Of a stretch of 64,000 nt of DNA, positions 1 to 64,000 are shown in pieces. The notes beneath the pieces are model-generated. The model saw only the letters and a program-made list of their open reading frames with translations. It did no database searches and was not told the origin of the DNA. Every line of letters begins with the position of its first letter. The stretch's first letter is position 1. This DNA comes from Armatimonadota bacterium (GTDB taxonomy: Bacteria; Armatimonadota; DTGP01; JAKQQT01), in contig DASXVS010000071.1 of the NCBI GenBank assembly GCA_036504095.1, positions 124,001 to 188,000 of the forward strand, read 5' to 3'. Position numbers and translations under genes: made by a program.

Positions 1-590
1 ATAGGCTCAGGATACGTGTGCAGGCCGATGAAGTTCATGCGCAATTTGGGCAGTTGACCGATGACCGCGCGGCAAGCGTCCTCGCTCCACCAGTCGGGAC
101 CTTCGGGAAAATCGTGGAACGGCTGGATACCGCGAAGAGCGAACAGGGGGCGCCCGCGCTCGTTGATGATGGGCAGTCGCGCGGGGATGCGCTTATCCGG
201 AATTACATCGCTATGGAGGTAGAACCGGACCCCCAGCCGCTCGCAGAGGGCGTACGCCCCGTACAGCGTTCCGGGCGAGTCACCGCCCGCCACGGTCACG
301 AGCCTTCTATTTCGCTCCGTTGAGGTCTTGAGGAGATACTGTTGAGGCTTCAGCCCGAGCCGCGAGGGGTTGGGGGCATTTGCCACGGTTACCACGTCGC
401 CGGTCCGCGGCGCAATTTCCACAATCTCCGGCATTTCTCCGGTGCGCAGGTAGAAATAGCGCCTCACTTCCAACGCGCCCAGTCGCTCCATCGGCGAGGC
501 CCCGCGGGGACAGACAACCGCCACGCGCGCGCCGCAGGGTGCCGCCAGGGCAAGGAGCACCGGGATGACAGACCTCACGCGCTTCTTCAT
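1..590 (-). CDS. Secreted glycosidase-like protein, N-terminal part (runs off the window)
   Basis: The frame opens at ATG 590 and stays open to the window edge, giving the first ~196 residues. Residues 1-21 form a signal peptide (KKR start, hydrophobic stretch ending in PCGA), so the product is exported. A segment near residues 103-121 (SPGTLYGAYALCERLGVRF) resembles the alpha/beta accessory domain that precedes the catalytic barrel in GH20, GH67 and related glycosidases, and LRMNFIGLHTYPEP at the edge looks like the first strand of such a barrel. The start lies 32 nt after the GT4 gene, so it may be the tail of the envelope operon. The catalytic part is outside the window, so family and substrate cannot be fixed. 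Confidence 0.6.
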   Translation of the reverse strand, partial: MKKRVRSVIPVLLALAAPCGARVAVVCPRGASPMERLGALEVRRYFYLRTGEMPEIVEIAPRTGDVVTVANAPNPSRLGLKPQQYLLKTSTERNRRLVTVAGGDSPGTLYGAYALCERLGVRFYLHSDVIPDKRIPARLPIINERGRPLFALRGIQPFHDFPEGPDWWSEDACRAVIGQLPKLRMNFIGLHTYPEP

Positions 591-622
591 CGCCTCTACC
601 TCGACAACAAGCCTGATATACG

Positions 623-1759
623 CTACGCGGGACCGGCGGCGGAAACGGGCACGCCGGTGCGGGGATCGCGCCGCAGCACCTTCTCGTAGACGGCGAGGTT
701 GCCTTCCACCATGGCGTCCACGCTGAAGGATCGCTCCATCAAGATGCGGCCCGCGGCGCCTTTGAGCGCTGCCGCGCTGGGATCGGCGATAACGCTCCGC
801 ATGGCGTCGGCCAAAGCGGCGTCATCATCGACAGGAACCAGCCAGCCGTCCTCCGGGGGGCTGACCGCTTCGGGAATGCCGCCCACCGGACACGCGATCA
901 CCGGTTTGGCGCACGCGAGCGCCTGAAGGATGGCCACCCCCAGTCCCTCCATCCTCGCGGGGTGCACGAGGCAATCGATCGCCGGAAGCACATCCGGCAG
1001 GTCCTCCCGAAAGCCGCACCAGACCAGGTGTCCATCGATGCCCAACTCCGCGGCGCGGTCGCGAAGCCGCTGCTCCGAATCCCCTTTGCCGAATACGGCG
1101 ACACGGAGCTCTGGCGCTTCGTCCGACAGCCGTTTCACCGCGTTCCACAAGACGTCATGCCCTTTTCGTGGGATCATGTGCGCGACGATGGCGAACAGGG
1201 GTGCGTCCGGGGCTACGCCCAGCTCGGAGCGCGCAGCAGCCGCCCGCTCGGCATCAGGGTGGAACTGCTCGATATTCACCGCACTGTGGACGGTGGTCAC
1301 GTTCTCGGCCGCAACCCCGCCCGCGATGACAACCCGGCGGATCGCCTCCGAAATCGCGATGATGTGGTCGAAGAGGTTTTCGTAGCGCCAGCGCACCAAC
1401 GGCGCATCCCGAAGCGGATAATCCACCCGGCGGGACAAGACTGTCGGCCTGTGGCAGAGGCGGGCAGCGACCGCTCCCAGCGTATCCGCGCCGCGCCGGC
1501 TGTGCAGGTGGACGATATCCGGATCGAATGCCCGGATCGCCTTCGTCGCGCCCCACAAGAGACGCGGATCGACGTCGCTGTCGAAGGCCGTGAATTGAAC
1601 TTCCAGCCCCGCGTCGGCGGCGCGAAGGCCCAACGCGCTCGATTTCGGGCACACGAGGCAAACGCCGTGCCCGCGCATTTTGAGCCCCTGCATCAGATAT
1701 AAGACCTGCGCGGGGCCGCCCAGCCAATGCCTGCCGGTTTCGATGTGCAGAATCTTCAC
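623..1759 (-). CDS. GT4-family glycosyltransferase (GT-B fold)
   Basis: 378 aa. It probably transfers a sugar from a nucleotide donor to lipopolysaccharide core or another envelope glycan on the cytoplasmic face. The N-terminal half starts KILHIETGRHWLGG, typical of the acceptor domain. The C-terminal half has the donor-binding region, with HPARMEGLGVAILQALAC near residue 270. In the usual GT4 E-x7-E motif the second Glu is replaced here by Gln (ILQALA), which is seen in some subfamilies but is worth noting. The GTG start at 1759 overlaps the stop of the heptosyltransferase gene as GTGA, so the two are translationally coupled. Context points to LPS core assembly; the acceptor is unknown. Confidence 0.85.
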   Translation of the reverse strand: MKILHIETGRHWLGGPAQVLYLMQGLKMRGHGVCLVCPKSSALGLRAADAGLEVQFTAFDSDVDPRLLWGATKAIRAFDPDIVHLHSRRGADTLGAVAARLCHRPTVLSRRVDYPLRDAPLVRWRYENLFDHIIAISEAIRRVVIAGGVAAENVTTVHSAVNIEQFHPDAERAAAARSELGVAPDAPLFAIVAHMIPRKGHDVLWNAVKRLSDEAPELRVAVFGKGDSEQRLRDRAAELGIDGHLVWCGFREDLPDVLPAIDCLVHPARMEGLGVAILQALACAKPVIACPVGGIPEAVSPPEDGWLVPVDDDAALADAMRSVIADPSAAALKGAAGRILMERSFSVDAMVEGNLAVYEKVLRRDPRTGVPVSAAGPA

Positions 1760-2832
1760 GCCGCCGCTACCTCACTCAACAGGTCGCTCGCCGCGGCCAG
1801 CACGTCGGCCGGAGTGTTCAGGTCGATGGAACGGTCTTCCCACCAATCCCGCTTCTTGACGATGTTGTCCTGGCGCAGGATGGCGCTCTGCCGCAGCACG
1901 CGAACGTGGGGTTCGTCCCGCAGCCGATGCGGGTTTGTAGGCCCGAAGATCGCGACCGTGGGCGTTCCCGTCGCCATACCGAAGTGCATCAGCCCGGTAT
2001 CAACGCCCACGAGCAGCCTGGACCGGCGAATCACCTCCGCCGCATCCCGGAGCGTGGTCTGGCCTGCGACGATGCGCGGACGGACGCTCCGACATAGCCC
2101 CGCGATACCCTCCGCCATTTCGACGTCCGCGGGACCGCCGTGGATCACCGCCTCCAGGCCGAACGAATCCTTCAATAGATCGAGCGTCTCCGCGAACGCC
2201 TCATTGGTCCAATGTTTGTAGGGGCGGGTAGTCGCGGGCGTGATTGATACGAAACCGCGGGGTGAGTCGAACCCGGCGAGCAGGGCGTCCGCCCTCGCCC
2301 GGTTGCCGTCATCCGGGAAGACTTCCAGGTCAATGGGCGGGTTCTGATGCCCGAGGAAACGCAGGATTCCGGTGTACTGGATGGCGGCGCGGTAGGTCGG
2401 TTCCGGTACGGGGAACGCATGCGTCAGCAGCAATCGCCCCCCCTCGCGAGCGTCGTCCTTCCCGACCCGGATAGGCGCCCCGCCCGCCCACATCGCCGCG
2501 GCGCTTCGACCAAGCCCCTGGATGTCGAATGCAACGTCGTAGCGGCCGTGGAGGCGCCGGCGGAGGCTCAAGGTGTCTTTCGCGAACGACAGGACGCCCT
2601 TCAGGCCTTTGGCGGCCTTACCCTTTGCGCGATTCCAGACGATAACATCCCTCAGATACGGATTGCCTCGGAGTATGTCCGCGCTCAACGGCTCGACAAC
2701 CCAGTCGATCTGCGCATCCGGATACAGGTCCTTTAGCCCGCGCGCGAACGGCGTCGCCATGATGACGTCGCCGATAGCGCTGAGCTTGACGACGAGAATG
2801 CGGTCAAATCTCTTTTGCGTCAGGTCCGTCAT
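1756..2832 (-). CDS. GT9 heptosyltransferase (ADP-heptose:LPS type)
   Basis: 358 aa from ATG 2832, which overlaps the TGA of the upstream acyltransferase gene (ATGA). The family transfers heptose from ADP-heptose to Kdo-lipid A or to inner-core heptose. Evidence is the N-terminal RILVVKLSAIGDVIMATP signature of GT9 and the C-terminal donor-site run DTGLMHFGMATGTPTVAIFG followed by GPTNP. It lies between the LpxL-type acyltransferase and a GT4 gene, which fits inner-core assembly after Kdo addition. WaaC and WaaF cannot be told apart from sequence reading alone, so no symbol is given. No ADP-heptose synthesis genes are in the window. Confidence 0.88.
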   Translation of the reverse strand: MTDLTQKRFDRILVVKLSAIGDVIMATPFARGLKDLYPDAQIDWVVEPLSADILRGNPYLRDVIVWNRAKGKAAKGLKGVLSFAKDTLSLRRRLHGRYDVAFDIQGLGRSAAAMWAGGAPIRVGKDDAREGGRLLLTHAFPVPEPTYRAAIQYTGILRFLGHQNPPIDLEVFPDDGNRARADALLAGFDSPRGFVSITPATTRPYKHWTNEAFAETLDLLKDSFGLEAVIHGGPADVEMAEGIAGLCRSVRPRIVAGQTTLRDAAEVIRRSRLLVGVDTGLMHFGMATGTPTVAIFGPTNPHRLRDEPHVRVLRQSAILRQDNIVKKRDWWEDRSIDLNTPADVLAAASDLLSEVAAA

Positions 2833-3782
2833 TGAACCGGGTCTCCGCAACCGCCCTCAAGCTCTTCGGGTGGGCGTGTCTTCCAACGATTGTGCAGCCA
2901 GAGCCATTGCTCCGGGTGTTCTTTCACGGCGGTTTCAACTGCCTTGTTTATCTGAACGGTCAGTGCCTTGACATCCGCCTGTAGATCGTCGGAGACGACG
3001 TACTCGATGGGAGGGAAAATCTTCACGATGTGGCTGCCGTCCGGCTCACGGTGGATGAACGCCGGGAGCACGGTGGCGCCGGTCCGTATCGCCATATACG
3101 CGGGGCCACTCGCGGTGGCGGCAAGGCGCCCGAAGAACGGTACGAAGATGCCTTGGGTGTCGTTCTGGTCCGGCAGGACTCCCAGCACTTCGTTCCGCCG
3201 GAGCACCCCGATGCTTTGCCGCGCGGCGTTGCGCCTGGAAAACACGCGGTAACCCATCCGCTCACGGATGCCGTTGATGAAATCGTTCGTGGGCGCGTCG
3301 TCCGCATCGCGCGCGATGACACTGAGGGGATATCCCTTCCGGACGAACGTCGCGCCGAACAATTCGAAATTCCCGTAATGCGCCGTTATCGCCAGGATGC
3401 CGTGGCCGCGGGAGAGAGCTTCCCGCGCATACTCCTCGCCCTCTACACTTACCAGCGTGTCCAGACGCCTGAGATCCGTTCCGCTGAACCGCAGGAATTC
3501 GATGAGGTTCATTCCGAGATGACGGAACATGTCCAGCGCCGTCTGCTCGATACGCGCATGGTCCCACTCATTGCCGTATACCTGCCTCAGGTTGTTCACT
3601 GCCACGAGGCGGTACCTCCGCGAGGATCGATACCACAGCGCCCCAAGCCCGGCGCCCACGCGCAGCGCCGTCTTCTCGGGAAGAGCCAGAGCGAGCCGCG
3701 AAACACCCATCAAGGCGGTACGGCCCAGCCACAACTCGGCCCCCTTCCGGCTCAATCCCTTCTTGTGTATTGAAGAATCCAT
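2829..3782 (-). CDS. lpxL: LpxL/HtrB-type lipid A acyltransferase
   Basis: 317 aa, the usual length of LpxL/HtrB/LpxM enzymes, which add secondary acyl chains to Kdo2-lipid IVA at the inner membrane. The catalytic H-x4-E motif is visible as TAHYGNFELFG near residue 136. A segment GVLPDQNDTQGIFVPFFG, typical of the family, follows, and LWLHNRWKTRP near the C-terminus matches the conserved WxHxRW-type end. An N-terminal hydrophobic helix (about 22-50) anchors it. The gene overlaps the lpxK end by 31 nt and couples to the heptosyltransferase gene downstream. LpxL and LpxM cannot be separated by eye. Confidence 0.88.
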   Translation of the reverse strand: MDSSIHKKGLSRKGAELWLGRTALMGVSRLALALPEKTALRVGAGLGALWYRSSRRYRLVAVNNLRQVYGNEWDHARIEQTALDMFRHLGMNLIEFLRFSGTDLRRLDTLVSVEGEEYAREALSRGHGILAITAHYGNFELFGATFVRKGYPLSVIARDADDAPTNDFINGIRERMGYRVFSRRNAARQSIGVLRRNEVLGVLPDQNDTQGIFVPFFGRLAATASGPAYMAIRTGATVLPAFIHREPDGSHIVKIFPPIEYVVSDDLQADVKALTVQINKAVETAVKEHPEQWLWLHNRWKTRPPEELEGGCGDPVQ

Positions 3783-4846
3783 GTATCAAACGATTCAGAG
3801 TCATCCACGGCCAGGGTGACGCCAAGTACGCGCCAGGATTCGGCGCTCGCCAGTCCTTCCAGTTTCACGGCGTCCTTCGCCGTCGTCACAATACGGAGGC
3901 CGCTTTCGCGAGCCCTTTCCTCGACTTCCGCCACCTCGGCCTGTGTGTAGCGATGATGGTCGGCGAAACGGCACGGCGTTACGGCCGCCCCCAGCATCGT
4001 CAGCGTCGCTTCGAACGACGCCGGATCGCCGAGCGATGACACTGCCAGAACCGCGGCGCCCTTCAGAGCGTCCGCGGGCGCCGGGTTTCCGCCTTCAAGG
4101 TCCGTCAAGCCGCAGGGAGCGTGGCGCGCGGTCCAGACCGGCGCGCCCATCGCTCCCACTTCGGCCTTCAGCGCGTTCAGCCTTTGAGGCGTCACCAGAT
4201 CCGAATGCGTGATCAGGATCGCATCGGCTCGGCGCAATTGGCGCTTCGGTTCACGAAGCAGGCCCCGCGGCAGCACATACCCGTAGCCCCAAGGTTCCAC
4301 GGCGTCGACGAGCACCAGGTCCACGTCGCGGTGAAGCCGCCAGTACTGGAATGCATCGTCACACAACAACACATCGGGCGCGAAACGCCGTTCCGCCTCT
4401 GCGCCCGACAGCACGCGCCGCCGCCCTATCAGAACCGGTGTTCCAGGCAGCGCCCGGGCCAGAAGCACCGCTTCGTCGCCGGCGGCCGCCGCGGTCATGC
4501 GGACGCACTCGCCATCCGAAACCACATTTACGGCGTCCTTATCACCGGCCCGATATCCGTAACTCAACACGGCCGCGCGCGTCCCGTTGCGGGCCAGCAG
4601 GCTTCCCAGGTACTGAATCGTCGTCGTTTTGCCGGTGCCGCCGACAGTAACATTGCCGACACTGAGTACTACCGCCCGCAGGCGCACCTTCCTCAGCATT
4701 CCGGCACGGTACATCAGCCAGTATAGAGTGATGACCGCCGTGTAGACGCCTGAGACCAGCCACAACACGAATCGCGCGGCGGAGGCCCCTGCCCCCTGCT
4801 CCTCGTCGCGCATAATGGCCAGCACGCGGTCGGTACGGTTGCTCAC
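3752..4846 (-). CDS. lpxK: Tetraacyldisaccharide 4'-kinase LpxK
   Basis: 364 aa from GTG 4846. This start overlaps the kdtA stop as GTGA, the pattern used throughout this operon; a longer frame to 4969 only shadows kdtA. LpxK phosphorylates the 4' position of tetraacyldisaccharide-1-P to make lipid IVA. A membrane helix lies at about residues 26-46, and the P-loop GNVTVGGTGKTT at about 64-75 is the LpxK-type Walker A. Further on, LLCDDAFQYWRLHRDVDLVLVDA matches the family DDGFQ(H) segment with Y-W in place of the usual H, and TTAKDAVKLEGL is the conserved C-terminal motif. Membrane-associated, facing the cytoplasm. Confidence 0.93.
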   Translation of the reverse strand: MSNRTDRVLAIMRDEEQGAGASAARFVLWLVSGVYTAVITLYWLMYRAGMLRKVRLRAVVLSVGNVTVGGTGKTTTIQYLGSLLARNGTRAAVLSYGYRAGDKDAVNVVSDGECVRMTAAAAGDEAVLLARALPGTPVLIGRRRVLSGAEAERRFAPDVLLCDDAFQYWRLHRDVDLVLVDAVEPWGYGYVLPRGLLREPKRQLRRADAILITHSDLVTPQRLNALKAEVGAMGAPVWTARHAPCGLTDLEGGNPAPADALKGAAVLAVSSLGDPASFEATLTMLGAAVTPCRFADHHRYTQAEVAEVEERARESGLRIVTTAKDAVKLEGLASAESWRVLGVTLAVDDSESFDTWILQYTRRD

Positions 4847-6174
4847 GGAAGCAGCCCCGCCATAACCCGGGCGTACCGGTCGGACGCCCCTTTGTTCCGC
4901 TTCACCTCCGAGCGACCTGCCTCGCCCATCGCCCGGCGCCATTCCTCCGAGGTGAGGATACGCAGCCACGCGTCGGCCAGACCTTCCGCGTCCGTGACAA
5001 CTTGCGCGGCCGCCGAATTGTCGGCCTGTCCCGCCACGTCACGGAAATTCTGCATATTGGGTCCGTGGATCGCCGGAACTCCATGCGCCATCGGCTGAAT
5101 CAGATTCTGCCCTCCCCGGTTTGCGCCCAGGCTCCGTCCGACAAATGCCGCCTCGGCGAGTCCATAAAGGGTGGCAAGCTCACCATACGTATCGACGATG
5201 ACCACGTCCACATCGGCGGCCGGCCCGTTGCTTCGCAGCCCGGCTGAGAAGCCGGCAGAAGCCGCCAGCGCGAGGATGGCGGCGGCGCGTTCAATGTGCC
5301 TTGGCGCGATCAGCAGGCGGAGATTCGGCGTCACACTGCGGCACACCCTGAACGCTTGCAGGACGGCTTCATCCTCGCCCGGAAACGTACTCCCTGCGAT
5401 GAGCAGCCTTGCGTCGCCCAGACCTAGTTTGTCCCGCCATTCTCGTTTGGCCGCCTCGTTGAGGCTCGGTACCGATTCGTCGAATTTCGAGATGCCCATC
5501 ACGTGAACCCGGTCCGCCGGCGCGCCCAGTTCCCGGATACGCTCCGCATCGCCCTCCGTCTGCATCCCCATCATGGTGAGGTGATTCAGCATCCAGCGGT
5601 AGAGCGGCCTGAATCTCTGCGCCGAGCGGAACGTGCGGTCCGAAATCCGGCCGTTCAGCAACACCACCGGGCCAACGATCGACGCAGCGTGGATGAAATT
5701 CGGCCACAATTCGGTCTCTAGCAGCGCAACCACGGTCGCCCCCACGGCATTCACGCTGCGCGCCACAGGCCCAGGCATATCCAAAGGGAAATAGCGAGCC
5801 TGCTCCGCCCAGTCGAAGGCCCGCCGCGCTACTTCCTGTCCGGTGGGTGTGATCGTGGAAACTACGACCTTCGCATCGGGGCGGATCGCGTGAAACCGCC
5901 GGGCAATCGGCTGCAATGCGACCATCTCACCCACGGAAGCCCCGTGCATCCACACCCGCCGATTGGACGGCGGCAGCGCCGGCCCAAGCCCCAGCCGTTC
6001 CTTCCGGCCGGCACGGCTGTTACCGCGCGTTAACCTCCACGCGGCGTACGGTCCCCATACAGGCACAAGAGCCCCGAGCGCGGCGTTATACGCGATCCAC
6101 GGCCACATTCCCGAACGCGGATCATTCTCATCCCGGGCTGTCCGGCCCTGCCGGCGGTCACCGCCTGCGCTCAC
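4843..6174 (-). CDS. waaA: Kdo transferase KdtA/WaaA
   Basis: 443 aa. It transfers one or more Kdo residues from CMP-Kdo to lipid IVA. After a membrane-anchoring N-terminus (MWPWIAYNAALGALVP, residues 23-38) comes WMHGASVGEM near residue 77, whose Glu is the catalytic base of the family. The GT30/GT-B C-terminal half includes LLIAGSTFPGEDEAVL and PRHIERA, both standard. GTG 6174 is chosen because it overlaps the preceding stop as GTGA and has a GGGG Shine-Dalgarno about 7 nt upstream. An ATG at 6108 would also give a full-length enzyme. Kdo biosynthesis genes (kdsA/B/C/D) are not nearby. Confidence 0.94.
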   Translation of the reverse strand: MSAGGDRRQGRTARDENDPRSGMWPWIAYNAALGALVPVWGPYAAWRLTRGNSRAGRKERLGLGPALPPSNRRVWMHGASVGEMVALQPIARRFHAIRPDAKVVVSTITPTGQEVARRAFDWAEQARYFPLDMPGPVARSVNAVGATVVALLETELWPNFIHAASIVGPVVLLNGRISDRTFRSAQRFRPLYRWMLNHLTMMGMQTEGDAERIRELGAPADRVHVMGISKFDESVPSLNEAAKREWRDKLGLGDARLLIAGSTFPGEDEAVLQAFRVCRSVTPNLRLLIAPRHIERAAAILALAASAGFSAGLRSNGPAADVDVVIVDTYGELATLYGLAEAAFVGRSLGANRGGQNLIQPMAHGVPAIHGPNMQNFRDVAGQADNSAAAQVVTDAEGLADAWLRILTSEEWRRAMGEAGRSEVKRNKGASDRYARVMAGLLP

Positions 6175-6839
6175 GATTTCACCCCAATGATGACGTCCGC
6201 GCGGCGCTGGAGGCCGTTAATGGTCTCGCCCAGTTCGCGGGACAGCCTGGCCAGGGTTTCGTCATCCGCGTCCGAGGGCACAACGACGGGCTCGCCATAT
6301 ACGATCGCGGCTCTGGCGAACAGCTTGGGGAACTGGAAGGAATCCCAGCTTTTCATCGTCCAGGCGGGCGTGGCGCTTACCCCGGCGGGTATGATCGGAC
6401 AGCCGGCTTTCCTGGCGAAGTAGAACGTGCCGGGTTGAACCACGCCCGATGGCCCTCTGGGCCCATCCGGGGCAAGGGCGAGCGTGGCGCCCTCTCGGAG
6501 TTTGCGCACACAGGCGAGAGCGGCTTTGGCGGCGTCGCGCCCGGTGGAACCGCGGGTTGCGTCCCAGCCGAATTTCCGGTAGAGCCGGTACTGGATCTCG
6601 CCGTCGCGCGACGGCGAGATGATCGTGAACAATCCTCGATTGCGATAGTGGACCAGCGCAACCAGCGTCCGCCCGTGCCACGTCACCAATACCTGGCCCG
6701 AACCGCTGGCGAGTCGGTCTTCCATCACGTGTGCGTTTTCGACTGTGACGCGCATGGTACGGCCAATCGCGCCCACTACCAGGATGGCGGTGTTCGCGAA
6801 AGCGTTGATCTCCCATTTGCCGGGCAGCCGTAATCGCAT
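6171..6839 (-). CDS. DUF374-family lysophospholipid acyltransferase-like protein
   Basis: 222 aa, matching the size of the DUF374 (PF04028) family, which is related to LPS/phospholipid acyltransferases. Visible family features are VTWHGRTLVALVHY near residue 53 (His of the acyltransferase-like HGR motif), SPSRDGE, GSTGRDAAKAAL and the PDGPRGP segment near residue 125. The protein likely acts at the cytoplasmic face of the inner membrane on an acyl-glycerol or lipid A precursor. It sits between the flippase and kdtA, so a role in lipid A modification is plausible but inferred from context. The stop overlaps the kdtA start. Confidence 0.85.
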   Translation of the reverse strand: MRLRLPGKWEINAFANTAILVVGAIGRTMRVTVENAHVMEDRLASGSGQVLVTWHGRTLVALVHYRNRGLFTIISPSRDGEIQYRLYRKFGWDATRGSTGRDAAKAALACVRKLREGATLALAPDGPRGPSGVVQPGTFYFARKAGCPIIPAGVSATPAWTMKSWDSFQFPKLFARAAIVYGEPVVVPSDADDETLARLSRELGETINGLQRRADVIIGVKS

Positions 6840-6919
6840 AATTGGAATCGGGGGCTAAGGGTCGAGGGATGAGGATGGAATCTCCACACCTTGCCGGCGT
6901 CCTCGCACCCGGTCGCCCC

Positions 6920-8686
6920 TCAGGCCTCGGGCCTCTCCCTGAACTGCATTTCGTACAGTTTGGCATATACGCCGCCGCGCGCGAGCAGCGAATCGTGGGA
7001 TCCCTCTTCCACGATCTCGCCCGCCCGAAGCACGATGATGCGGTCCGCGTTTCGAATCGTTGACAGGCGGTGCGCGATGACCAGTGTCGTCCGCCCCTGC
7101 ATCAGCCGGTTGAGCGCGTCCTGCACGAGGCTTTCGCTCTCGGTGTCGAGCGCCGAAGTCGCTTCGTCCAGGATGAGTATTCTGGGGTCTTTCAATAGTG
7201 CCCTGGCGATTGCCACGCGCTGCTTCTGCCCCCCGGACAATTTCGCGCCCCGCTCTCCTACCAATGTCTCGTATCCATCAGGCAGCGCCTGAACAAACAT
7301 ATCGGCGTGGGCCGCGACGGCCGCGGCGCGCATCTCGGTCTCCGACGCCCCCGGCCTTCCATACAGGATGTTATCGCGGATGGTCCCGGAGAACAGGAGC
7401 GTGTCCTGAGGCACCATCGCCACCTGGAGTCGGAGCGAATGGATCGTGTATTCCCGCACATCGCGGCCATCTACGTACACCGAACCGGCGGTCACGTCGT
7501 AAAACCGGGGCACCAGGTTCACGATGGTGGACTTTCCGGAACCTGATTCCCCTACCAGGGCAACGACGTCGCCCCGCGCGGCGCGGAACGAAACATGATG
7601 CAGCACCTCCGGCCCGTCTCCGTAGGCGAACGATACGTCGCGAAACTCGACGTCGCCTTCTGCCCGCTCCAGCGTTACCGCATCCGGTTTCTCCACGAGA
7701 TCGGATTTCGTATCCAACAGCGCGAAAACCCGTTCCGCGGAGGCGGTGAGCCGGCGCAGCGTGAGCTGTATATTACCGAGGCTCTTGGCGTTCTGCCCGA
7801 GCATGTTCAGCGCCAGGAGGAAGGCCGCGAGGCCGCCCGTCGTCAGTTCCTCACGCTTCACCATTCCGACGCTCAGAACCAGCACCGCGACGAATCCGCC
7901 TGTCGCAATGAGCTCTATGCACGGCCCGAGGATGGCGCGCACGCGAACCGCTCGCATGGATGATCGAAATGCGTCCTGGCTGCGTTCGGTGAAACGCCTG
8001 GTCTCCGTTTCCTCGGCGGTGAACGACTTGATCACCCTCACGCCGGCAAACGTTTCCTGCAGGATGTCCGATATCTCGAGCGCCCGTTGCTGCATCTGCC
8101 ACGAAGCCGTTCTCATGCGCTTTGCGGCGAACTGGATCACCAGCAGCATCAGCGGCACCACCAGAATGACGGCCAACGTGAGTCGCAGGCTCAGGTGGAC
8201 CATGTAACTGACGGTGCCGATCACCATGATCGGCGCGGTGATTGAGTCTATGGCGCCGCTTTGGAATGTCTCTGTCATCACGGGCACGTCGGAGGTGATG
8301 CTGCTCATCAACTGCCCGGTACGCCGGTCTTCAAAGAACTTAAGCGGGAGGCTCTGAACGTGGGCGTACACGGCTGTACGGATGTCCCGCGTCATCTTCT
8401 GCATCGCGTCGCTCACGAAAAACGACTGCCCGAAGCTCATGACCGCGCGGGCGCTGAACGCAGCCACAATGAGCACGCCCAACTGACTGAGCGTGAGTTT
8501 GGAATGGCCTCCGATGGTGTCGGCGACCCCTTTCAGCAGCGCGAGGGTAACCAGGTTCAGGAGCGACACGACCCCCGTGAAAGCCAACCCGGCGAAAAGC
8601 GGTGCGCGGTGCGGATGCAGGAAGGCCCACAGCCTTCCTATAACCGGGCTGATCAGCGGACGACGTGTTGCAGGACTAGAAGCCAT
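6920..8686 (-). CDS. msbA: MsbA-type ABC exporter (lipid A flippase candidate)
   Basis: 588 aa half-transporter, the usual MsbA length. The first ~320 residues carry six membrane helices with the ABC-exporter fold. The nucleotide-binding domain has Walker A GESGSGKST at about 378-386, the signature LSGGQKQRVAIARALL and Walker B RILILDEATSALD, followed by the H-loop VIAHRLSTI. MsbA flips core-lipid A across the inner membrane using ATP. Neighbouring lpx, kdtA and lpxK genes support that substrate over drug export, though sequence alone does not prove it. The start overlaps the end of the preceding methyltransferase-like gene by 34 nt. Confidence 0.9.
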   Translation of the reverse strand: MASSPATRRPLISPVIGRLWAFLHPHRAPLFAGLAFTGVVSLLNLVTLALLKGVADTIGGHSKLTLSQLGVLIVAAFSARAVMSFGQSFFVSDAMQKMTRDIRTAVYAHVQSLPLKFFEDRRTGQLMSSITSDVPVMTETFQSGAIDSITAPIMVIGTVSYMVHLSLRLTLAVILVVPLMLLVIQFAAKRMRTASWQMQQRALEISDILQETFAGVRVIKSFTAEETETRRFTERSQDAFRSSMRAVRVRAILGPCIELIATGGFVAVLVLSVGMVKREELTTGGLAAFLLALNMLGQNAKSLGNIQLTLRRLTASAERVFALLDTKSDLVEKPDAVTLERAEGDVEFRDVSFAYGDGPEVLHHVSFRAARGDVVALVGESGSGKSTIVNLVPRFYDVTAGSVYVDGRDVREYTIHSLRLQVAMVPQDTLLFSGTIRDNILYGRPGASETEMRAAAVAAHADMFVQALPDGYETLVGERGAKLSGGQKQRVAIARALLKDPRILILDEATSALDTESESLVQDALNRLMQGRTTLVIAHRLSTIRNADRIIVLRAGEIVEEGSHDSLLARGGVYAKLYEMQFRERPEA

Positions 8687-9219
8687 TTGATGAAAAACGC
8701 CGCCGTGAAGAGAGCCACACCGATGATCGACTGATACTCGCGGTTATACCATACCCGCTCCCATGAGAACGGCTGCCCATCCCACTGGTAAGGCGATAGG
8801 CGGGGCAGCAGGCGCGGAACTGCCTGGCAATACGTCAGATACGCGTCACCGAGAACGCCCCGAAGGTGCTCCTCTTCGTTCACGATGGTGCCCCAGTAGA
8901 AGAACCAGTACATCACCACCGAGACCGGCACAGACCACCAGAGGCCGCTCATGACGCAGTAGGCCGCGCCGATGAAGAGGCTGCCCAGGTACAGAGGGTT
9001 TCGTACATGCGCGAACGGCCCCTTGCACGCCAGTTCGGCGTTCTTGCTGATGCATCCCGCAGCCCAGACGCGGATCAACTCGCCGATCACCACCAGCGCA
9101 ACGCCCGTTGCCAGCAGTGTGGCCGTGGGCCGTGCGAAGATCACGAAGACCAGCGGTACCAGAAGCGAGAACATCGTCCGCTTGCGCACCACCCAACGTT
9201 TTAACGGCACATCGCTCAA
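8653..9219 (-). CDS. Isoprenylcysteine carboxyl methyltransferase / PEMT-family membrane protein
   Basis: 188 aa integral membrane protein with four or five predicted helices. GPFAHVRNPLYLGSL near residue 68 and the E-E-H-L then Y-x2-Y...VPRLLPR segment are the SAM-binding features of the ICMT/phospholipid methyltransferase superfamily. A SAM-dependent methylation of a lipid or small hydrophobic substrate is therefore likely. The gene is embedded between lpxB and msbA and overlaps msbA by 34 nt, so it is expressed with lipid A assembly; a lipid A or phospholipid substrate is inference. The actual substrate cannot be read from sequence. Confidence 0.75.
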   Translation of the reverse strand: MSDVPLKRWVVRKRTMFSLLVPLVFVIFARPTATLLATGVALVVIGELIRVWAAGCISKNAELACKGPFAHVRNPLYLGSLFIGAAYCVMSGLWWSVPVSVVMYWFFYWGTIVNEEEHLRGVLGDAYLTYCQAVPRLLPRLSPYQWDGQPFSWERVWYNREYQSIIGVALFTAAFFIKWLLVLQHVVR

Positions 9220-9248
9220 ATCAATCTCGTTTCATTCTCAGTGCGCGC

Positions 9249-10385
9249 TTAGAGCAGCGCGGCGATTCGCGTGGCGGCGGTGCGAAGGGCGCCCGCCGGG
9301 CGCAACGCGTTCCGAACCTCCGCCAGTGCTCGCTCCGTCTCGGCATAGGCAGCGGGATCATCCGCCAGGCTCTTAAGCGCGGCGAAGACATTGTCCGTTG
9401 TGGCATCGGTGTCCACAAACTCGCGAACCACCTCGCGCTCCGCGATGATGTTCGGCATAGCCACGTACCTGGCCCGGATGCTCCGCTTTCGGAGCTGCCA
9501 CTCCACGTGCATCAGCCACGGACCGCGATTCACCACCACCATCGGCTTGCCTGCGACTGCGGCTTCAAGCGTGGCCGTGCCGGCGCAGACAACCGCCATA
9601 TCCGAGGCGTGGAGCGGATCGGCCGTGCCTCCGGGAACAATCGTCATCTTCGAATCGAGGCCCTCCGGCAAGCAGGCAGCAAATTCGTCTTCGCGAAATG
9701 ACAGCGCCCGCACCATCACAAATCGATCTTCCGGGCAGGGCCACGCCGCGATGATCTCCGCCATCAGGGGCGCCAGCGACCCGACCTCCTGCCGCCTGCT
9801 GCCGGGTAGAAGGGCGATGAGACGTCCGTTGCGGGGCCGCAGCCTTTCCTTCAACGCCGGGAGGTTTTCCGTCGGCGCCGCCAGATCCAGAACCGGGTGC
9901 CCAATGTGCTCGGCGTTCGCGCCAACGCTCTGTAGATTGCGTGCATTCCACTCAAACGGGCAGAAGAAGAAGTCCGCGGATGCAGCCAGTCGCCGAAGCC
10001 GATCCTCGCGTGTCTGTTTCCTCCACGAGCCCGGGGGCATCAGATACACGGTCCTGATGCCGGCTTCAACAGCCCATCGGCCCAGGCGGACGTTGAACGC
10101 GCCGAAATCCACCAGAACAAGCAGGTCGGGACGCGCTGCCAGGAGGTGACGTTTCAAGCGCTTCAACAGCAGCAGGAGGCTTCCGGCGATCGGGACGGAC
10201 TGCATGATGCCCATGGCCGCCCATTGCCGGCTGTTGGCCCACAGAGAGACCTCCGCGGCCTGCATACGCGCCGCGCCGACACCGGAAATCACCACGTCCG
10301 GCTTCAGTCGCCGAAGCTCCGACGCGAGTCCGGCGCCAACCGCATCGCCGGAGGCCTCGCCTGTCACGATGAATACGTCCGCCAT
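9249..10385 (-). CDS. lpxB: Lipid-A-disaccharide synthase LpxB
   Basis: 378 aa. LpxB (GT19) condenses UDP-2,3-diacylglucosamine with lipid X into the disaccharide backbone of lipid A at the inner membrane. The N-terminus VFIVTGEASGDAVGAGL is the family signature. VLVDFGAFNVRLGRW near residue 92, the MPPGSWRK segment near 126 (equivalent to the S-x-W-A-W-R region), LPGSRRQEVGSLAPLM and AGTATLEAAVAGKPMVV all match. Its substrate-forming partner LpxH/LpxI/LpxG is not encoded next to it or elsewhere in the window. lpxA starts its upstream neighbourhood only 15 nt away. Confidence 0.93.
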   Translation of the reverse strand: MADVFIVTGEASGDAVGAGLASELRRLKPDVVISGVGAARMQAAEVSLWANSRQWAAMGIMQSVPIAGSLLLLLKRLKRHLLAARPDLLVLVDFGAFNVRLGRWAVEAGIRTVYLMPPGSWRKQTREDRLRRLAASADFFFCPFEWNARNLQSVGANAEHIGHPVLDLAAPTENLPALKERLRPRNGRLIALLPGSRRQEVGSLAPLMAEIIAAWPCPEDRFVMVRALSFREDEFAACLPEGLDSKMTIVPGGTADPLHASDMAVVCAGTATLEAAVAGKPMVVVNRGPWLMHVEWQLRKRSIRARYVAMPNIIAEREVVREFVDTDATTDNVFAALKSLADDPAAYAETERALAEVRNALRPAGALRTAATRIAALL

Positions 10386-10400
10386 CAGCGGCCTGCCCGT

Positions 10401-11204
10401 CTACTCACCGGTTTTGGGTCGATTGGGGTCGAGTTGGCGTCCGCCAAAGCCCAGCCGAACGTTGTGGAGGAACTCGAGCAGATAATCCCGTTCTGCGCTC
10501 GGTTCCACGTCTCCCTCGATCGCTTCGATGGCCTGGCTGAGGTTCATATCGCTGCGATAGATGTATTTGTACGCTTGTTTGAGTCCGCTTCGGGTCGCTG
10601 TGGGCACGCCGGCGCGGCGAAGGCCGAGAACGTTGAGTCCGTAAACGCGGGTTGGCCGGCCGTCCGCCATCATGAACGGAGGGACGTCCTGAACAACCTT
10701 GCTGAATCCGCCAACCATCGCCAGTTTGCCGAAGCGGACGAACTGGTGAATGCCGACCATGCCGCCGAACACCACGCGGTCTTCAACCACTGCGTGGCCG
10801 CTGATGCCGACCATGTTGGCCATCGTGATGTTATCGCCCAGCAGGCAGTTGTGACCGATGTGGCAGTACGCCATGATCATGTTGCTGTCGCCGATCTGGG
10901 TCGCCCGGTCTTCTCCGCTTGCGCGGTGGATCGTCACGAACTCGCGGATCTTGTTGTTGTCCCCAATCTTCAGGAACGACCGCTCTCCGTGAAATTTGAA
11001 ATCCTGCGGTTCGCCGCCCAGAACGCTTCCGCTCTCGATGCGGCAGTTCGCGCCAATCTCCGTGTAACGTTTGATCGTCACGTGCGGGCCGATGATGGTG
11101 CCGGCGCCGATCTTTACGTCCGATTCCAAAATCACGCCCGGACCGATTTCAACGTCCGGGGCCAACTCCGCGCCTGCGTCTATCACCGCGCTTGGGTGAA
11201 TCAT
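10401..11204 (-). CDS. lpxA: UDP-GlcNAc O-acyltransferase LpxA
   Basis: 267 aa, the standard LpxA length. It catalyses the first step of lipid A synthesis, transfer of a hydroxyacyl chain from ACP to the 3-OH of UDP-GlcNAc. The N-terminal two thirds are hexapeptide repeats forming a left-handed beta helix. The catalytic His is at about residue 118 (AYCHIGHNC), and VGGFSKVVQDVPPF near residue 165 contributes to the acyl-chain ruler. The C-terminal helical part begins GLNVLGLRRAGV, as in canonical LpxA. It is directly downstream of fabZ with a 2-nt gap. Confident. Confidence 0.95.
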   Translation of the reverse strand: MIHPSAVIDAGAELAPDVEIGPGVILESDVKIGAGTIIGPHVTIKRYTEIGANCRIESGSVLGGEPQDFKFHGERSFLKIGDNNKIREFVTIHRASGEDRATQIGDSNMIMAYCHIGHNCLLGDNITMANMVGISGHAVVEDRVVFGGMVGIHQFVRFGKLAMVGGFSKVVQDVPPFMMADGRPTRVYGLNVLGLRRAGVPTATRSGLKQAYKYIYRSDMNLSQAIEAIEGDVEPSAERDYLLEFLHNVRLGFGGRQLDPNRPKTGE

Positions 11205-11206
11205 CC

Positions 11207-11686
11207 CTATGCCTCCGTGTCAACTGAGATTGCGGCTTCGGAGGATGCCCCATCGCTATCAGCGATCAGGGCGAACATCAACTCCGCCTCGGCCACCACT
11301 TGACCATCCACGCTTGCCTGTGCGGACACTATTCCAAAATGTCCGCGTGTCCGTTTCAACTCCGTTCGCAGCTCTACGGTATCGCCCGGTACCACCTGTT
11401 GGCGGAAGCGGGCTTTGTCGATTCCCGTGAAATAACCGGTGGAGCCGCGGTGTTCCGGCATCGTCAACATCATCACACTGCCGACCTGCGCCAGCGCTTC
11501 CAATATCAGCACGCCCGGCATAACCGAACGGTGCGGCCAGTGCCCCTGAAAGAACGGTTCGTTTGCGGTTACGTTCTTCCGCCCTATGGCAAGGCGCCCG
11601 GGCTCCAACTCCAGGACCCGGTCCACCAGCAGGAACGGATACCTGTGGGGCAGGATCTTTCGAATCTCTTCAATGTCAAGTGACAA
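11207..11686 (-). CDS. fabZ: 3-hydroxyacyl-ACP dehydratase FabZ
   Basis: 159 aa from TTG 11686, preceded by an AGGAGGGAG Shine-Dalgarno; the longer frame to 11767 would overlap the lpxC end with unconserved sequence. FabZ dehydrates hydroxyacyl-ACP in fatty acid synthesis and competes with LpxA/LpxD for the same precursor, which explains its location inside the lpx cluster. The hot-dog fold motif is clear: LPHRYPFLLVDRV, then FFQGHWPHRSVMPGVLILEALAQ with catalytic His about 49 and Glu about 63. The order lpxD-lpxC-fabZ-lpxA is shared with many diderm bacteria. The Ala/Ser/Asp-rich C-terminal tail of about 15 residues is extra. Confidence 0.93.
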   Translation of the reverse strand: MSLDIEEIRKILPHRYPFLLVDRVLELEPGRLAIGRKNVTANEPFFQGHWPHRSVMPGVLILEALAQVGSVMMLTMPEHRGSTGYFTGIDKARFRQQVVPGDTVELRTELKRTRGHFGIVSAQASVDGQVVAEAELMFALIADSDGASSEAAISVDTEA

Positions 11687-11723
11687 AATGCTGTGTCTCC
11701 CTCCTCGATCGTTCGACTGACCG

Positions 11724-12548
11724 TCAAGCCAGCGTTCCTTGCGCCGCCAGCAGTCGCGCAAACTCAATATTCAACCGGTGGCTCGGGCGTATTGCCCACA
11801 CGTGGACCAGGGGGCGCGCCCCCAGCAACGCCAGGTCGCCGATAACGTCCAGAGCCTTATGGCGAACCGGTTCATCGGGGAACCGTAAAGGGCTGGAAGT
11901 GTGCTGCTTCAGGAAGACAACGGCGTTGTCCACGCTGCCACCTCGCGCAAGCCCGTTCCGCGCCAGTTCGCTCAGTTCCTCTTCAAACCCGAACGTGCGG
12001 GCCGGTGCGATCTCACGCTCGAAAGTGCCCGGGTCAACGATAATGTCCGCAACCTGGCGTCCCACCATCGGGTGTGTGTACTCGATCGCGGTCGTCACCC
12101 GAAATCTCTCGCTGGGCACAGCGAGAAGGCTTGACAGTCCGTCCTCGAGCCAGACCGGTTCGTTGAGACGGAGTACGCGGCGCTGCCCCGGCAGTTCCCG
12201 CAGCCCCGCCCCTTGCAGCAGGCGAACGAAGCAGGCCGCGCTCCCATCCAGAATCGGCACCTCCGGCCCATCCAGGTGAAGGTCCGCGCCACAAACGTTC
12301 ATCGCGCTAAGGGCGGCCAACAGGTGTTCTACGGTGGAAACGCCGGTTTCTGCGGACCCAAGGGTGGTGCAACGCTGGGTACGGGAAACGGCATCCAGAT
12401 GAGCGGGGATACGCTCCCCGTCACGGACAAATGCGATTCGACCTCGCTCGGAAGGAGAAATCGTGAGGCGGCTGGGCTGGCCCGTGTGGAGTCCGACTCC
12501 CTCCAGTGAAACGTGCGAAGCCACCGTAAACTGTGGACGCGATAACAT
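11724..12548 (-). CDS. lpxC: UDP-3-O-acyl-GlcNAc deacetylase LpxC
   Basis: 274 aa. This zinc hydrolase carries out the committed step of lipid A synthesis. The Zn ligands are visible as His75 (STVEHLLAAL), His230 and Asp234 (RHKALDVIGDLALLG), with the general base Glu74 and the catalytic His257 (PSHRLN). The N-terminus (VSLEGVGLHTGQPSRLTI) is the usual first motif. It is a stand-alone LpxC, not the LpxC-FabZ fusion found in Bacteroidetes; fabZ follows after 37 nt. Confidence 0.95.
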   Translation of the reverse strand: MLSRPQFTVASHVSLEGVGLHTGQPSRLTISPSERGRIAFVRDGERIPAHLDAVSRTQRCTTLGSAETGVSTVEHLLAALSAMNVCGADLHLDGPEVPILDGSAACFVRLLQGAGLRELPGQRRVLRLNEPVWLEDGLSSLLAVPSERFRVTTAIEYTHPMVGRQVADIIVDPGTFEREIAPARTFGFEEELSELARNGLARGGSVDNAVVFLKQHTSSPLRFPDEPVRHKALDVIGDLALLGARPLVHVWAIRPSHRLNIEFARLLAAQGTLA

Positions 12549-12584
12549 CGTTAGGATTATAGCACGGGAGCGGGCCTTTGAAAG

Positions 12585-13619
12585 CTAAGGTTCTTCGGTA
12601 TGGCCCTGTTCCTCGTCCCGGCCGAACCTTCGCTCCAGCGCGCGGATACGCCCCAGAACCGAGGGAAGACGCGGCAGCGCGGCGATTACGCGGCGCATTT
12701 CTGCAACCTCGCGCGCCGGGGTTCCCATATAGGTCTTGCCGCCCGCCACGCTTCCCATCACCCCGCTCTGCGCGGCAACGATGGCGCCCGGGCCAACGGT
12801 GGCTCCGTCAACCACACCCGACTGCCCGGCCATCACGACACCAGCCCCCACGTGCGCGGAACCCGCAATCCCGACCTGCGCTGCCATCAGGCTGAACGGG
12901 CCGATGATCGCCCCGTGCGCTATCTGCACGAGATTGTCGATCTTGGTGCCTCGCCCGACGCGCGTTTCGGCCGTCTTGGCGCGGTCCACACAGCAGTTCG
13001 CACCGATATCGACGTCGTCCTCGAGTACCACTGTGCCGATGTGCGGCACGCGAACGTGTTCGGCGCCATCCCATTCATAGCCATAGCCTTCGGCGCCGAT
13101 CACCGTGCCGCCCGCCAGTCGCACGCGATCGCCCAAAGTGCAGCGATGGTAAATCACCACACCGGGCCCGATGTCGCAATCGCGGCCGATCTGAGTTCCG
13201 TGCCCCACGTATGTCCCTGCACCGATCGCGGTCCCGTCACCGATGGACGCGTCGGCCTCCACCACCGCTCGCGGGCCGATGGATGCCGTGGCGCTCACTG
13301 TGGCCGTCTCCGACACCACGGCAGCCGGGTGAATGCCGGCGGGCGGTGTCGGGCGATCATCGAACAGGCCCAGAACCCTGGCAAATGCAACCCGCGGCTT
13401 GTCCGACAGCAGCGTGGGAAGGCCTGCTTCGATGCCCGGCTTCGCGAGCACCGCTGAAGAGCCTAGCTCTTTAGCCTGGCGGGCGTACTCCGCGGTTGTC
13501 GCGAGGCAAAGCGTCCCGGGTCCGGCATCTTCCACGAGAGCCGGATGGGTCACCAGTATATCTTCACCGTCCAGTTCGAGGGATAAAGCGGACGCAATCG
13601 CGGAAAGTCGCAGGCTCAT
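12585..13619 (-). CDS. lpxD: UDP-3-O-acylglucosamine N-acyltransferase LpxD
   Basis: 344 aa. LpxD adds the N-linked hydroxyacyl chain to UDP-3-O-acylglucosamine. An N-terminal uridine-binding domain (about 1-100) is followed by hexapeptide repeats (about 100-300). The catalytic His is in VQIAHGAIIGPF near residue 232, and the family segment GYGYEWDG..HVRVPHIGTVVLEDDVDIGANCC is intact (interrupted here for length). A charged C-terminal helix (about 305-344) completes the protein. ATG 13619 overlaps the stop of the lipoprotein gene upstream as ATGA. Confidence 0.95.
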   Translation of the reverse strand: MSLRLSAIASALSLELDGEDILVTHPALVEDAGPGTLCLATTAEYARQAKELGSSAVLAKPGIEAGLPTLLSDKPRVAFARVLGLFDDRPTPPAGIHPAAVVSETATVSATASIGPRAVVEADASIGDGTAIGAGTYVGHGTQIGRDCDIGPGVVIYHRCTLGDRVRLAGGTVIGAEGYGYEWDGAEHVRVPHIGTVVLEDDVDIGANCCVDRAKTAETRVGRGTKIDNLVQIAHGAIIGPFSLMAAQVGIAGSAHVGAGVVMAGQSGVVDGATVGPGAIVAAQSGVMGSVAGGKTYMGTPAREVAEMRRVIAALPRLPSVLGRIRALERRFGRDEEQGHTEEP

Positions 13620-14710
13620 GGCGTTACCCCTGGGCGCGTCGGCGCCATACGAACGACCGCGCGGTAGTCCTCGGTCTTGTCAGGTAGTCCGGGGCGCGGC
13701 TCAAACTCCACTTTCAATCCGCGACGTCCCGCGGCGGATTGAACGGTCGCGCGGGTGGCGCGTCCAAGATACTCGACAAGAGCGGCGCGCCGATCCTCAA
13801 TCGATTGCACAGTGTTCTGCAGCTCCGGTTGAGGCAGTTTAACCGGCACTGCCGGAACGGCTTTACTGATGGCTTCAGCGGCAGGCCCCGATCCGGCATC
13901 GATCCCAATAGGTTTGCCGATATTGTTCAGCGCCGCCAGCAGGAGGGCCTTTTGACGGCCGATTTCGAGCTCCAGATCGGTTTGAGCCTGGCTGTTTTCG
14001 CGCATCCACTTCAGTGTGGCGGCGGTTTCTTCGTCGGCTCTCGCCCCCAGTTTCGTCCGCAGGCCCTGCAGGATATCGGTCATTTGCGCCCACGCCTTGT
14101 CGTTCGCGGCAACCAGATCATCGGCGACCGCCTTCCGGGCCTTCGGCAGGTCCTTCGTATCCCAGCCTTGCGCGGCGTATGCCCGAAGCAGGGCGTCATA
14201 CGCTTGCAGGCGGATGTCGAGGTTGCGGATCTTCACGCCCTCTACATCAAGGACACGTTTCATGTCGGCGTCGCCCGACGCGAGAATCGCGTTCTGGTCG
14301 GCGAGGACTCCGGCCGCCCTGGTTTCCCGGTGCTGCCGCGCCAACCGCGCTGCCAGCGCCGCCTTCTGGTGCTCATAGACCGTGTTCAGGCGCTTTTCGA
14401 TTGATGATTCCAGAGCCGATACATTCCTGGTTGATTCGACGACGGGCCTGGGGGGGAATCTGACCGCAGAGATGAGGGTCTGCTGCGGTTGGCGGACGGT
14501 GAAACGCTTCAAATAGTCGATCTGGCGGTCCATCGCCACCTCATCGTCCCATTGCGGTTGCTCCGCGACGAGCTTGTCCGCGGATACGTACACGGCGGCG
14601 GGCTTGCGCCCTGCCGGGATTCGGGAGCATCCCGACGCCAGCAGGGCGACGCCCATCGCTAGAACGATCGAACTACTTGTGATTTGCGTTGACCTGCTTG
14701 AGCACGTCAT
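13616..14710 (-). CDS. Unfamiliar envelope lipoprotein between ompH and lpxD
   Basis: 364 aa, family not recognised. An N-terminal signal with lipobox LLASGC (Cys at about residue 28) indicates a lipid-anchored periplasmic protein; Ser follows the Cys, which is usually compatible with outer-membrane sorting. About residues 100-260 are strongly helical and charged (repeated AALAARLARQHRETR-type stretches), so a coiled coil like that of Skp is plausible. The C-terminal ~70 residues look like a small mixed fold. It overlaps the end of ompH by 38 nt and the start of lpxD by 4 nt, so it is translationally coupled to both. A periplasmic chaperone or scaffold is a guess from context only. Confidence 0.7.
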   Translation of the reverse strand: MTCSSRSTQITSSSIVLAMGVALLASGCSRIPAGRKPAAVYVSADKLVAEQPQWDDEVAMDRQIDYLKRFTVRQPQQTLISAVRFPPRPVVESTRNVSALESSIEKRLNTVYEHQKAALAARLARQHRETRAAGVLADQNAILASGDADMKRVLDVEGVKIRNLDIRLQAYDALLRAYAAQGWDTKDLPKARKAVADDLVAANDKAWAQMTDILQGLRTKLGARADEETAATLKWMRENSQAQTDLELEIGRQKALLLAALNNIGKPIGIDAGSGPAAEAISKAVPAVPVKLPQPELQNTVQSIEDRRAALVEYLGRATRATVQSAAGRRGLKVEFEPRPGLPDKTEDYRAVVRMAPTRPGVTP

Positions 14711-15338
14711 CGGTCATATCCACGCCGCCTGCCACCACCAGCAACTGGCCGTCGTCTCCGGCTGCTGCCTGCTTGTTGAGCACGACGGAGATGCTCTTGT
14801 TCTTCATCACCTGCGCCGCGGCCGTTTGGATTTCCTTGATGATCGAGCCCCGCAGGTCCAGCTGAAGCTTGGAAATCTGCGCCGCATAGTCGGCGTCAAC
14901 CTGTTGAAGATTGCCGGTATTCGCTGTCGCGTTCCCGTTCAGTTCATTCAGGCGCGCCTTCTGGGCATCCGTCAGGGCCGGGGTCGTCTGCTGCAGGGTC
15001 TTCAGCTCAGTGTCGAGGGCGGTAATCTGCCCCTTGATCGTTGTGAGGGACGTTGTGTCTGCCCCTTCGGGCTTCTCTTTCTCCAACAGGCCACGGTATT
15101 CCAGCCAGGTCTTGGGGGGAAGGAACGCGGCGTCCTTAAGGAGGCCCTCGCGATCCGTGAGGGTCTTCGCCAGGTTGTTCACCTTGTCTTCGCCGGCCTT
15201 CTTGGCGTCGGCGCCGTTGAACACCTTCTCCATCTCGATATACCCGACCGTTACGTTTGACTGAGCGCCGGCGGGCGCGATCGCGCCCAGAGCCAACAGT
15301 CCTGCCGCGATCATCATCGCGGAACCAAAGTGCTTCAT
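14673..15338 (-). CDS. OmpH/Skp-family periplasmic chaperone
   Basis: 221 aa from ATG 15338, which has GAAGGAG upstream; the longer frame to 15422 lacks a signal peptide. The signal peptide ends near GAIAPAGA (about residue 22). The mature part begins VTVGYIEMEKVFNGA, the OmpH/Skp signature, followed by a long helical region with many Lys/Glu/Gln residues (about 40-180), and ends VVLNKQAAAG..VDMTDDVLKQVN, also typical. Skp-like trimers hold unfolded outer-membrane proteins in the periplasm. At 221 aa it is longer than E. coli Skp. It follows bamA by 92 nt, the standard arrangement. Confidence 0.85.
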   Translation of the reverse strand: MKHFGSAMMIAAGLLALGAIAPAGAQSNVTVGYIEMEKVFNGADAKKAGEDKVNNLAKTLTDREGLLKDAAFLPPKTWLEYRGLLEKEKPEGADTTSLTTIKGQITALDTELKTLQQTTPALTDAQKARLNELNGNATANTGNLQQVDADYAAQISKLQLDLRGSIIKEIQTAAAQVMKNKSISVVLNKQAAAGDDGQLLVVAGGVDMTDDVLKQVNANHK

Positions 15339-15430
15339 ATTTCTGAGAATCTCCTTCGTCTCAAATTGATGCGCGGCGCACAACGGATCCGGGCTTTCGG
15401 TACGGCCCGTTGTGCGCCTCACGTCGTTCT

Positions 15431-17362
15431 CTAGAACGTCTGGCTGATGCTGAAGTGGGTTCGTTTCCCTTCCTTGCTGATGCCATAGTCCAGCCGCAGC
15501 GGGCCGATTGGCGTCTTCACACGAACGCCGAAACCATATCCGGAGTGCAATTTGAAAGAGTCGTGCTGTGGCATTCGGTACTCATACGCGTCGTAGACGG
15601 AGTACAGCGGCCGCGGATCCTGAATACCGTCGCCGTTGGAGTCTCCGCTGTTCTGTAACCAGTTCAGGTACTCGGCGTATCGTTTGGCGTTCCCGCGAAG
15701 GCCAGATCCCCATGCGTCGCCGAAATCGCCGAACAGAACGCCCTGGATGCTGTTCGCGAACGGAACGCGCAGCTCCACGTTTCCCAGCAACTGGTTCTTG
15801 CCCCAGAACCGGTCTTCCTGGAAGCCGCGAAGCGTGTCTGCGCCACCCACGAAATACTGGTCGAAGAACGTCACCGGCCCCTGGATGTTTCCCGCTTTCA
15901 CGCGGAACGCCAGCACCTTGGTCGGTACGTTGAGAGCCTTGCGCTTGGCCAGCGCAAAATAGCGCCGGTAGTCAACAGCGGGCTTGAAGAAGGTGCCGCT
16001 GCTCGATTCGTTCGTGCCGGATACCGTGGGATTGTCGCCGAGGCGGGTATGACCGAATTCGGTCCCGAGGTTGAACAGGAATCCGCTGGCGGGGTCGGCC
16101 AGTTGGTCGTCGCGGGTATCGGTAACCAGGTTCAGTCCCACACTCGCTACGTTCGAGCCCCGCTGCGTGTCGAGCGAGTACAGGTCCGTGGTCAGGGTGC
16201 TGTCCTGCGGTGAGTAAGTCTTGATGTTGTCATCGCGAAGGGACAACTGGAGGCGCGAGTAGTTGGATATTGGGCGGCCGAATCCTACAGACCCACCCCG
16301 TCGAACCTCATACGCTTGCCCGGTCCCGGTGGAACCGACCACGCTGCTGGAGAAGCGGTACGTGGTCTTGTTGTACAAGCTCAGGCTCATGCTGGTCCGC
16401 TGCTTGTCGATGTACGGCTGGAAATAGTTCGCCTCAAGGCTCAGCGAAGGCACGCCGGCCGAGCGGTATCGGCCACCGATTTCCGCGGAGACGCCAACGG
16501 ACGTTCCGGTGCCTTTGAGGTTGGATTCGCTGAGTCCCGCCCGGCCGATCAGCCCTTGCTGGCTGCTGTAGCCGAACCCCAGTTCCACCTGTCCGGTCTT
16601 CTTCTCGGTGGGCTCCAGAACGATGATCAGCTTGTCCTGGGTTGAGCCCGGCTCAGTGCGGTACTGGATATCCTCCAGGATGCCGAGGTTGAAAATCCGG
16701 CGCATGTCTGCGATGAGCTTATTGCCGTCGTAGATCTCACCGGGCTTCGTGCGGATTTCACGGAGCAGGACGTACGGCTTCGTCTTCTTCGATTTCTGCA
16801 CTTCGAAGCGCTCGATCTTCATTTCCACGATCGGGATGTTGAGCACTCCATCGGCGGTGATGTAGTTTTCCGCGTTCACGTCCACGAACGCCGCGTATCC
16901 AAGGTCCTTGTACGCCTGCTGGATGCGATCGAGGTCCTTGTTGAAGCGCAGAGCGTTTACGACGTCCCCCACCTTGGTCGTCATCGCGGCCATGACCTTT
17001 TCGTTGGTCAACTTGGTGTTCCCGGTGATGTGCATGCCGGTGATCTTGGGGTGCTCGGTGACCTCGAAGATGACGCGGATGCCGTTGCCCGTGTCTTCCT
17101 CGTGGTGCGTCACATTGGTGAAGTAGCCGAGGTCCCCGATGGCCGCGACGTCTCGCGTGACGGCTTCCACCGTGAAGGGTGAGCCCGCCTTTATGGAGGT
17201 GACCCCCAGGATCGCGTCTCGCGATATGTTCACGTTGCCAACCACAGCAACGTCACTCACCAGCGGATTTGTCCCTTGCGCCGAAGCCGGGCGTCCCCAT
17301 AGAGCAGCCAGCATCAACAGCGCCATCGCCACACACATCGCCCAGGGGCGAATCCTTGTCAT
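15431..17362 (-). CDS. bamA: Outer-membrane protein assembly factor BamA
   Basis: 643 aa, an Omp85 protein that inserts beta-barrels into the outer membrane. The signal peptide ends near GRPASA (about 28). I can distinguish only three POTRA-like units, beginning at about VSDVAVVGN (34), ITGMHITGN (111) and IERFEVQKS (185), against five in proteobacterial BamA. The C-terminal 16-stranded barrel ends in a terminal Phe (ISQTF), and the VRGF-type barrel motif appears as LRGFQEDRFWG. It is separated from tamB by 208 nt and precedes ompH. The lower POTRA count accounts for the length below 800 aa. Confidence 0.92.
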   Translation of the reverse strand: MTRIRPWAMCVAMALLMLAALWGRPASAQGTNPLVSDVAVVGNVNISRDAILGVTSIKAGSPFTVEAVTRDVAAIGDLGYFTNVTHHEEDTGNGIRVIFEVTEHPKITGMHITGNTKLTNEKVMAAMTTKVGDVVNALRFNKDLDRIQQAYKDLGYAAFVDVNAENYITADGVLNIPIVEMKIERFEVQKSKKTKPYVLLREIRTKPGEIYDGNKLIADMRRIFNLGILEDIQYRTEPGSTQDKLIIVLEPTEKKTGQVELGFGYSSQQGLIGRAGLSESNLKGTGTSVGVSAEIGGRYRSAGVPSLSLEANYFQPYIDKQRTSMSLSLYNKTTYRFSSSVVGSTGTGQAYEVRRGGSVGFGRPISNYSRLQLSLRDDNIKTYSPQDSTLTTDLYSLDTQRGSNVASVGLNLVTDTRDDQLADPASGFLFNLGTEFGHTRLGDNPTVSGTNESSSGTFFKPAVDYRRYFALAKRKALNVPTKVLAFRVKAGNIQGPVTFFDQYFVGGADTLRGFQEDRFWGKNQLLGNVELRVPFANSIQGVLFGDFGDAWGSGLRGNAKRYAEYLNWLQNSGDSNGDGIQDPRPLYSVYDAYEYRMPQHDSFKLHSGYGFGVRVKTPIGPLRLDYGISKEGKRTHFSISQTF

Positions 17363-17570
17363 GAGTCTTTTCCTCTCCGTGGCCGGTCAGCGCGGCCCTT
17401 CGTATTGTAGTACGGGAGAACAGGGGGCAGTAATCGACGTGAATAAGTTAGTGAACCCTTGTAACCTGGCGTCCCGCATACCACTCCTGAAATGTAACGC
17501 GCTGTGATTGGGAGCGCGACGCAGAACCTGCGTGCCGTTCTACGCGTAGTGTAGAAACATCAACGGGGAC

Positions 17571-20500
17571 CTAGAACGGCATTGAGCCCTCCAATAACAA
17601 CTGCGTCTCAACTACGCTGGGCTGGCCGATCGGCGCCAACGCCGCTTGCGTTCCGAACAGGATCGCGCCTTTCTGTTGCTGCAACGTCAACCGAAGCCGG
17701 GCGCCAAGATCATAACTCAGCGATATTGTATACGCGTCCCCCGACGTTGTCGCCCCAACCGGCTTCGTGTACGTGAGCAGCAGTCGATCGCCAAATCGTT
17801 TTCCGGCGGTCACCGAAACCTGATGGTCCAGCGTGAGATAGTCCACGCTTAACGTCTCCAGGCCGAACGCCGCCCCGATCCGGGACTCAATGCCCTGCAG
17901 CGCGCCAGGCAACACGGAAGCCTGCAGGATATTCAGAGTCTCCTGTCTCAGCACCTCTTCAGGGGTGCCGGTGCCTCCGGCTAGCGCCTGCAACGCGTCT
18001 TCACGTGATATCAGCGCTACCAACTGGCGCTGCGGAAGCGACGGCGACGATCGCAGCGTAATCTTGTACGGAGCAAGCGACTGGAATGCGCCCTGGCTTG
18101 CCGTTGCGGCCGTGCCGCTGCTTGGCCCCTCAACCTGCATGTACACCGTCACCGGTTCGCGCCGGCCGTTCACCGTCGCCATCAGGCGGGCCTGCGCGTT
18201 GGCGGCCACCGAAATCGGCGACGAATCCCCACCGATGCCGTTAGCCGGCCGAACCGTGTTCGAGGTTGCCGAGAACGCCGGGTAATGCACCACCACCACG
18301 GCATCCGTCAGCCGGAATCTGGCGGTGGGGTAGTTGAAGTTTCCATCCCGCGCCGTGAATCGCCCGTCCAGCCTGGGTTGTTCCAGATCGCCCCTGATCA
18401 GGAGACGACGGTCCGTCTCGGGCCGCTTTTCATCCACAACCAGGCGATACAAGGCGTTCCCTACCCGTACATTCTTCCCGGTCACCAGTTTCAGGTCAAA
18501 TGACGGGTTCACGGCGGGCGGTTGCGCCGACTGCTTAGCGGCGGCAATGTCGTTTGGAGGCGTAAAATCGACGTTTGACAGCAGGATTGAGCCGGCCACC
18601 AGCGGTCCGGTTTTCCCCTTCTTGATGGTCAGCGGCGTTGTTGGCGCCGTGTCCAGCGTTCCCCGGAATCGTTCACCGCCCAACCCGAAGCCATTTGTCG
18701 CCTCATCAACGTTAAGGTCCTTGAGAGCGATGGAGATGTCCGGCTCCAGGGTCGATGGTCCGTCAACATGGGGAACCAGTTTCAACGAACTGCCCGGCAG
18801 CATCGTCATGCTGCCGCCGGTGGAGGAATTCAGGCTGAGGGTTTTAACGCGGATCGCGGTAGAGGCAGCATCGAATTCGAGGTCCGCGGCGATGTCCTTC
18901 AGCAGCGACTTGAATGGCCGCAACTGAACGCTTCCATCCTGCACTCTCACGTAACCGGACCAGTTCGGGTGCGCCTTAGTGCCGGCAACGCTGAGGTGGG
19001 CCGTCACCGTGCCTTTTGCGCTTTGGACCGGTCCGCGCTGCTCCTGTCCGAACGCCACCTCCAGGATGTCCAAGCCCTGCTCGTGCATGTCAGCGGTGAA
19101 GTTCAATGGCTCATCAGCCGGTATGTCGAACCGCTTCCAGGAGAACGGAACCGCGCCGTTCAGCACCACCGCGTGATCTTTCGTCAATACGCGGAAGCTC
19201 TTCGCCGTGATCATCGCGGACCCACCCTCATTCGTCAGGTCGATCTCGCCCGTTCGAATAGTGAACGGCACCTGAACCTTGCCGAAGGTTATATTCTCGG
19301 CCTTGATGGATGCAGCGAGATCCGGCGCATCGATTTTGCCGGACGCATCAACGGTAACGGAGACTTCGCCATGCGGCGTGTAATCGGCATTCTTGAGCGT
19401 AGGCACAAACGCGCTCACCACGCTTAGCGGTACGTTGAAGGCCTCTAGTTTGGCCACTACCGATCCGCCGATCTCACCCTTCAGGTGGCCGGACACGTCA
19501 ATCCGGTCGGTCGATTCGGCCACCAGGCCGCGCTCCGGAATCTCTATCGTTCCAGCGACAAGGCGGCGGCCCTCGATTTTCAGCTTGTCTGCTGTTCCAC
19601 CGATCGAAACCTTGCTGAGGTTTTCGCCTTCTACCTGTACCCCCGCCACTGCCACGGTGCCCGCGACAGACAAGTCCTGAAGCGTACCGTCCACGCTGAG
19701 CGGTTGCCCCGTCGTACCCGGCGGACCCTCGACTGTCATCACAGCGGCATCAGACTGCGCGGGCAGGCGGGCAACAAGGTCGTGAACCGGCTTGGCTTCA
19801 TCGGAAAGGTACCACTCGCTCTGTGTCAGAGCTTTCCGAATATCGTTCAATTTCAGGCTCGAAACCTGGACTTGAGCGTGGCCCAGTTTCTTGTCACGAT
19901 CGTACGACAGATGCGGCAACCGGAACACGGCGGCGCCGCCCCGGGCGAGGGAGAAATCTGAAAGCGATACCTCGGTTCCGGCATACGCCGCGTGAGTTGA
20001 CGCCGAATCGAAGGGCAGGTCGTTGATGCGAAGGCCGCTGATACTGATGTCCGCGGCGGCGATCGGATCGTGGCGCGTGCCGGAGAGCGCCCCATTGGTG
20101 ATGTCCACAACGCCGGTCAATTTGGCGTATGGGGCGCCGAGGCCCCCGAACCGATCCAGGCGGATGCCACGGGCCTCCCACCCTTGCGGGGCCTTCAATT
20201 TGTCTCCTCGCAGCTCCAACAGCGGTGCACGAACGCTTGTCATCTGTCCGTCGCCGCCCACGGTGCTGTGCGCTTCCAGCTCGGTCGCCTGGATGAGCCC
20301 GCTTTCGTATTTGAAATGCGCCGATGCTGTGTTCACCGGGTATCCGGCGATGGTGGCGTCTGTCATGACTACGCGCCCGGATACCTTCGGCGACGTGAGC
20401 GTGCCGCCGATCCTGATATCGTCCGTCGTGCGCACATCACCTTCCGCATCCATATCAACATGCGCGTCGGCCAGCAGGCTTTCCAGCCGCCCCGTTTGGA

Positions 20501-22457
20501 GCCGCGCAATAAGGTTCAGTGTGGTGCCTTTCGAAGTGCCGATCGTGGCGGACCCGCTTACAATGCCCTGCGCCGGATACTGCGCCACAACGAGGCTGTT
20601 CAAGTGGACTGTTCGTCCACTTAACGCCACGGGCCCGGCCGCGACATCCAGGTGCTGGCCGCGAACGCGCATGTTGAAGACCTCAACGCGACCATGAACG
20701 AGGGGTTGTCGGACAGTGCCTCCCACCCGACCGTCTACAAACGCCGTTCCGGTTACCTCGCCCACACCAACAGCGGGCAGGAAACGCCCAAGCCGAACAT
20801 TCGCCGCGCGCACCTTCAGCCCCAGTCCCCCATCCAGCGTGGCCGTCCCCGAGGCAATGAGCGTTGCGCCCGGCAGTTCCGCTACACCGTCGCGAATCGT
20901 GATCTGTCTTCCCGCGACCGAAGCCCGGGCCGATACCCGCTCGAACGGCACGCTCATGAACCGACCTCTGCCGGCTTTGATCTGCACCTCGGCAGACGGG
21001 CGCTGCGTTGAGCCCGACAGGACGACTCGAGTGGTGAGCGGGCCCCGTAGAGCGAGCGCGGGGGGTACGATGTCACGCGCTTCGATCCCCGCTCCGCCGG
21101 CGACGAAATGCAGCGTTTTGCCCTTCAGATCGATCGTTCCGCTGCCGGCCACGCGTGCCCCGCCCGCCATCGCCTGAATGGAAGGCAGGTCGGCGACCCC
21201 ATTGCTGTACCTTAATGCAACGCGAACGTTCGACAACACAGCCGTGTATAATTTTGCACGAGAAACTTGAACTTGGCCGATAACCTCCAGCGCTTTTGGC
21301 GGACCGTAGATCTGCGCCTGTACGCTGGCGGGGGTGAGTGGCGAGAGCCAATTGAGATCCGGCACCCCGTACACGGCGCGGCGGAGAGCCGGCATGGTCA
21401 CGCCGTTCGCCGCCGCCCTCAGCGCAACCCGTTGGGTGGTCCCCGGAAACACGCTGCCCGTGACGGATACCGGGATTCCGGCGGCGCGCCCCCTCAGGTC
21501 CAGTCCAATGCTGATGGGCCGACCGGTAACAATTCGCACCGTCCCCGCAACATCGCGGATCGGCACACGAGTGTAGCGCGTGGTTGCCGCGCCGTCGAGC
21601 ACATCGACACGAACCGCGGCGGACGCCCTGGTGAACGGCCCGGACTTGATCACGTCGATTGTCGCCAAACCCCGGCCCTGGAGGACCGACATCCCGTTCA
21701 GGCGGGCGAAGTACTTCATCCAGTAGGCGGCGTCGCCCGTGTTCGCTCGGATGCGGAAGCCCATCGAGCCTTCACCCGGGTTGATGCTGCCCTCGCCGGT
21801 CGCGCTGATGAGACGGGTGTTTTCGCCGTATCCGGAAGCCGTGACGGTCATCAGGGGCGGGCCGCCCGCATCCAGTTGGGCGCTTTTCACCGTCACGTAG
21901 TTTGTCTGCGGAACGGGAAGGTCTCGCACAGCGAAGTCCCTGAACGTGACGCGCCCGTCGTGAAGCGTCACCAAGGCGCGAAACGGCGATGGCTGGGGAG
22001 GCTTCTTGCGCTTTTTGAACAAGTCCTGCAGGTTAAAGCGGTTGTTCGCACGCCGGATGACCAGAAGCGTCGGCTTCTCCAGCGTAATCGACCGCACGCT
22101 GCCCACCGGGTCCACTTTGCCTCTCAGCATATCGCTGAGCCGGACGACAACGACGGCCTCCTGCACCGTGAAGAGCTCACCGTCTTTGAAGGTTTTCCCG
22201 TCTGCGATGGCGATACCGGAAAATCGGATGACGCCCGGGCGGGACACCTTGACGCTCCCGATTCGGACCTCGCGCTGCAGCGCCGCCTCAAGCCCCTGTT
22301 TCAAGAGGACGTGGAGATTGGCGGTGGCGCGGGTCAGCAGGATTCGGACGGATGCCACGGAGATGAAGAGAAGGGCAAGGAAACACAGAAACGAGGCCGC
22401 GCCCGCGACGCGCGCAAGCGGTCCTTTCTTTCGGCGCCGCGCAGGCCTGAAAATCAC
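17571..22457 (-). CDS. tamB: TamB/DUF490 translocation and assembly module protein
   Basis: 1628 aa, GTG start at 22457. An N-terminal membrane helix (about 16-38, after an RPARRRKKG basic stretch) anchors it in the inner membrane. The rest is a very long beta-rich AsmA/TamB-type repeat protein that spans the periplasm as a groove for lipid transport and supports outer-membrane protein assembly. The C-terminal DUF490 domain (about 1280-1628) includes RLTLQQQ and VSVTAGKRFGDRLLLTY. Such TamB genes sit directly before bamA in diderm Terrabacteria, as here. It is larger than E. coli TamB (about 1260 aa). It heads the minus-strand cluster and diverges from the SLBB gene. Confidence 0.92.
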   Translation of the reverse strand: MIFRPARRRKKGPLARVAGAASFLCFLALLFISVASVRILLTRATANLHVLLKQGLEAALQREVRIGSVKVSRPGVIRFSGIAIADGKTFKDGELFTVQEAVVVVRLSDMLRGKVDPVGSVRSITLEKPTLLVIRRANNRFNLQDLFKKRKKPPQPSPFRALVTLHDGRVTFRDFAVRDLPVPQTNYVTVKSAQLDAGGPPLMTVTASGYGENTRLISATGEGSINPGEGSMGFRIRANTGDAAYWMKYFARLNGMSVLQGRGLATIDVIKSGPFTRASAAVRVDVLDGAATTRYTRVPIRDVAGTVRIVTGRPISIGLDLRGRAAGIPVSVTGSVFPGTTQRVALRAAANGVTMPALRRAVYGVPDLNWLSPLTPASVQAQIYGPPKALEVIGQVQVSRAKLYTAVLSNVRVALRYSNGVADLPSIQAMAGGARVAGSGTIDLKGKTLHFVAGGAGIEARDIVPPALALRGPLTTRVVLSGSTQRPSAEVQIKAGRGRFMSVPFERVSARASVAGRQITIRDGVAELPGATLIASGTATLDGGLGLKVRAANVRLGRFLPAVGVGEVTGTAFVDGRVGGTVRQPLVHGRVEVFNMRVRGQHLDVAAGPVALSGRTVHLNSLVVAQYPAQGIVSGSATIGTSKGTTLNLIARLQTGRLESLLADAHVDMDAEGDVRTTDDIRIGGTLTSPKVSGRVVMTDATIAGYPVNTASAHFKYESGLIQATELEAHSTVGGDGQMTSVRAPLLELRGDKLKAPQGWEARGIRLDRFGGLGAPYAKLTGVVDITNGALSGTRHDPIAAADISISGLRINDLPFDSASTHAAYAGTEVSLSDFSLARGGAAVFRLPHLSYDRDKKLGHAQVQVSSLKLNDIRKALTQSEWYLSDEAKPVHDLVARLPAQSDAAVMTVEGPPGTTGQPLSVDGTLQDLSVAGTVAVAGVQVEGENLSKVSIGGTADKLKIEGRRLVAGTIEIPERGLVAESTDRIDVSGHLKGEIGGSVVAKLEAFNVPLSVVSAFVPTLKNADYTPHGEVSVTVDASGKIDAPDLAASIKAENITFGKVQVPFTIRTGEIDLTNEGGSAMITAKSFRVLTKDHAVVLNGAVPFSWKRFDIPADEPLNFTADMHEQGLDILEVAFGQEQRGPVQSAKGTVTAHLSVAGTKAHPNWSGYVRVQDGSVQLRPFKSLLKDIAADLEFDAASTAIRVKTLSLNSSTGGSMTMLPGSSLKLVPHVDGPSTLEPDISIALKDLNVDEATNGFGLGGERFRGTLDTAPTTPLTIKKGKTGPLVAGSILLSNVDFTPPNDIAAAKQSAQPPAVNPSFDLKLVTGKNVRVGNALYRLVVDEKRPETDRRLLIRGDLEQPRLDGRFTARDGNFNYPTARFRLTDAVVVVHYPAFSATSNTVRPANGIGGDSSPISVAANAQARLMATVNGRREPVTVYMQVEGPSSGTAATASQGAFQSLAPYKITLRSSPSLPQRQLVALISREDALQALAGGTGTPEEVLRQETLNILQASVLPGALQGIESRIGAAFGLETLSVDYLTLDHQVSVTAGKRFGDRLLLTYTKPVGATTSGDAYTISLSYDLGARLRLTLQQQKGAILFGTQAALAPIGQPSVVETQLLLEGSMPF

Positions 22458-22665
22458 CGGGCCGCCCGTCCCGCCGCCGAATCTCCGGCAGCCATTTTGG
22501 ATAGTTCACAGCGCATCATCTGTTAAGGTATCATGGCAATACTTGCAGCGCGAAGGCCGTTCCCTGGATCGCAGGCGCCAAGGCGTGGCGCATGGGCGGC
22601 GGAGGACGTTGTAAAAAGTGGCAATGTAATGTTATGACCGCTTCGCAAATCGGTCAAGAATCGGT

Positions 22666-22694
22666 TTGTTTTTCGTGTCATATAGTGATATAAT
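22666..22694 (+). promoter_or_regulatory. Sigma-70-type promoter for the polysaccharide-export gene
   Basis: TTGTTT at 22666-22671 and a perfect TATAAT at 22689-22694 are separated by 17 nt. Transcription would start near 22701 and give a short leader with AGGAGG at 22710-22715, 7 nt before the ATG. The tamB gene diverges from the same intergenic region (22458-22722), in which I see no other clear element. Confidence 0.7.
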
Positions 22695-22722
22695 CCCGTC
22701 AGAAACCCCAGGAGGATAGTCC

Positions 22723-23874
22723 ATGATTCGTCGTTTGCGCTGGGTGGTAACGCTTTGGTCTCTCGCGGTGTTCGCCGCGGCAAGTGGAGCGCAGACACCC
22801 GGCACGGAGTATAAACTTCGAGCCGGCGACACCATCAGTATTGACGTTTGGGGTTACAAAGACTTCTCTGTGGGCCCGATACCCGTCCGCCCGGACGGCA
22901 AAATATCCTTCCCAACGATTGGCGATATCTACGTCATCGACCTCACCCCCGATTCGTTGAGCAACATTATCTCGCTGGGCCTGATGAAATTCGTCAGGGA
23001 TCCTAAGAATAACAAGGCCGGTCCGAAGGTGGTTGTCACGCTGGTTTCGTCCAACGCTGAAAAGTACTACATCACCGGTGCAGTCGCCAAACCCGGCGGG
23101 TTCCCCCTGTTGGTGCCGACCGGCATCCGCGAGGCGATCGTTGCCGCCGGGGACCTCACGCTGGACGCTGACGACCAGTCCGCGACCATCCTCCGAAATG
23201 GCGAGCGGATCCCGGTTGACCTCGCCGCCGCCATGAAAGGTGACCCCGCCAGGAACATCATGCTCAAACCTGGCGATACTGTGTCCATAGATCAGGCTCT
23301 TGTCACGTTCATCGGAGCGGTGGGCGCTCCGGGCAAAGTGGCCCTCCGCCGCGGCCTCACGCTTCGGCAGGCGCTCGCCGCCGTTGGAGATGTTCGCGAA
23401 ACCGCGGACGTTGAGCGCGTACAGATTCGCCGCGGCCCGGATACAACCGTCGTGAACCTCCGCGAGATAACCGCGGACCCCACCAAGGACGTCATCCTGA
23501 AGCCCGGAGACATTGTACAGGTTGACGTTATCGACGTGCGCGCGGTTCCGGTCCTCATCACCGGCGCCGTGGGCAAAGCGGACACTTATCGATTCATCCC
23601 CGGCTATCGCGACACCCTGGAAGACGCCATCGTCTGGACCGGTGGGGTTGCCGGCGATGCCGATCTCAAACGTGTGAAGATCCATCGTTCCGCCGACGGC
23701 GGAGAAGTCAAGGTCATTCAGGCCAATCTCGAAACGGTGGAAGGACGCGCGATACGCCTTCGGGCAAACGATTTCGTAGAGGTTCCGCACCGCAAGAGAA
23801 ACAACGCGGGACAGCTCTTCAGTAGCTTCCTCGGCGTCGGCATCTCGCTTTACAGCCTGCTCCGGCGTCCCTAG
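22723..23874 (+). CDS. Polysaccharide export protein with SLBB domains (Wza-like)
   Basis: 383 aa. The signal peptide ends near SGAQ (about residue 25); no lipobox is visible, unlike E. coli Wza. The polysaccharide-export domain starts YKLRAGDTISIDVWGY (about 29) and is followed by at least three soluble-ligand-binding beta-grasp repeats, recognisable by V(F/L)ITGAVxKPG-type starts: YYITGAVAKPGGFPL (about 108), TFIGAVGAPGKVALR (about 196) and VLITGAVGKADTYRF (about 278). The family forms the periplasmic or outer-membrane conduit for capsule or exopolysaccharide. The C-terminus has a hydrophobic stretch (FLGVGISLYSLL). No Wzc or Wzx partner is adjacent; the next gene is a sigma factor. Confidence 0.87.
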   Translation: MIRRLRWVVTLWSLAVFAAASGAQTPGTEYKLRAGDTISIDVWGYKDFSVGPIPVRPDGKISFPTIGDIYVIDLTPDSLSNIISLGLMKFVRDPKNNKAGPKVVVTLVSSNAEKYYITGAVAKPGGFPLLVPTGIREAIVAAGDLTLDADDQSATILRNGERIPVDLAAAMKGDPARNIMLKPGDTVSIDQALVTFIGAVGAPGKVALRRGLTLRQALAAVGDVRETADVERVQIRRGPDTTVVNLREITADPTKDVILKPGDIVQVDVIDVRAVPVLITGAVGKADTYRFIPGYRDTLEDAIVWTGGVAGDADLKRVKIHRSADGGEVKVIQANLETVEGRAIRLRANDFVEVPHRKRNNAGQLFSSFLGVGISLYSLLRRP

Positions 23875-23894
23875 CCTGCCCTCATAATCCAGCC

Positions 23895-24662
23895 ATGGCC
23901 ATTCTGCAATTACAGGATACCTGGAATCGCCTCAAGTCCAACATGGACGCATCGGCGCGCGATGAACTCATCGTGCGGTACGCCCATCTGGTGAGCATCA
24001 CCGTCGGGCGGGTGGTCGCGAATTTTCCGGCATACCTGGACCGTGAAGACCTCGTCAGCGCCGGCAGCATGGGGCTCATCAAGGCCGTCGATCAATTCGA
24101 CCTGGACCGCGGCGTCAAATTCGAGACCTACGCCATCGCGCTTATTCGAGGCGCCATCCTGGAAATGATGCGCGACCAGGACTGGGTCCCCCGCAGTATC
24201 CGCGACCATATCAAGTCCGTCGAACGCGCCCTGGCGGCGTGCGAACTGGACCTCGGCCGGCCGCCGGTGGACTCGGAGATAGCGGAAAAGATGGGCGTGA
24301 CGCTCGACCACTATCACCATATCCTGAGCGAAACAGGCCGGACCACCGTTATCTCCCTGGATGACATCCTGGTGGGCGCCGAGGATGGAGACGGCGTTCA
24401 CTTGGGCGACGCCCTCGCCGACGCTTCATCGAGCACGATCTCCTGTGTCGAGCGCTCGGAGCGTCGCCGCCGTCTGGCCGCTGCCATTCGCAAACTCCCG
24501 CCCAGGGAGAAGACGGTCATCTGCCTGTACTACAAGGACGGGCTCACATTCCGCGAAATCGGGCAGGTGTTGGTGATTTCGGAGTCGCGCGCCTTCCAGT
24601 TGCACAGCCAGGCCGTCACCCGGATGCGCAAAGACCTTACGGAACACGCAACGCTCTTTTGA
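23895..24662 (+). CDS. Sigma-70 family factor of the FliA/WhiG type
   Basis: 255 aa. It contains region 2 (ELIVRYAHLVSITVGRV; DREDLVSAGSMGLIKAVDQF at about 50-69), region 3 (WVPRSIRDHIKSVERAL at about 98-114) and region 4 (LPPREKTVICLYYKDGLTF... with ISESRAFQLHSQAVTRM). Presence of region 3 and absence of region 1 place it in group 3, closest in appearance to FliA/WhiG. There are no flagellar genes in the window. It begins 20 nt after the SLBB export gene and shares its direction, so co-transcription from the promoter at 22666 is likely. Targets are unknown. Confidence 0.88.
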   Translation: MAILQLQDTWNRLKSNMDASARDELIVRYAHLVSITVGRVVANFPAYLDREDLVSAGSMGLIKAVDQFDLDRGVKFETYAIALIRGAILEMMRDQDWVPRSIRDHIKSVERALAACELDLGRPPVDSEIAEKMGVTLDHYHHILSETGRTTVISLDDILVGAEDGDGVHLGDALADASSSTISCVERSERRRRLAAAIRKLPPREKTVICLYYKDGLTFREIGQVLVISESRAFQLHSQAVTRMRKDLTEHATLF

Positions 24663-24839
24663 CGGAGCAAGCGGGCGGATACAAGAGTTCCGGTAGGTGA
24701 ACGCGCGCCGGGGCTGGGATACCCCACCTGGCGCTTCGGGCGTTTGCCTCATCGCACGGCCTTCGGCCACACTACGATGGGTGTGTCGTGCGGGCACGGC
24801 GCCCGTGTTCACAATCGCCCGTCTCAAGGAATAAAGCAC

Positions 24840-25799
24840 ATGAAACCTACCTTCGGCGCCGCGCTGTTTGCCACCGTTATACTCACAGCCGGCTGTTCCC
24901 CGTCCAAGAAAGACCTGGCAACCGTCAACGGCCAGAAGATCACAGAAGAACAGGTCTCGGCCTATATGATGCAGGGGCCGGAAGCCAAGAATGCCCTGAA
25001 GAGCCTGATCCAGGAAGCCGTCCTGGTGGACCAGGCGAAAAAAGACAACGTCAAGGTTACGGACGAAGAGGTCAACCAGTACCTTCAGGCGCAGAGGGAC
25101 CAGTATCCGCCGAGCATCCTCGATGAGCTCTACGCCAAAGCCGGGGCCACTCCGGCCCGAGTCCAGCGGGAAGCCAAGAAAGACCTGTTGCGAATCGGCC
25201 TGGAAATGCAGGGCGCCAAGGTTTCGGACGAATCCATCAAGAAGATTTACGACGCGGACCAGAACGGCATGTTCACGAAGCCGGAGTGGGTTCAAATTGG
25301 CGTCATGGTGGCCAAAGACCGCGGTGATGCGGACAAAGCCATCAGTTCCATCAAAGAAGGCGTTGACTTCCAGATCGTGCACGGTAAATTCACCGCCCCC
25401 GAAGCCAAAGGGCAGCCCTTCAACTATATTTGGCTGGGCATCCATAAGGGCGAGATTGTCAACGACCAGCGAAAGCCCCTCACAGGCTTGTCGCCGGCCA
25501 TCAAGTCTGCGATTCTCAAAACGAAGGCAGGCTCGGCAGCCCCTCCCATCGGCACTCCTGGCCGTCCGGGCATGAGCGTTATATACGTGAAGACCCGCGT
25601 TCCAGGTGGGAAATTACCGCTTGAAGAGGTAAAGCCGCAGATCGCCTACGGCATCGCGGTCCAGAACAATCAGACCAAACAGGACGCCTATCCGGAACTG
25701 ATCAGGAATGCCAAGATCGAGATCGCGGCCGATCAGTTCAAAGATCTCTCGAAGCCTGAATCGTTGCTGCCAAATCCCGGGGGCGTCCCGATGCAGTAG
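24840..25799 (+). CDS. Parvulin/SurA-like lipoprotein
   Basis: 319 aa from ATG 24840 with AAGGA upstream; the longer frame to 24744 lacks a signal. Lipobox LTAGC places a lipid-modified Cys at about residue 19. A SurA N-like chaperone region follows (LATVNGQKITEEQVSAYM; ALKSLIQEAVLVDQAKK; VTDEEVNQYL), then a region with the general outline of a peptidyl-prolyl isomerase domain (about 145-270) that lacks clear catalytic motifs such as RHILV and GDLGW. It is best described as a PrsA/SurA-like folding factor, probably a chaperone more than an isomerase. A strong terminator ends the unit at 25829. Confidence 0.78.
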   Translation: MKPTFGAALFATVILTAGCSPSKKDLATVNGQKITEEQVSAYMMQGPEAKNALKSLIQEAVLVDQAKKDNVKVTDEEVNQYLQAQRDQYPPSILDELYAKAGATPARVQREAKKDLLRIGLEMQGAKVSDESIKKIYDADQNGMFTKPEWVQIGVMVAKDRGDADKAISSIKEGVDFQIVHGKFTAPEAKGQPFNYIWLGIHKGEIVNDQRKPLTGLSPAIKSAILKTKAGSAAPPIGTPGRPGMSVIYVKTRVPGGKLPLEEVKPQIAYGIAVQNNQTKQDAYPELIRNAKIEIAADQFKDLSKPESLLPNPGGVPMQ

Positions 25800-25828
25800 T
25801 CGGAGCGCACTGAGGACAAATATGGAGA

Positions 25829-25861
25829 GGCCCCGATCCTGTCGCGGATCGGGGCCTTCTT
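25829..25861 (+). terminator. Rho-independent terminator after the parvulin-like lipoprotein gene
   Basis: An 11-bp perfect GC-rich stem (25829-25839 with 25846-25856, loop TGTCGC) is followed by TTCTTTGTT. It is placed 29 nt after the stop codon. The convergent KGG gene ends at 25893. Confidence 0.88.
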
Positions 25862-25892
25862 TGTTCCATTTGCAGTTTCAAATTTGCGTCGT

Positions 25893-26246
25893 TCAGGCTT
25901 TTGGCTTGGTGCCAGCTTCCGAAGCAATCTTAGCCTCAGCCAAGGCGGCTCGCCTCGCGGCGCCCTTGTTCTGTCCGCCCTTCCGCCCGATTTCCGCGAA
26001 GAACGCGGAGCCGCGTTCGCGCCGAACGGTATCGCCGCCCTTCTTACCGATCTCCTGGTAAAAATCGGCGCCATACCGTGTGCGTACGGTTTCTCCGCCC
26101 TTTCGGCCGGCTTCCCGCGCCAGTTCGGGGTTGGCTGCGAAGCCACCTCGCTGGTCGTGAGTTTTGGACCCTGTGTGCGCTTCGCTTATACGACGAGCAC
26201 CGTCTGAGCCGGGTCTAGGTCCCGGAGTCTGCTTGTCGGTGGCCAT
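25893..26246 (-). CDS. KGG-repeat stress-type protein
   Basis: 117 aa, soluble and very basic, with no signal peptide. Three copies of the KGG repeat are visible: ELAREAGRKGGETVRTRYG, DFYQEIGKKGGDTVRRERG and FFAEIGRKGGQNKG, at about residues 41-95. The family includes E. coli YciG/YmdF and Bacillus GsiB-like proteins, usually linked to general stress or desiccation and sometimes to DNA association. A strong Shine-Dalgarno (AAAGGAGGG) precedes ATG 26246. The upstream 291 nt to the DUF433 gene (26247-26537) hold no gene I can support. The exact function is unproven for the family. Confidence 0.8.
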   Translation of the reverse strand: MATDKQTPGPRPGSDGARRISEAHTGSKTHDQRGGFAANPELAREAGRKGGETVRTRYGADFYQEIGKKGGDTVRRERGSAFFAEIGRKGGQNKGAARRAALAEAKIASEAGTKPKA

Positions 26247-26537
26247 TACACCCTCCTTTATGCACTGCCGCTATTGTAGCGTTCAACCGTCGTTATTGCT
26301 TACCCCATCCCAACGCGATTCAAACGGTCGAGCGCTTCATTGTCCCCACTACTTTTTTAACACGGGCGGTACAATGGCGATTCCCTCGGATTGCACCGTG
26401 GATAGAAAAACAAGGGCGGTAGATGATGGTGAGGGATGCGGTGCCGGACAGAGCCGAAATAGCGCCCAGCGCGCAGTTCGCTCGGCGCGTGAATTCGTCC
26501 ACCGTGGGCCCGATTCAGGTGGCGCCTTGAAAGCGTT

Positions 26538-26774
26538 CTAGGAGTCGCCCACGTAATGATCCGCGGCGCGTTTCTGGGCGAGGAAGTGCAATGCGAAGTC
26601 TATGGCGGCGCGTACGTCTTCCTCGGTGATCTCCGGGTGCGCGGTCAGAATCTCGTTCATGCTGAGGCCCTTCTCCCAGTCGGCCAGAATACTGGTCGCC
26701 GTGATCGCGGTCCCCTTCACCACCGGCTTGCCGCCGCGCACGTGAGGTGTCATTTCGATTCGGTCGTTTGTCAT
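26538..26774 (-). CDS. DUF433-family antitoxin-like protein, apparently orphan
   Basis: 78 aa, the full length of DUF433 (PF04255) proteins. The sequence begins with an RI.M.P.VRGGKPVVKGTAIT pattern (interrupted here) and continues ILADWEKGLSMNEILTAHP and ITEEDVRAAIDFALHFLA, all diagnostic. DUF433 proteins are typically antitoxins paired with a downstream DUF5615/PIN-like toxin. Here the downstream 290 nt encode nothing resembling one, so the protein appears to have no partner. The start lies 6 nt after the rseP stop on the same strand, so it may be transcribed with dxr-rseP. Confidence 0.82.
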   Translation of the reverse strand: MTNDRIEMTPHVRGGKPVVKGTAITATSILADWEKGLSMNEILTAHPEITEEDVRAAIDFALHFLAQKRAADHYVGDS

Positions 26775-26780
26775 CGCGCT

Positions 26781-27845
26781 TTACCCTTTGTGCAGGATGC
26801 GCAAGAGGTCTCCACCGGTTGCGAAAAAGATGAACAACAGGAGCAGGGCAAACCCGATGCCCTGAATCCACATCGCGGTATTGGCCTGCAGTTTGCGGCG
26901 GCGCACAGCCTCAACTCCCAGCAGCAGCAGGTGGCCGCCGTCGAGAGCGGGTATCGGAAGGACATTCAGCACGCCAAGATTGATGCTGAGAATGGCGATG
27001 AAGAACGCGAAGTCCCGCGCGCCATGCCTTGCTGTCTGTCCGGCAGCCTGGGCGATCGCGATGGGGCCGCCGACTTGGCCCCTCGTGAACATCGCTTTGC
27101 TGAACACCATCCTAATGATGCCGGTTGCCATTGTCCATGTCCGGGTGGCGCCGCCGGTTACGCTGCTCACCAGCGTCTGGGGTTCCCAGAGCGGGTCCGA
27201 AAGCACTTCGAACCCAAGCCGACCGATCTTCGTCCCGCCTTCGTCCACCGCGGTGGGAACCGCCGAAAGCGTGAGCGTCTGCCCCTGGCGGAGCAGCGTC
27301 AGCGTGACGGTCTTTCCGGCGCTGCTGCGGATCACGTCCGTAAGCATCGGGCGATCGGTTACCGGCGCTCCGTTGACTGCGGTGAACCGGTCGCCTTCAC
27401 GAAGGCCGGCGCGCTCGGCCGCGCTTCCCCGTCCCACCGGTCCAACGCTGACCGTCGCCCGGTTTTCGCTGGGAAGCCCCACCGTCACACCCAGCACAAC
27501 GAAGATCAGGAATCCCAGGATAAGGTTGACAACCACGCCCGCGACGATGATCTTCGAGCGCGTCCACATCGGTTTGGTATTGTAGCCGTCGGGAGCATCG
27601 TCGCCGGGCTCCATGCCTGCCATACGCACGAAGCCGCCCACAGGCAGGGCTCTCAGGTTGAAAGTGGTTTCACGGCTGTGGCCAAGGCAGCGGACCACGG
27701 GGCCGAAGCCCACGGAAAACTCCTCAACGGGCACTCCGCCGCGCTTCGCCATAACGTAGTGTCCCCATTCGTGGGCCACGATGAGCACGCCAACCGCGAA
27801 CAGGAACGCCAGCGCATTCCCCAGAATATCCACTAAGTGAATCAT
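26781..27845 (-). CDS. rseP: Site-2 intramembrane metalloprotease RseP
   Basis: 354 aa. Zinc-binding HEWGH is at residues 25-29 in the first membrane helix, and the third ligand motif NVLPIPALDGGH lies near residue 300. One PDZ domain occupies about 120-200 (VGRGSAAERAGLREGDRFTAVNG). RseP cleaves transmembrane anti-sigma factors and signal-peptide remnants. Its gene follows dxr by 31 nt, a widespread arrangement (dxr-rseP next to bamA in many diderms, though bamA is elsewhere here). Possible clients include membrane anti-sigma proteins, but the anti-sigma in this window (45315) has no membrane helix. Confidence 0.92.
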   Translation of the reverse strand: MIHLVDILGNALAFLFAVGVLIVAHEWGHYVMAKRGGVPVEEFSVGFGPVVRCLGHSRETTFNLRALPVGGFVRMAGMEPGDDAPDGYNTKPMWTRSKIIVAGVVVNLILGFLIFVVLGVTVGLPSENRATVSVGPVGRGSAAERAGLREGDRFTAVNGAPVTDRPMLTDVIRSSAGKTVTLTLLRQGQTLTLSAVPTAVDEGGTKIGRLGFEVLSDPLWEPQTLVSSVTGGATRTWTMATGIIRMVFSKAMFTRGQVGGPIAIAQAAGQTARHGARDFAFFIAILSINLGVLNVLPIPALDGGHLLLLGVEAVRRRKLQANTAMWIQGIGFALLLLFIFFATGGDLLRILHKG

Positions 27846-27876
27846 GCTTTCTCCCTACAAACTCGCCCACGGCGAC

Positions 27877-29058
27877 TCAGCCATTGGCAGGCGCCACGTT
27901 CAGACCTTCGCCCGCGCTTCTGGCATACTGCCGCGCCCAGGCGTCCACTGCCAGCACGGATTCCACCGTGTCGAGCGGCACAGCCGTGTGCGACCGCATG
28001 GTCTTCCGGACCACATCCACTATACCCGTAAAGGCCATATGGCCGCTCAAAAACAAGGCCACCGCTTCCTCGTTAGCGGCGGAAAACACAGCCGGGAGGC
28101 TCTGACCGATGCGCGCCGCTTCAAACGCAAGGCCAAGCCCGGGAAACCGGTCCGTATCCGGCGATTCAAATGCCAATCGGCCGATTGCCGCCAAGTCTAA
28201 ACGGGGGAGGTCATTAGCCGCCCGTTCCGGGTAGAACAGCGCATACTGGATCGGCAACCGCATATCCGGTACGCCCAATTGGGCTATCACGGAACCGTCT
28301 ACAAACTGCACCATGCTATGGATCACGCTCTGCGGATGGATGACAACCGAGATCCGTTCGGCGGGTACGTCAAACAACCAGTGCGCCTCGATAACTTCGA
28401 GGCCTTTGTTCATCAGCGTGGCGCAATCCACCGTTATCTTCGGGCCCATATTCCACGTCGGGTGCGCCAGCGCCTGTTCGGGCGTCACACTTGCGATGTC
28501 CTCGACCGGCCACGTCCTGAACGGCCCCCCACTCGCCGTCAGAATGAGTTTCTCAACCGTATCCGGCGCCTCACCATTCAAACATTGAAAAAGCGCGCTA
28601 TGTTCCGAATCGATGGGCAGCACGGCGGCGCCGTTCTCGCGGGCCGTCCGCATCACCAGTTCGCCGGCGGCCACGAGAACTTCCTTGGACGCCAGCGCAA
28701 CGTTCTTGCCCGCCTTCAGCGCGGCGAGGGTCGGCAGCAGTCCGATCGAGCCCTTTACGCTCACGACCACCGTGTGGACATCCGGGTGTGTGGCCGCCGC
28801 GATGAGGCCGTCCATCCCCTCCAGAACGGTGGCGCGCGGGCACAAGCCGCGCAACGATGCCGCCGCCTCGGGCTGCATCATGCTCAGCAGGCACGGTTGG
28901 TGCCGGGCCGCCTGTTCGGCCACCATCGCCCCGCTGCTGTCCGCGGCCAGCGCGACCACGCGCAGCCTGTCGGGGAATTGCAGCGCTACATCCAGCGTCT
29001 GTGTGCCGATCGAGCCGGTGCACCCAAGCACCGCTATCCCAAGTGGTTCACGATTCAT
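27877..29058 (-). CDS. dxr: 1-deoxy-D-xylulose 5-phosphate reductoisomerase
   Basis: 393 aa, standard length. This NADPH enzyme converts DXP to MEP, the second step of the non-mevalonate isoprenoid pathway. The NADPH-binding N-terminus IAVLGCTGSIGTQTLDV starts at about 8. Metal and substrate motifs are IDSEHSALFQCL (about 146), ASGGPFRTW (about 170), NMGPKITVDCATLMNKG (about 197) and EVIEAHWLFDV. The C-terminal helical domain is complete. It is upstream of rseP in the same direction. Confidence 0.95.
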   Translation of the reverse strand: MNREPLGIAVLGCTGSIGTQTLDVALQFPDRLRVVALAADSSGAMVAEQAARHQPCLLSMMQPEAAASLRGLCPRATVLEGMDGLIAAATHPDVHTVVVSVKGSIGLLPTLAALKAGKNVALASKEVLVAAGELVMRTARENGAAVLPIDSEHSALFQCLNGEAPDTVEKLILTASGGPFRTWPVEDIASVTPEQALAHPTWNMGPKITVDCATLMNKGLEVIEAHWLFDVPAERISVVIHPQSVIHSMVQFVDGSVIAQLGVPDMRLPIQYALFYPERAANDLPRLDLAAIGRLAFESPDTDRFPGLGLAFEAARIGQSLPAVFSAANEEAVALFLSGHMAFTGIVDVVRKTMRSHTAVPLDTVESVLAVDAWARQYARSAGEGLNVAPANG

Positions 29059-29231
29059 AAGAGTACAACCATGCTACGCCACGCGCGCCACGCGAAACAA
29101 GCATAACCCGGGGCCGCCGTACGGATGAGGCGCGGTACCGCCGATTCGGCGGGATCCGGCCGCGCTTTTCCGGACTCCGGTCCCCATTTCTGGCCATCAC
29201 GCCGCCATCTGTGCCAGAATGGTATTGTTCG

Positions 29232-29337
29232 CCAAAGGGGAGTAGCAGCGTCCACGCGGGACGCACGGCAGGCCAACAATCCCGAAGTTTACTTCTGGTC
29301 TGCCGAGCCGGACCCGGTCCGGGTGTGAGACCTTTGA
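29232..29337 (+). promoter_or_regulatory. yybP-ykoY (manganese) riboswitch aptamer
   Basis: The 333-nt gap before the exchanger gene contains the consensus 5' strand AAAGGGGAGTAGC (29234-29246) and the 3' strand GTGAGACCTTTG (29325-29336). AAAGG and CCTTT pair as P1. Between them are a P2 hairpin (GCGTCC/GGGACGC), a GGCAG...CTGCC helix enclosing CCAACA, and a CCGGAC/GTCCGG hairpin after CCGAG. This is the architecture of the Mn2+-sensing yybP-ykoY family. The aptamer ends 55 nt before the ATG. A GTGGC/GCCAC hairpin just ahead of the Shine-Dalgarno (about 29359-29377) could be part of the expression platform. Binding by Mn2+ is established for the family and inferred here. Confidence 0.85.
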
Positions 29338-29391
29338 CTACGCGTCGTAAGCTGCGCGTGGCCAAATGTCCGCCACACGCCCGGAGGTGAA

Positions 29392-30807
29392 ATGTCCCCG
29401 AAGAAGTCAATCGCGCTACTGTCGATGGCGGCCTTGCTGGCCTTGCCCGCGCTCATTGCCCGATTCACCCATCTGTCCCTGTCCGCCCCCGAAACCGCTC
29501 TCGTCTCGGGCCTCGCCATTCTCGGCGCCTCCTTTCTCCTTTTGTGGGCGTGTGACGCGGCCCAGGCCGACATCTCCCAGGCGATGGCGCTTGCGGTCGT
29601 TGCGCTGATCGCAGTGCTTCCGGAATACGCCGTGGACATGTACTTCACCTGGATGGCAGGAAAACACCCCGAGAGCCATTACGCCCAATACGCCGTTGCG
29701 AACATGACCGGCGCCAACCGCCTGCTCATCGGCGTGGCCTGGTCACTGATCGTGTTCATCTTCTACATCAAGACGAAGCGTCCCGTTCGCATCGGCGAGG
29801 ACCGAAGGCTGGAACTGCTCTTCCTCGCGATGGCAACGGTGTATGCGTTCTGTATTCCGCTCAAGGGCAGTCTCAACTGGTTCGACGGCATCGTCTTCCT
29901 CGGACTGTACAGCTGGTACATCGTCCTCGCTGCGCGCCGCCCGTGTGAAGATTCCGAAGCCCAGGGCGTCGCCGAAGTGCTTCTGCGGCTCCCACAGGCG
30001 AAGAGACGCATTGCGACCGCGGCGCTGTTCACGTTTTCCGCCGTCGTCATCGGCTTGAACGCCGGCCCGTTCAGCGAGGGGCTTGTCGGCGCCGGCAAAG
30101 TGTTCCACATGAACGAATTCCTGCTGGTTCAGTGGTTGGCTCCCATCGCGTCCGAAGCGCCCGAGTTCATCGTGGCCATCACGTTTGCGATCCGCGGCCA
30201 GGCCGGCCTTGCGCTCGGCAGCCTTCTGTCGGCGAAACTCAATCAGTGGACCCTGCTCATCGGGATGATCCCTGGCGCTTATGCGATCTCGCACGGCAGC
30301 CTTCAGCACCCGATTCCGATGAACTCATTCCAGATGCACGAGATACTGCTGACCGCTGCGCAGTCTTTCCTCGGCATTGTGCTTCTCGCAACCCTTCGGC
30401 TGTCGGTATGGCAGGCGATGCTGCTCCTTGGGTTGTTTCTCGGCCAATTCGCGGCGCCGGGTGTGGCGTCATGGTTCCCCCGCCTGTTGCCGGACGGGCT
30501 AACCGGAGACCGCATCCACCAGGTGTTCTCCCTGCTCTATATCACGTCGGGCATCACGGTCCTCGCAAACAGCCCCCACCGGATCAGGATGCTGTGGCGC
30601 GGTTTGCGGCCCGCGTTGCCGCTGTTCCGCCCTATCAGCAAGGATCTCCGCACCGCCCATTGCCTGGACTGCCCGTATCGTCAGGCCGCCATCGCATCCC
30701 GCCACCGCGGTCCGGGGGCGCAATCCGCGGTCTCAGGGGCGGCGCAATGTACTTGTCAAACGACCTTGCCGCCTGCACTGCCGGGCGCAGCGCACCCGAG
30801 AGATTGA
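29392..30807 (+). CDS. CaCA-family cation exchanger, probable Mn2+ (or Ca2+) exporter
   Basis: 471 aa inner-membrane protein with about eleven helices in two homologous halves. The inverted alpha repeats are visible as AVVALIAVLPEYAVDMYF...GANRLLIG (about 61-106) and LAPIASEAPEFIVAITFA (about 247-264), with the acidic Pro-Glu pairs that bind the cation. A yybP-ykoY riboswitch lies directly upstream, so manganese efflux is the most likely role. An unusual soluble tail of about 60 residues carries CLDC and CTC cysteine pairs. GGAGGTG precedes ATG 29392. Calcium exchange is the alternative; the riboswitch favours Mn2+. Confidence 0.83.
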   Translation: MSPKKSIALLSMAALLALPALIARFTHLSLSAPETALVSGLAILGASFLLLWACDAAQADISQAMALAVVALIAVLPEYAVDMYFTWMAGKHPESHYAQYAVANMTGANRLLIGVAWSLIVFIFYIKTKRPVRIGEDRRLELLFLAMATVYAFCIPLKGSLNWFDGIVFLGLYSWYIVLAARRPCEDSEAQGVAEVLLRLPQAKRRIATAALFTFSAVVIGLNAGPFSEGLVGAGKVFHMNEFLLVQWLAPIASEAPEFIVAITFAIRGQAGLALGSLLSAKLNQWTLLIGMIPGAYAISHGSLQHPIPMNSFQMHEILLTAAQSFLGIVLLATLRLSVWQAMLLLGLFLGQFAAPGVASWFPRLLPDGLTGDRIHQVFSLLYITSGITVLANSPHRIRMLWRGLRPALPLFRPISKDLRTAHCLDCPYRQAAIASRHRGPGAQSAVSGAAQCTCQTTLPPALPGAAHPRD

Positions 30808-30844
30808 CACGCTCTATACTACATGCTGAACGGAGGTGAACGCT

Positions 30845-31891
30845 TTGAGTGATTTGCCGACGACCATGATGGCCGTCACCAAACCGACGCCCGCGCCGGG
30901 CGTGGTAATCAAGGAAGTCCCTGTGCCGAAATGCGGCCCTGACGACGTGCTCGTCAAGATCCAGGCCGCCAGCATCTGCGGGACGGATGTCCATATTTAC
31001 AACTGGGATGCCTGGGCCTCCGGGCGGATGCACCCCCCGCTCACGATCGGCCACGAGCTGGCGGGCGTCATCGTCAAGGTCGGTTCAAACGTTTCCCGCG
31101 TTAAGCCCGGAGATTTCGTCAGCGCGGAATCGCATGTTATCTGCGGAAAGTGCCTCCAGTGCCGCCTCGGGCAGTACCATACGTGCCAGAACGTCAAGAT
31201 CCTGGGCGTTGACACGGACGGGTGCTTCGCGGAGTATGCCGTTGTCCCCGAAAACAACGTGTGGGTGAATGACGTCGGCCTGCCGGCGCACTTGGCCTCC
31301 GCGCAGGAGCCACTGGGAAATGCCGTCTACGCCACGCTGATTGAGCCCGTCACCGCCGCAAGCGTAGCGATCTTCGGCTGCGGCCCGGTGGGACTGTGCG
31401 CCGCTGCCGTTGCGAAAGCCGCCGGCGCAAGCCTCGTCGTCGCGGTGGACATAAACCCCTACCGTTTGGACCTTGCGGCGCGCATGGGCGCCTACGCCAC
31501 CCTCAACCCTAACGAAATCGATGTAGTCGCCGAGTTGAAGCGACGAACGAATGGTAACGGCGTTGACGTTGTCCTGGAGATGAGCGGGCACCCGACATGC
31601 GTCCAGCAGGGTCTCGATTCTCTGCGTCTCGGTGGCAGGTTCACTGCGTTCGGCATCCCCGCGAAGCCGGTTACGGTTGATTTCAATGAGATCATTTTCA
31701 AGGGAATCCGTCTGTTGGGCGTGTCTGGCCGGCGCATGTTCGAAACGTGGTACCAGACCGCCGCTCTCCTGAAGACGGAACGCCTGAACCTGTCCCCTCT
31801 CGTTACCCACCGCCTTCCGATGTCGGATTTCGACAAGGCGATGGACATCATGAAATCCGGCCTGTCCGGCAAGATAGTGGTCTCGCCGTAG
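30845..31891 (+). CDS. tdh: L-threonine 3-dehydrogenase
   Basis: 348 aa from TTG 30845, chosen because GGAGG lies 8 nt upstream; GTG 30836 sits inside that Shine-Dalgarno. The zinc-dependent medium-chain dehydrogenase oxidises threonine to 2-amino-3-ketobutyrate with NAD+. Catalytic Zn ligands are in SICGTDVHIYNWD (about 39) and GHELAG (about 65); the structural zinc site is CGKCLQCRLGQYHTC. The Rossmann motif GCGPVGLCAAAVAKAAG (about 176) ends in VAVD, consistent with NAD+. kbl follows, completing the pathway to glycine and acetyl-CoA. Confidence 0.93.
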   Translation: MSDLPTTMMAVTKPTPAPGVVIKEVPVPKCGPDDVLVKIQAASICGTDVHIYNWDAWASGRMHPPLTIGHELAGVIVKVGSNVSRVKPGDFVSAESHVICGKCLQCRLGQYHTCQNVKILGVDTDGCFAEYAVVPENNVWVNDVGLPAHLASAQEPLGNAVYATLIEPVTAASVAIFGCGPVGLCAAAVAKAAGASLVVAVDINPYRLDLAARMGAYATLNPNEIDVVAELKRRTNGNGVDVVLEMSGHPTCVQQGLDSLRLGGRFTAFGIPAKPVTVDFNEIIFKGIRLLGVSGRRMFETWYQTAALLKTERLNLSPLVTHRLPMSDFDKAMDIMKSGLSGKIVVSP

Positions 31892-31910
31892 AACGGTGTT
31901 TCGCGCTTCC

Positions 31911-31939
31911 GTGCCGGGCCGTCTAAGTACGCCCGGCAC
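31911..31939 (+). other. Intercistronic hairpin between tdh and kbl
   Basis: A perfect 9-bp stem GTGCCGGGC / GCCCGGCAC (31911-31919 with 31931-31939, 11-nt loop) lies 19 nt after tdh. There is no T-run, so it is probably an mRNA processing or stability element or a weak attenuator, not a full terminator. Confidence 0.5.
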
Positions 31940-31972
31940 GAGTGTTCAACTTACGCGTCTGAGAATTGTACA

Positions 31973-33154
31973 ATGTCAACAACCAACCCACTTTCCTATA
32001 TCACCACCGAGCTCCAAGCCATCAAGGACAGCGGCGCCTATCGCCCGTTGCGGGAACTACAGGGACCCCAGGGCGCCTCCGCCAGATTCGACGGCAAGGA
32101 CGTCGTTAACCTGTCCTCAAACAACTACCTTGGGCTCGCCAACGACCCTCGGCTCAATGAGGCCGCCATCAAGGCGATTGAAACACACGGCGCCGGCACC
32201 GGCAGCGTGCGGACCATCGCCGGCACGATGGACATCCACATGGAGTTAGAACGCCGCCTGGCCATTTTCAAGAAGACCGAGGCCGTCGTCGTTTTTCAGA
32301 GCGGATTCACCGCCAATGCCGGCACCGTCGCGGCCATTCTCGGCAAGGACGATGTGATCGTCTCCGATCGGCTGAATCACGCCAGCATCATTGACGGCGC
32401 GCGTCTCAGCCGGGCGGAGATCAAGGTCTACGAACACGCGGACATTGACAGCCTGCGCGAAAAACTGGCCGAGACCAAAGGCCGCCGCACCCTTGTAGTC
32501 ACGGACGGCGTGTTCAGCATGGATGGCGACATCGCACCCCTTCCCGGCGTGGTAGAGGCCGCCGAAGAGGCCGGCGCGGCCATCATGGTGGACGACGCCC
32601 ATGCGAGCGGCGTGATGGGCAGTAACGGGCGCGGAACCGTCGATCACTTCGGTCTCCACGGCCGCGTCCACATCCAGGTGGGCACGCTCAGCAAGGCCGT
32701 CGGCGTGCTCGGCGGTTACGTGGCCGGGAGCAAGGATCTCATTGAATGGCTGTACGTTCGCGGCAGGCCATTCCTGTTTTCCTCGTCCCACCCGCCGGCG
32801 GTCGTGGGCGCGTGCCTCGCGGCGCTGGATATCCTGGAGAACGAGCCGGAACGCATCGAGCGTCTGTGGGAGAACACGCGCTTCTTCAAGAAGGGCCTCT
32901 CCGATCTCGGTTTCGACACGGGCGCCAGCGAATCGCCCATCACGCCGGTCATCGTCGGTGAAACCGAGGACGCGGTCAAATTCTCCGAGAGCCTGTTCCG
33001 CAGGGGCGTGTTCGCCCAGCATCTCGGGTTCCCAACGGTGCCGAAGGGCCGCGCGCGCGTGCGGACCATCGTCACCGCCACCCACACAACCGAACAATTA
33101 CAGTTCGCACTCAATGCGTTTGAGGCTGCCGGTCGCGAACAGGGGCTCATCTAG
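31973..33154 (+). CDS. kbl: 2-amino-3-ketobutyrate CoA ligase (glycine C-acetyltransferase)
   Basis: 393 aa PLP enzyme of the alpha-oxoamine synthase family. It splits 2-amino-3-ketobutyrate with CoA into glycine and acetyl-CoA. Landmarks are NLSSNNYLGLANDPRL (about 44), GTGSVRTIAGTMDIH (about 80), FSMDGDIAPL (about 182), VDDAHASGVMG (about 204) and the PLP lysine in GTLSKAVGVLGG (about K241). The gene pairs with tdh 81 nt upstream. No clear Shine-Dalgarno precedes ATG 31973, which is unusual for a core enzyme. BioF is the alternative in this superfamily, but tdh context decides. Confidence 0.94.
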   Translation: MSTTNPLSYITTELQAIKDSGAYRPLRELQGPQGASARFDGKDVVNLSSNNYLGLANDPRLNEAAIKAIETHGAGTGSVRTIAGTMDIHMELERRLAIFKKTEAVVVFQSGFTANAGTVAAILGKDDVIVSDRLNHASIIDGARLSRAEIKVYEHADIDSLREKLAETKGRRTLVVTDGVFSMDGDIAPLPGVVEAAEEAGAAIMVDDAHASGVMGSNGRGTVDHFGLHGRVHIQVGTLSKAVGVLGGYVAGSKDLIEWLYVRGRPFLFSSSHPPAVVGACLAALDILENEPERIERLWENTRFFKKGLSDLGFDTGASESPITPVIVGETEDAVKFSESLFRRGVFAQHLGFPTVPKGRARVRTIVTATHTTEQLQFALNAFEAAGREQGLI

Positions 33155-33167
33155 CCGGACCAACCTG

Positions 33168-33194
33168 GCGGGGCGCCTCTCCCAAGCGCCCCGC
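33168..33194 (+). other. Intercistronic hairpin after kbl
   Basis: A perfect 9-bp stem GCGGGGCGC / GCGCCCCGC (33168-33176 with 33186-33194) ends directly at the GGAG that serves the next gene. No T-run follows. It may end kbl transcripts weakly or control access to the next start. Confidence 0.45.
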
Positions 33195-33205
33195 GGAGCA
33201 TCCCG

Positions 33206-34672
33206 ATGCATAGAATCGCTGTGCTTGCACTGTCTTTGCTCGCCCCGGCCGCCATGGCCTCGCCGAAGGAATGGACCAACTCGGGGACCGAAACGCTGGA
33301 GATCGCCGCTTCGCCCGCCCCGAAAGGTCCCGTCGTACTGGAGATTGGCCCTGACGGTCGCCCGGTCCGGGCGCTTCCGTTCCACGAAACGGCGACGGGC
33401 CTCATTATCCCGGCGCCGCCCCGTGCCAAGGTGGAGCTATGGTCCCGGTCGGAGCTCATATCCGATAAGGAAGAGGCATTCGCCCGTGCTGCGCAGTACG
33501 GCGCGTTTCCCCGCATTGCTATCGGCCCGGTGGTGGTCAACGCGCTGCCTGATCCCGCCCACCCGAGGGAGGTGCCTGCGTGGCAGAACGCGCCGGGTCG
33601 CTTCCGGGCCTATCCCGTGGGCGCACTGCCGGTGTCCGTTCGCGTTCGAAACGACGGGGCAATCGTATGGAAGGCCCCGCGGGTTCGCTTGTTCGCTCCC
33701 GACAACTGGGCGGTGGCGCCGGCCGTAGCCCCGTTGGTTGACGGCAAAGGGCAGCCGTTGAAGGTGCTCAAGCCGGGAATGTCCGCCCTCACGGCCTTCA
33801 CGGCGCGTATCCCGTCGGGGGCCGCGCTGGGCACACCGAGCACTTTGGTGGCGTTCCTCCGTTTCGAAGCCGGAGGCAAGCCGGTCACCGTCCACAACAA
33901 CATTGAAGTCACGCTCCAGGACCCCATCGATCGCCGCTATGCGATGACGGAGAAAGGCGACCGGTTTGCCGTACGCCTTATCAACCGCTTCAAGCCTGCC
34001 GGCCTCGGGACGGCGACGGTGGAGGTGAGGAAGCCTGTGGGTACCGCGTGGGTTATTTCACCGCCTGATCCCGTCCTCATCAAGGGCGATGCCGAGGAAG
34101 ATCCGGATGCAAGGGCCGGGATCGCCGGACTTGCCGCGCCGTCCGATCAGATCGCGGTGCCGGTGGTGGTGACGCTCAATGGATATCGGATGGGATACAC
34201 ACCGGTGGTGTGCGCCACGGCCAACTACGCCGGTGCTTTGAGCGAAAAGGGCCTCAAACGCCTTGCTGCGGGATCGCCGACATCTCTGGACACCGGCGGC
34301 CTTTCGTTCGCGGACGCAGCCGCCGGCGAGCATATCCTCTCGCTGGATGTGCCCGACAAATTCGCCGTATCGGATCCCGTGGATTGCGTTTCGCCAACCT
34401 GGGTGACCGTGGGGCTCACAAACATCGGCGCCACGCGCATCCGCCTAGAGTACGACGCCTGGGGTGCGACCAAACCCACCGTGGCGGGAGATATGCCCAT
34501 AGCGGCCGTCAGGGGCGAGGACGAGACGTTCTCGTTCCTCCTCCCGGACGCGCGTTTTGCCGGGGCGCTGCCGGGCAAAGCAGACCTGCGGCTGATTGTG
34601 TCAGGCGGCAACGCCACCATCAGGAAGATCAGCGTCACGAAATGGAATCCGCTCAAATCTTCGCCCGGATAG
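33206..34672 (+). CDS. Secreted protein of unknown function
   Basis: 488 aa, not recognised. Residues 1-18 are a clear signal peptide (MHRIAVLALSLLAPAAMA). The rest is beta-rich, Gly/Pro/Ala-rich and without cysteine pairs, resembling several stacked beta-sandwich modules: about 19-110, a module with LPVSVRVRNDGAIVWKAPRV (about 132-240) that looks like an Ig-like or NPCBM-associated repeat, and a C-terminal module (about 380-480) that reads like a carbohydrate-binding or jelly-roll fold (LRLIVSGGNATIRKISVTKW). No catalytic motif is visible. It stops 2 nt from the convergent rsmI stop. A cell-surface or extracellular role is all that can be said. Confidence 0.65.
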   Translation: MHRIAVLALSLLAPAAMASPKEWTNSGTETLEIAASPAPKGPVVLEIGPDGRPVRALPFHETATGLIIPAPPRAKVELWSRSELISDKEEAFARAAQYGAFPRIAIGPVVVNALPDPAHPREVPAWQNAPGRFRAYPVGALPVSVRVRNDGAIVWKAPRVRLFAPDNWAVAPAVAPLVDGKGQPLKVLKPGMSALTAFTARIPSGAALGTPSTLVAFLRFEAGGKPVTVHNNIEVTLQDPIDRRYAMTEKGDRFAVRLINRFKPAGLGTATVEVRKPVGTAWVISPPDPVLIKGDAEEDPDARAGIAGLAAPSDQIAVPVVVTLNGYRMGYTPVVCATANYAGALSEKGLKRLAAGSPTSLDTGGLSFADAAAGEHILSLDVPDKFAVSDPVDCVSPTWVTVGLTNIGATRIRLEYDAWGATKPTVAGDMPIAAVRGEDETFSFLLPDARFAGALPGKADLRLIVSGGNATIRKISVTKWNPLKSSPG

Positions 34673-34674
34673 AT

Positions 34675-35517
34675 TCACTCGTCCCGCAGGCTCTCGGCGT
34701 AGACTTCCTTCCGGTTGACTTGGAAGGACTCGGAAACGGCCCGCACAGCGTCCCTCCGCGATTCCCCCGCCGCCAGTCGCGCGCGGAGATCCGCTTGCCA
34801 GTCGCCGACGGCATTCTTCTCGTCGGGGGTAGTATCGGCGCCGCCGATGACTAGGGTCCATTCACCGCGAGGCGCATCCGGAAGCAAGTCCGCGAGTTCC
34901 ACCAGCGGGCCGCGAATAAACTCCTCGTGAATCTTCGTCAACTCTCTCGCCGCGCAAGCGGCCCGCGCCCCCAGCGCCTCGGCCAGGTCCCTCACGGTTT
35001 TCGCAACGCGATTTGGTGATTCATACAGAACCGTCGTCTCACCGCAAGCGCGGAGGTCGGCAATTGCGCGCTTGCGTTCAGGCCCCTTGCGAGGGAGAAA
35101 GCCACAGAAGCGGAAGCGATCCAGGGGCAGGCCGCTTCCTACCAGGGCCGTCAACGCGGCGCTTGCTCCCGGTATCGGGGTGATCGGCACCCCCGCTGCC
35201 ACCGCGTCACGCAGAAGCGCCTCGCCGGGGTCGGAGATGCCGGGCGTCCCCGCGTCGGTCACAAGCGCGACGGTTTCGCCGCGGATCAGGCGGTCAACGA
35301 TGCGGTTGCGTTCGGCCTCGGTCGAGTGTTCGTGGAACGCGGTCATTGACGTGTGGATGTCGAAGTGAGACAGCAGTTTCCGTGTGTGCCGGGTGTCTTC
35401 CGCCGCGATGATGTCAACTCCCTTCAGCACCCGCAGCGCCCGCAGGGTAATGTCCTCCAGGTTGCCGATCGGTGTGGCAACCACGAACAGCGTGCCGGTT
35501 TGTGTTCCTTCGCTCAT
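34675..35517 (-). CDS. rsmI: 16S rRNA 2'-O-ribose C1402 methyltransferase RsmI
   Basis: 280 aa from ATG 35517; the 18-residue extension in the longer frame is not conserved. RsmI methylates the ribose of C1402 in 16S rRNA using SAM. The tetrapyrrole-methylase fold is evident: FVVATPIGNLEDITLRAL (about 9), AAEDTRHTRKLLSHF (about 38), ALVTDAGTPGISDPG (about 82) and PIPGASAALTALVGSGLP (about 111). The C-terminal domain typical of RsmI is present. It convergently abuts the unknown secreted protein gene and follows the parvulin-TPR gene after a terminator. Confidence 0.95.
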   Translation of the reverse strand: MSEGTQTGTLFVVATPIGNLEDITLRALRVLKGVDIIAAEDTRHTRKLLSHFDIHTSMTAFHEHSTEAERNRIVDRLIRGETVALVTDAGTPGISDPGEALLRDAVAAGVPITPIPGASAALTALVGSGLPLDRFRFCGFLPRKGPERKRAIADLRACGETTVLYESPNRVAKTVRDLAEALGARAACAARELTKIHEEFIRGPLVELADLLPDAPRGEWTLVIGGADTTPDEKNAVGDWQADLRARLAAGESRRDAVRAVSESFQVNRKEVYAESLRDE

Positions 35518-35550
35518 AAGCACAGGATAACACGCCGCGCATTGTCCCCC

Positions 35551-35585
35551 AAAAAGCCATGGGGCGCCCATGCGGGCGCCCCATG
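35551..35585 (-). terminator. Rho-independent terminator after the parvulin-TPR gene
   Basis: On the minus strand a perfect 12-bp hairpin (35574-35585 with 35558-35569, 4-nt loop) is followed by GCTTTTTGG. It lies between the parvulin gene stop at 35608 and the rsmI start at 35517, so rsmI should have its own promoter or rely on readthrough. Confidence 0.85.
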
Positions 35586-35607
35586 ACTCTGCAACGTATG
35601 GCGAATC

Positions 35608-37131
35608 CTATCCGCCGACGCGGATGGGAGGCCGCTGGGTTGCCGTATTCTTGTTTGCGCGGTCCACCCACTGCTTCTGCTGCGCGGCCAATTCCTTTTC
35701 ACCCATCTGCTGGAATGCCATCAACATCATCTGGTGAATCTGGATGTTCGTGCTGTCCAAACGGCCCGCTTTGACGAACTCGTCGATCGCCTCCTGGCGA
35801 TAGCGCTTCCGGTCATCGGGCGTCTTGGCCGATGCGATGCTGGTGCGGTACATCTCCCCTAGCGCGAGGTGAATCTCAGCGCTGGGATCGATGGCGGCTG
35901 ATTTCTGGAACGCGTCGATAGCCTTGTCATTCTGATGGGCGTCACGGTACAAAGTGCCCATCAATCCGAAGATCGCGGAATCGTGCGGCCGGTCCCTGCT
36001 TGCGGCTTCGTAAGCGGCGATGGCGGCGTTGCGCTTGGACTCGACCACCTTCTTGTCCTTGTTACTCATGTTCTGCCGGTAGTCCGAGAGGGCCTCCGCG
36101 GCCTTGAGGTCCGAAGCCACGATAACCGGCTTGACCTTCTTCCGCTCGGCCTCCAGGAATTTCTGCACTTCCTGCGCCTGTCGCGCTTGCGAAACGCGGC
36201 GGTCCTCGATCTTAATCACGTGGTAACCGAACGCGCTCTCCACCGGGCCCACGATCGTGTTCACTTTGGCGGCGTAGGCGGCGTCCCAGAACGGCTTGAC
36301 CATCATGTTCTTGCCGAACCAGCCGAGGTCGCCGGCCCGTTTGTCGGCGCCGGGCTCATCGGAATTCTTTTGCGCCAGGACGGCGAAGCCGGACGGATCC
36401 TTTTGCGCCTCCGCGGTCAGCTTCGTGGCCAGCGCCTTGGCCTCTTCCTTGGTGCGGGTGATCTTCGGGTTCTTCTCGGCGGATTTCAGGCCTTTCCACT
36501 GGATGAGGATGTGGCGCGCGTTGATCTCCACGTCTTCCGGTTTCAGCAACGGAGAGTTGACGTCCACGTTCTTCTGCAATTTGTCCTGCAGTTTTTTCGT
36601 GATCAGCTCCGTCTTGATCTGATCGCTCTGAGCCTCATATCCGGCCTGCATCTGGTCCAGCATCTGCTGCTGCTGTTCCTTGACGAGATCGAACACGCCA
36701 GACTTCTGTGCCTCGTCCCGCACGCGTTTATCGATTTCGGCCTTCAGTTCGCTGCGGCCAACATCGATGCCCTGCTTCTTCGCCGCGGCGACAAGCATGA
36801 CCTGGTCCTCAAGCATCGTCAGCGCTTGCGGCGCGAGATTGTGCAGCATCAACGGATTGGGAGCCTGCTGTGACATCTGGGAGATATACTTTCTCTCGAA
36901 GTCATCCAATTGTCCCCGCGTGATCTTCTCGCTCCCTACAGTCGCCGCAACCTGATCGCGTTCCGCGATCGCCTGCGCGCGCTGATCGGCCTCGGGAGGC
37001 TTTCGCCCGCCGCCGATTCCGCCCGCGAAGAAGATCGGGAGCATAAGTGCCAAACCTAAGATCGACAGTATGCCCCACCAGGTGTGCTTGCTGCTATCTC
37101 TGAATTTCGTCCGCAAACTCGTCAGACCCAT
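35608..37131 (-). CDS. Membrane-anchored parvulin isomerase with C-terminal TPR repeats (PpiD-like)
   Basis: 507 aa from ATG 37131, preceded by GGAGG at 5 nt. A single N-terminal membrane helix (about 20-38) is followed by a SurA/PpiD N-terminal chaperone region (about 60-200). The parvulin domain (about 205-315) has INARHILIQW and GDLGWFGKNMMVKPFWDAA, both intact, so the isomerase should be active. The C-terminal part (about 360-490) contains at least two TPR-like repeats (AIFGLMGTLYRDAHQNDKAI; DAFQKSAAIDPSAEIHLALG), which PpiD lacks. It likely folds envelope proteins on the outer face of the inner membrane. The combination with TPRs is unusual. Confidence 0.83.
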   Translation of the reverse strand: MGLTSLRTKFRDSSKHTWWGILSILGLALMLPIFFAGGIGGGRKPPEADQRAQAIAERDQVAATVGSEKITRGQLDDFERKYISQMSQQAPNPLMLHNLAPQALTMLEDQVMLVAAAKKQGIDVGRSELKAEIDKRVRDEAQKSGVFDLVKEQQQQMLDQMQAGYEAQSDQIKTELITKKLQDKLQKNVDVNSPLLKPEDVEINARHILIQWKGLKSAEKNPKITRTKEEAKALATKLTAEAQKDPSGFAVLAQKNSDEPGADKRAGDLGWFGKNMMVKPFWDAAYAAKVNTIVGPVESAFGYHVIKIEDRRVSQARQAQEVQKFLEAERKKVKPVIVASDLKAAEALSDYRQNMSNKDKKVVESKRNAAIAAYEAASRDRPHDSAIFGLMGTLYRDAHQNDKAIDAFQKSAAIDPSAEIHLALGEMYRTSIASAKTPDDRKRYRQEAIDEFVKAGRLDSTNIQIHQMMLMAFQQMGEKELAAQQKQWVDRANKNTATQRPPIRVGG

Positions 37132-37282
37132 TGATTCCTCCAAGATTAACGCCCGTGTCGGGCTATCTCATGATACTTCGCATCGGACCCAGTGTCAATT
37201 GAGAAGGCAGGCTGGCAATGGACGAAGCCTTTCGCGCTCGCATCGGGAACGCCCCGGGCGAAATTGAGCATTGTATAGAGTG

Positions 37283-39700
37283 ATGACACCAACGGAAGAC
37301 AAGACGAAGACGCTGGAACTGCCTATTACCGGCATGTCCTGCGCGGCATGTGCGCGCCACGTTGAGAAGGCGCTGAAGGGCGTCCCGGGCGTCGCGGACG
37401 CCTCGGTCAACTACGCGTCCGGCTACGCCACTATCGAATCCGCTCCCGGAACGCCGATCACCGATTTTGTGGCCGCCGTTGAAGAAGCCGGATACGGGGC
37501 CGAAGCGCCGAACGAAGTAACTTTCATCCTCGAAGGCGCCACGCCCGACACCCTCACCATGGTGCGTGCCATTCCCGGCGTTCTGTCCGCCAGCCTGGAG
37601 GCGGACCACCTTGCGGCCACCTACCTGCCGTCGATCGTCGCGCCGCGCGACATCCGCGCGTCACTGCGCGAAAGCGGCGTCCGCGCTACGCGGGATTCCG
37701 AGACCCGGCCCGCGGACGAAACGGACGACGAACTCCGCGCACTCCGCACACGGCTCACTGTCGCCATAGCGTTCAGTCTGCCGACCCTCGTGATTTCGAT
37801 GGGCGACCTCATGTTCCCGGGTCGCAACTGGGTGCTGTTGGCGCTGACACTTCCGGTGGTGATCTACAGCGGGGGCCGCTTCTATTCGTCTGCCTGGCAC
37901 GCCGCAAAGCGCCGGTTGGCGGACATGAACACCTTGATAGCGTTGGGCACCGGCGCCGCCTTGCTTTATAGCGTGGCGGCCACGGTTGCGCCGCAATCGG
38001 TACAGCCGCACGCTGCTCACGGAGCGATGGTCCACGTGTATTACGAGGCGGCCGGGGTCATTATCACCCTCATCCTGCTCGGCCGGGTCATGGAGGCGCG
38101 TGCCCGCCGCCGCACAGGCTCCGCGATCCGCGCACTGCTCGACCTTCAGCCGCACACGGCGCGACTGCTCGCCGATGGCGTGGAATCGGAGATCGCTGTC
38201 GAGGACTTGGAACTGGACGACATCATTGTCGTCCGCCCGGGCGATCGGGTGCCCGTTGACGGCGTGGTCGTATCCGGCGCATCCGCGGTTGATGAGGCGA
38301 TGCTCACGGGCGAGAGCATCCCCGTGTCCAAAGGGGCCGGCGACGAGGTCTACGGCGCGACGCTCAACACCACCGGCGCGTTCCAATTTAGGGCGACCAG
38401 AGTCGGTCGCGACACGGCCTTGCAGCGTATCGTGGGAATGGTCCGCCAGGCTCAGGGACGCCGCGCGCCGATTCAACATCTGGCGGATGAGATCGCCGCC
38501 ATTTTCGTGCCGGTGGTCGTTGCGATCTCGGTCGTCGCGTTCGCGGCGTGGATGGTGTTCGGACCGCCCGAGACGCGCCTGAATGACGCTATGACCGCCT
38601 TGGTCACGGTGTTGATCATCGCATGTCCTTGTGCGCTCGGCCTTGCGACGCCAACGGCGGTGATGGTCGGCTCCGGCGTCGGCGCCACGCACGGCATACT
38701 CGTGAAAGGCGCGGACGCGCTGCAGGCGATGGCCGGAATCGATACGGTGGTGCTGGATAAGACGGGCACCATCACCGAGGGCAAACCGCGGGTGACCGAC
38801 ATCATCCCCCTGATCCCCGACTTGACCGAGGATGCGCTTCTGAGCCTGGGCGCGGCCGTTGAACACGGATCTGAACACCCGCTTGGCGAGGCGGTCGTGA
38901 GAGCCGCAGCGGAGCGCGGTCTTGTCGTTCCGGCGGCCTCCGAATTTGTCGCCACGCCTGGCCAGGGTGTCCGCGCGATGGTCGGAACATCGAGCGTTCT
39001 CGCGGGAACGGCGCGCTACCTTGAGGGCGAATCCATACCGGCCCGCGATTCCGGGACTCGCGTAGAATCGCTCGCATCAGAAGGCAAGACCCCGATCCTG
39101 ATCGCCGTCGATGGCCGCCTGGCCGGCATCGTGGCCGCCGCCGATGTCGAGAAGGCGTCCAGCCGTTCGGCTGTTGAGAATCTCAAGCGAATGGGTATGG
39201 ACGTGGTGATGATCACGGGCGATCACGAGGCGACGGCCCGCGCGGTGGCGTCGCGCGTCGGGATCGCCCGCGTGCTTGCCCGCGTTCTTCCGGATCACAA
39301 GGCCGCGGAGGTTCAGCGTCTTCAGGCGGAGGGCAGCAAGGTGGCTATGGTCGGCGACGGCATCAATGACGCCCCCGCGTTGGTCCAGGCCAATGTGGGA
39401 GTCGCCATCGGCGCCGGCGCCGATGTGGCTATCGAAGCCGCGGACGTTACGCTGTCGCGGGGGGACCTGCAGGGCGTCGCCACTGCCGTGCGCCTCGCGC
39501 GGGCCACGATGCGCACAATCAGGCAGAACCTGTTCTGGGCGTTCGTCTACAACGTGATCGGCATCCCCATCGCGGCCGGCGTCCTGTATCCCGCGTTCCA
39601 CATCCGCCTGAACCCGATGCTGGCCAGCGCGGCGATGAGTCTAAGCAGCGTCAGCGTGGTCTCCAACAGCCTCAGGCTGAGACGTTTTCGAGACAAGTGA
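37283..39700 (+). CDS. copA: Cu+-exporting P1B-type ATPase CopA
   Basis: 805 aa from ATG 37283. The N-terminal metal-binding domain carries CAAC (Cys20/Cys23). A second HMA-like fold (about 73-132) has no CxxC and is probably degenerate. The membrane Cu+ site is [10 protein letters not shown] (Cys448/Cys450) with the [11 protein letters not shown] motif of the last helix. Cytoplasmic motifs are TGES, DKTGT (Asp492 phosphorylated), SEHPLGEA and [10 protein letters not shown]. It exports Cu+ from the cytoplasm using ATP. A 68-aa copper-chaperone gene follows after 48 nt. No CsoR/CueR-type regulator is nearby. Confidence 0.95.
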
Positions 39701-39748
39701 TCGAACACCGCGGCGGATCGCCGCAAACCGTAACGAAAGGCAATTCAA

Positions 39749-39955
39749 ATGGCAACCATCAAATATGTGGCCCCCAACATCAAATGCGAGGGCTGTGCGG
39801 AGACAATCTCCAGCGCGCTGTCCGGCATAGCCGGCGTGTACAACGTCAAGGTCGATATCCCGGAAAAGGTCGTCACCGTCGAATACGATGAGGACACTGT
39901 CTCGGGAACCACCCTGAAAACCGCCCTGGCCGATTCGGGCTTCCCGGCCGAATAG
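39749..39955 (+). CDS. copZ: Copper chaperone, single HMA domain (CopZ-like)
   Basis: 68 aa, a complete HMA fold: IKYVAPNIKCEGCAETIS with metal-binding Cys13/Cys16, GVYNVKVDIPEKVVTVEYDED, and the terminal helix LKTALADSGF. The Met usually before the first Cys (MxCxxC) is Ile-Lys here, though Cu+ binding should be retained. GAAAGG precedes the ATG. Adjacent copA is its expected delivery partner in the cytoplasm. Confidence 0.88.
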   Translation: MATIKYVAPNIKCEGCAETISSALSGIAGVYNVKVDIPEKVVTVEYDEDTVSGTTLKTALADSGFPAE

Positions 39956-40101
39956 ATGAGGGTCCCGCCTCCAACCGCCGTCGCTGCGAACAGGAGTTGC
40001 ATAGTGACGTCGTGATGCGCCATCGTTAATCGGGTGAGGTCCGTTGGCGCAGCGGAACCCGCCCGCGATCGCGCCGAATAACCGCTATTCCGGGGACGCA
40101 A

Positions 40102-40842
40102 ATGGACCATCCGCTCTCGGCGAAGGAACAGATCGAGATCGATTTCTGGAGGGACTCTCGGGAAGAGAGCCCGGGTGCGGATTCGATACGCAACATCGTC
40201 AACAAGTTCAGCGAATCGAGGGTTCTGCTGGCCAAACTACAGCATTTTGATGAACTGTTCCGTGGGGGTATGATCCTGGAGCTCGGCGCGGGTCAGGGCT
40301 GGGCGTCGTGCTTCGTCAAGCGTCTCTACCCGGGGGCCACGGTTATCGCCACCGACATCAGCGAATACGCCGTTCGGTCGGTCCCCAAGTGGGAGCGCTT
40401 CTTCGAAACGAAGCTTGACAAAACGGTTGCCTGTCGCAGCTACGAGATGCCTTTCGATGATGGCAGCATCGATCTCGTCTGGTGCTTTCAAGCGGCTCAC
40501 CACTTCGTCGCGCATCGGCGCACGTTCGCCGAGCTTCGCAGAGTCCTGCGGCCCGGAGGCGCGGGTCTTTACCTTCATGAGCCGGCGTGCTGCCCATTCA
40601 TTCACAGGCTCGCGCGCGCCCGCGTTAATGCGAAGCGACCGGCAGTCCCTGAAGACGTGTTGAAATGTTCGGAAATGCGGAGGCTTGCCCGGGATGCGGG
40701 ATTCTCGGTGGAGTTGCGGCGGGACCCAACCACGACAAGTCGCAACCCGATCGAAACGGTGTATTACTTGGTGCTGCAACGCTCCCGACTCCTCCGAGCA
40801 TTGCTCCCCTGTACTACGGACTTCGTGTTCCGGAAGGCGTGA
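40102..40842 (+). CDS. Class I SAM-dependent methyltransferase
   Basis: 246 aa. SAM-binding motif I is MILELGAGQGWASCFVKRL (about 57-75), followed by VIATDISEYAV (motif II acid) and LRRVLRPGGAGLYLHEPA (about 141, motif after beta 5). This matches Methyltransf_11/25-type enzymes acting on small molecules or lipids. It starts 146 nt after copZ and ends before a long hairpin. Substrate unknown; no neighbouring pathway helps. Confidence 0.8.
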   Translation: MDHPLSAKEQIEIDFWRDSREESPGADSIRNIVNKFSESRVLLAKLQHFDELFRGGMILELGAGQGWASCFVKRLYPGATVIATDISEYAVRSVPKWERFFETKLDKTVACRSYEMPFDDGSIDLVWCFQAAHHFVAHRRTFAELRRVLRPGGAGLYLHEPACCPFIHRLARARVNAKRPAVPEDVLKCSEMRRLARDAGFSVELRRDPTTTSRNPIETVYYLVLQRSRLLRALLPCTTDFVFRKA

Positions 40843-40912
40843 GCGGGAAAGCTGCCCCGCAAGGGCAGTCACGCAGACTTTTCGGTTGACGTGGGCTCAA
40901 CCTGAACAATAA

Positions 40913-40947
40913 AGCGAGGCACGAGGGGCAGCCCCTCGTGCCTCGCT
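40913..40947 (-). terminator. Long perfect hairpin, terminator for the PHP-PKD-dockerin gene
   Basis: A 16-bp perfect stem (40913-40928 with 40932-40947) lies between two convergent genes. On the minus strand it is followed by TTTATTGTT, which fits termination of the gene ending at 40967. No T-run follows on the plus strand, but it could still act on the methyltransferase transcript. Confidence 0.75.
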
Positions 40948-40966
40948 GCATCTGTGAACGGGGCCC

Positions 40967-43015
40967 CTACGGCCAGGTTTTGATCGTTCCGGCGAGGAAC
41001 CGCTGAAGGCGCAGCACGTCCAGAATGGTCAGTTGCTTGTCGCCCGGAAGGTGTTTCACCGGGTCGGCGGCGGCGGGCGGGAACACGTCCGCGCGCGTCA
41101 ATTGCGCACTGTCGGAAGGCGCCAACCCGGCAACCACTCGGGACAGGCAGGCGACGTCTTCGGCGTTGATTTGACCGTCGCCGTTGACATCGCCGTATAG
41201 CGGTGTGGCGGGGGCGCCCGCACCGATCCAGACTCGTGTAATGGACACGTCCTGCGTTCCGTTGGCGTAGGTAACGGTCACGCGCGGGTAGTACTCGCCC
41301 GGTGTCGTATAAACGTGTTTGGTCTGCCCGTCGAACTGGCCATCCGGCGCGTTGGCATCCGAGTTGGCTTCCGTCTCCACCACGCCGTCACCGAAGTCCC
41401 ATTTGTACGAGACCACATTGGCTGCGCGCGGTGCGTGATAGCCGTCCGTGCCGCCGGCGACCTGGAAGTCGCGATGCATCCAGATCGGGGCAGTAAAGGA
41501 GACTGTGCCGTCCGTCTGCTGAACGCGGATGTAGTAATACCGTTCGATGCGCCCGCTGCCGGTCGCGTCAAACCATAGGGTCGCCGGCGCGGTCCCCTGC
41601 GGAGCAGGAATCGGAGGGGCATCGAACTGCGTTGAGGTGTACGGGGTGGTGATGTTCGATGCGCGGAGCTGAGCGGCCGGCTGATCGCCGAGGAGGCTGA
41701 AATTCCATACCGCCGTATTGCCGGTAACGGTTGCCTTGGACAGGGGCAGCGTCTTGACGACTGCGCCGCGGTTGGTAATGACCTGAACGCTTGTGTTATC
41801 CAGCAGCAGGCCGGCGCCGCGCGAGATCTCCAACCGGCACCGGTTGTTCTGAACATCGGCCGGGTCGAAGTCCCGCGAGCCCATCCAGCGCAGCCCGCGT
41901 GAAACGGCGGACACCGTGAATTTCAGCGAGATCGCCTTGGCGTGCGGGTTAATGGGATCGGTCACCTTGTCTTCAGAAGAAAACACGCGACGGGCCCGGA
42001 GCGCGCCCAGCATCGATGCCTGCGCGCTGGCGGGAGAGAGGTACTGGATGAAGGTCGCCCATATCCCGGTATCGGTGAGGATCCCATCCGGAGAACGGAG
42101 CGAGCCATAACGGTCGGAGTGGTTGTCTTCGCCATTGGTGGGGCCGAGATGCCACCCGTTGTCCAGCGCCAACTGGAAATACGGTTCGTTGTATTTCGCG
42201 CCGTAGAACCCTGCGGTCGTGCCGGGTTCAGAGCGGCTGCTCATTTCCATGAGGGTTACGTACGGGTCCATTACGGGAACCCATTCGAGCTTCCGCCACC
42301 AGTTGTCGTACCACCACATACACGGATCCGCGAGCGCGCAGCCCGGGTACAGGTTCGGGTGGTTAATCTGAACAACCACCGTTCCGCCCAACGGCGAGAC
42401 GGAGTGGTCCAGAACCCATTGCCAAAGCGACTGCGTTGTTGTTGGCCCGGGTCCGTAGTTATGCCACCAGATGGCCTTCGTATTCGTCGCCTCGGTCCAT
42501 CCTCCGCCGCGGTCTGCGGCGCCTGCGCGGTCCGATGCGCCGTACACGCTGAGATGGCCCGCGCCCTGGGCGACTTTCACGGTCGTATACGAAGCGGCGT
42601 TGGTCCACTCGAAGCCCCACAGGGCGATCATCGTGCCGGGCTGATTGGAAGGCCCCGGCGTGGTCGCCGCGCGAGACTGGCTGATGATCGACTGGTACAC
42701 GGAGGAGGTAAGATACTCGCCGTGATCCGAGGTGGCGAAACACGTCAGTCCTGCCCCTTTGGCCGCGGCTGCCGCCGTGGTGAGCGAGGCCGCGGTCGGT
42801 CCACCGGCTCCAAACACGTCTCCGTCGGACGCCGCCGTGTGCGAGTGCAGGTTTGCGCGAAAGAGGTCTACGTCTGCCCGCGCTTGTGGACCCCGCAGGA
42901 GCGCCGCGCCCATCATCAAAACGGCAGCGGCGACTCGCATGCGTCGTGTGTACGCGGGTTGCGGCATTGGGACTGTGAACTGATTTCTACGCCTGGCGTG
43001 GTTCATAGAGTGCAT
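40967..43015 (-). CDS. Secreted PHP-domain protein with PKD and dockerin-like modules
   Basis: 682 aa. GGAG lies 6 nt before ATG 43015. An N-terminal signal region ends near GPQARA (about residue 47). The PHP-type metal-dependent hydrolase region (about 50-330) shows ANLHSHTAASDGD, FATSDHGEYL, WWHNYGP, INHPNLYPG and GEDNHSDRYG. A PKD-like domain follows (about 535-605: YKWDFGDGVVETEA... and YTTPGEYYPRVTVTY). The C-terminus (about 612-682) is a dockerin-like pair of Ca-binding loops, GDVNGDGQINAEDVACL and LPGDKQLTILDVLRLQRFL. Together this is a large extracellular phosphoesterase-like protein; the substrate is unknown. No cohesin is present in the window. Confidence 0.8.
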   Translation of the reverse strand: MHSMNHARRRNQFTVPMPQPAYTRRMRVAAAVLMMGAALLRGPQARADVDLFRANLHSHTAASDGDVFGAGGPTAASLTTAAAAAKGAGLTCFATSDHGEYLTSSVYQSIISQSRAATTPGPSNQPGTMIALWGFEWTNAASYTTVKVAQGAGHLSVYGASDRAGAADRGGGWTEATNTKAIWWHNYGPGPTTTQSLWQWVLDHSVSPLGGTVVVQINHPNLYPGCALADPCMWWYDNWWRKLEWVPVMDPYVTLMEMSSRSEPGTTAGFYGAKYNEPYFQLALDNGWHLGPTNGEDNHSDRYGSLRSPDGILTDTGIWATFIQYLSPASAQASMLGALRARRVFSSEDKVTDPINPHAKAISLKFTVSAVSRGLRWMGSRDFDPADVQNNRCRLEISRGAGLLLDNTSVQVITNRGAVVKTLPLSKATVTGNTAVWNFSLLGDQPAAQLRASNITTPYTSTQFDAPPIPAPQGTAPATLWFDATGSGRIERYYYIRVQQTDGTVSFTAPIWMHRDFQVAGGTDGYHAPRAANVVSYKWDFGDGVVETEANSDANAPDGQFDGQTKHVYTTPGEYYPRVTVTYANGTQDVSITRVWIGAGAPATPLYGDVNGDGQINAEDVACLSRVVAGLAPSDSAQLTRADVFPPAAADPVKHLPGDKQLTILDVLRLQRFLAGTIKTWP

Positions 43016-43246
43016 CGGCTACTCCGGCCAGTGAAAAGGACCTCCGTCGTGAACGCGCAATCGCATTCCCGCCCGCGCGCCGGCCAGTCGCACGGGTTGG
43101 AGGCAGAGCCAGCAAATCCATTGTCCAGCGCGTAACAACGCGAATGGAACCCCATCATTCTACATCGTGCAAGATACGTGCCGCAACCGCCCGCCGGCGG
43201 AATTTGGCAGCCGGGCGTGAAACCAGGACTCTCGTTGCCCAGGCGT

Positions 43247-43255
43247 TGCTATAAT
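43247..43255 (+). promoter_or_regulatory. Extended -10 promoter for the TldE/PmbA-like gene
   Basis: TGCTATAAT (TGn followed by a perfect TATAAT, 43247-43255) lies 76 nt before ATG 43332. No good -35 is visible at the expected distance, as is normal for extended -10 promoters. The rest of the 316-nt divergent gap (43016-43331) shows no other element I can support. Confidence 0.55.
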
Positions 43256-43331
43256 GGCCGCGTCCCTCTATCTTCGAAACATCGCGTACCGGGCGGGCGT
43301 TCCAATCCGCAACCGGCAAAGGACTGATACC

Positions 43332-44621
43332 ATGATGAACCGCAATGACGCTTTGAATAAGGTCGAGCAAACCCTCGCTCTCGTGTCCTCGGACACCGCT
43401 ACCGTGAGCCTTTCCGCCAACAGAGAGGGAGCGACCCGTTACGCCAACAACATCATCACGCAAAATGTTGCCGCTGACCGGATAACGCTCCGCGTTTCCG
43501 CCGCGTTCGGGCAGAAGGTTGGCATCGCGACAACCAACCAACTCGATGCGGATTCCCTCGCGGATGCGGTCAAGCGAGCGGAAGACGCCGCCAGGGCCTC
43601 CGATCCGGATCTGGAATACTTGCCCCCGCTCGGAGCTCAGGATTACCCCGAAATCCACGGGCACTCGGCCGATACCGCGGCGGCCGGCCCGCAGGATCGC
43701 GCGCGCATTGTCGCGGCGCTGACCGGCGCGCCGCGCAATGCCGGATACCGCGCGGCGGGCAGCGTCACAGTATCCGAAAACTTCGATGCCATCGGCACGT
43801 CCACCGGGCTCCGCGCGTATCACCCGTATACCAACGCGCGCGTCCTCTGCACCGTTATCGCGGACGGCGCCAGTGGTTGGGCCGGCGCGGGATCGTACGA
43901 CCTCGCTTCCATTTCAATTGACGAGATCGCGGAGCGGGCTTTCCGCAAGGGAGAGGACGCCCGCAACCCGGTTGAGGTCGAGGCGGGCCCCACCACGGTC
44001 ATCCTCGAACCGCAGGCGGTTGCCGATCTGCTGGAATACCTGGTCTGGGATATGGACGCAAAGGCAGCCGACGAAGGCCGCAGCGTCTTCACCGGCAAGG
44101 AAGGAACCCGGGTCGCGGGACCCGAGATCACGGTCCGGTCCCAACCGGCCCATCCGCTCGTTCCCGGATCCCCTTTCCTCGCCGATGGCGCCGCGGCATC
44201 GGACGTCCAATGGCTCGACGCCGGAACCGTAAAGAGCCTCAAAACGAGCCGTTTCTGGGCTCAGAAAACCGGACGCGAGCGCGTCGGCATGCCCGGAAAC
44301 GTCATCATGGATGGTGGCAGCGCCTCTACACAGGATCTCGTCGCGCGAGTCGAGCGCGGCCTCCTGGTCACGCGATTCTGGTACATCCGCACCGTCGACC
44401 CGATGAAGCAATTGCTTACAGGGATGACGCGGGATGGCGTGTACCGCATCGAAGACGGGAAGATTGCCGGCGCGGCGCTGAACATGCGCTTCAATGAGAG
44501 CCCGCTCCGCATGCTTGCCAACGTGAAGGCTCTCGGCACGCCCGTCGCAACACGTGAAGAGGTTGTCGCCCCTGCCCTGCTGATCAACGATTTCCATTTC
44601 ACGTCGGTCACCCGGTTTTGA
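43332..44621 (+). CDS. TldD/PmbA (TldE)-family protein
   Basis: 429 aa from ATG 43332; the 26-residue extension in the longer frame would cover the promoter. The family forms TldD/TldE heteromers that degrade small peptides or mature modified peptides. TRYANNIITQNVA (about 37-49) and the C-terminal RIEDGKIAGAALNMRFNESPLRML segment (interrupted in print, about 375-400) are characteristic. The TldD metalloprotease HExxxH motif is absent, so this is the non-catalytic TldE/PmbA-type partner. A TldD gene is not in the window. Gene direction and a single-gene unit suggest the partner is encoded elsewhere or upstream outside the window. Confidence 0.85.
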   Translation: MMNRNDALNKVEQTLALVSSDTATVSLSANREGATRYANNIITQNVAADRITLRVSAAFGQKVGIATTNQLDADSLADAVKRAEDAARASDPDLEYLPPLGAQDYPEIHGHSADTAAAGPQDRARIVAALTGAPRNAGYRAAGSVTVSENFDAIGTSTGLRAYHPYTNARVLCTVIADGASGWAGAGSYDLASISIDEIAERAFRKGEDARNPVEVEAGPTTVILEPQAVADLLEYLVWDMDAKAADEGRSVFTGKEGTRVAGPEITVRSQPAHPLVPGSPFLADGAAASDVQWLDAGTVKSLKTSRFWAQKTGRERVGMPGNVIMDGGSASTQDLVARVERGLLVTRFWYIRTVDPMKQLLTGMTRDGVYRIEDGKIAGAALNMRFNESPLRMLANVKALGTPVATREEVVAPALLINDFHFTSVTRF

Positions 44622-44712
44622 GGTCAGCCGTCCAGGCGTTTTATCGAGGGCTGTCCATGTTCCATCTTCCGGTTAGCAGAAGCTGCGTTCACCCGGTTGG
44701 TTCCCCGTTTGC

Positions 44713-44740
44713 GGGAACCTGCGGCCGGGTCGCTGTTGTT
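44713..44740 (+). promoter_or_regulatory. Candidate ECF-type promoter overlapping a hairpin, upstream of the ECF sigma gene
   Basis: GGGAAC at 44713-44718 followed after 16 nt by GTTGTT resembles ECF promoters (GGAAC...GTT). The -35 forms the right arm of a 7-bp inverted repeat (GGTTCCC 44699-44705 / GGGAACC 44713-44719). A similar GGGAAC element occurs upstream of the porin gene at 45716. Autoregulation is inference. Confidence 0.3.
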
Positions 44741-44763
44741 ACAGAGTCAGGAGGCGTGCAACC

Positions 44764-45318
44764 ATAACTCGCACCATATCCGCCGCCGACGAGTTCGAGG
44801 CGTTGTTAGCCCCGCAGCTCGACGCATTATACCGCACCGCCCGCCGCATGACGCGTAATGTGGACGATGCTGAAGACCTTGTTCAGGATACCGCCGTGCG
44901 CGCTTTCCGCGCGTTCGCCCAGTTCCAGAAGGGAACCAACTTCCGGGCCTGGATTTTCCGGGTCCTGACGACAACGTTTATCAACCGCCAGCGAGCGATG
45001 GGCCGGCAGCCGGTCATCGAGTCAGTGGATGAAGAGCACGCCGCCGGGGTGTACGATCATATCGCCGACGAAGCGCCTACACCGGAGGCTGCCGTGCTGG
45101 AGAGACTCAGTGTTGAGGACATCATCGGCGCTATGGATTCGCTGCCCCAGGATTTCGCCGCCGCGGTGCAGATGGCGGATGTGGAAGGCATGGACTATCA
45201 GGAGGTTGCTGACGCGCTTGGCATCCCGCTCGGTACGGTGCGATCCCGCCTCCATCGCGGGAGGAGATTGCTCAGGAGCGCCCTGTCACACATGGTTGCT
45301 CCGGAGGTAACGGAATGA
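44764..45318 (+). CDS. ECF (group 4) RNA polymerase sigma factor
   Basis: About 184 aa. Region 2 is FEALLAPQLDALYRTARRM then VDDAEDLVQDTAVRAFRAF; region 4 is LPQDFAAAVQMADVEGMDYQEV...LGIPLGTVRSRLHRGRRLL. The conserved protein appears to begin at residue ITRTISADEF, whose first codon is ATA 44764, exactly 9 nt after a strong AGGAGG (44749-44754); no ATG, GTG or in-frame alternative lies there. The next standard codon is TTG 44803, which would cut into region 2 and has no good Shine-Dalgarno. I therefore place the start at ATA with reservation. The stop overlaps the anti-sigma ATG (ATGA). Confidence 0.82.
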   Translation: MTRTISAADEFEALLAPQLDALYRTARRMTRNVDDAEDLVQDTAVRAFRAFAQFQKGTNFRAWIFRVLTTTFINRQRAMGRQPVIESVDEEHAAGVYDHIADEAPTPEAAVLERLSVEDIIGAMDSLPQDFAAAVQMADVEGMDYQEVADALGIPLGTVRSRLHRGRRLLRSALSHMVAPEVTE

Positions 45319-45599
45319 CAGACAAGAACGAAAACGCCCGGCCTCGTCCGTGCGGCGACCTTTCGCTGGGGCATTGCCAGGAGGCGATGGCACGGCTGGA
45401 CGACTACCTTGACAGGGACCTCACCCCGGACCTGAAAGCGGAGCTGGAAGCGCACCTGAAGTTGTGCGACCATTGCACCGAGGAGTTCGGCCTTCGCAGC
45501 GCCGCCCAGGACGCCCTGCGCTGTAAACTCCAGGGCGAGAAATGCCCCGACGCCCTTCGCGCTTCTATCCTCGCGCGCCTTCGCGCAGAATGCGCCTGA
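45315..45599 (+). CDS. Zinc-finger (ZAS/zf-HC2) anti-sigma factor, soluble
   Basis: 94 aa. The zinc-binding anti-sigma signature is complete: Cys21, His47, Cys51 and Cys54 (H-x3-C-x2-C in EAHLKLCDHC). No membrane helix follows, so the protein is cytoplasmic, like RsrA-type redox or metal-sensing ZAS proteins and unlike membrane-bound ones. Additional cysteines (about 68, 76 and near the C-terminus) could extend redox sensing. It overlaps the ECF sigma gene by 4 nt, ensuring stoichiometric synthesis, and is followed by a terminator. Sequestering the adjacent sigma factor is the expected role. Confidence 0.87.
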   Translation: MTDKNENARPRPCGDLSLGHCQEAMARLDDYLDRDLTPDLKAELEAHLKLCDHCTEEFGLRSAAQDALRCKLQGEKCPDALRASILARLRAECA

Positions 45600-45635
45600 C
45601 AAGCGCTCTCCCGGAAATCGTGCATATCAATTCCA

Positions 45636-45667
45636 ACGGGACCCCGACACGCGTCGGGGTCCCGTTT
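45636..45667 (+). terminator. Rho-independent terminator after the ECF sigma/anti-sigma operon
   Basis: A perfect 13-bp stem (45636-45648 with 45653-45665, loop ACGC) ends in TTT. It separates the sigma/anti-sigma pair from the porin-cytochrome-cupredoxin set. Confidence 0.85.
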
Positions 45668-45715
45668 CCATCTGCGGCCCGCCGGGTACAACTCGGAGTG
45701 CAGGGAGGCGGCCCG

Positions 45716-45742
45716 GGGAACTAATCGCAGGGGCGGGTCGTT
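45716..45742 (+). promoter_or_regulatory. Candidate ECF-type promoter for the porin-cytochrome-cupredoxin set
   Basis: GGGAAC at 45716-45721 is followed by 18 nt and GTT at 45740-45742, the GGAAC-N18-GTT layout of SigR/ECF promoters. Transcription would begin near 45750, with GGGAG 6 nt before ATG 45782. No sigma-70 promoter is apparent in the 113-nt gap. Confidence 0.35.
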
Positions 45743-45781
45743 GCGCCTCCCGTACATCGTCAACGATTCAGGGAGTGTCCA

Positions 45782-47038
45782 ATGCCAAGAACCATTTTGA
45801 TTGCGATCGTGATTGTCGCCATATCCGCTCTGCCGGCGTTCGCGCAGGACGACGTGCAAGCGCGAATCAGTGCACTGGAAGCGCAGGTTGCCCAGCTACA
45901 GAAACAGTTGCAGGATCTGCGCGCCGCTGTCCCGGCGACTCCGCCGTCGGAGCCGGCCCCTGCCCCGGCGCCGGCCGCGACGTTCACGCCGACCGTGACC
46001 GTGGGCGGTATGATGGAAACGCAGTTTACCCTTGCCGCCTCGGGGAGCCTGAAGCAGCCTATCTTCGCGTCGCCATCCGGTAACGCCGATTTCATCCTCA
46101 CACACGTCCACCCCTCAATCCGGGCGACTCTGGATGAGAAGACCTCGGCGTTGCTGACGCTATGCACAACGCACGAAGGTTCTACCGAGGTCTACGAGGC
46201 ATACGTTGAGCACGCCCCAAACGACCGGCTGGATGCGAAGATGGGCCGGTTCCTGCTTCCGTTCGGCGCGTGGAATCCCATCAGTAATGCGGCGATGTTC
46301 AAATCGGTTTCGCGTCCGCTCATGTACCTGGGGCATGAAGACCGTGGGATTGTGCTGCAGGGTGGCCCCCGCCCGATCCTGAATGACGAGCATTCCGATG
46401 TTGGCCTGCTGCTGAGCGGCCGCTCCGAAGGGAAGTCGGCGATCGTGAAGTGGGACGGCTATGTGTCCAACGGATTTGCCGATCAGTTCGGCGATTATCC
46501 GGACGCCTGGATAGATTTCAGGTCTTCACAGGACAATAACACCTCCAAGAGCCTCGGAGCGCGCATCGCTGCATCAACCCCTTGCGGATTCACCCTTGGC
46601 GCTTCGTGGACAGGGGGCAAATGGGACCCTCAAAACAAGTATCGGTATGACATCGCCGGTGCGGACGCCACCTGGCAGATGCGCAGCGGATTGACCTTGC
46701 GCGCAGAATACGCCACCAATCCCATCGGTCGCTCGGCGGCGGACGGCGGCAAGATCCACCGCCATGGATGGTACGCAATGGCCGAGAAACCGGTGGGCCA
46801 GAAGTGGACCGCTGTGGCGATGTACAGCACGCTGTCCGAACGCCCGACGGCGAACGTAAACCACGTCGCGCGGCTGACTCTTGGCGCGGACTATCGCCTG
46901 GCGGACTCAACCACCATCAAGACCGAAATCGGGCGCCTGTTTATCGGGCGCTTCATTGGCAACGCGTCAAACGCTCCACAGGGCACGGAGTTTGGCGACG
47001 TCACGACCCTCAAGGTCAGCAGCGTAGTGTCTTTCTAG
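45782..47038 (+). CDS. Outer-membrane porin-like beta-barrel protein
   Basis: 418 aa. Signal peptide residues 1-21 (ending PAFAQ). A short coiled coil (about 25-47, ISALEAQVAQLQKQLQDL) and a Pro/Ala linker (about 50-67) precede a beta-rich C-terminal barrel of about 350 residues with alternating polar and hydrophobic strands, ending in Phe (VVSF), the outer-membrane insertion signal. This is the layout of phosphate-selective (OprP/OprO-like) and DcaP-like porins. VYEAYVEHAPNDRLDAKMGRF-type text in the barrel (interrupted) resembles those families. It is followed 8 nt later by a c-type cytochrome gene, so a porin-cytochrome association is possible. Ligand unknown. Confidence 0.75.
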   Translation: MPRTILIAIVIVAISALPAFAQDDVQARISALEAQVAQLQKQLQDLRAAVPATPPSEPAPAPAPAATFTPTVTVGGMMETQFTLAASGSLKQPIFASPSGNADFILTHVHPSIRATLDEKTSALLTLCTTHEGSTEVYEAYVEHAPNDRLDAKMGRFLLPFGAWNPISNAAMFKSVSRPLMYLGHEDRGIVLQGGPRPILNDEHSDVGLLLSGRSEGKSAIVKWDGYVSNGFADQFGDYPDAWIDFRSSQDNNTSKSLGARIAASTPCGFTLGASWTGGKWDPQNKYRYDIAGADATWQMRSGLTLRAEYATNPIGRSAADGGKIHRHGWYAMAEKPVGQKWTAVAMYSTLSERPTANVNHVARLTLGADYRLADSTTIKTEIGRLFIGRFIGNASNAPQGTEFGDVTTLKVSSVVSF

Positions 47039-47046
47039 GAGTGAAC

Positions 47047-47349
47047 ATGAAGCATCCAGCCGCATATATCTTTGCCCTCGCGTTTGCCGCTTCGACGGGC
47101 GCCGCGTTTGCGGACGCACCGAAGCAGCCCGACAACTTGCCGAAGGAGCTCTTGAAACCGTTCAAGACGTGGTCTGTGCGCTGCGCCCAGTGCCACAACC
47201 CCGAGCGGGTTTACGGGACCAAGTACACCGATCCCAAGCAGATCGAGGTCTTGATCGCCCGTATGGCTCGCAAGACCACAACCATTTCAAAAGACGACCA
47301 GAAACTGATCGTCGCTTACGTAACGTGGCACAATAAGCCCGCTAAATGA
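47047..47349 (+). CDS. Small periplasmic mono-haem c-type cytochrome
   Basis: 100 aa. The signal peptide ends near GAAFA (about residue 21). One haem-binding motif CAQCH (about 46-50) lies in a compact class I-like domain; the likely distal ligand is the Met in LIARMARKT (about 77). It carries electrons in the periplasm. The gene sits between the porin-like gene (8 nt upstream) and the cupredoxin-dockerin gene (45 nt downstream), in one direction, suggesting a shared electron-transfer function. Oxidase, reductase or metal-oxidation partners cannot be named from the window. Confidence 0.85.
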   Translation: MKHPAAYIFALAFAASTGAAFADAPKQPDNLPKELLKPFKTWSVRCAQCHNPERVYGTKYTDPKQIEVLIARMARKTTTISKDDQKLIVAYVTWHNKPAK

Positions 47350-47394
47350 GCTGATGGCCGGTGCCGCCAGACACACCAAACAGGAACCAGACAA

Positions 47395-48237
47395 TTGAAA
47401 ATACCGTACTTGATAATCGCCGCGTTAGCGGCTTACATTGGCCCCGCAAGGGCTGCGACCGTGGACATACCGATCGCCAACTTCCAGTTTGGCGCCGCCA
47501 ACGCTCCCGTCACGATCAACCTGGGCGACACCGTGCGCTGGACGAACAACGATCCAGACCAGCACACCGTCACGAGCGGCCCTGCGTGGGGCCAGCCGGA
47601 CCACAAATTCGGTTCCGGCGCCCTGAGCCAGAACGACACGTTCAGCGTCACGTTCCGGCGCGCCGGTACGTTCGGCTATTTCTGCGAATTCCACTCGAGC
47701 ATGGTCTCTTCCATCATCGTTAACCCTGCGCCCCCGAAAACCGTCAATGTCACCGTTCAAAACACCAGTTTCGGGACGGCTAACGCCACCACGAACATCA
47801 ACGTCGGCGACACCGTGCAATGGAACTGGGTCAACGGGAGCCACACCGTCACCAGCGGCACGGTTATCTCCGGCATCAAGACCCCGGATGGGCTTTTCAA
47901 CGGAAACCTCTCGACGATATCCACCAAGTTCACGTTCACATTCAGCAAGCCGGGCCTCTACCCGTACTATTGCAGCCCGCATGCCGTCTGCTGCGGAATG
48001 GTATCGGCGGTCTCCGTTTCCGGGCCGATTTACGGGGACGTCAATGGCGATGGCAAGGTGACGGCGTCGGATGCGGCGGAGGCCTTGCGTATTTGGGCCG
48101 GCCTCACCTCTCTGGCGCCGGGCGCCCTTGCGATGGCCGACGTCTCGCCCAACCAGTTTGGCGACGGGATCGTTGACCTCAACGATGCGACTCGCATCCT
48201 CCGTTTCGTCGCCGGCGCGGACACAACCCCGCTGTAA
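47395..48237 (+). CDS. Secreted protein with two cupredoxin domains and a C-terminal dockerin-like module
   Basis: 280 aa from TTG 47395. A signal peptide (KIPYLIIAALAAYIGPARA) is followed by two plastocyanin-like type-1 copper domains. Domain 1 (about 21-110) has DQHTVTS and CEFHSSM ligands (Cys, His at +3, Met at +6). Domain 2 (about 116-205) has SHTVTS and CSPHAVCCGM (Cys, His at +3, Met at +8, the plastocyanin spacing). Residues about 208-278 are a dockerin-like pair: GDVNGDGKVTASDAAEALR and FGDGIVDLNDATRILRFV. It should shuttle electrons by copper and be displayed or complexed through the Ca-binding module. This three-part combination is unusual. Confidence 0.85.
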   Translation: MKIPYLIIAALAAYIGPARAATVDIPIANFQFGAANAPVTINLGDTVRWTNNDPDQHTVTSGPAWGQPDHKFGSGALSQNDTFSVTFRRAGTFGYFCEFHSSMVSSIIVNPAPPKTVNVTVQNTSFGTANATTNINVGDTVQWNWVNGSHTVTSGTVISGIKTPDGLFNGNLSTISTKFTFTFSKPGLYPYYCSPHAVCCGMVSAVSVSGPIYGDVNGDGKVTASDAAEALRIWAGLTSLAPGALAMADVSPNQFGDGIVDLNDATRILRFVAGADTTPL

Positions 48238-48366
48238 ACACCGGTACCATCCGTCAGGGTTATGGGGGGGCGCCGCTATTCGCAGCTCAACCCCCCCGTC
48301 CTCCTCACAGGCGTGCTAGAATACCACCAATTCCCGTGTTATCAACGTCTGACCTGGAGGTGACCG

Positions 48367-48711
48367 ATGGCTGAGCCTTCTGCACCGCGCGACACTCGCC
48401 TGACGCGCCGCGCATTTTCCCGCCGTGCGGCAGTCGCGGCCGCCGGTATCCTCGTGGCAGGCGTCGCGCCCGCGCAGGAGCCCGCACCGCCTCAGCCTCT
48501 TCCCGTTACGGAGCCTTCGCCCATGGACCCGGCAATCTCCCAGATCCTGGCTCAATGCCCTGGTCTGCCGTCAGGCGACCGCAAGGAATTGGAAACCCAG
48601 CTTAAGGGCGTCCTGGACCTCGCAAAGACCCTTCGCGGCTTGAAGGTGGAGGACGGCCGCGAACCGGATTTCGTGTTCCGCGCCGCCAGGGGGGCAGCCG
48701 ATGCTCGCTGA
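48367..48711 (+). CDS. Tat-signal protein with GatC/AtzG-like helical region (probable N-terminal part of the amidase)
   Basis: 114 aa. TRRAFSRRAAVAAAGILVAG (residues 11-30) is a twin-arginine signal. The remainder (about 55-112) is helical, with CPGLPSGDRKELETQLKG..LDLAKTLRGLKV and EPDFVFRA, closely resembling the small GatC/AtzG-like segment that precedes the catalytic domain in Tat-exported amidases. The frame ends 11 nt into the amidase gene. A G6 run at 48689-48694 lies just before the overlap, and removing one G would fuse the two frames into one protein of about 576 aa. Either a natural split pair or a single gene broken by a frameshift. AGGTG precedes the ATG. Confidence 0.72.
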   Translation: MAEPSAPRDTRLTRRAFSRRAAVAAAGILVAGVAPAQEPAPPQPLPVTEPSPMDPAISQILAQCPGLPSGDRKELETQLKGVLDLAKTLRGLKVEDGREPDFVFRAARGAADAR

Positions 48712-50101
48712 AAATGCCTTCAACCTCGGTATCCCCGTCCTTGGCCGGATGCTCCGCTCCGGCAAGACGTCATCGCTCGAACTCACGGAGTTGGCGCTCC
48801 ATCGCCTCCAGGAGCACGGGACGGCCCTCAACGCGGTTGCGGCGCTGATGCGGGAGCGCGCGGTCGCGGAGGCTCGGGCAGCCGACAAGGAACTCAAGTC
48901 CGGTCACGACCGGGGCCCTTTGCACGGCATCCCTTATGGTGCGAAGGATCTGCTGGATGCCCGGGGCGCCCCCACCGAATGGGGATCGTTCGCGCACAAA
49001 GGCCGGGTCCGGGAGCAGGATGCAGCAGTCATCAAACGCCTCCATTCCGCCGGGGCCGTTCTGGTTGCGAAACTCGCGATGGTATCGCTGGCTGGCGGTG
49101 GGAGCTACCGATATGCGTCAACCTCCCTCACCGGCCCCGGCCGCAACCCGTGGAATCCCGGTCGATGGTCGGGTGGCTCAAGCAGCGGATCGGGCGCGGC
49201 CGTCGGCGGCGCACTGGTCCCATTCGCCATCGGTTCGGAGACCTGGGGCAGCATCGTCGTTCCCTCCTCCTTCTGTGGGGTGACCGGCCTTCGGCCAACC
49301 TACGGCCGAGTCCCTCGTACCGGCGCCATGGCGCTTTCCTGGACGCTTGACAAACTCGGCCCGATCGCCCGCTCCGCGAATGACGCTTCGCTCGTGCTGG
49401 CGGCCATCGCCGGTCCCGACCCTGCCGATCCCTCATCGGTCGTCGGACCGTTTCGTCACTTTGCGCGGAATCGCGGACCGCTGCGTGTGGGCGTCTTGCG
49501 CGAGGATTTCAGCAAGGGCGGCGACAAGGCCATCGAGAACGCATACAACCACGCCCTGAAGGTCCTGTCCGGAGCCGGTATGGCCCTCAAGGACACGGTG
49601 CTCCCCGACCGCCCCTACGGCACCGTCGCGGCCGCGCTGGTAACCATTGAAGGCAGCGCTTCCTTCGAAGGCATGATCACCGGCCCGGACCTCGCCAAAC
49701 TCAACGCTCCCGAGCAGCGCGCGGGGTTCGCGGCCGGCCTTGCCATGACCGGAGTTGACTATCTGCATGCGATGCGGCTTCGGGAGGGCTGCCGGAACGC
49801 GATAGCGCGTGTCTTTAACGATTTTGATGTTCTCGTCGCCCCTAGCCTGATGGACGTTGCGCCGCCGATTGACGCGAACTTGGACACTTGGTTCTCCGGC
49901 GGCGGCGGGTTACTGCAGGCCGCAGGGAACTGCGTCGGCATTCCCTGCATGTCTGTTCCGATGGGTTACGCGAAGGATGCTCTTCCCTGCGGGCTCCAGT
50001 TCTGCGCCGGCGCCGGCGATGAGCGCGCCATGGTGGAAGTCGCGCGCGCCTTCCAGCAGCACACCCACTGGCACAAAGACCTTCCGACGGGTCTCCTATG
50101 A
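48701..50101 (+). CDS. Amidase-signature hydrolase (GatA/AtzE-like)
   Basis: 466 aa. The Ser-Ser-Lys amidase triad is visible: Lys82 (IPYGAKDLL), the Ser cluster in WSGGSSSGSGAAVGG (about 157-171) and Ser184 in ETWGSIVVPSSFCG. The usual GGSIR is WGSIV here. It hydrolyses amides; GatCAB function is unlikely because gatB is absent and the sequence is that of stand-alone amidases. It has no signal peptide itself, but the overlapping upstream frame carries a Tat signal, so export as a fused or co-translocated protein is probable. It overlaps the GH26 gene by 4 nt. Confidence 0.87.
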   Translation: MLAENAFNLGIPVLGRMLRSGKTSSLELTELALHRLQEHGTALNAVAALMRERAVAEARAADKELKSGHDRGPLHGIPYGAKDLLDARGAPTEWGSFAHKGRVREQDAAVIKRLHSAGAVLVAKLAMVSLAGGGSYRYASTSLTGPGRNPWNPGRWSGGSSSGSGAAVGGALVPFAIGSETWGSIVVPSSFCGVTGLRPTYGRVPRTGAMALSWTLDKLGPIARSANDASLVLAAIAGPDPADPSSVVGPFRHFARNRGPLRVGVLREDFSKGGDKAIENAYNHALKVLSGAGMALKDTVLPDRPYGTVAAALVTIEGSASFEGMITGPDLAKLNAPEQRAGFAAGLAMTGVDYLHAMRLREGCRNAIARVFNDFDVLVAPSLMDVAPPIDANLDTWFSGGGGLLQAAGNCVGIPCMSVPMGYAKDALPCGLQFCAGAGDERAMVEVARAFQQHTHWHKDLPTGLL

Positions 50102-51696
50102 GACGCGCATTCGCGAGTCTCCGGCGATGGGAAAAATACATCCGCGCACCTGGTCCGGTCCAGGCCGGAGTCTGCGCTGTCTTCGCGCTGGCCGGAACCG
50201 TCGTGTTGTCCGAGGACCTGCCCTTGCGGCTGCCTGCGCCGCCGGTTGCCGCGCGCCCTTCAGCGCGCTTACTGGGGCTTCGTGCGCGCGCCATTGCCCG
50301 GCCATACGGCCCCAATTGGCGTCAGACGGCGGACGCAGGTGTAAGTGAACGCCAGTATGCCATCGCCGCAGACGCCTACCGCCGCGAGGCGGCGGTGTAT
50401 CTGCGCAATGGCGACGTCCAGGGAGCGCGCGCAGAACTCACCAAGGCCGGCCGCTACCAGGTGGCGATTGCCGCGTTCGTCCGCAGTCCGATCGTGAGCG
50501 CCGGCCGGGGTCGGGCTCGCCTCGAGCCGGCGTTCGGGTGTTATCTCGGAGCGTATATCGATCGCGACGACAGGCTGCCCGGCGCGTACGTGGACGAGAA
50601 TTCGCAGTCACATAAGCGAACCGGGCCGTTCGAGGAGATCACCGGACGTCCGCATGCCACGTACTTCATGTACATGTCCTATGGCCGTCCGTTTCCCTGG
50701 CGCTGGGCCAACGCGTTGAAGCGCGAAGGGCAGATTCCTCACATCGCCTGGGAACCCGCGAGCCTGTACCTGGTTGATGACGAAGCATACCTTAGACAAT
50801 TCTCCGGTGAATGCGCGCGGTTCAATTACCCGATTTTCCTGCGATTCGCGGCTGAGATGAACGGGAAGTGGACGCCGTATAATGGCAGACCCGATGCGTA
50901 TCGCCGCGCGTTCCGAAAGGTGGCAGACGCCATTCATCGTGCGGCGCCGAAGGCGGCGATGATCTGGTGCCCGAACGCTATTCCGGTCGACACGATTGCG
51001 GCGTACTACCCTGGCGATGACGCCGTCGATTGGGTGGGTGTCAATTTCTATTCCGTTCTCTTCTACGACAACGACCGGCGCCGCCCCGCGATGGAAGACC
51101 CCACGGATCTCCTGCGTCCCATCTACGATCGATACGCAGCCCGCAAGCCCATCGCGGTCGGAGAGTGGGCCGCCACGCACCTCGCCGCGTGCGAAGGGGT
51201 CGCCCGTCCGGCGTTCGCCGCCGAGAAGATCGCCCGCTTCTACGCCGCGCTTCCCCGGGTCTTTCCGCGCGTCAAAATGGTCAACTGGTACGATGCCAAT
51301 AACCTCCGCGAGGCGCTGACCGGCCGACGGCTGAACAACTATCAAATCACCGACGACCGTATCGTCCTTGAGGCGTACCGGGCTGCGGTGAACGACCCGT
51401 GGTTCCTGGGTCGGTACGGGGAATCGGCGGACGTGGCCGAACACCGGCTAGGCAATGGCGCGGGCCTGTCCGGAACCGTGAGACTCAGCGCCTGGACCAA
51501 GGCGCCGGTGCGAACGCGATCTTATTGGGCGGTGGATGGCCGCATCCGCCATGCAACCGCTCGTCCCGGAGCTGCCGCGTGGACGTGGAACACTGCTGCC
51601 GAGAAGCCCGGCTCCCATCGCGTTTCGCTCCTCCTCTACGATGCGTTGGGCCGGTTCATCGCCGGAGGAGGCTGGACTGTGAAGGTAACCCGATGA
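50098..51696 (+). CDS. GH26-family glycoside hydrolase (mannanase-like)
   Basis: 532 aa. An N-terminal hydrophobic segment (about 20-37) suggests export or anchoring. A GH26 (beta/alpha)8 barrel spans about 140-430. The acid/base Glu253 is in RFAAEMNGKW and the nucleophile Glu356 in AVGEWAA, with the family landmarks ISHIAWEP-like HIAWEPASLY and VDWVGVNFYS between them. Family members cleave beta-1,4-mannan or mixed-linkage glucans. A beta-sandwich-like C-terminal region (about 455-532, GTVRLSAWTKAPVRTRSYW) may bind carbohydrate. The start overlaps the amidase stop (ATGA). A GH130 gene 840 nt downstream supports a mannoside substrate. Confidence 0.85.
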   Translation: MRRAFASLRRWEKYIRAPGPVQAGVCAVFALAGTVVLSEDLPLRLPAPPVAARPSARLLGLRARAIARPYGPNWRQTADAGVSERQYAIAADAYRREAAVYLRNGDVQGARAELTKAGRYQVAIAAFVRSPIVSAGRGRARLEPAFGCYLGAYIDRDDRLPGAYVDENSQSHKRTGPFEEITGRPHATYFMYMSYGRPFPWRWANALKREGQIPHIAWEPASLYLVDDEAYLRQFSGECARFNYPIFLRFAAEMNGKWTPYNGRPDAYRRAFRKVADAIHRAAPKAAMIWCPNAIPVDTIAAYYPGDDAVDWVGVNFYSVLFYDNDRRRPAMEDPTDLLRPIYDRYAARKPIAVGEWAATHLAACEGVARPAFAAEKIARFYAALPRVFPRVKMVNWYDANNLREALTGRRLNNYQITDDRIVLEAYRAAVNDPWFLGRYGESADVAEHRLGNGAGLSGTVRLSAWTKAPVRTRSYWAVDGRIRHATARPGAAAWTWNTAAEKPGSHRVSLLLYDALGRFIAGGGWTVKVTR

Positions 51697-52322
51697 ACAA
51701 TAGCCCCTGGATCGATGTGACGCGTCCGTTGTACCCCGGCATGCCGGTCTGGCCCGGCGACCCGGCCGTTTCGGAGCGGGCCATCTCCCGCATTGCGGAT
51801 GGCGATGGCTGCAACGTAACGCAGTGGACCTTCGGATCTCACACGGGGACCCATGTTGACCCGCCGCTGCATTTCATTGCCGGTGGCGCCCCCGTGCCGG
51901 CCATGGACCTGAACGCGCTGTGCGGACCTTGCCGGGTGCTGGATTTCGCCGAACGGGCTGACCACGTGTCCGAGCGTGACCTTGCCTCCTGCAAGGGCGT
52001 TGAGCGGATTCTGCTGAAGACCCGCAACTCGTTCAGAGACCCCGGCGTCTTCCACGCGGATTTCATAGCTCTGTCCGAAAGCGCCGCCGAATGGGCGGTC
52101 GGCTCCGGAGTGCGCCTCATTGGAATCGACGCGCCGAGCATCGAGCCGTTCGGCGCAGGGAACCATCCGGTCCACCACCGAATCCTCGGCGCCGGTATCG
52201 TCGTCATCGAAGGATTGGCGCTGGCGCAGTTGCCCGCGGGAGATTACGAGATGGTCTGTGCTCCCCTGCCCTGGCGCGACGGCGACGGCTCCCCCTGCCG
52301 CACCCTCATCCGCCGCATCTAG
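51693..52322 (+). CDS. Cyclase-family metal hydrolase (kynurenine formamidase-like)
   Basis: 209 aa from ATG 51693, which overlaps the GH26 stop (ATGA); the longer frame to 51399 lies inside the GH26 gene. The metal-binding motif of the cyclase family (PF04199) is complete: HTGTHVDPPLHF (His50, His54, Asp56, His60). The rest (LLKTRNSF, IGIDAPSIEPF, GLALAQLPAGDYEMVCAPL) matches KynB-like and arylformamidase-like hydrolases. It should hydrolyse an N-formyl or cyclic amide/ester. No tryptophan catabolism genes are nearby, so the natural substrate is open. Confidence 0.87.
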   Translation: MNNSPWIDVTRPLYPGMPVWPGDPAVSERAISRIADGDGCNVTQWTFGSHTGTHVDPPLHFIAGGAPVPAMDLNALCGPCRVLDFAERADHVSERDLASCKGVERILLKTRNSFRDPGVFHADFIALSESAAEWAVGSGVRLIGIDAPSIEPFGAGNHPVHHRILGAGIVVIEGLALAQLPAGDYEMVCAPLPWRDGDGSPCRTLIRRI

Positions 52323-52431
52323 CCCGTCTCCCCCGGGCAATCGGCGTCTCAAACGACGGACGGCATGCGGAATAGGTCTGAAGGCTGGGCGGCCTTCCGG
52401 CTAACTCCCGCATTCGAAATGTCGAAAAGTC

Positions 52432-52460
52432 GTGACATGCCGCCGCCAATACACTAGACT
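52432..52460 (+). promoter_or_regulatory. Sigma-70-type promoter for the GH130-epimerase unit
   Basis: GTGACA (52432-52437) and TAGACT (52455-52460) are 17 nt apart. They lie in the 213-nt gap after the cyclase gene, 75 nt before ATG 52536. Confidence 0.45.
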
Positions 52461-52535
52461 AGAAAAAGCGGGCTTTGTCCTGCATCGAATAATCGAACTG
52501 GTGAGCGCCGGCTGCTGCCTCCCGGCCTTGGATAT

Positions 52536-53489
52536 ATGACCCCGAACAACACTATGGATCTCGTCCGAAGATACGAAAATAACCCCATTCTGGAAGGGAA
52601 AGACGTCCCCTACCTCTGCAACACGATGTTCAACGCGGGAGCGACGACCTTCCGGGGTGAAACCCTCCTGCTGCTCCGCATTGAGGACCGCAGAGGGTAT
52701 TCACACCTCACCGTGGCCACAAGCAAGGACGGCATCAGCAATTGGAACGTACGTAACACCCCCTTTATGGTGCCGGGTCTCCCGGAGCATCCGTACGAGG
52801 CATTCGGGGTGGAAGACGCGCGCATCACGTTCGTCCCCGAAACCGGTGACTATCTCATAACCTACACCGCGTATTCGTTCCTAGGCGCCGGAGTCGCGCT
52901 CGCCAAGACGCGCGACTGGGAAACCGTGGAACGCCTGGGGCTGATCTTCCCTCCGAACAATAAGGATGCCTGCGTATTCCCCAAGCGTATCAACGGCGAA
53001 TGGGTCATGCTTCACCGTCCCGTGTCCGGTGACGCCGAGCACATGTGGCTGGCTTTTTCGCCCGATCTGCACCATTGGGGCCATCACAAATACGTTCTCC
53101 TGGAGGCTTCCGGCCCCCGCTGGGACGCCGCCCGGATCGGCGCGGGCACTGTGCCTATTGAGACGCCTGAAGGCTGGCTCATCCTGTACCACGGGGTGAA
53201 GTATCTTGCGGGCAGCCCGATCTACCGGGTCGGCGCCGCCCTTCTCGATCTGGACCACCCGGACAACGTGATCGCCCGTCTCCCGTACTGGATCATGAGC
53301 CCGACGGAGCCGTACGAAACCCAGGGCGACGCCCCGAACGTGGTGTTCCCTGCCGGTTGCATCGAGCACGGCGACGACCTTCACATCTACTACGGCGCCG
53401 CCGACTCCCGGATGTGCCTTGCGTTTGCCAGCATAAGCGGCCTCGTCGAAGCGTTGAAGCGCGACGGCGTTCCACCGCTTTACTGCTGA
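52536..53489 (+). CDS. GH130-family glycoside phosphorylase (mannoside phosphorylase-like)
   Basis: 317 aa, the GH130 length. The five-bladed propeller family phosphorolyses beta-1,2- or beta-1,4-mannosides to mannose 1-phosphate. Landmarks are RYENNPIL at the N-terminus, LLLLRIEDRRGYSHL (about 45-60), FGVEDARITFVPETGDY (about 90, with the conserved EDxR), FPKRINGEWVMLHRP (about 147-161), GAGTVPIETPEGWLILYHG (about 204) and PCG-type PAGCIEHGDDLHIYYGAAD. No signal peptide, so it acts in the cytoplasm. The exact mannoside linkage cannot be read. The epimerase gene follows after 8 nt. Confidence 0.9.
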   Translation: MTPNNTMDLVRRYENNPILEGKDVPYLCNTMFNAGATTFRGETLLLLRIEDRRGYSHLTVATSKDGISNWNVRNTPFMVPGLPEHPYEAFGVEDARITFVPETGDYLITYTAYSFLGAGVALAKTRDWETVERLGLIFPPNNKDACVFPKRINGEWVMLHRPVSGDAEHMWLAFSPDLHHWGHHKYVLLEASGPRWDAARIGAGTVPIETPEGWLILYHGVKYLAGSPIYRVGAALLDLDHPDNVIARLPYWIMSPTEPYETQGDAPNVVFPAGCIEHGDDLHIYYGAADSRMCLAFASISGLVEALKRDGVPPLYC

Positions 53490-53497
53490 GGCGCCGT

Positions 53498-54457
53498 ATG
53501 CGTGTGCTCGTTATCGGCGGAACCCGCTTCATGGGGCCGCGCGTCATCGCGCGGATTCTGGGCGCAGGGCACGAAGTCACCGCATTTCATCGCGGCCCCT
53601 CAACGCACACCGTTCCCGAAGCGGCGCGCCACATCTTCGGCAATCGCCACGACCTGCCGAACCACGCCGTCGCTATCCGCGGCGTGCAGCCGGACGTCGT
53701 ATTGGACATGATGCTCATCACTGAGCGCAACGCGGTGGACCTGTTGGACGTATTGCAGGGCGTCGATTGCCGGATTGTGGCCGCCAGCAGTTGCGATGTC
53801 TACGCCAGCTATGGACGGCTTCTGAGAATCGAGTCCGGTGAACCGGATCCCAATCCTCTCACAGAAGACTCACCGCTCCGCCAGCGCCTCTATCCATACC
53901 GTGGTGATGCCCCTCTGGCCGAGGATGACCCGAAGCGACCCATGGACGACTACGACAAGATTCTGGTGGAACGGGCGCTGCAGGCACAGGCGGAACACCC
54001 CTGGACGATCCTGCGCCTTCCTATGGTCTACGGCCCTGATGACTACCAGAGACGCCTGAAGCCGTACCTGAGCCGGATGGACGCCGGCGTCACTGAAATC
54101 GCGATTCCGTCATCAGAGGCAGCATTTAGCGCCGCCCGCGGTTACGTCGAGAACGCCGCCGCCGCCATCGCACTGGCCGTCCTCGACCAGCGGGCGTGCA
54201 ACCGAGTGTACAACGTCGCCGACGAGCCCACGCTGGACGAAGCCTCGTGGGTCCGATCGATCGGCGCCGCGGCCGGTTGGACAGGCAAGGTAAGCATCGT
54301 GCCGGACACGGAAAGGCCCGCGGAAGACACTTCGGACTATCGCCATCACCTTGATATTGATGCCACCCGAATCCGCCGTGAACTCGACTATACCGAGCCA
54401 GTGACGCTGGCTGAGGCGCTCACTCAGACCATCGAGTGGGAACGCGGGCAAGCATAA
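53498..54457 (+). CDS. NAD-dependent epimerase/dehydratase (extended SDR)
   Basis: 319 aa from ATG 53498; the longer frame to 53357 overlaps the GH130 gene. The Rossmann motif VLVIGGTRFMGPRVI (residues 3-17, GGTxFxG) is the variant of extended short-chain dehydrogenases. AASSCDVYASYG near residue 88 provides the Ser and Tyr region; DDYDKILVERALQ (about 149) holds the Tyr-x3-Lys catalytic pair as YDKILVE with Tyr-x-x-x spacing compressed, so activity is not certain. It lies 8 nt after GH130. The nucleotide-sugar substrate is unknown. Confidence 0.75.
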   Translation: MRVLVIGGTRFMGPRVIARILGAGHEVTAFHRGPSTHTVPEAARHIFGNRHDLPNHAVAIRGVQPDVVLDMMLITERNAVDLLDVLQGVDCRIVAASSCDVYASYGRLLRIESGEPDPNPLTEDSPLRQRLYPYRGDAPLAEDDPKRPMDDYDKILVERALQAQAEHPWTILRLPMVYGPDDYQRRLKPYLSRMDAGVTEIAIPSSEAAFSAARGYVENAAAAIALAVLDQRACNRVYNVADEPTLDEASWVRSIGAAAGWTGKVSIVPDTERPAEDTSDYRHHLDIDATRIRRELDYTEPVTLAEALTQTIEWERGQA

Positions 54458-54481
54458 TCGCCCCCCCAAAGAGATGGTCGA

Positions 54482-54517
54482 TTGACGCCATGATGCGGTA
54501 TCATATATGCATACCGC
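54482..54517 (+). promoter_or_regulatory. Promoter and palindromic operator of the toxin-antitoxin operon
   Basis: TTGACG (54482-54487) and TATATG (54504-54509) form a promoter with 16-nt spacing. A 7-bp inverted repeat GCGGTAT (54495-54501) / ATACCGC (54511-54517) straddles the -10. Ribbon-helix-helix antitoxins typically bind such palindromes to repress their own operon. Confidence 0.65.
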
Positions 54518-54532
54518 TCACGGAGCCCGGTC

Positions 54533-54787
54533 GTGCCGAGCCGCACAAGCATCAAGTCAACAAGCCTGCGTCTGCCCGAGGATCTGCTGTCAGCCACCCA
54601 GGCCCTCGCCGCGCGCCAGCGAAAGAGCGTAAACGCTCTGGTGATTGAAAGCATCAAGCGCACAGTCCGGGACGACGAAGATGAGGTGCTTTACGACGCG
54701 TTTTCCCTCCTCGGCGAGGATGCGGAATCGGATGTCGAGTTCGCCCTCCAGGCGCAATCCGAAATCGTGGGCCATGCCGCCGGATAG
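54533..54787 (+). CDS. Ribbon-helix-helix antitoxin
   Basis: 84 aa from GTG 54533 (GGAG 7 nt upstream). The N-terminal half KSTSLRLPEDLLSATQALA then SVNALVIESIKRTV (about 8-47) is a CopG/Arc-type ribbon-helix-helix DNA-binding domain. The acidic C-terminal half (DDEDEVLYDAFSLLGEDAES) is the likely toxin-neutralising region. It overlaps the start of the MazF-like toxin gene by 14 nt, as expected for coupled synthesis. It should autorepress through the palindrome at 54495-54517. Confidence 0.85.
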   Translation: MPSRTSIKSTSLRLPEDLLSATQALAARQRKSVNALVIESIKRTVRDDEDEVLYDAFSLLGEDAESDVEFALQAQSEIVGHAAG

Positions 54788-55136
54788 CGGCTGCCTGCGA
54801 AGGGGCGACCTGTATTGGGTTGATTGGTCCCCATCTCCCGGTTCGGAGCAGAGCGGCCGGCGCCCGGCGCTGATTGTGCAACTGGATCCTGCCAACCGGA
54901 ACACCACCTACCCGAATACGATCGTGGTGACCATCAGCCGATCTGGTCGTGACGTCCCTTCGCATGTGCCTATCGACCCGGCGCCAGGAAACGGGCTTCG
55001 CGAGCGCTCCTACGCGAAGTGCGAGCAGATACTCACCGTCAACAAGGATCGCCTTGCAGGCCGAATCGGCCACGTTACAGAGGAAACTATGGCCAAGGTC
55101 TCCGATGCCCTTAAGCGCATGCTGGCCATCGAATAG
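54774..55136 (+). CDS. MazF/PemK-family endoribonuclease toxin
   Basis: 120 aa from ATG 54774, inside the antitoxin end. The fold is recognisable from CLRRGDLYWVDWSP, GSEQSGRRPALIVQ (about 26-39, the conserved substrate-binding loop with Arg), NTIVVTISR and RSYAKCEQILTVNKDRL (about 80-96, with the catalytic Arg/Thr region). MazF toxins cut mRNA at short sequences. Its partner is the RHH protein immediately upstream. The gene is intact. Confidence 0.9.
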   Translation: MPPDSGCLRRGDLYWVDWSPSPGSEQSGRRPALIVQLDPANRNTTYPNTIVVTISRSGRDVPSHVPIDPAPGNGLRERSYAKCEQILTVNKDRLAGRIGHVTEETMAKVSDALKRMLAIE

Positions 55137-55142
55137 CGCCCC

Positions 55143-57113
55143 ATGTCCCCCACCACCCTGCTCAAATCCCACTTCGGCTTCGACGCCTTCCGCCCCGGGC
55201 AGGAGGACGTCATCAACGCGCTGAACGAACACCACGCCGCGCTTGCCGTCTTCCCGACCGGCGGCGGCAAATCCCTGTGTTACCAGCTTCCCGCGCTGAG
55301 TTATGACGGCCTCACGGTGGTCGTCTCGCCGCTCATCGCTCTGATGAAGGACCAGGTCGAGTTTCTCCAGGCGCACGGCATCCCGGCCGCACGGCTGGAC
55401 TCCTCCATGTCGCCCCGGGAAGCCGGCGATCTCCGCGACGTTATCCGTGACGGCACGTTGAAGATCCTGTACGTCGCGCCGGAGCGCTTCAACAATGAGC
55501 GTTTCGTTGGCGATCTTCGCCGCGCGCACATCGCGCTTTTCGCCGTCGACGAAGCGCATTGCATATCGGAATGGGGCCACAATTTCCGGCCGGACTATCT
55601 GAAGCTCGCCCAAACCGCCAGGGAACTTGGTGTTGAGCGCGTGCTTGCCCTCACCGCGACTGCCACACCCTCCGTTGTGGCCGACATCTGCCGCGGTTTC
55701 GCGGTACCCTCAGAGGCGGCCATCGTCACCGGTTTCTATCGCCCGAACCTGAAGCTCTGTACGACGCCGGTTGCCGACGACCAGCGCATCCATCTCCTCG
55801 TCCAGCGCCTCCGCGCCCGCAAGCCGGGGCCGGCGATCGTGTACGTGACGCTGCAACGCACCGCCGAGCGCGTGGCCTCCTACCTCGACAAGGCCGGGCT
55901 GCCCGCGCGCGCCTACCACGCCGGAATGCAGACCGAGGACCGCACCGCCGTCCAGGAATGGTGGATGGCCTCCTCGGACGGCATCGTCGTGGCGACGATC
56001 GCCTTCGGTATGGGCATCGACAAAGCCGACGTTCGGTACGTATACCATTTCAGCCTGCCGAAGAGCCTTGAGAGTTACAGCCAGGAGATCGGCCGCGCGG
56101 GGCGCGATGGCGAGCCGTCCATCGTGGAGTTGTTGGCGTGTCCGGACGACGTCAATACACTGGACAACTTCGCGTACGGCGACACGCCCGACCCCGAAGC
56201 CATCCGCGACCTCGTTGACGACCTGCTGGGCTCCGGCCCGGAGTTCGACGTCAGCCTGTACGAACTCTCCGACCGTCACGATATCCGCCAACTGGTCCTT
56301 CGAACCGCCCTCACATACCTCGAACTCGACGGTGTCTTCAAGCAGGGCACTCCTTTCTATGCCGGTTATGAGGCCAAGCCTCTCGTTTCGTTGACGGAGA
56401 TCGTCGCCGCGTTTCCGGGCGTTCATGGTCGGTTTGTGCAGGGCCTCTTTGATCTCGCGAAGAGGGGGCGCATCTGGTACGGCCTGAACCCGGACAAGGC
56501 GGCCGAGGCCCTGAATGTGGACCGCCGCCGCGTCATTCGGGCACTCGAGGTGATGGAGGAGCGCGGCATGGTCGAACTCCGAGCCGCAGACGTGCGCCAG
56601 CGCTACACCCGTCTTCGCCCTGAGGAAGATGCCGGCTCCCTTGCGGATGGCCTGATCCTTCGATTCGCACGACGCGAGAGCCAGGAAATCGCCCGCACGC
56701 AGATGGTGCTCGACCTCGTCACGCACGACGGCTGCCAGGTGGCGTTCCTGGTGGGGTATTTCGGCGAGAAGCGGTCAAAGCCGTGCGGGCACTGTTCGCA
56801 TTGCGTTACCGGCACTGCGCAGACACTCCCTCCGGCGAAAGCGCTGCCTGCCATCGAGGCTGGGGTGGAGGCCGCAGTGCTCCGGAGCCTCCGCGATGCG
56901 AACCCCGCGGCGCTCGGCCGCCCGCGCCAGGCCGCGCGCTTCCTCTGCGGTCTCGCCAGCCCGGCCACCACAAAGGCCAAACTGACGCGCGACCCGCTTT
57001 TCGGCGCGCTCGATGAGTACCCGTTTGCCGAGATCCTGGCGTGGTGCGCCCGCCCAAATGGAGCTCCTCGCGCCTTTTTCTGTCGGGAGGAAAGCACTGA
57101 TGATGTGGGATGA
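55143..57113 (+). CDS. recQ: ATP-dependent DNA helicase RecQ
   Basis: 656 aa. SF2 helicase motifs are intact: Walker A FPTGGGKSLCYQ (about 37-48), Walker B VDEAHCISEWGHNFRP (about 134, DEAH), LALTATATP (motif III) and QEIGRAGRDGEP (motif VI, about 320). The RecQ zinc-binding region ends with CGHCSHC (about 547-553), preceded by a winged-helix RQC segment. A recognisable HRDC domain is not obvious in the C-terminal ~95 residues. RecQ unwinds 3'-5' in recombination and repair. It starts 6 nt after the MazF stop, so readthrough from the TA promoter is possible. Confidence 0.93.
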   Translation: MSPTTLLKSHFGFDAFRPGQEDVINALNEHHAALAVFPTGGGKSLCYQLPALSYDGLTVVVSPLIALMKDQVEFLQAHGIPAARLDSSMSPREAGDLRDVIRDGTLKILYVAPERFNNERFVGDLRRAHIALFAVDEAHCISEWGHNFRPDYLKLAQTARELGVERVLALTATATPSVVADICRGFAVPSEAAIVTGFYRPNLKLCTTPVADDQRIHLLVQRLRARKPGPAIVYVTLQRTAERVASYLDKAGLPARAYHAGMQTEDRTAVQEWWMASSDGIVVATIAFGMGIDKADVRYVYHFSLPKSLESYSQEIGRAGRDGEPSIVELLACPDDVNTLDNFAYGDTPDPEAIRDLVDDLLGSGPEFDVSLYELSDRHDIRQLVLRTALTYLELDGVFKQGTPFYAGYEAKPLVSLTEIVAAFPGVHGRFVQGLFDLAKRGRIWYGLNPDKAAEALNVDRRRVIRALEVMEERGMVELRAADVRQRYTRLRPEEDAGSLADGLILRFARRESQEIARTQMVLDLVTHDGCQVAFLVGYFGEKRSKPCGHCSHCVTGTAQTLPPAKALPAIEAGVEAAVLRSLRDANPAALGRPRQAARFLCGLASPATTKAKLTRDPLFGALDEYPFAEILAWCARPNGAPRAFFCREESTDDVG

Positions 57114-57705
57114 CCGCTACAGTGAGCCGGGGTTTGCGTACGGAACCGAACCCAACGACTATCTGCGCGAGATGGCTCACCACATACCGGCAGGCGGAGC
57201 CGTCCTCAGTCTTGCCGAAGGGGAAGGCCGAAACGCCGTCTGGCTCGCCCAACAAGGCTTCGTCGTTACCGCCATGGACGGTTCGGCCGTGGGACTCCGG
57301 AAGGCCGCTGCTCTGGCGCACCGCAATCGTGTTCCGTTGACCTGTCAACTTGCGGAACTGGGTGATTACTCGATAGAGGAAGGCGCTTGGGACGGCATCA
57401 TCATCATCTGGGTCCCTATGCCATCCGAACTTCGTCACCGCGTCCTTCGGGGATGCATTGGTGGCCTCAAGCCAGGCGGAGTCCTCATTATCGAGGCGTA
57501 CGGCCCTCGACAGCCGGAGTATGGCTCCGGCGGACCGAGTAACCCTGACATGCTGCCATCGCTTTCCGAACTGCAGGCCGAACTGGATGGCCTGCGTTTC
57601 ATCCACGCACAGGAAATCGACCGGGTCGTGCTCGAGGGCCGTTACCACACCGGGATGAGCGCCGTCATCCAAACCACTGCGGTTAAGCCCCTCGCCGACA
57701 GGTAA
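57100..57705 (+). CDS. SAM-dependent methyltransferase (TehB/thiopurine-type)
   Basis: 201 aa from ATG 57100 with GGGAGG upstream, overlapping recQ by 14 nt. The SAM motif VLSLAEGEGRNAVWLAQQG (about 35-53) and VVTAMDGSAVGLRKA (about 55) are those of the TehB/NNMT-like branch, including the MWDDRYSEPGFAYGTEPNDYL-type N-terminus (interrupted in print) common to small detoxifying methyltransferases. It likely methylates thiol, selenium or tellurium compounds or a small metabolite; the substrate is not determinable. Confidence 0.82.
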   Translation: MMWDDRYSEPGFAYGTEPNDYLREMAHHIPAGGAVLSLAEGEGRNAVWLAQQGFVVTAMDGSAVGLRKAAALAHRNRVPLTCQLAELGDYSIEEGAWDGIIIIWVPMPSELRHRVLRGCIGGLKPGGVLIIEAYGPRQPEYGSGGPSNPDMLPSLSELQAELDGLRFIHAQEIDRVVLEGRYHTGMSAVIQTTAVKPLADR

Positions 57706-57721
57706 CAGCGCACCCTATAAT
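57695..57721 (+). promoter_or_regulatory. Candidate promoter of nrfHA
   Basis: A perfect TATAAT at 57716-57721 is preceded by CCGACA at 57695-57700 (15-nt spacing, weak -35). Transcription would start near 57728, with GTGGAG 9 nt before ATG 57766. Confidence 0.45.
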
Positions 57722-57765
57722 CGAGACAGCGAGTAAGCGATTCTCACACCGTGGAGATCACATCG

Positions 57766-58320
57766 ATGGACGTCTTCGGCTGGCTCCGATATCTCACTCC
57801 TGGGACCCGACTGGCGGTGATGGGCGCATCCGGCGCGCTTGTGGGAATGGTCCCCTATCTTGCGCGTATCTCCGAGGGAGCCTCCTACTTGTCGGACGAT
57901 CCCCACACCTGCATCAACTGCCACATCATGACGCCTGAGTACGCCTCGTGGCAGCACTCCAGCCACGGCCGAGTCACCAACTGCAACGATTGCCACGTTC
58001 CTCACTCCAGCCTCATCGCCAAGTACTATTTCAAAGGCAAGGATGGCTCGCGCCATTCCTACCTCTTTACGCTGCGCCGGGAGCACCAGGTCATCCAGGC
58101 GATCCCCGAGTCGCGCAAGGTCATTCAGGAGAACTGCCTGCGGTGCCATGAGCGGGTTCTCGAGGCAGTGTCGCCCGCGCACGCGGATTTCGATCGTTCC
58201 TGCACGGACTGCCACCGCGAGGTCCCACACGGTCGCGTCCACAGCCTCACGTCGACGCCCAATGCAGCCGTGCCGCCGCTCTCGCCTGTCGCACCGGATT
58301 GGGTCATCGGGAAGAAGTAA
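57766..58320 (+). CDS. nrfH: Tetrahaem quinol dehydrogenase subunit NrfH
   Basis: 184 aa from ATG 57766 (GTGGAG 9 nt upstream); a GTG at 57751 is possible. One N-terminal membrane helix (about 13-34) anchors the protein; four haem motifs follow: CINCH (49-53), CNDCH (73-77), CLRCH (124-128) and CTDCH (146-150). The first is followed by Ile-Met (CxxCHxM), the NrfH hallmark for the quinol-oxidising haem. NrfH takes electrons from menaquinol and passes them to NrfA. nrfA starts 31 nt downstream. Confidence 0.94.
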   Translation: MDVFGWLRYLTPGTRLAVMGASGALVGMVPYLARISEGASYLSDDPHTCINCHIMTPEYASWQHSSHGRVTNCNDCHVPHSSLIAKYYFKGKDGSRHSYLFTLRREHQVIQAIPESRKVIQENCLRCHERVLEAVSPAHADFDRSCTDCHREVPHGRVHSLTSTPNAAVPPLSPVAPDWVIGKK

Positions 58321-58351
58321 CGCCGATCTTGGGTCGGGAATGGGAGTTCAG

Positions 58352-59782
58352 ATGAGTAACACATCAGTCAACGGACGCGCCAATCGCATCGGATGGTTCA
58401 TCTTTTTCGGCTGTGCGCTGGGCGTCCTGCTTCTCGGACTTCTGGCCAGCTCCATCAATGAGCGTCGCGCCGAACGCAAGACCGCCACGCTTCAAATCGT
58501 CCAGCCCATCGCCGACTGGGAGGCGGACAACAGCAAATGGGGCGTGAGCTTCCCGCGCGAGTACGGTTCGTGGGAAAGCACGAAACAGATGAACGAGAAC
58601 ACGAAGTACGCCGGTTCCGGTGTGCGGAACTACCTCAAAGCAGATCCACGCCTGGTAATCATGTGGGCCGGCTATGCTTTCGCCGTTGACTACAATGCGC
58701 CGCGCGGCCACTACCACGCGGTTGAGGACGTCACCGCCACCAAGCGTGTCACCCGAAAGAACCCGGCCACCTGCTGGACCTGCAAATCACCGGACGTCCC
58801 GCGAATGATGCAGAAGGTTGGCGGGCCGGCTAACTTCTACAAGGAGTCTTTCGATCACTTTCGCACTGAGATCAAGAACCCCATCGGGTGCGCCGACTGC
58901 CACAATCCCAAGACGATGGCTCTCCAGATCTCCCGTCCGGCACTCATCGAGGCATTCAGGCGCCAGGGCAAGGATATCAGAACGGCCAGCCACCAGGAAA
59001 TGCGCTCACTCGTGTGCGCGCAGTGCCATGTGAGCTATTACTTCAAGGACAAAGTCACCAACTACCTCACGTTCCCGTGGGACAAAGGCCTCCGCGCGGA
59101 TGATTTCGAGAAGTACTACTTCGAGGCGCCGAAGGCTCACCCCGATTTCGTGAACGTCCTCTCCGGCACCCCGATCTTCAAACTGCGCCACCCGGACTAT
59201 GAGGTATTCAGCCAAGGGGTCCATTCCTTCCGGAACGTTTCCTGTGCAGACTGCCACATGCCGTACAAGGCCGAGGGCGGCATCAAATATACCGACCATC
59301 AGATCCGAAGCCCGCTCTACAACATCGCCAACTCATGCCAGGTCTGCCATCGCTGGAGCGAATCGGAAGTCACGGCGCGGGTTAACGGGATACAGGACAA
59401 GAACCGGCAGATGCTGGATGAAGCCGAAGACTCCATCGCGCCGGCCCATATTGAGATCGCCGAAGCGATTAAGCATGGCGCGACGGACGCCGAACTCGCG
59501 AAACCGCGCGACTTGCTGAGCCGAGCCCAGCTGTATTGGGACTATGTGGCCGCGAACAACGGTATGGGCTTTCACGCGCCGCAGGAATGCGCGCGTGTGT
59601 TGGGCAAGGCGATTTTCCTGGGGAGTCAGGCCCGCATGGAGACACAGCGGGTCCTCGCAAAACACGGCGTGCTGGCTCCGGTCACGATGCCGGACATTTC
59701 CACCGAAGAGAAAGCGAAAGCGTACACGAAGCCGTTCATCGACGCCGCGAAAGCCAAAGCCGCCGCGCCGGCCAGGATCTGA
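58352..59782 (+). CDS. nrfA: Pentahaem nitrite reductase NrfA (ammonia-forming)
   Basis: 476 aa from ATG 58352; longer frames overlap nrfH. An N-terminal membrane helix (about 12-34) may remain as an anchor. Five haem motifs are present: the active-site CWTCK (141-145, Lys-ligated), CADCH (180-184), CAQCH (222-226), CADCH (298-302) and CQVCH (329-333). This matches the classical CxxCK NrfA. The enzyme reduces nitrite to ammonium with six electrons at the periplasmic face. No nitrate reductase or regulator is in the window. Confidence 0.95.
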   Translation: MSNTSVNGRANRIGWFIFFGCALGVLLLGLLASSINERRAERKTATLQIVQPIADWEADNSKWGVSFPREYGSWESTKQMNENTKYAGSGVRNYLKADPRLVIMWAGYAFAVDYNAPRGHYHAVEDVTATKRVTRKNPATCWTCKSPDVPRMMQKVGGPANFYKESFDHFRTEIKNPIGCADCHNPKTMALQISRPALIEAFRRQGKDIRTASHQEMRSLVCAQCHVSYYFKDKVTNYLTFPWDKGLRADDFEKYYFEAPKAHPDFVNVLSGTPIFKLRHPDYEVFSQGVHSFRNVSCADCHMPYKAEGGIKYTDHQIRSPLYNIANSCQVCHRWSESEVTARVNGIQDKNRQMLDEAEDSIAPAHIEIAEAIKHGATDAELAKPRDLLSRAQLYWDYVAANNGMGFHAPQECARVLGKAIFLGSQARMETQRVLAKHGVLAPVTMPDISTEEKAKAYTKPFIDAAKAKAAAPARI

Positions 59783-59928
59783 CGGGGCCCCACCCGGGCC
59801 CGCTTATCGGCGGACCACGGTTGCGCCCCCGTTGTGTCGCCCGGTCGCTCCATCGGTCCGACCCTGCCGTGCCATAATGAAATGGCGCTGGACCGCAGTG
59901 ACGTCACTGCTGACCCCGCCTCCTGACC

Positions 59929-61317
59929 ATGAAAGACCAGATCATTATCCTGCAGGGCGAACAGCCGGCCTCCGCAGCTGAGTGGACGACCGCCTCGATC
60001 TCCTACCTCCCGTTCGAGGTGCCAGAAGGCGTCTGCGCGATTCAGGTCCACCGTGACGTTGAGCCTCGCGAGAAGCACGTCGTCGCGATGATGCTGTATG
60101 ATGCCCGCGGCATCGTGCATGGCTTCCGCGGGTATCAGGGGCAGGTCAACATCGCTACCGATTTCACCATCACGGCAGATCCCGGGACCACCACTTCTTG
60201 GTATATTCCCGGCCCGCTGATACCGGGAACCTGGCACATCGGACACTGGTTCGTCCGCGCCATCACAGAGACGCTCCACTATCGGTACACGATCACGCTG
60301 TCGTTCGGCCCAACGCGCGCCGCCTCCCTCGAATGGCCGGCATATAACCCCGGTGTTGTGAACCCCGAGCGTGGATGGTATGTTGGCGCCCTCCACAACC
60401 ACACGCTCTATTCCTACGACGCCCAGATCGGCGGCACGCCATATTCACCGTCAGGCCTCATGCGAAAGTACGCCGACGCCGGCTTCGATTTCCTGGCCAT
60501 CACCGACCACAACCAGCCCCGCTCCCACATGGATGCGCCCGCCGCCGCACTCGAGAATCCGGACACGCTTCTCATCCTGGGCAACGAGATCACCACGCTG
60601 CACGGCCACTCGAACACCCTCTTTGTGCCGCCGGGAACGACGTTCGACTTCCGCATCGATCCCGGCGACGGCAGACTGCCGGATATCGCCGATCAGATAC
60701 ACGCCGTCGGCGCGCTGATGGTGGTGAACCACCCGTTCCAGCGCCACGCCGATTGTACCTGGCGCTTCCCCGAACACGAATGGGACAAGGCCGACGCGAT
60801 CGAGGTTTGGAACCGCCCGTGGATGGACACCAATCGTGAAGCCGTGGACATGTGGGACGGGCTCCTCAAACAAGGCCGCCGGATCACCGCCATCGGCGGG
60901 GCCGATTACCATCGAGGGGATGCGCCGATCGTCCCCGCCACGTGGGTTCACGTTCGTGAGCTGTCGCTGGATGGGGTAAGGGAGGGCCTGCTCAAAGGGC
61001 GCGTCTTCCTAAGCGAAAGCCCGGAAGGGCCGGTGATCTACCTGAATACCGCGGACGGGCGCGCAATGGCTGGCGATTCTGTGGATTCCGCCCCGGACGC
61101 ACCGGTCGGTATCATCGTTCGAGTCGAGAGGGCTGCGGGATGCACGCTGCGTCTGATCTCCCGATTCGCCGAGCATTCGGAGCGCGTGACCTCGGATGAC
61201 CACCTCGTAGAGCACGCCATCGTCCCGAATCTGCACGGCGATTACTTCCGGGTCGAAGTCCTCCGTCCGAACGGTGATGTCGCAGCCCTCACCAACCCGA
61301 TCTACTTCAACATCTAG
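59929..61317 (+). CDS. CehA/McbA-type PHP-domain metal-dependent hydrolase
   Basis: 462 aa, no signal peptide. An N-terminal beta-sandwich-like region (about 1-150) precedes the PHP domain: ALHNHTLYSYD (about 155), FLAITDHNQPRSHMD (about 187), LGNEITTLHGHSN (about 219), VVNHPFQRH (about 267) and GGADYHRGD (about 325). These are the metal-binding segments of the PHP/CehA family, whose members hydrolyse phosphoesters, carbamates or similar bonds. A C-terminal beta domain (about 365-462) follows. It lies 147 nt after nrfA. Substrate not identified; the family is loosely annotated. Confidence 0.8.
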   Translation: MKDQIIILQGEQPASAAEWTTASISYLPFEVPEGVCAIQVHRDVEPREKHVVAMMLYDARGIVHGFRGYQGQVNIATDFTITADPGTTTSWYIPGPLIPGTWHIGHWFVRAITETLHYRYTITLSFGPTRAASLEWPAYNPGVVNPERGWYVGALHNHTLYSYDAQIGGTPYSPSGLMRKYADAGFDFLAITDHNQPRSHMDAPAAALENPDTLLILGNEITTLHGHSNTLFVPPGTTFDFRIDPGDGRLPDIADQIHAVGALMVVNHPFQRHADCTWRFPEHEWDKADAIEVWNRPWMDTNREAVDMWDGLLKQGRRITAIGGADYHRGDAPIVPATWVHVRELSLDGVREGLLKGRVFLSESPEGPVIYLNTADGRAMAGDSVDSAPDAPVGIIVRVERAAGCTLRLISRFAEHSERVTSDDHLVEHAIVPNLHGDYFRVEVLRPNGDVAALTNPIYFNI

Positions 61318-61484
61318 CGTTTCAGGGCCCGAAACCCGGTGTCACCTGGGCGCGTATGCTCTTTGACAGCAGCGGTATCGTGACTCCGAATGCCGTCTCA
61401 TCATTGCATTGCCAATTCGTTCCGCCCGCGCTAACTTATCGGATGATGCCCGTCGCCACGGGACGGGCTGAAAGGTTAGTTGCT

Positions 61485-61955
61485 ATGAAACAGCATTACA
61501 CGCCCGACGAGGCCAATGCGATCCTCGGTCACGCCGTAAAGAACCTGCCGTTGCCGGGGGACATGACGCACGAGCAGCTGGTGCAGACGGCCGCCGAGGT
61601 TGGGGTTACCCCGGAACAACTCGAGGCGGCGGAAGCCGAATACCGCCGGAACGCCGAGACCCGGGAGTTCTGGGCTGCCTATCGTGTGTATCGCCTGCGC
61701 AAACTGATGGCGATCCTGCCGGTGGTGCTCGTCTTCTTCTTCATCGTCGGGCTGCGCGGCGCCCATGACACGGCCGGTCCCGAGATGTCATGGGTAGTAC
61801 TGGCGATGCTGATCGGAATCGGCGCCGCGGTCGCCAGGACAGCCACTTGCCGCGGTACGACCGCGCTTGGCGAACGAAAACTCCGCAGGTTCATCTACAT
61901 GCGAAGACGTATGGGTCTCCCGGTGCCGCCTGAGATAACTCCCCGGGATTACTGA
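61485..61955 (+). CDS. Small two-transmembrane-helix protein
   Basis: 156 aa from ATG 61485 with AAAGG upstream; the longer frame lacks conserved sequence. The N-terminal ~65 residues (YTPDEANAILGHAVKN..., LVQTAAEVGVTPEQLEAAEAEY) form the helical domain found at the N-terminus of 2TM-domain proteins. Two membrane helices (about 82-100 and about 107-125) and a basic C-terminus (RRFIYMRRRM) follow. Such proteins are uncharacterised and sometimes linked to membrane-stress sensing. It converges on tsaD with a 43-nt gap. Confidence 0.65.
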   Translation: MKQHYTPDEANAILGHAVKNLPLPGDMTHEQLVQTAAEVGVTPEQLEAAEAEYRRNAETREFWAAYRVYRLRKLMAILPVVLVFFFIVGLRGAHDTAGPEMSWVVLAMLIGIGAAVARTATCRGTTALGERKLRRFIYMRRRMGLPVPPEITPRDY

Positions 61956-61998
61956 GCCATCGGGCTCCGTCGAATCTCCAACATCATACTTCTGTCTG

Positions 61999-63000
61999 CT
62001 ATCTTCCAACGTCGGCCAGGCTGCATGTTGCCATCGTCTCCAAGCCCAGTCCATCAGGGCCGTGTGCCAGCAGGCGGTGGTAGCCGGCTGTGGCGATCAT
62101 CGCCGCGTTGTCCGTGCACATGATCGGTGGTGGCCAGACAATTCGGATGCCGTGTTCCTCACCCGCCTCCAGCAGCCCCGCGCGAAGGGGGCCGTTCGCG
62201 GCGACGCCGCCCCCGATTGCGACGGTACGCAGCCCTGTTCGGTCTGCGGCGCGAATGGTCTTCGTCACCAGAACGTCCACCACGGCGGCCTGAAACGAGG
62301 CGGCAACATCCGCCAGATTAGCGTTCGGCTCCTGCTGAAGCAGGCGCAATACCGCAGTCTTCAGCCCGGAGAACGAGGTGTCAAGTGAGCCGTCGAGGTC
62401 TGCGCGCGGAAGGCGGTACGCCTTCGAGTCTCCATCGGCGGCCAGTTTCTGGACGTTCGGCCCGCCGGGATAAGGCAGTTTCAACAAACGCGCCACTTTG
62501 TCGAACGCTTCGCCGGCGGCGTCATCGCGTGTCCGCCCGAGCATTTCGTACCGACCATACTCGTGCGCGAGGACGAAATCCGTGTGCCCGCCCGATACAA
62601 CGAGGCATAGAAGCGGCATCTCCAGGTCAGGGTGCGCCAGGAAGTTGGCGTAGATGTGGCCTTCAAGGTGGTGAACGCCGGCAAGCGGGATGTGGCGGCA
62701 GAGAGCGATGCTCTTCGCGGCGGCGACACCGACCAGCAAAGCCCCCACCAGGCCCGGGCGATGGGTCACTGCAACCGCATCGATATCGCTCCAACCGACT
62801 CCGGCGATGGCCAGGGCCTGCTCCAGCGCGGGGTTGATGACCTCCACATGGCGGCGGCTGGCGATTTCCGGAACCACGCCGCCGTAAAGCGCGTGCAGAT
62901 CGGCCTGCGACGAGATGACGTTGCTCAGCGCCTCGCGCCCATCGCGAACCACGGCGGCCGAAGTCTCGTCACAGCTTGTTTCAATCCCCAGAATCAGCAT
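61999..63000 (-). CDS. tsaD: tRNA t6A threonylcarbamoyltransferase TsaD
   Basis: 333 aa. TsaD transfers threonylcarbamoyl from TC-AMP to A37 of ANN-decoding tRNAs. The N-terminal ILGIETSCDETSAAVV and the metal-binding HHLEGHIYANF (His111, His115) are diagnostic; LVVSGGHTDFV (about 133) and the late CTDNAAMIA segment (about 306) complete the ASKHA fold. It lies 64 nt downstream of rimI in the tsaC-rimI-tsaD unit. TsaB and TsaE, its bacterial partners, are not in the window. Confidence 0.95.
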   Translation of the reverse strand: MLILGIETSCDETSAAVVRDGREALSNVISSQADLHALYGGVVPEIASRRHVEVINPALEQALAIAGVGWSDIDAVAVTHRPGLVGALLVGVAAAKSIALCRHIPLAGVHHLEGHIYANFLAHPDLEMPLLCLVVSGGHTDFVLAHEYGRYEMLGRTRDDAAGEAFDKVARLLKLPYPGGPNVQKLAADGDSKAYRLPRADLDGSLDTSFSGLKTAVLRLLQQEPNANLADVAASFQAAVVDVLVTKTIRAADRTGLRTVAIGGGVAANGPLRAGLLEAGEEHGIRIVWPPPIMCTDNAAMIATAGYHRLLAHGPDGLGLETMATCSLADVGR

Positions 63001-63064
63001 CCGGTACCCATCTCCCCCATCTCCCGGCTTTCAAGCTCACCGGTTTCCCGCTTTTCGCGCCCGC

Positions 63065-63634
63065 TCATTTTCCCTCGACCGTGAACTCCTGTTCCAAAAG
63101 CCAGGAGATGCCGGGTTCGTAAAGGTCATTGGACCACATGATCAGCGCATCTTCATCGGTGTCCTGGTAGTATTTGCGCCGGATCGCCACCGTCTCAAAC
63201 CCGTACTTGGCGTACAATCGCAGCGCGACATTGTTGCTCATCCGGACTTCAAGGGTCGCCCTCCGGGCGCCGCGATCCCGGGCTTCCCGTAGAAGCGCGA
63301 TCAGCAGCCGTTCCCCAAAGCGCTTGCCTTGGTGAGCGGGGTCAACCGCGATGGTCGTGATGTGCGCTTCGTCCATGATGATCCACTCGCCTGCGTATCC
63401 GACGACGCACCCCTCGGCGACTCCGACCGCATAATAGGCGCACTGGTTCCCCAGTTCGTTCATCAGCGCCTCGCGGCTCCAATTGGTGGTGAAGCAGACC
63501 TCCTCGATCTTCATCACAAGATCGATGTCTGCCTCGCGCAGCGGGCGAAGTGCCATCGGAGGGGCGTCCCCGGCGGACGGGCGCTCATCCTCGCTGCTGA
63601 CGGGCGGGGGTTTCGCAAAAATGGACATGGTCAT
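63065..63634 (-). CDS. rimI: Ribosomal-protein alanine N-acetyltransferase RimI
   Basis: 189 aa from ATG 63634, which overlaps the tsaC stop (ATGA). GNAT fold: AHITTIAVDPAHQGKRFGERLL (interrupted in print) contains the acetyl-CoA pyrophosphate-binding Q/R-x-x-G-x-G/A-type loop as HQGKRFGERLL. NNVALRLYAKYGFETVAIRRKYY is the RimI-specific C-terminal segment (about 142-164), and EDALIMW follows. RimI acetylates the N-terminus of ribosomal protein S18 and related targets. An N-terminal ~28-residue extension is extra. Confidence 0.88.
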   Translation of the reverse strand: MTMSIFAKPPPVSSEDERPSAGDAPPMALRPLREADIDLVMKIEEVCFTTNWSREALMNELGNQCAYYAVGVAEGCVVGYAGEWIIMDEAHITTIAVDPAHQGKRFGERLLIALLREARDRGARRATLEVRMSNNVALRLYAKYGFETVAIRRKYYQDTDEDALIMWSNDLYEPGISWLLEQEFTVEGK

Positions 63635-64000
63635 CAGATGGTCGCAGCTCGAAGGTCGTCGGCGCTGATCGCGCCTGCACGAAGGACAGTCGGTGGTATT
63701 GTTGTCAGGTCCAGGACGGTTGATGGTTCGCCCAACGCACATGGCCCCGCATCCAGATAGAGGTCTACGCGGTCCCCCAGGGCTTCAAAGGCCTCCTGGG
63801 CGGTCGTCGCCGGCGCCGCTCCCGAACGGTTGGCGCTTGTGAGAACCAGGGCCACGCCGGCTTCGGCCAGCACGCCCTGGGCTACGCGATCGTTGGGCGC
63901 TCTAAGCCCGACTTTGCCGGTGCCTGCGTGAACGAACTCCCCCACCCCGCTGGCCGCGACCAAGACAAGCGTCAGTGGGCCGGGCCAGAATCGCCGCGCC
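63634..64000 (-). CDS. tsaC: Threonylcarbamoyl-AMP synthase TsaC/Sua5 (partial, enters from the right edge)
   Basis: The C-terminal ~121 residues of a YrdC/Sua5-domain protein; the start is beyond 64000. RFWPGPLTLVL at the edge and VLTSANRSGAAPATTAQEAF then STVLDLT..PTVLRAGAIS are diagnostic of TC-AMP synthase, which makes the donor used by TsaD. The stop overlaps rimI by 4 nt. The length of the missing part decides between short TsaC and long Sua5 types. Confidence 0.9.
   Translation of the reverse strand, partial: ARRFWPGPLTLVLVAASGVGEFVHAGTGKVGLRAPNDRVAQGVLAEAGVALVLTSANRSGAAPATTAQEAFEALGDRVDLYLDAGPCALGEPSTVLDLTTIPPTVLRAGAISADDLRAATI

Follow-up and report, generated by a model that had tools for sequence, protein, structure and literature searches.

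In the present study, the leader of a cation exchanger gene in the window (the whole analysed stretch of 64,000 nucleotides from an Armatimonadota bacterium) was identified, from its sequence, as almost certainly a yybP-ykoY Mn2+ riboswitch, which would bind Mn2+ as the known members of its class do. We give a probability of about 0.7 to the overall reading that this RNA switches on translation of a CAX_Af-type exchanger at high Mn2+, and that the exchanger carries Mn2+ out of the cell, most likely in exchange for H+. The element is ordinary as an RNA and informative as a gene assignment. For a transporter branch whose structure is solved but which has so far been known only for calcium, it names a likely substrate. 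The CAX_Af branch would also join the few families of bacterial Mn exporters, which according to a 2026 paper comprise CDF, MntP, UPF0016 and P-type ATPase, plus TerC.

Identification of the aptamer

An earlier note on this DNA had placed both conserved strands of the yybP-ykoY aptamer in the gap before the exchanger gene. Both are present in the window sequence, AAAGGGGAGTAGC at 29234-29246 and GTGAGACCTTTG at 29325-29336, and this ordered two-strand motif occurs once in the window, as compared with 0.0025 occurrences expected per strand in first-order Markov simulations. When the 122-nt aptamer stretch was folded in isolation, P1.1/P1.2, P2, P3 with an open L3, and P4 were obtained, so that the four-way junction layout is present. 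The parts of the predicted aptamer are as follows.

29225-29344, + strand: whole yybP-ykoY aptamer, complete with four helices; the exchanger gene starts 47 nt after its end
29232-29238, + strand: P1.1 5' strand (CCAAAGG), partner 29331-29337; 96% of cells paired in 44 distinct leaders, with double-sided changes
29239-29244, + strand: L1 5' side (GGAGUA), identical in 45/45 leaders
29245-29247, + strand: P1.2 5' strand, partner 29324-29326, from the fold and the leader alignment
29248-29264, + strand: P2 hairpin (GCGUCC/GGACGC), from the isolated fold; its length differs among relatives
29266-29305, + strand: P3.1, L3 and P3.2; P3.1 and P3.2 covary in both leader alignments (10 and 45 leaders)
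29308-29322, + strand: P4 hairpin (CCGGAC/GUCCGG), from the isolated fold
29327-29337, + strand: L1 3' side (GAGA) and P1.1 3' strand (CCUUUGA); A29328, G29329, A29330 and C29331 are the same in 45/45 leaders

Dinucleotide shuffling gave a modest z of -1.5 for the aptamer alone; folding energy by itself is therefore no proof, and the case rests on conservation and comparison. Across 45 leaders, the L1 core GGAGUA/GAGA is constant save one variable base and the C-A-x-C-A of L3 is constant (C29274, A29275, C29277, A29278 and U29296-G29298 do not vary in 45/45), which agrees with the Mn-binding core. When mapped onto the solved aptamers, A29241 is the counterpart of the A-minor adenosine A10 of X. 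oryzae, and A29278 that of the Mn-contacting adenosine (A48 in X. oryzae, A41 in L. lactis); in the crystal structures it is N7 of the L3 adenosine that contacts Mn2+ (PMC6754395). The known yybP-ykoY RNAs (RF00080; E. coli mntP and alx, L. lactis yoaB, X. oryzae) share the same four helices, L1/L3 and the Mn-contacting adenosine, and they likewise lie just 5' of a metal transporter gene, but the gene regulated here is a CAX_Af-type exchanger. Breaker's group expects variants of yybP RNAs that are tuned to a different divalent metal (PMC7266159). It is very improbable that the present aptamer is one of them, as its L1/L3 core hardly changes in 45 leaders and the matches in Armatimonadota precede known Mn exporter families.

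A search with the Rfam model, which the earlier note had proposed as a check, was formally negative. RF00080 of Rfam release 15 (177 positions, cut-off 45 bits) returned nothing in the window at the gathering cut-off; under permissive settings the score was 9.5 bits. However, the same model scored the validated E. coli mntP leader at 41.6 bits, also below the cut-off, and it did not list the E. coli alx leader even at E<=5. Since proven switches fail likewise, this test does not discriminate, and the miss was dropped as a refutation of the riboswitch. The leader of a sister exchanger (L044) reached 43.8 bits (E 1.3e-8) with RF00080, which is above the score of mntP.

A first covariance model was built from 10 leaders and run over 80 named exchanger relatives, then rebuilt from 45 leaders and rerun. 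Model R1 gave the window aptamer 101.6 bits (E 3e-26), the window copy being part of its training set. Model R2, trained on exchanger leaders, returned the exchanger leader as the sole match in the window's own genome (E 2.2e-16). In addition, R2 found both E. coli mntP (47 bits, 3.7e-10) and alx (24.8 bits, 1.4e-4), which ties the exchanger leaders to proven Mn2+ riboswitches and upholds the yybP-ykoY identity proposed earlier. Because proven Mn riboswitches escape RF00080 in its current form and at its current cut-off, the distribution of this class is under-counted.

Conservation of the leader before exchanger genes

The same leader was found in 7 of the 8 closest exchanger relatives, all from the phylum Armatimonadota. 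When 10 leaders were aligned with no structure as a guide, 26 consensus pairs emerged, and 10 of these had double-sided changes. With 45 leaders the paired cells amounted to 94.2%, double-sided changes were seen in 18/26 pairs, and the covariation score was 0.554, against 0.202 for shuffled and at most 0.116 for slid alignments; the larger alignment had been fitted to the structure, to the advantage of the score, whereas the 10-leader alignment had not. Together with the isolated fold, this covariation confirms the earlier claim that P1 and the internal helices stand in the right order. The rebuilt model placed the aptamer just 5' of the exchanger in 40 of the 80 named relatives, always on the strand of the gene, and these 40 loci come from seven phyla (Armatimonadota, Thermodesulfobacteriota, Deferribacterota, Verrucomicrobiota, Acidobacteriota, Planctomycetota and Bacillota). 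In the 507 kb searched, the sole other match lies before a TerC gene that adjoins the exchanger in Symbiobacterium (L098).

The low RF00080 score and the modest z of the aptamer alone could be read as a chance motif next to a GC-rich hairpin, with no riboswitch at all. This is hardly credible and was refuted by the covariation across 44 distinct leaders, by the 40/80 placements 5' of one gene family, and by the recovery of the E. coli controls with the exchanger-leader model, on both of which RF00080 fails too. The Mn2+ riboswitch very probably controls the exchanger gene. About half of the listed exchanger relatives are without it, including an archaeal branch that resembles CAX_Af, and no common Mn theme appeared among the genes upstream of the riboswitch-less relatives. 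A conserved gene neighbourhood was not found either; dxr, rseP, tdh and kbl are not regular neighbours of the exchanger.

Some further observations concern the surroundings of these genes. In the window, threonine dehydrogenase-like and 2-amino-3-ketobutyrate ligase-like aminotransferase genes (30836-33154) lie 3' of the exchanger; the first starts 28 nt past its stop and may share the transcript, and this arrangement is not conserved in relatives. In Symbiobacterium, the adjacent exchanger and TerC genes have one Mn riboswitch each (L098:2757-2872 and 4276-4394), the first being followed by a terminator-like hairpin and a T-run. Downstream of a Solidesulfovibrio exchanger locus there is a cobalamin riboswitch (L071:7051-7200).

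Proposed expression platform

The earlier note had set a riboswitch upstream of the exchanger, which was confirmed, but it had offered no mechanism of expression. The elements between the aptamer and the start codon on which a translational switch would depend are as follows.

29319-29327, + strand: putative switching strand A (CCGGGUGUG); part of P4/P1.2 in the ON state and of the sequestering helix in the OFF state
29376-29384, + strand: putative switching strand C (CACGCCCGG); overlaps the first two Shine-Dalgarno bases; the A:C duplex is conserved in relatives
29338-29361, + strand: inner hairpin of the predicted OFF structure (CUACGCGU/GCGCGUGG), from the minimum-energy fold of the full leader
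29383-29387, + strand: Shine-Dalgarno sequence GGAGG, 4 nt 5' of the ATG

In the minimum-energy fold of the full leader, a long hairpin takes the place of P4, P1.2 and P1.1 (z -3.2). Its outer helix is formed by 29319-29327 with 29376-29384 and runs into the Shine-Dalgarno sequence. For strands A and C, the mean pairing energy was -17.4 kcal/mol within a leader and -15.8 kcal/mol across species (14 distinct leaders; permutation p 0.0018, uncorrected for relatedness). In all 14 leaders, forcing the aptamer cost stability, the unconstrained fold being lower in energy by about 4 to 13 kcal/mol. When the aptamer was forced, the predicted pairing of the Shine-Dalgarno sequence dropped in 10 of the 14; in the window leader it went up (0.52 to 0.79), as it did in L120, L122 and L130, so that thermodynamic folding fails to reproduce the release step for the window. 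Scans of 29050-29450 gave no sigma-70 promoter and no intrinsic terminator with a U-tract; a transcriptional platform is therefore not claimed for this leader.

These results suggest a translational ON switch as the best reading, both for the direction and for the level of control. At low Mn2+, strand A and the P1.1 3' strand would pair with downstream sequence ending at the Shine-Dalgarno region, and the resulting long hairpin would occlude it. At high cytosolic Mn2+, the ion would dock L1 onto L3 and stabilise P1 and P4; strand C would then be freed, the ribosome-binding site exposed and the exchanger translated, which would export Mn2+, most likely against H+.

The exchanger and its likely substrate

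29392-30807, + strand: CAX_Af-type cation exchanger, 471 aa; Pfam PF01699, E 9.5e-27

The regulated gene had been called a CaCA exchanger without a branch. The superfamily stands, with a Na_Ca_ex domain in two repeats, and the branch can now be given as CAX_Af, not NCX or YrbG. The fold is that of CAX_Af, and the family profile matched PDB 4kpp at E 6e-135. This entry is CAX_Af of Archaeoglobus fulgidus, an assignment that is consistent with PMC10227063. The AlphaFold model (pLDDT 84.8) superposes on 4kpp_A with a TM score of 0.95 (target length), 1.9 A and 40% identity, whereas NCX_Mj, VCX1 and YfkE are far more distant; the tail past about residue 405 is poorly modelled and not conserved. 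None of E78, E255 and E258 varies across the 34 sequences aligned, and the alpha-repeat glutamates align with 4kpp, which has the same E78 and E255/E258 motifs. A YRBG-type CaCA identity (TIGR00367/PRK10734), as in the group of Bordetella BP3410, was rejected; the NCBIfam models fit poorly (23.9 bits vs 432 for NF008005 and 19.5 vs 179.65 for TIGR00367), so the exchanger is not in that branch. Sequence and modelled fold place it within the CaCA superfamily in the CAX_Af branch, and it would be expected to perform H+-coupled exchange of divalent cations.

In a quick tree, 40 of the 41 riboswitch-bearing rows, the window included, fell in one supported group of 64, and the group with the archaeal proteins, which differ from the window exchanger in being without the riboswitch, had it in 1/17. 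C54 and S277 are invariant in the riboswitch-rich clade; in the other clade, A54 stands at the first of these positions and mostly A277 at the second. C54, S277 and L283 were considered as markers of the riboswitch and rejected, as they track the tree instead: A54 is found in all rows of the other clade, including the riboswitch-bearing Symbiobacterium protein.

The Mn2+ efflux proposed by the earlier note is the best-supported function, but it is not proven, the nearest solved relative being deposited under the title H+/Ca2+ exchanger. As 4kpp has the same metal-site motifs, Mn and Ca are not separable by sequence. It could therefore be argued that the exchanger mainly exports Ca2+ or divalent cations broadly, and that the riboswitch makes Ca2+ export respond to Mn stress; MgtA of S. 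pneumoniae, under the same riboswitch class, does export both Ca2+ and Mn2+, though as a primary ATPase and not a secondary exchanger. We consider this unlikely in view of the Bordetella CaCA exchanger BP3410, which is under yybP-ykoY control, is induced by Mn with Ca having no effect, and is described as an Mn exporter (PMC8546581; PMC9936198). In addition, the exporters TerC, GDT1 and MntP were not found in the window's own genome, which is 98.6% complete. The regulator DtxR/MntR was absent from it as well.

Export of Mn2+ as the main function of the exchanger is likely, with H+ as the presumed counter-ion. It is best supported because, within the phylum, genes of known Mn exporter families also have this RNA in front of them, because the known exporters (MntP, TerC, GDT1) are missing from the own genome, and because the Bordetella exchanger exports Mn. 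Against it count the lack of the riboswitch in about half of the listed relatives and two CDFs of the own genome, which could also export Mn. Some CAX proteins carry Mn2+ (PMC4982074). Such an exporter may be the way in which this bacterium, which has three Nramp importers and no MntR, MntP, TerC or GDT1, handles excess Mn.

Mn exchange by a CaCA protein under yybP-ykoY is known once, from B. pertussis BP3410 (YRBG-type), and the CAX_Af case adds another branch. Both are CaCA-superfamily exchangers under the same RNA, but the nearest solved relative of BP3410 is NCX_Mj, and BP3410 is apparently controlled by early transcript termination, whereas the window leader probably acts by occlusion of the ribosome site. 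The V. vulnificus yrbG gene has also been listed under yybP-ykoY (PMC13274385). Our literature search returned no paper linking the CAX_Af branch to yybP-ykoY; most subscription papers, notably the Dambach 2015 gene survey, were outside its scope, so priority is not established. The CAX_Af-type family is probably an overlooked bacterial Mn exporter, its pairing with the riboswitch recurring in at least seven phyla. We lean towards the wider view that the branch contains a widespread class of bacterial Mn2+/H+ exporters, recognisable by the Mn riboswitch and serving organisms without MntP, TerC and UPF0016.

In the phylum, matches to the aptamer model were found in 69 of 291 Armatimonadota genomes. 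The frames downstream were CaCA exchangers of more than one branch (25), TerC (19), M48 proteases (12), GDT1/UPF0016 (4) and a P-type ATPase (1). Since distant CaCA exchangers of other branches also have the riboswitch (L023, L025, L027, L030, L133, L135), CaCA genes probably came under the yybP-ykoY switch more than once. A link between this riboswitch and M48 proteases was not reported in the one paper of our literature search that contained both terms. The 12 matches in question lie about 50-65 nt before genes for M48 (HtpX-like) membrane metalloproteases (L144, L154, L155, L158, L160, L161, L162, L166, L172, L174, L178 and L183).
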